DNA from: Methanocorpusculum sp.
Lineage (GTDB): Archaea > Halobacteriota > Methanomicrobia > Methanomicrobiales > Methanocorpusculaceae
Length of the DNA stretch: 10,715 bases
Assembly: GCA_017622255.1 (NCBI GenBank)
Contig: JAGARL010000226.1
Location: 1-10,715, forward strand
Direction of reading: 5' to 3'
Shown here: piece by piece, positions 1-10,715 of the stretch
Layout: each line of letters starts with the position of its first letter
Position numbering within the stretch: position 1 is the first letter of the stretch
The notes under the pieces: model-generated
Told to the model about the DNA's origin: nothing
Seen by the model: only the letters and a program-made list of their open reading frames with translations
Database searches by the model: none
Program-made: the position numbers and the translations under genes

Positions 1-153
1 AACATGGGTATCGAACACCGCAGATTCAGAATGACTTTCGTCTCTGCATCTGAAGGAGCAAAATGGGCAGTTGTCGTCAACGATGTTATCGACACTGTCA
101 AGGCAATTGGTCCGTCCCCGATTGCAGAAGAAAGAAAGAGAAGAGGTTTATAA
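1..153 (+). CDS. MvhD/FlpD-like hydrogenase iron-sulfur (delta) subunit, C-terminal end
   Basis: Only the last 50 residues are in the window, reading in frame from base 1 to the TAA at 151-153. The segment GIEHRRFRMTFVSASEGAKW followed by an amphipathic tail resembles the C terminus of the MvhD/FlpD family, where a GIE-x-R-x-R stretch is followed by a conserved SA-x-EG motif. MvhD carries a [2Fe-2S] cluster and passes electrons from hydrogenase or formate dehydrogenase to the flavin of heterodisulfide reductase HdrA. The metal-binding cysteines would lie upstream, out of view. The stop codon is one base before the fwdD start, so the two genes are surely co-transcribed. This fits a role linking electron bifurcation to CO2 reduction. 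Family assignment rests on a short tail, so it is good but not certain. Confidence 0.7.
   Translation, partial: NMGIEHRRFRMTFVSASEGAKWAVVVNDVIDTVKAIGPSPIAEERKRRGL
143..146 (+). promoter_or_regulatory. Shine-Dalgarno site that fixes the fwdD start
   Basis: GAGG lies 8 bases before the ATG at 155, inside the last codons of the preceding gene. It supports starting fwdD at 155. A longer in-frame extension back to 71 would overlap the upstream gene in another frame. Confidence 0.65.
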
Positions 154-154
154 T

Positions 155-727
155 ATGACAGCGGGCACTCCCTCCCCACTGGTCAACCTTTTTGAGAAGG
201 AAGACTTCGAAGACTGGTCCAAGCCGCACCTTGTCGGCGCAACCACTGAGTACTCTTCCCTCCTCACCCTTCAGGCAAAGAAGGAAGGCGGAGAGAGAAA
301 GTACGGCAACGGAATCATTGTAAGCGTTGTCACCTGTACCGAAATCAAGCAGGGTGTCGCAATCGAAACCGGAAAGACCTCCCAGGGCTACTTTGACGCA
401 TGCAGTGTCATCGAACTTGACGACGAGGACTTCAAGACCCTCGGAATCAACAAGAACACCAACGTCAGAGTAACCAGCGCAGCAGGAACTGTTGTCTTAA
501 AGGCAATCGGAGCACGCCAGGGACTCTACCCAGGACTTGCACACATCCCGATGGGACCATGGGCAAACATCGTTGTTCCATCCTACACCTACTCTACCGG
601 TGAACCATGCTTCTGCGGATTCGACTGTCTCATTGAGCCGGCTCCGGAAGCAAAGATTGAAAGCGCAGTCAAACTCATGCACGAGAAGTGCGGTCTGGAA
701 TACGTAGGAGACCCACACTATGACTAA
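155..727 (+). CDS. fwdD: formylmethanofuran dehydrogenase subunit D (molybdopterin dinucleotide-binding)
   Basis: The product has 190 residues. It supplies the small molybdopterin-guanine-dinucleotide-binding domain that closes over the active site carried by FwdB in the CO2-reducing enzyme. The conserved core runs from about residue 52 to 162. It includes a Q-G-x-A-I-E-x-G-K-T-S stretch (66-76), a hydrophobic beta region (103-117) and the hallmark IPMGPWAN (131-138). Typical FwdD proteins have about 130 residues. This one has about 50 extra at the N terminus and about 27 at the C terminus, and the usually Cys-poor end of the core contains C152, C154 and C158. The start is supported by an SD site 8 bases upstream. 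The gene overlaps fwdB by 8 bases, which suggests translational coupling. Whether the enzyme uses W or Mo (Fwd or Fmd) cannot be told from this subunit. Confidence 0.88.
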   Translation: MTAGTPSPLVNLFEKEDFEDWSKPHLVGATTEYSSLLTLQAKKEGGERKYGNGIIVSVVTCTEIKQGVAIETGKTSQGYFDACSVIELDDEDFKTLGINKNTNVRVTSAAGTVVLKAIGARQGLYPGLAHIPMGPWANIVVPSYTYSTGEPCFCGFDCLIEPAPEAKIESAVKLMHEKCGLEYVGDPHYD

Positions 728-2090
728 ATGTATCAAAAACGTAATCTGTACCTTCTGCGGTACCCTTTGCGATGACCTTGAAGTCGACGTCAGCGACGAC
801 GGAAAGAGAATCGAACAGGTTAGAAACGCCTGTGCAATCGGTGCAGAAAAGTACCTTCACGTCGGAAACCCGGGCCGTGTTGTCGTACCGCGTATGCGCC
901 AGGCAGACGGAACCTACAAAGACGTCTCCTACGACGAGGCAATCGACTTTACCGCAAAGACCCTTCTGAAAGCAAAGAAGCCATTAATGTACGGCTGGTC
1001 CTCCACCAACTGTGAGGCAATTGCAGAAGGAAACGTCCTCGCCGAGAAGATCGGTGGTGTCGTCGACAACTGTGCAACCGTTTGTCACGGATCATCCCTC
1101 CTTGCAATCCAGGATACTGGTGTTCCATCCTGTACCTTAGGAGAAGTCAAGAACCGTGCAGACCGCATCATCTTCTGGGGATGCAACCCGGCACACGCAC
1201 ACCCGAGACACATGTCCAGATACTCTATCTTCCCACGCGGATTCTTCTCCGCAAAGGGTCAGAAGGGTAGAAAGATCATCTGTGTCGACTGCCGTGAGAC
1301 TGACACTGCAAAAGTTGCAGACCACTTCGTCCGCATCAAGCAGAGTTACGACTACGAAGTCTTCGACGCACTCAGAACTCTCCTCCGTGGAGAAGAAATC
1401 CCGGACGAAGTCGGCGGTGTTCCAAGAGAGAAACTCCAGGAGCTCATCGACATCTGTAAGGGCGGCCGTTTCGTCACTCTCTTCTTCGGAATGGGACTTA
1501 CCCACACCCTTGGAAGAAACCACAACATCGATGCAGGTATTAACTTCATCCGTGACTTAAACGACTACACCAAGGCAACTCTGATTGCAATGCGCGGTCA
1601 CTACAACGTTACCGGTGCAGGTCAGGTTCTCGGATGGCAGTACGGATACCCGTTCGCATGCGACTTATCCAGACTCACCACTGCACGCCACAACCCGGGA
1701 GAGACCACCTCCGTCGACTTACTGGTCCGCCACGAAGTCGATGCATGTATGGTTATTGCAAGTGACCTTGCAGCACACTTCCCGTTCGAGGCAACCCGCA
1801 GAATGGCACACATTCCGACAATTACCCTCGACCCGCACATCTGTATGTCGACCGAACTGTCTGACCTGCACATCCCTGTTGCAATCGTCGGTGTTGAAGT
1901 CGGCGGATGCTGCTACCGTATGGACAACGTCCCAATCGACACCAGAAAGGTCATTGACGCACCGGAAGGTGTCTTAACTGATGAGGAAGTCTTCCAGCGC
2001 ATCAACAAGCGCGTTGACGAGATCCTCGCAGAAGCAGGATGCAAGGACGCAGCAGAGTACCTTGAATACCTCGAGAAACAGGAGGCCTAA
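720..2090 (+). CDS. fwdB: formylmethanofuran dehydrogenase subunit B (catalytic, Mo/W-bis-pyranopterin)
   Basis: This 456-residue subunit reduces CO2 to formate at a tungsten or molybdenum centre; the formate then travels to FwdA. Near the N terminus C10, C13 and C17, followed by C38, match the [4Fe-4S] site (CTFCGTLCDDL) of this family. C122 in VCHGSS (121-126) is in the place of the metal-ligating residue, which is Cys in some methanogens and selenocysteine in others. The remainder shows the typical molybdopterin oxidoreductase features, such as IIFWGCNPAHAHPRH (150-164). Length is close to the family norm. The ATG at 720 lies inside the last codons of fwdD, and fwdA follows 2 bases after the stop. 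The fwdB and fmdB isoforms are too similar to separate by eye, so the symbol is a family-level choice. Confidence 0.93.
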   Translation: MTKCIKNVICTFCGTLCDDLEVDVSDDGKRIEQVRNACAIGAEKYLHVGNPGRVVVPRMRQADGTYKDVSYDEAIDFTAKTLLKAKKPLMYGWSSTNCEAIAEGNVLAEKIGGVVDNCATVCHGSSLLAIQDTGVPSCTLGEVKNRADRIIFWGCNPAHAHPRHMSRYSIFPRGFFSAKGQKGRKIICVDCRETDTAKVADHFVRIKQSYDYEVFDALRTLLRGEEIPDEVGGVPREKLQELIDICKGGRFVTLFFGMGLTHTLGRNHNIDAGINFIRDLNDYTKATLIAMRGHYNVTGAGQVLGWQYGYPFACDLSRLTTARHNPGETTSVDLLVRHEVDACMVIASDLAAHFPFEATRRMAHIPTITLDPHICMSTELSDLHIPVAIVGVEVGGCCYRMDNVPIDTRKVIDAPEGVLTDEEVFQRINKRVDEILAEAGCKDAAEYLEYLEKQEA

Positions 2091-2095
2091 ACATG
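2081..2095 (+). promoter_or_regulatory. Shine-Dalgarno/stop/start junction fwdB-fwdA
   Basis: GGAGG at 2081-2085 lies within the last codons of fwdB, 7 bases before the fwdA ATG at 2093. The junction GGAGGCCTAAACATG differs by one base from the fwdA-fwdC junction at 3802-3816. It supports the fwdA start and tight coupling of translation. Confidence 0.7.
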
Positions 2096-3811
2096 ACTGA
2101 AATTATCATCAAGAACGGTCACGTCTTCGACTCTGTCTCTGGACTCAAGGGCGAAGTTGCAGATGTCTGCATTAAAGACGGCAAGATTGTCGAGTCTGTC
2201 GGAAACGGCGCAACCGTTATCGACGCAGCCGGCAAGACCGTCATGGCAGGCGCAGTTGATGTCCACACCCACGTTGCAGGACCGAAGGTCAACCTCGGCC
2301 GCTGGTACCGTCCGGAAGACAAGTTCCGCCTTGGAGAGCGCTGCTCTGCAAAGATGGGACCAAACACCCACATTGAGGGTGGTTTCTCCATTCCGACCGT
2401 CTTCAAGACCGGATACGAGTACGCCCGTATGGGATTCGCCTTCCTCATGGAAGCAGCAATGCCGCCACTCTACGCACGCCACGTGCACGAGGAAATCCGT
2501 GACACTCCGATCCAGGACGAAGCAGCACTTCCGGTTTTCGGAAACAACTGGTTCATGTTCGAGTACCTCAAGAACGGCGAACTTGACAATGCAGCAGCAT
2601 ACGTTGCATGGGTCCTCCGCCAGACTAAGGGATACGGTATCAAGTGTGTCAACCCAGGAGGATCCGAAGCATGGGGATGGGGTCTCAACTGTATGACCGT
2701 TAACGACCCGGTTCCGTACTTCGAAATCACCCCGAAGGAGATCATCGACGGACTTATCGCAACCAACGAGCACTTAAAGCTCCCGCACTCCGTCCACCTC
2801 CACTCCAACAACCTTGGAAACCCGGGCAACTACACCACCACTCTCGACTCCTTAAAGATCGCAGAGGGTCACAAGGCAAACAACGCATTCGGCCGTGACA
2901 CCGTCCTTCACCACACCCACTTACAGTTCCACTCCTACGGAGGAACTACCTGGGCAGACTTCGAGTCTAAGGCAAAGGAAGTCATGGACTACGTCAACAA
3001 GCAGGAGAACATCACCATCGATACCGGTAACGTCACCCTTGACGAGACCACCACTATGACCGCAGACGGTCCGTTCGAGTACCACCTCAGTGCACTCAAC
3101 CACCTCAAGTGGGCAAACGTCGATGTTGAACTCGAGACTGCAGCTGGTGTTGTCCCGTACATCTACGGCAAGAACGTTAAGGTCTGTGAGATGCAGTGGG
3201 CAATCGGTCTTGAAATTGCACTCTACGCAAAGGACATGATGCGCACTATGATCACCACTGACCACCCGAATGCAGGTCCGTTCACCCGCTACCCGCGTGT
3301 ATACGCATGGCTCATGGACAAAGAGTACCGTGACGCAGAACTGAACGGATTCAAGTGGTCCAGCAAGGTTATCGATGCAACCACCCTCGCAGAGATTGAC
3401 CGCGAGATTTCCCTCTACGAGCTCTCCCAGATGACCCGTGCCGCACCGGCAAAGGTCCTTGGTCTCGGAAGCACCTTCGGAGGTCTTGCACCAGGCATGA
3501 ACGCAAACGTTGCTGTCTACGACATCAACCCGGACAACATGCCGAAGGGAATCGAGCTCGAGAACGCCCTCTCCAAGGCAGCTTACTTCTTCAAGGATGG
3601 AGTCAAGTGCGTCGAGAACGGTGTTGTTCTTGAAGCAAACCCGGTCGTTAAGGAGACCTACTGGGTCGACGCAAAGGTTCCGGAGAACAAGCAGGTTCTC
3701 CACGATGTCAGCGAGAAGTTCTTAAAGTACTACTCCATCAACCTCGAGAACTACGATGTCGCACACCACTACGTCCCGCACCCGCACGTCATTGAGATTG
3801 AGGAGGCTTAA
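2093..3811 (+). CDS. fwdA: formylmethanofuran dehydrogenase subunit A (amidohydrolase, formyl transfer)
   Basis: This 572-residue protein belongs to the amidohydrolase superfamily. In the enzyme it condenses formate, delivered from the FwdB site, with methanofuran at a binuclear zinc centre. The expected residues are visible. HxH at H58/H60 (DVHTHVAG) follows the N-terminal beta domain. K184 in GIKCVNPGG is the likely carboxylated lysine. H235/H237 (SVHLHSNN) are the next metal-ligand candidates, HHTH lies at 273-276, and D390 in TTDHPNAGPF is the catalytic aspartate candidate. Family length is about 570, so the gene is complete. It starts 2 bases after fwdB with a strong SD, and fwdC starts 2 bases after its stop. 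Residue roles come from knowledge of the family; I have not aligned the sequence. Confidence 0.94.
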   Translation: MTEIIIKNGHVFDSVSGLKGEVADVCIKDGKIVESVGNGATVIDAAGKTVMAGAVDVHTHVAGPKVNLGRWYRPEDKFRLGERCSAKMGPNTHIEGGFSIPTVFKTGYEYARMGFAFLMEAAMPPLYARHVHEEIRDTPIQDEAALPVFGNNWFMFEYLKNGELDNAAAYVAWVLRQTKGYGIKCVNPGGSEAWGWGLNCMTVNDPVPYFEITPKEIIDGLIATNEHLKLPHSVHLHSNNLGNPGNYTTTLDSLKIAEGHKANNAFGRDTVLHHTHLQFHSYGGTTWADFESKAKEVMDYVNKQENITIDTGNVTLDETTTMTADGPFEYHLSALNHLKWANVDVELETAAGVVPYIYGKNVKVCEMQWAIGLEIALYAKDMMRTMITTDHPNAGPFTRYPRVYAWLMDKEYRDAELNGFKWSSKVIDATTLAEIDREISLYELSQMTRAAPAKVLGLGSTFGGLAPGMNANVAVYDINPDNMPKGIELENALSKAAYFFKDGVKCVENGVVLEANPVVKETYWVDAKVPENKQVLHDVSEKFLKYYSINLENYDVAHHYVPHPHVIEIEEA

Positions 3812-3816
3812 ACATG
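3802..3816 (+). promoter_or_regulatory. Shine-Dalgarno/stop/start junction fwdA-fwdC
   Basis: GGAGG at 3802-3806 lies in the last codons of fwdA, 7 bases before the fwdC ATG at 3814. It is nearly identical to the fwdB-fwdA junction at 2081-2095. Confidence 0.7.
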
Positions 3817-4620
3817 GATACTGTCACCATTACTTTAAAGAAAGTCCCGGGCCTCTACCTTGAGTGTGAGAGCGTTACCCCGGACAAGTTCGCAGGAAAG
3901 AACGCAGAAGAGATTGCAGCACTCCCGTGTGCTGAGGGTAAGCGCAACTATGTCCTCGGCGACTGGTTCGAGATTGCAGGCGCAGCAGGTGCAACCGCAG
4001 CAGACACTAAGATTGTCGTAAACGGTGCAGGTACTGACAAATGCAAGTACATCGGTGCATGGATGACCGCAGGCGAAGTTGTCGTCAACGGTACCGCAGA
4101 CATGTTCACCGGAGCATGGATGGAAGGCGGAAAGCTCACCGTTAAGGGAGATGTCCGTTCCTTCTCTGCACTTCAGATGAAGGGCGGAGAATTCATCATC
4201 GAAGGCCGTGCATGGAACTACCTTGCAGCCGCATACCGCGGTGACTGGAGAGGTATGCAGGGCGGAACTATCCGCGTCAAGGGCGACGTCGGATCCGACC
4301 TTGGTACCTTCATGAACGGCGGAACCATCATCGTTGAGGGTAACGCAGATATCCACGTCGGTACCCACGCAGAAGGCGGAACCATCATCATCAAGGGCAA
4401 GGCACACCGCCGTGTCGGTGGACAGATGGTCAAAGGAGAAATCTATGTCTTTGGCGGATGCGATGTCATGATGCCAGGCTTCAAGAAGATCGAAGAGAGA
4501 GAAATCGAAGTCGACGGCGAGAAGCACGTCTTCAACGTCTTCATCGGTGACCTCGGCGAGCGCCACCCGAAGAGCAAGGGCGAGGTCGTTTACGGCCACC
4601 TCTACACTCTGAAAGAGTAA
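3814..4620 (+). CDS. fwdC: formylmethanofuran dehydrogenase subunit C (GxxGxG beta-helix)
   Basis: This 268-residue structural subunit resembles the C-terminal domain of glutamate synthase. About seven repeats of 19 residues fill residues 84-210. Each has the form M-x-G-G-x-(I/V)-x-(I/V)-x-G-x-A-D, for example MNGGTIIVEGNADIHVG (167-183) followed by AEGGTIIIKGKAHRRVG (186-202). The third repeat carries an insertion at about 139-147. Such repeats stack into a right-handed beta helix that holds FwdA, FwdB and FwdD together. The periodicity shows in the DNA too: GGCGGAACCATCATC occurs at 4318 and 4375, exactly 57 bases apart. This is the last gene of the operon; a T-rich tract follows the stop directly. 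Confidence 0.93.
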   Translation: MDTVTITLKKVPGLYLECESVTPDKFAGKNAEEIAALPCAEGKRNYVLGDWFEIAGAAGATAADTKIVVNGAGTDKCKYIGAWMTAGEVVVNGTADMFTGAWMEGGKLTVKGDVRSFSALQMKGGEFIIEGRAWNYLAAAYRGDWRGMQGGTIRVKGDVGSDLGTFMNGGTIIVEGNADIHVGTHAEGGTIIIKGKAHRRVGGQMVKGEIYVFGGCDVMMPGFKKIEEREIEVDGEKHVFNVFIGDLGERHPKSKGEVVYGHLYTLKE

Positions 4621-4630
4621 CATAACTTAC

Positions 4631-4650
4631 TCTCTCTTTTATCTTTTTTT
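4631..4650 (+). terminator. T-rich terminator of the fwd operon
   Basis: A pyrimidine tract containing TCTCTTTTATC and then seven T residues starts 10 bases after the fwdC stop. Archaeal transcription commonly ends at such U-rich tracts without a hairpin, and none is seen just upstream. Confidence 0.6.
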
Positions 4651-4834
4651 CCCGCAATTCTCTCAGTATTATTATCTATTCTGGATTGCTCTTTTCTGGA
4701 ATATAATCAGGTATCTCTGTTCTTTTCTCTATCCCGCACAGAATACACACTGCTGTTTGTGCAATGTCTTCTCGGTAAATCCAGACCTGTCAATCGCATG
4801 CTGGAAAAGGCCTGTATAATAATGTGCGAAAACA

Positions 4835-4852
4835 TCTCTCTGCATAGAGAGA
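4835..4852. repeat. perfect inverted repeat, 7-bp arms
   Basis: TCTCTCT (4835-4841), loop GCAT, and AGAGAGA (4846-4852) form a perfect hairpin. It lies next to the A-rich tract that is the T-tract of the fdhB terminator on the minus strand. It could protect the 3' end of one of the converging transcripts or be chance. Confidence 0.5.
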
Positions 4853-4866
4853 AAATACAAAAAAAT
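4852..4866 (-). terminator. T-tract terminator of the fdhAB operon
   Basis: On the minus strand the tract reads ATTTTTTTGTATTTT, about 80 bases after the fdhB stop. Two dyads precede it in the direction of transcription: GGGAT-N7-ATCCC at 4910-4926, and an imperfect one (AGGA..TCCT with an inner GGT/ACC) at 4877-4894. Hairpin plus T-tract makes termination here likely. Confidence 0.55.
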
Positions 4867-4909
4867 AGCTGTTGGAAGGAGTGGTGTACCTCCTCCTCTA
4901 TTGCCTATT

Positions 4910-4926
4910 GGGATGAGGTTTATCCC
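4910..4926. repeat. inverted repeat GGGAT-N7-ATCCC
   Basis: A 5-bp perfect stem with a 7-base loop lies 20 bases beyond the fdhB stop codon. It is a plausible part of the 3' untranslated region of fdhAB, upstream of the T-tract at 4852-4866. Confidence 0.45.
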
Positions 4927-4945
4927 GTAGTTATACGCTGGTTAC

Positions 4946-6187
4946 TTACTGTTCGCCGAAGACATTCTCGAAGATCATGTCAGAGCCGGTTGCATTAAGT
5001 CTTGCACGCTCGTCTGCCTCTTCTGCGAATGCAAGGACTGGGAGTTCCATGTCCTGACCTGGGGTGTGGCCGAACATCTTCTCAAGCTCAACCTGCTGTG
5101 CGTGCATGAAGAGAGAGTTTTCGATGTTCATTGGACAGACATCGGAACACTGACCGCAGTTGACACAGGAGTCTGCGATGTGTGCGAAGCGAATCATCTG
5201 GAACATGAAGTCCGGCGGGAGGATTCCCGGCTTAACTAAGTGCGGCTTCTTGGTGGAACACTCGACACAGTAGCAGATCGGACATGCTTCGATACAGCCG
5301 TAGCACTTGATACAGCGGGAGGTCTCTGCCATGATGTACTGGAGACGCTCAGTTCCCTCTCCAAGAGCTCCGAACTGTTCATCCTGTCCCTTCTTACCCC
5401 TGTTAATCATGGTCTTCTCAATCTTTGCGCGGATTTCGAGTCCTTTTGCTTCCGGTGCGCAGGTCTCAATAACGCCTGCCTTTACTGCACCGTCAAAGAC
5501 TGCTGCACCCTTCTCGGAGCAGACTTCAACAAAGGTTGCCTTTCCTGCCTTGTCTCCCATGACACCCCAGTTTCCGCAGACAATGTCACACTGTCTTGGA
5601 ATCTTGGTCTCACAGCGCTGGCAGTTCTTTCTGCGTCCAAGGCCTTCTTCCTCAAGCTCATCAATCTTGATGCCCTTGTGTTCGCCGTCCTTGGTGATGA
5701 CAATGAACTGTCCCTTGTCGATTTCTTCCTTTACGACATCGTTCGGGTTGATACCGTACTTCTCGGCAATCATCTTGCGTGCAACGGTCGGACTGACGGA
5801 ACCTCCGCAGTTGAGACCAATCATAACGATGTTGTCCATGTTAATCTGGTTGCGCTTTGCAAGTTCGTACATTGCCTTTGCATCGCATCCCTTGCAGGTG
5901 ACTGCAATCTTCATGTCGCGTGCGCCGTCAAGGTACTTCTTGATGAGCTTTGGAAGAAGCAGGGTTCCGCAGTGGAGGGAACCTGCAGACTTTGCTAAGT
6001 CAGCAGAGTCAGTGATAACGACCGGGGTTGGGTCGTAGAGATCCTGTCCCTTCTGGACAGTTAATACTGCATCGACAACCTTCTCGTCAAGCAGGTACTT
6101 CAGGATAGAGGTAACAGCTCCTCCGCATTCTCCCTGAATTCCGTCGACTTTTGTCCATGCATAGAACATATCGCCTTTTGCAGACAT
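4946..6187 (-). CDS. fdhB: F420-dependent formate dehydrogenase beta subunit
   Basis: This 413-residue protein belongs to the FrhB/FdhB family. It carries electrons between the molybdopterin subunit and coenzyme F420 or heterodisulfide reductase through FAD and iron-sulfur clusters. The N terminus has the Q-G-E-CGGAV motif (18-25) typical of F420-reducing beta subunits. C98/C101, and the group C189, C192, C200 and C204 (NCQRCETKIPRQCDIVCGNWG), match the internal cluster region. Two ferredoxin-type [4Fe-4S] motifs follow: C292, C295, C298 and C302, then C341, C344, C347 and C351. Start: ATG at 6187 with GGAGG in the last codons of fdhA. The gene begins 2 bases after the fdhA stop, so the pair is an operon. 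Length fits methanogen FdhB. Confidence 0.93.
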   Translation of the reverse strand: MSAKGDMFYAWTKVDGIQGECGGAVTSILKYLLDEKVVDAVLTVQKGQDLYDPTPVVITDSADLAKSAGSLHCGTLLLPKLIKKYLDGARDMKIAVTCKGCDAKAMYELAKRNQINMDNIVMIGLNCGGSVSPTVARKMIAEKYGINPNDVVKEEIDKGQFIVITKDGEHKGIKIDELEEEGLGRRKNCQRCETKIPRQCDIVCGNWGVMGDKAGKATFVEVCSEKGAAVFDGAVKAGVIETCAPEAKGLEIRAKIEKTMINRGKKGQDEQFGALGEGTERLQYIMAETSRCIKCYGCIEACPICYCVECSTKKPHLVKPGILPPDFMFQMIRFAHIADSCVNCGQCSDVCPMNIENSLFMHAQQVELEKMFGHTPGQDMELPVLAFAEEADERARLNATGSDMIFENVFGEQ

Positions 6188-6189
6188 TT

Positions 6190-8262
6190 TTAGTTGCCTC
6201 CCTCAATCTTGGTGACTTTGATTGCACATGCCTTGAACTCCGGAATCTTACAGACCGGGTCGAGTGCATTGTGAGTCAGGTTGTTTGCCGGGCACTCGAT
6301 GAAGTGGAACGGCATGAACATGGTTCCCTTGCGGATGGTCGGGGTAACTCTTGCCTTGACCTGGATAGTGTCACGGCGGGTGGTTGCGTTGACGAGTTCA
6401 CCGTCGACGATACCGAGTTCTTTTGCATCCTCTTCGTTGATTTCAATCCATCCGGTCGGAACCTCGTGGTCGAGGGTTTCACTGCGGCGGGTCATAGTTC
6501 CGGTGTGCCAGTGGAAGAGACAGCGTCCGGTGGTGAAGACGTACGGGTACTCCTCATCCGGAACCTCTGCCGGCTCCTGCCATTCTGCCGGGAAGAAGAC
6601 ACCAAGTCCGTCTGCGGTTAAGAACTTCTCTTTGTGGAGAATCGGGGTTCCCGGGTCCTCTGCAGTCTTGCACGGCCAGTGGAGTCCGTCCGGACCTTCG
6701 AGTCTCTCGTAGTTCATACCTGCGTACTGCGGGGTAAGTGCTGCCATCTCGTCGAAGACTTCAGAGTAGGATTCCCACTTGAACTGCTCTTCGTAGCCCA
6801 TGGCTGCTGCAATCTTTGCGATGATTCTCCAGTCGTCGATTGCCTGTCCCGGTGCTTCCTGTGCCTTTCTCCAGCGCTGGACACGGCGTTCGGTGTTGGT
6901 CTGGGTTCCGTCGCGCTCTGCGTAGCAGACTGCCGGAAGGACAACATTTGCGTATTCACAGGTCTCGTTTAAGAAGATATCCTGGACAACAACGAACTCG
7001 AGGTTCTCGAATGCGTGCTTGACGTGGTTTAAGTCCGGGTCGGAGAGAAGCGGGTTTTCTCCCATGATGTACATACACTTGAGTTCTCCCGGGTTGTCGC
7101 AGAGAACGTTCATCATGACAGTGACTTCGTATCCGTTCTGCATCGGTGCAATTCCGTCCGGGAATGCCCATGCTTCTTCGAACTTCTTGTGTGCTGCTTC
7201 GTCGGTAACCTTCTGGTATCCGGAGAAGTTGACCGGGAGTGCTCCCATATCACATGCACCCTGAACATTGTTCTGACCACGGAGCGGGTTAACACCGCAT
7301 CCCGGCTTTCCAAGGTTTCCGGTAAGCATCTGGAGGTTTGCACATGCGTGAACGTTATCAACACCAACAGTGTGCTGGGTGATACCCATGGAGTAGATTA
7401 ATGCACATCCGCCGGAGTTTGCAATCCAGTCTGCTGCAGTGTGGATGTCTTCTGCTTTCAGGCCGGTAATCTTTGCAACGTTCTCGAGAGAGTACTTGTC
7501 CTGCATGACAAGTTCCTTGAGTTCTTCGTATCCCTTGGTACGCTTCTCAACGAACTCCTTGTCTTCCCATCCGTTTAAGATGATGTCGTGCATTAAACCG
7601 TTTAAGAGTGCGACATCAGTTCCGGAGTTGAACTGGAGGAAGAGATCTGCCGGACTGCCGGTGATGGTTCTGCGCGGGTCTGCGTAGATGTACTTTGCAC
7701 CGTTCTTCTTTGCCATAACCTCGCGGCGTCCGATTAACGGGTGCTGCTCGAAGGTGTTGGATCCAATGATGAAGATACACTTTGCTTCGGCAATGTCTGG
7801 AATGCTGTTGGTCATTGCACCGGATCCAAAGGAACCTGCAAGACCTGCAACAGTGGAAGAGTGACAGAGACGTGCACAGTGGTCAATGTGGTTGGTCTTG
7901 AAAACACCACGGGCGAACTTCATCATTGCATAGTTGTCTTCGTTGGAGACACGTGCAGAAGAGAGACAGCAGCGCTCGGACGGCTGGTACTTCTTGAAGT
8001 TCTCTGCGATGTAGGCAATTGCCTCATCCCAGGATGCCTCGACAAGTACTCCGTCTTTTCTGATGAGCGGAGTGGTTAAACGGTCCGGAGAGTTAACGAA
8101 CTCGTGGGCGTAGTTGCCCTTCGGACAAAGTTTACCTTCGTTGACTGGGGAGCGGGTGTATGGAGCAGTGTCCACGACTTTTCCGTCCTTGACAACAAGG
8201 TTAAAGGAACAACCTGAACCGCAGTACGGGCAGGTGCTCTGAACATACTTTAAATCAGCCAT
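6190..8262 (-). CDS. fdhA: formate dehydrogenase alpha subunit (molybdopterin, Cys-type)
   Basis: This 690-residue catalytic subunit oxidises formate to CO2 at a Mo (or W) bis-MGD centre in the cytoplasm. C11, C14, C18 and C46 form the N-terminal [4Fe-4S] site (CPYCGSGC ... CPKG). C133-H134 in ARLCHSSTVAG is the catalytic pair, with Cys where E. coli FdhF has selenocysteine. Molybdopterin-binding signatures include IIGSNTFEQHP and the GRCLFHWHTGTMTRRS region near the C-terminal MGD-binding domain. I chose the ATG at 8262 (MADLKYVQST) because it puts the cluster at the usual distance from the N terminus and has GAGG 10 bases upstream. The longer in-frame start at 8316 would add 18 atypical residues across the promoter region. 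fdhB follows 2 bases after the stop. In related methanogens the product also docks on Hdr-MvhD. Confidence 0.94.
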   Translation of the reverse strand: MADLKYVQSTCPYCGSGCSFNLVVKDGKVVDTAPYTRSPVNEGKLCPKGNYAHEFVNSPDRLTTPLIRKDGVLVEASWDEAIAYIAENFKKYQPSERCCLSSARVSNEDNYAMMKFARGVFKTNHIDHCARLCHSSTVAGLAGSFGSGAMTNSIPDIAEAKCIFIIGSNTFEQHPLIGRREVMAKKNGAKYIYADPRRTITGSPADLFLQFNSGTDVALLNGLMHDIILNGWEDKEFVEKRTKGYEELKELVMQDKYSLENVAKITGLKAEDIHTAADWIANSGGCALIYSMGITQHTVGVDNVHACANLQMLTGNLGKPGCGVNPLRGQNNVQGACDMGALPVNFSGYQKVTDEAAHKKFEEAWAFPDGIAPMQNGYEVTVMMNVLCDNPGELKCMYIMGENPLLSDPDLNHVKHAFENLEFVVVQDIFLNETCEYANVVLPAVCYAERDGTQTNTERRVQRWRKAQEAPGQAIDDWRIIAKIAAAMGYEEQFKWESYSEVFDEMAALTPQYAGMNYERLEGPDGLHWPCKTAEDPGTPILHKEKFLTADGLGVFFPAEWQEPAEVPDEEYPYVFTTGRCLFHWHTGTMTRRSETLDHEVPTGWIEINEEDAKELGIVDGELVNATTRRDTIQVKARVTPTIRKGTMFMPFHFIECPANNLTHNALDPVCKIPEFKACAIKVTKIEGGN

Positions 8263-8272
8263 GTTAAGTAAA

Positions 8273-8276
8273 CCTC
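8273..8276 (-). promoter_or_regulatory. Shine-Dalgarno site of fdhA
   Basis: GAGG on the minus strand lies 10 bases before the ATG at 8262 and supports that start over the upstream ATG at 8316. Confidence 0.55.
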
Positions 8277-8320
8277 GTATACATTTAGGTTTGAATTGGG
8301 CTATATTAACCTTCACTCAA

Positions 8321-8332
8321 GTTAAATAAAAC
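8321..8332 (-). promoter_or_regulatory. candidate TATA-box promoter of fdhAB
   Basis: The minus strand reads GTTTTATTTAAC. Initiation about 25 bases downstream would give a leader of roughly 38 bases carrying the SD. The same 12 bases occur at 10581-10592 ahead of the exported protein gene. An alternative TATA-like box, GTTAATATA at 8302-8310, would give a shorter leader. The two operator-like elements lie just upstream. Confidence 0.5.
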
Positions 8333-8340
8333 ATTAGATA

Positions 8341-8382
8341 ATCAACTGGTGTAAATTAACATCATTGCGAAAATCAGTTGGT
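8341..8382. promoter_or_regulatory. paired operator-like elements upstream of fdhA
   Basis: ATCAACTGGT (8341-8350) and ATCAGTTGGT (8373-8382) are two imperfect palindromes 32 bp apart, about three helical turns. They share the core with elements at 8762-8771 and 10475-10484. The near element is centred about 19 bp upstream of the candidate fdhA TATA box. That position fits a site that helps or blocks TFB/TBP loading. The identity of the binding protein is not known. Confidence 0.55.
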
Positions 8383-8400
8383 AATATGACATATTGTTGT

Positions 8401-8413
8401 CAAATCAGATTTG
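8401..8413. repeat. perfect palindrome CAAATC-A-GATTTG
   Basis: 6-bp arms around a single base lie about 140 bp upstream of the fdhA start, next to TGACA-N6-TGTCA at 8387-8402. This is a possible further regulatory site; function unknown. Confidence 0.4.
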
Positions 8414-8499
8414 TTAACTATATGTGCCTACAGGTATTTTTTCTGCACTTTTCAGAGAATGTCCATATCGCGCACTTTTGATTAAAAACGGTGGGTATT

Positions 8500-8682
8500 T
8501 TATTCAAAACACCCGAACTGGCATTTTTTGAATTTGATACCGGTCTTGTCACAGAACTCACAGAACGCCACCATATCAAACTGGTAGATTCTGCAAAGAG
8601 CTGTGGCCTCTGCACAGGTTATTGCTCCTCTGATTTCTGACGCATCGAGGACTTTTTGAAACATCTCTTCTGATTTTTCCAT
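8500..8682 (-). CDS. 60-residue Cys-rich conserved protein of unknown function
   Basis: The product has six cysteines in 60 residues: C23, C30, C41, C44, C54 and C58. The C-terminal part (ITCAEATALC ... CEFCDKTGIKFKKCQFGCF) resembles a family of small uncharacterised proteins I recall ending in a CQ-x-GCF motif. In that family an 'I-x-C-A-x-A' stretch is followed by a helix-turn-helix-like segment. I cannot name it or confirm its function. CxxC plus a terminal CxxxC suggests metal binding. It is transcribed toward fdhA but is separated from it by 237 bases containing a promoter. Start: the ATG at 8682 gives a compact family-like length. GAGG lies 14 bases upstream, rather far, and a TATA-like box about 28 bases upstream suggests a leaderless message. 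A longer frame up to 8799 would run across the divergent promoter and is unlikely. Confidence 0.72.
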   Translation of the reverse strand: MEKSEEMFQKVLDASEIRGAITCAEATALCRIYQFDMVAFCEFCDKTGIKFKKCQFGCFE

Positions 8683-8705
8683 GAGTATCGTATTAACCTC
8701 TGATG

Positions 8706-8714
8706 ATATTAATT
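8706..8714 (-). promoter_or_regulatory. candidate promoter of the Cys-rich small protein gene
   Basis: The minus strand reads AATTAATAT, centred about 28 bases before the ATG at 8682. That is the distance expected for a leaderless archaeal transcript. A C5AC5 tract lies directly upstream. Confidence 0.45.
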
Positions 8715-8739
8715 TGGGGGTGGGGGTTTTATTTTGATA

Positions 8740-8771
8740 ATCAATTATATTAACTCTGAAAACCAATTGGT
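8740..8771. promoter_or_regulatory. paired operator-like elements in the divergent promoter region
   Basis: ATCAATTATA (8740-8749, a weak copy) and the perfect palindrome ACCAATTGGT (8762-8771) lie 22 bp apart, about two helical turns. The strong copy runs straight into the TATA-like box of the plus-strand gene (8770-8778), where TFB would contact the BRE. A bound protein should therefore block that promoter. For the minus-strand gene the pair lies upstream of the TATA box, where binding could be neutral or activating. Confidence 0.55.
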
Positions 8772-8778
8772 ATATTGT
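8770..8778 (+). promoter_or_regulatory. candidate promoter of the 73-residue protein gene
   Basis: GTATATTGT is centred about 31 bases before the ATG at 8805, so the message would have almost no leader. It abuts the ACCAATTGGT palindrome. Confidence 0.5.
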
Positions 8779-8804
8779 ATTCTCATTTAGGGGTTTCAAA
8801 ATTT

Positions 8805-9026
8805 ATGAAAACGAAAATCTACATCCGTGAAAGAAATAAGCACAGCCCGGAACAGCAGGAACCGCGCTTCCGCATCGTTGCTATCACCGGTCCGCGCTCC
8901 GAAATTAAATTCGATGCCAGTCACTTCCGCAAAAACGAACTGGAAGCAATTGTAGCTGATGTTGGTGCGGAAATTGTTCTTTTAGAACCCATGGACGAAT
9001 GCGAACACGGCCATCAGCGTCACTGA
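8805..9026 (+). CDS. 73-residue conserved methanogen protein of unknown function
   Basis: The product is MKTKIYIRER followed by a PRFRIVAITG strand segment, an HFRKNELEAI helix (40-49), and an AEIVLLEP strand (55-62). It ends in a short tail rich in acidic residues, Cys and His (DECEHGHQRH, 64-73). The compact beta-alpha-beta pattern with the RKxELE helix looks like small conserved hypothetical proteins I recall from other methanogens, but I cannot name a function. The tail could bind a metal ion, which would fit its neighbour, the molybdenum storage protein homologue. Start: the ATG at 8805 is preferred over a TTG 30 bases upstream, which lies in the TATA box. It diverges from the Cys-rich small gene and precedes the storage protein gene by 33 bases. 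Confidence 0.75.
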   Translation: MKTKIYIRERNKHSPEQQEPRFRIVAITGPRSEIKFDASHFRKNELEAIVADVGAEIVLLEPMDECEHGHQRH

Positions 9027-9030
9027 AGGT

Positions 9031-9038
9031 ATTATATT
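9031..9038 (+). promoter_or_regulatory. candidate promoter of the molybdenum storage protein homologue
   Basis: ATTATATT is centred about 26 bases before the ATG at 9060, and no Shine-Dalgarno site is present. A leaderless transcript is likely, though read-through from the preceding gene is also possible. Confidence 0.5.
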
Positions 9039-9059
9039 CTCCAAACCCCCTTATTTTTT

Positions 9060-9878
9060 ATGAAAATTACGCAGCATAAACGAAAGAGTATTCATTCCGG
9101 TCTTAAAGGAGAGACTCTCTCCCGGAGCGGTCTGCTCGCCGGACAGGATGCTATTGTCCCCAAACGTATTGCGCCTGACTTAAATATCATAAAAATCGGC
9201 GGCCACGGTGTCATCGATTACGGTGCAGCAGCCGTTCTGCCGCTGGTGGATGAAATCCGTGCTTTGGTTCCGCATCACCAGATGATGCTCATGACCGGCG
9301 GGGGGGTGCGTACCCGCCATATCTTAGACATCGGTATCGAACTTGGTATGCCGACCGGAGTTCTTGCCTCGCTTTCTGCCAAGGTCAGCGAACAGAATGC
9401 TCTCATGCTCTCAGTCATGCTTGCCGATGCCGGAGCTGAGTTCATCTCCAACACCTCGCTTCTGGATATCCCCTCCATGATGAGGATGGGTGTTCTTCCG
9501 GTTGCTGCCGGCACACCGCCGTATGGTCTCTATGAACTCCCGCCGGAGTCAGGCATTCTTCCGCAGTACCGTACCGATTCAGGAGCAGTTGTTGCCGCCG
9601 ATGTCCTTGGCGCCAAGTCCTGTATCTTAGTCAAAAACTGTGACGGTCTCTTTGATAAAAACCCGGCACTGTATGACGATGCAGAACTCATTGCCGACAT
9701 CACTGCTGCTGAACTCATCGATGCCCGGATGGAGGATATGGTCTTAGAGTTCAAAGCAGTTGAGATTCTTTCCCATGCGCGTAACCTCAAGGAAATCAAA
9801 ATCGTCAACGGCCATGTTCCGGGTGAACTCACCCGCGTACTGAATGGCGGCCGTCCGCATACTATTATCCGCAGATAA
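9060..9878 (+). CDS. molybdenum storage protein (MoSto)-like subunit, amino acid kinase fold
   Basis: This 272-residue protein matches, from memory, the MosA/MosB subunits of Azotobacter molybdenum storage protein (about 270-276 residues). Those subunits use ATP to pack molybdate or tungstate as polyoxometalate clusters inside a hexameric cage. Shared features are KIGG (45-48), the IDYGAAAVLPLVDEI segment (52-66), the glycine loop TGGGVRTRH (79-87), SEQNA (110-114), PPYGLYELPPESGILPQYRTDSG (153-175), KNCDGLF (192-198) and IVNGHVPGELTR (248-259). The fold is the aspartokinase/uridylate kinase fold, so automated labels may say 'uridylate kinase'. The MosB-like central segments make MoSto more likely. 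Only one subunit gene is here, whereas the bacterial cage has two kinds. Codon use is more relaxed than in fwd and fdh (more AAA for Lys). Its place beside a Mo/W enzyme operon supports a metal-storage role. Confidence 0.82.
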   Translation: MKITQHKRKSIHSGLKGETLSRSGLLAGQDAIVPKRIAPDLNIIKIGGHGVIDYGAAAVLPLVDEIRALVPHHQMMLMTGGGVRTRHILDIGIELGMPTGVLASLSAKVSEQNALMLSVMLADAGAEFISNTSLLDIPSMMRMGVLPVAAGTPPYGLYELPPESGILPQYRTDSGAVVAADVLGAKSCILVKNCDGLFDKNPALYDDAELIADITAAELIDARMEDMVLEFKAVEILSHARNLKEIKIVNGHVPGELTRVLNGGRPHTIIRR

Positions 9879-9893
9879 TCTGCCCTCCTTCAA

Positions 9894-9903
9894 TTTTTTA
9901 TAC
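9894..9903 (+). promoter_or_regulatory. candidate promoter of the Tfx-family gene
   Basis: TTTTTTATAC is centred about 27 bases before the GTG at 9926 and there is no Shine-Dalgarno site, as expected for a leaderless transcript. The same T-run may also end the preceding transcript. Confidence 0.5.
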
Positions 9904-9925
9904 TTCCGCTTCCAAACGATAAACT

Positions 9926-10333
9926 GTGCCCGCGCCTTCACTTCTAACAGACCGTCAGAAAATTGTCCTTCAGTACCGGCGGGAAGGCAAGACTCAGCAG
10001 GAAATCGCTGATATTCTGCAGACCAGCCGTTCCAATGTCAGTACAATTGAAAAGGCTGCTCATGAAAATATCAGAATGGCAAAGGAAGCCTTGGCTTTCA
10101 TGTACTCGCTTGATGCAACGCTTCTCTGCACTCTTGATGCAGGAGGAGACTTAAACCACGAGGCATTTCTGATTTACAAAGCAGCCAAGCAGTTCGAAAT
10201 TAAGGTTCAGTACACCGCAGGTGCTCTTATCAACCGCATCATATCGTCAGTTCCCGAAAAACTGCATGGAACAATTATCCGGGAAGACATCAATGTCTAC
10301 CTGAACGAGAACGGTATTCTCTACGTTTGTTGA
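9926..10333 (+). CDS. tfx: Tfx-family DNA-binding transcriptional regulator
   Basis: This 135-residue protein has an N-terminal basic helix-turn-helix. LTDRQKIVLQYRREGKTQQE (7-26) is followed by IADILQTSRSNVSTIEKAA (27-45), the typical Tfx pattern of an 'LT-x-RQ' start and an 'SR-x-NVS-x-IEK' recognition helix. The C-terminal half is more acidic (DLNHEAFLIY ... GTIIREDINVYL). Tfx of Methanothermobacter binds DNA at the promoter region of the molybdenum formylmethanofuran dehydrogenase operon fmdECB, so this regulator is linked to Mo enzymes in at least one methanogen. Start: the GTG at 9926 gives a family-like N terminus; no closer ATG precedes the HTH. It follows the storage protein gene by 47 bases. 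It is a candidate to bind the ATCAAYTGGT elements, but nothing in the sequence proves that. Confidence 0.85.
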   Translation: MPAPSLLTDRQKIVLQYRREGKTQQEIADILQTSRSNVSTIEKAAHENIRMAKEALAFMYSLDATLLCTLDAGGDLNHEAFLIYKAAKQFEIKVQYTAGALINRIISSVPEKLHGTIIREDINVYLNENGILYVC

Positions 10334-10362
10334 ATACATCCGCTCCCACTCCCTGGGGACGT

Positions 10363-10400
10363 AATTTTCTCTATTTCTGCATCTTTTCTGTGTATTTTAT
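10363..10400 (+). terminator. T-rich terminator region after tfx
   Basis: Several short T-runs (ATTTTCT, ATTTCT, CTTTTCT, ATTTTAT) lie 30-67 bases beyond the tfx stop. There is no clear hairpin. This is consistent with archaeal U-tract termination. Confidence 0.45.
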
Positions 10401-10474
10401 GCGTCTATGCGCTCCATAATCTTTACTGTTAAGCAAAGATTGGTTTGCCGTCACAAAGGTATCTGAGTCTACAT

Positions 10475-10536
10475 ATCAATTGGTTTTTGATATATGATTG
10501 AATTTTGTTTTATTTCATGAAAATATATCAATTGAT
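10475..10536. promoter_or_regulatory. paired operator-like elements upstream of the exported protein gene
   Basis: ATCAATTGGT (10475-10484) and ATCAATTGAT (10527-10536) lie 52 bp apart, about five helical turns. The second is the middle of a perfect 14-bp palindrome, ATATCAATTGATAT (10525-10538). The first matches the element class upstream of fdhA and between the divergent small genes. Both are upstream of the candidate TATA box at 10581-10592. Confidence 0.55.
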
Positions 10537-10580
10537 ATTTCAAATGTATTTCTGCAGGTTATCAACAAGTATGTATGTTG

Positions 10581-10592
10581 GTTTTATTTAAC
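10581..10592 (+). promoter_or_regulatory. candidate TATA-box promoter of the exported protein gene
   Basis: GTTTTATTTAAC is identical to the candidate fdhA promoter box on the minus strand at 8321-8332. Initiation about 25 bases downstream would leave a leader of nearly 40 bases. CTTTTTAAC at 10617-10624 is an alternative box that would give a leaderless message, and the lack of an SD site before 10651 favours it. Confidence 0.4.
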
Positions 10593-10650
10593 CTGTGCAA
10601 AAAATTCAGCATATGTCTTTTTAACTCCCTAAATCATACACTAATCCCGT

Positions 10651-10715
10651 ATGAAGAAAGTAACTGTCGCACTCAGCGTCCTTCTTGTCCTCTTTGCAGT
10701 TGTTTTTGCTGCAGG
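10651..10715 (+). CDS. exported protein, N-terminal signal peptide only (truncated by the window)
   Basis: Only 21 complete codons are in the window: M-K-K-V-T-V, then an unbroken hydrophobic run ALSVLLVLFAVVFAA, with GG of the next codon (Gly) at the edge. This is a classic signal peptide, with two lysines followed by a hydrophobic core and small residues. If the next residue after Gly is Cys it would be a lipoprotein. The context of Mo/W enzymes, a storage protein and operator elements shared with fdhA makes a molybdate/tungstate-binding protein of an ABC transporter (ModA/WtpA) an attractive guess. Nothing visible proves it; other exported proteins begin the same way. Confidence 0.6.
   Translation, partial: MKKVTVALSVLLVLFAVVFAA

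Follow-up and report, generated by a model that had tools for sequence, protein, structure and literature searches.

What reads a palindromic word that recurs in three gaps between genes of a Methanocorpusculum contig, and to what end? The whole stretch analysed, hereafter the window (10,715 nucleotides), is contig C176 of genome G000 (1.5 Mb, 79% complete), and it holds fwd/fmd genes, fdhB, fdhA, genes for a 60-aa and a 73-aa protein, a MoSto-like gene, Tfx and the beginning of a TupA-like gene. A preliminary description placed words of one shared operator at 8341, 8373, 8740, 8762, 10475 and 10527, and all six words are present there. We consider it likely, from sequence comparisons, that five of these palindromes serve as operators for a winged-helix protein of ~114 aa, a one-component regulator so far undescribed, with a putative role in molybdenum and tungsten (Mo/W) control. 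The genes around the sites are as follows:

4946-6187: fdhB, follows fdhA
6190..8262, minus strand: fdhA, formate dehydrogenase alpha (TIGR01591, E 2.4e-256)
8500..8682, minus strand: 60-aa Cys-rich protein, no Pfam/NCBIfam family, found with homologs in 28 of the 41 genomes examined
8805..9026, plus strand: 73-aa protein, no Pfam/NCBIfam family, partner of MoSto and the regulator, conserved in other genera
9060..9878, plus strand: MoSto-like molybdenum/tungsten storage protein (PDB MoSto beta subunit, E 3e-56)
9926..10333, plus strand: Tfx-family DNA-binding protein (TIGR00721 above cut-off, TFX_C)
10651..10715, plus strand: first part of a TupA-like tungstate-binding protein, truncated where the contig ends

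The TupA name is taken from the orthologue in the close relative G002, which matches NF041772 at E 6e-61, below the curated cut-off. The storage protein is a clear homolog of the bacterial MoSto subunits, matching alpha (E 3e-45) as well as beta, and its metal storage is putative; unlike the bacterial proteins, it belongs to methanogens, where its gene is often accompanied by those of the 73-aa protein and the winged-helix regulator. Homologs of the 60-aa protein directly adjoin fdhA paralogs in six genomes of the genus (G003, G004, G008, G012, G018 and G020; for example G020:C4:127894-128067, next to the paralog at 128114-130093), and the protein may have a role in formate dehydrogenase maturation or control.

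The window was scored with a 14-bp matrix built from 50 sites in genera other than Methanocorpusculum. With the threshold set post hoc at 11, the score of the weakest of the five sites, exactly five positions reach it (8339, 8371, 8760, 10473 and 10525), and these are the five top-ranked positions of the window. The next is a coding position at 10.5, and the fwd-fdh gap reaches 8.4 at best, with no score of at least 11. None of 300 Markov-simulated windows had a k-th best score as good, for k from 1 to 6, and ~0.16 sites scoring at least 11 are expected in 1,004 bp of simulated intergenic DNA. ATCAAYTGGT itself occurs three times in the whole 1.5 Mb genome, two of them inside the window. The bare 10-mer with up to two mismatches, in contrast, has 14 window matches versus 10.6 expected, a number reached by 39 of 200 shuffles, so that the word with its flanks is above chance while the bare word is not. 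The five cores (given without strand) and the two TATA-like elements near them, the latter named by eye, are:

8301..8310, minus strand: TATA-like element of fdhA, kept in G002 and G010
8339..8352: operator core, fdhA-proximal (ATCAACTGGT at 8341), matrix 11.2, weakest of the five
8371..8384: operator core, fdhA-distal (ATCAGTTGGT at 8373), matrix 15.4, 32 bp from the fdhA-proximal core
8743..8753, minus strand: TATA-like element of the 60-aa gene, overlapped by the 8740 word and separated by 6 bp from the 8760 core
8760..8773: operator core in the gap that separates the 60-aa gene from the 73-aa gene (ACCAATTGGT at 8762), matrix 19.1
10473..10486: first of the two tupA operator cores (ATCAATTGGT at 10475), matrix 18.6
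10525..10546: second of the two tupA operator cores (ATCAATTGAT at 10527), matrix 20.1 over 10525-10538, two-core matrix 21.6

The same five sites stand out by conservation. When the three gaps of G000 are aligned with those of G010, the sites keep 62 of 70 bases versus 396 of 598 elsewhere, a comparison in which the 8740 word (10/14) is tallied separately. The core at 8339 keeps 12 of 14 bases with both changes R/Y-preserving, those at 8371 and 8760 keep 13 each, and the one at 10473 keeps 11, with two of its three changes R/Y-preserving; over all five sites, six of eight changes replace R by R or Y by Y, at degenerate positions. The 32-bp fdhA pair and the 52-bp tupA pair are retained in G002 and G010 (51 bp for tupA in G010). 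The sixth word, at 8740, does not share this behavior: it lies outside the 14 best matrix positions, and its ATCAATTATA is lost in G010 while the overlapping TATA-like TATATTAA is kept. We therefore drop both this word and the 22-bp pair that depended on it, and retain the pairs at 32 and 52 bp.

The operator also recurs elsewhere in the genus. Among the matches listed, ATAYCARYTGRTAT with up to one mismatch is found at five places in G000, three of them in the window; the orthologous Mo/W region holds 4 of 11 such places in G002 and 5 of 7 in G010, again among the matches listed. The sole exact match of G015, and likewise of G021, sits in the gap between the 60-aa and 73-aa genes, a gap that has an operator also in G009 and G010. 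By matrix, tupA sites score 15.7 in G009, 12.4 in G015 and 14.5 in G021, and the gap between moaA and a moeA-like gene (named by eye) has a pair 31 bp apart in G000 (C54:10444, 10475), G002 and G010. In ~60 kb of other DNA of the genus (L073, L074, L075, L245), one score of at least 11 was found besides the two operators. The fdhA site is more restricted: it is present in three of the six genomes of the genus that have the regulator, and no fdhA upstream score of at least 11 was found in G009, G015, G021 or eight regulator-less genomes, so fdhA looks like a lineage-specific recruit. The upstream region of the second fmd operon, on C54, likewise has no score of at least 11. Conservation across species is supported; control of fwd/fmd in G000 is not.

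A few matches and neighboring elements were recorded apart from these. The sole genome-wide match to the operator pattern outside Mo/W genes, G000:C138:3582-3595 (L327), lies ~360 bp upstream of a putative mcrB (by eye), and an exact operator in G010 (C27:16168-16181) is immediately 3' of a mobB-like gene, with no clear target gene. Between the two fdhA cores, window positions 8351-8366 read GTGTAAATTAACATCA. A GTAAACTAA element is found upstream of fdhA in 8 of 13 orthologues examined (L036-L040, L042, L045, L046), in several of these genomes within the gap to tfx, and could be a candidate Tfx site.

Outside the genus, the full operator is CARYTG-RTATAY-CARYTG, seen upstream of MoSto in other genera; the window site at 10525 resembles this two-core form, in that CAAATG, 12 bp further on, makes up part of a second core. 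With up to one mismatch, the full operator is present in 85 of 231 genomes of the class, versus 6 for a reversed control. Among 75 places listed, 49 precede a MoSto match by no more than 300 bp, and for 46 of these the distance is 48-87 bp. Twenty regions, covering 22 of the remaining 26 listed places, were examined: the ~114-aa winged-helix-like protein recurs in 11 of these 20 regions not upstream of MoSto. Also present in the regions are a molybdate transporter of MOT1 type (PF16983), genes like tupA and tupB, in G002 a second TupA-like gene and, by eye, an fmd-like operon. At L187, L199 and L200 the operator adjoins the regulator gene and no 73-aa gene is seen. Three operator places (L195, L201, L204) fall inside reading frames and look like chance matches.

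The arrangement extends to Asgard archaea, where at four loci (L263, L273, L287, L322) the operator lies between MoSto and a divergently oriented 73-aa gene and regulator: an exact 18-mer at L273 and exact 14-mer cores at the other three. ModE-, Mop- and tupBC-like genes (by eye) adjoin these blocks, so two Mo/W control systems may coexist there.

The regulator itself has a winged-helix, DtxR/MntR-like fold and belongs to no Pfam or NCBIfam family. Its gene in G000 is outside the window:

C54 1632-1976: regulator gene, after tupBC

The gene order in G002 is tupA-tupB-tupC-regulator. Within the genus, the regulator and MoSto are found in the same 6 of 25 genomes and in no others (13 of the 25 are <90% complete, and kinship is uncorrected), and across the class only 4 of the 85 operator genomes are without a detected regulator. 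When the comparison is confined to MoSto genomes, the association of operator and regulator is weak: 63 of 143 with the regulator are without the full operator at up to one mismatch, as against 1 of 8 without the regulator that has it (Fisher p 0.025, kinship uncorrected). G000 is one of the 63; its cores stand singly. At L199, L200 and L205 (G160, G166, G188) a second type of regulator, with recognition helix MSKMTAILSEME instead of HYYVLPYFAMME, lies directly beside the operator, at L200 between the operator and the fmd-like operon. The two types may be a paralog pair that shares or divides a regulon.

Other readings of the palindromes have to be set against this regulator. That they are chance palindromes in AT-rich intergenic DNA could draw on the bare 10-mer, which with two mismatches is not enriched in the window; the matrix ranking, the phylogenetic footprint, the placement at MoSto promoters in 49 genomes and the Asgard loci leave that reading scarcely credible, and we regard a chance origin as refuted for the five sites taken together, while for the 8740 word it stands. 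Tfx, encoded in the window, was the leading candidate of the preliminary description, with tfx in the same gene run as the sites and divergent from fdhA in several genomes of the genus. The Methanothermobacter Tfx protein is reported to be an archaeal DNA-binding protein tied to the Mo/W-dependent formylmethanofuran dehydrogenase genes and to bind near the fmdECB promoter (PMC3087415). The distribution of Tfx in the genus, however, does not track the operator: 22 of 25 genomes have Tfx, 16 of them without MoSto and the regulator, and in eight such genomes the fdhA upstream regions score at most 10.2 (8/8 below 11). Moreover, the sole exact 14-mer site is ~220 kb from tfx and fdhA in G015 and on another contig in G021. 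Binding of the palindromes by Tfx, a protein of a different family from the winged-helix regulator, is accordingly very unlikely.

Also improbable, though somewhat less so, is a reading in which the operator is recognized by another, unlinked regulator, for instance ModE or one of the 60-aa and 73-aa proteins, and the winged-helix protein is no more than a companion of MoSto. Co-occurrence cannot separate cause from fellow traveller, the 73-aa gene is present in 46 of 80 regulator loci (pattern search), and the ModE-like genes at the Asgard loci fit such a reading. Against it, the ModE model TIGR00637 has matches in 0 of 25 genomes of the genus, with control matches in M. acetivorans and others; the predicted structure of the 73-aa protein has no helix-turn-helix (pLDDT 76), and the operators of L187, L199 and L200 stand beside the regulator with no 73-aa gene in sight; and homologs of the 60-aa protein are scattered across the order. 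We thus favor the winged-helix regulator as the protein that reads the five sites.

From the sites, their conservation, the target genes and the co-occurrence we infer how this regulator would bind, what it would sense and with what sign it would act. One dimer would probably occupy each CARYTG core with its AT flanks, and two dimers, on related faces, would bind where cores are paired, at a spacing of 12 bp in other genera and of 31-33 or 51-52 bp here. The putative regulon in G000 comprises fdhAB, the 60-aa gene, the 73-aa-MoSto-tfx unit, tupABC-regulator and moaA/moeA, and would thus span uptake (tupABC), storage (the 73-aa gene and MoSto) and cofactor synthesis (the moaA/moeA gap), with metal-using formate dehydrogenase as an added member in this lineage. 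The 8760 core overlaps TATATT (by eye) on the side opposite the TATA-like element of the 60-aa gene, and negative control of the 73-aa-MoSto-tfx unit may follow from this overlap; at fdhA, where the TATA-like element is 28 bp from the nearest core, the regulator would act from upstream. Both signs are assigned with low confidence. Mo/W status would most likely be the signal, given a target set made up of uptake, storage, cofactor and enzyme genes. These findings are in line with the early suggestion of one shared palindromic operator with a Mo/W theme that likely controls fdhAB, the small genes together with that of the storage protein, and an exported protein, the last being TupA-like by its G002 orthologue. 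The operators precede several Mo/W genes and are conserved between species, in agreement with a Mo/W regulon under one regulator.

ModE is the molybdate-responsive regulator of Mo/W uptake and use genes, acting via palindromic operators, and the system described here likewise has palindromic operators at Mo/W uptake and use genes. It differs in its operator core, CARYTG, in the lack of TIGR00637 matches across the genus, and in a regulator that, at ~114 aa, is too short for an additional Mop/TOBE domain; the regulators had no ModE match in NCBIfam at E up to 0.05. With DtxR, IdeR and MntR the new regulator shares a DtxR-type winged-helix N-terminal domain, but it is shorter and would sense an oxyanion metal in place of Fe or Mn. 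Its profile finds DtxR-type chains in the PDB only at E 0.05-0.8, four regulators have no match to DtxR-family Pfam domains at E up to 0.1, and, as regards a metal-binding dimerisation domain of DtxR/MntR type, the alignments mostly stop near residue 90, such that the C-terminal helices 91-112 are barely covered. Tfx and ModE are the known regulators considered here, and neither tracks the operator. No publication on this operator or regulator was found in a literature search that covered few subscription journals, and the operator with its one-component regulator, probably for Mo/W, is probably undescribed.

A wider proposal, which we put forward tentatively and hold to be rather doubtful, is that the block of operator, regulator, 73-aa gene and MoSto moved between methanogens and Asgard archaea and replaces ModE in Methanocorpusculum, perhaps also in other Methanomicrobiales, with sensing coupled to storage and the 73-aa protein as messenger from MoSto to the regulator. 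A reading via the storage system is suggested because no oxyanion-binding domain is seen in the regulator.

Formate dehydrogenase and formylmethanofuran dehydrogenase are entry enzymes of methanogenesis that require Mo or W. The operator thus bears on how methanogens without detectable ModE sense and ration these metals, and it seems to coordinate Mo/W uptake, storage and use in methanogens and some distant relatives. The operator, the regulator family, the regulon and the conserved 73-aa partner are now named and can be tested in culturable species.
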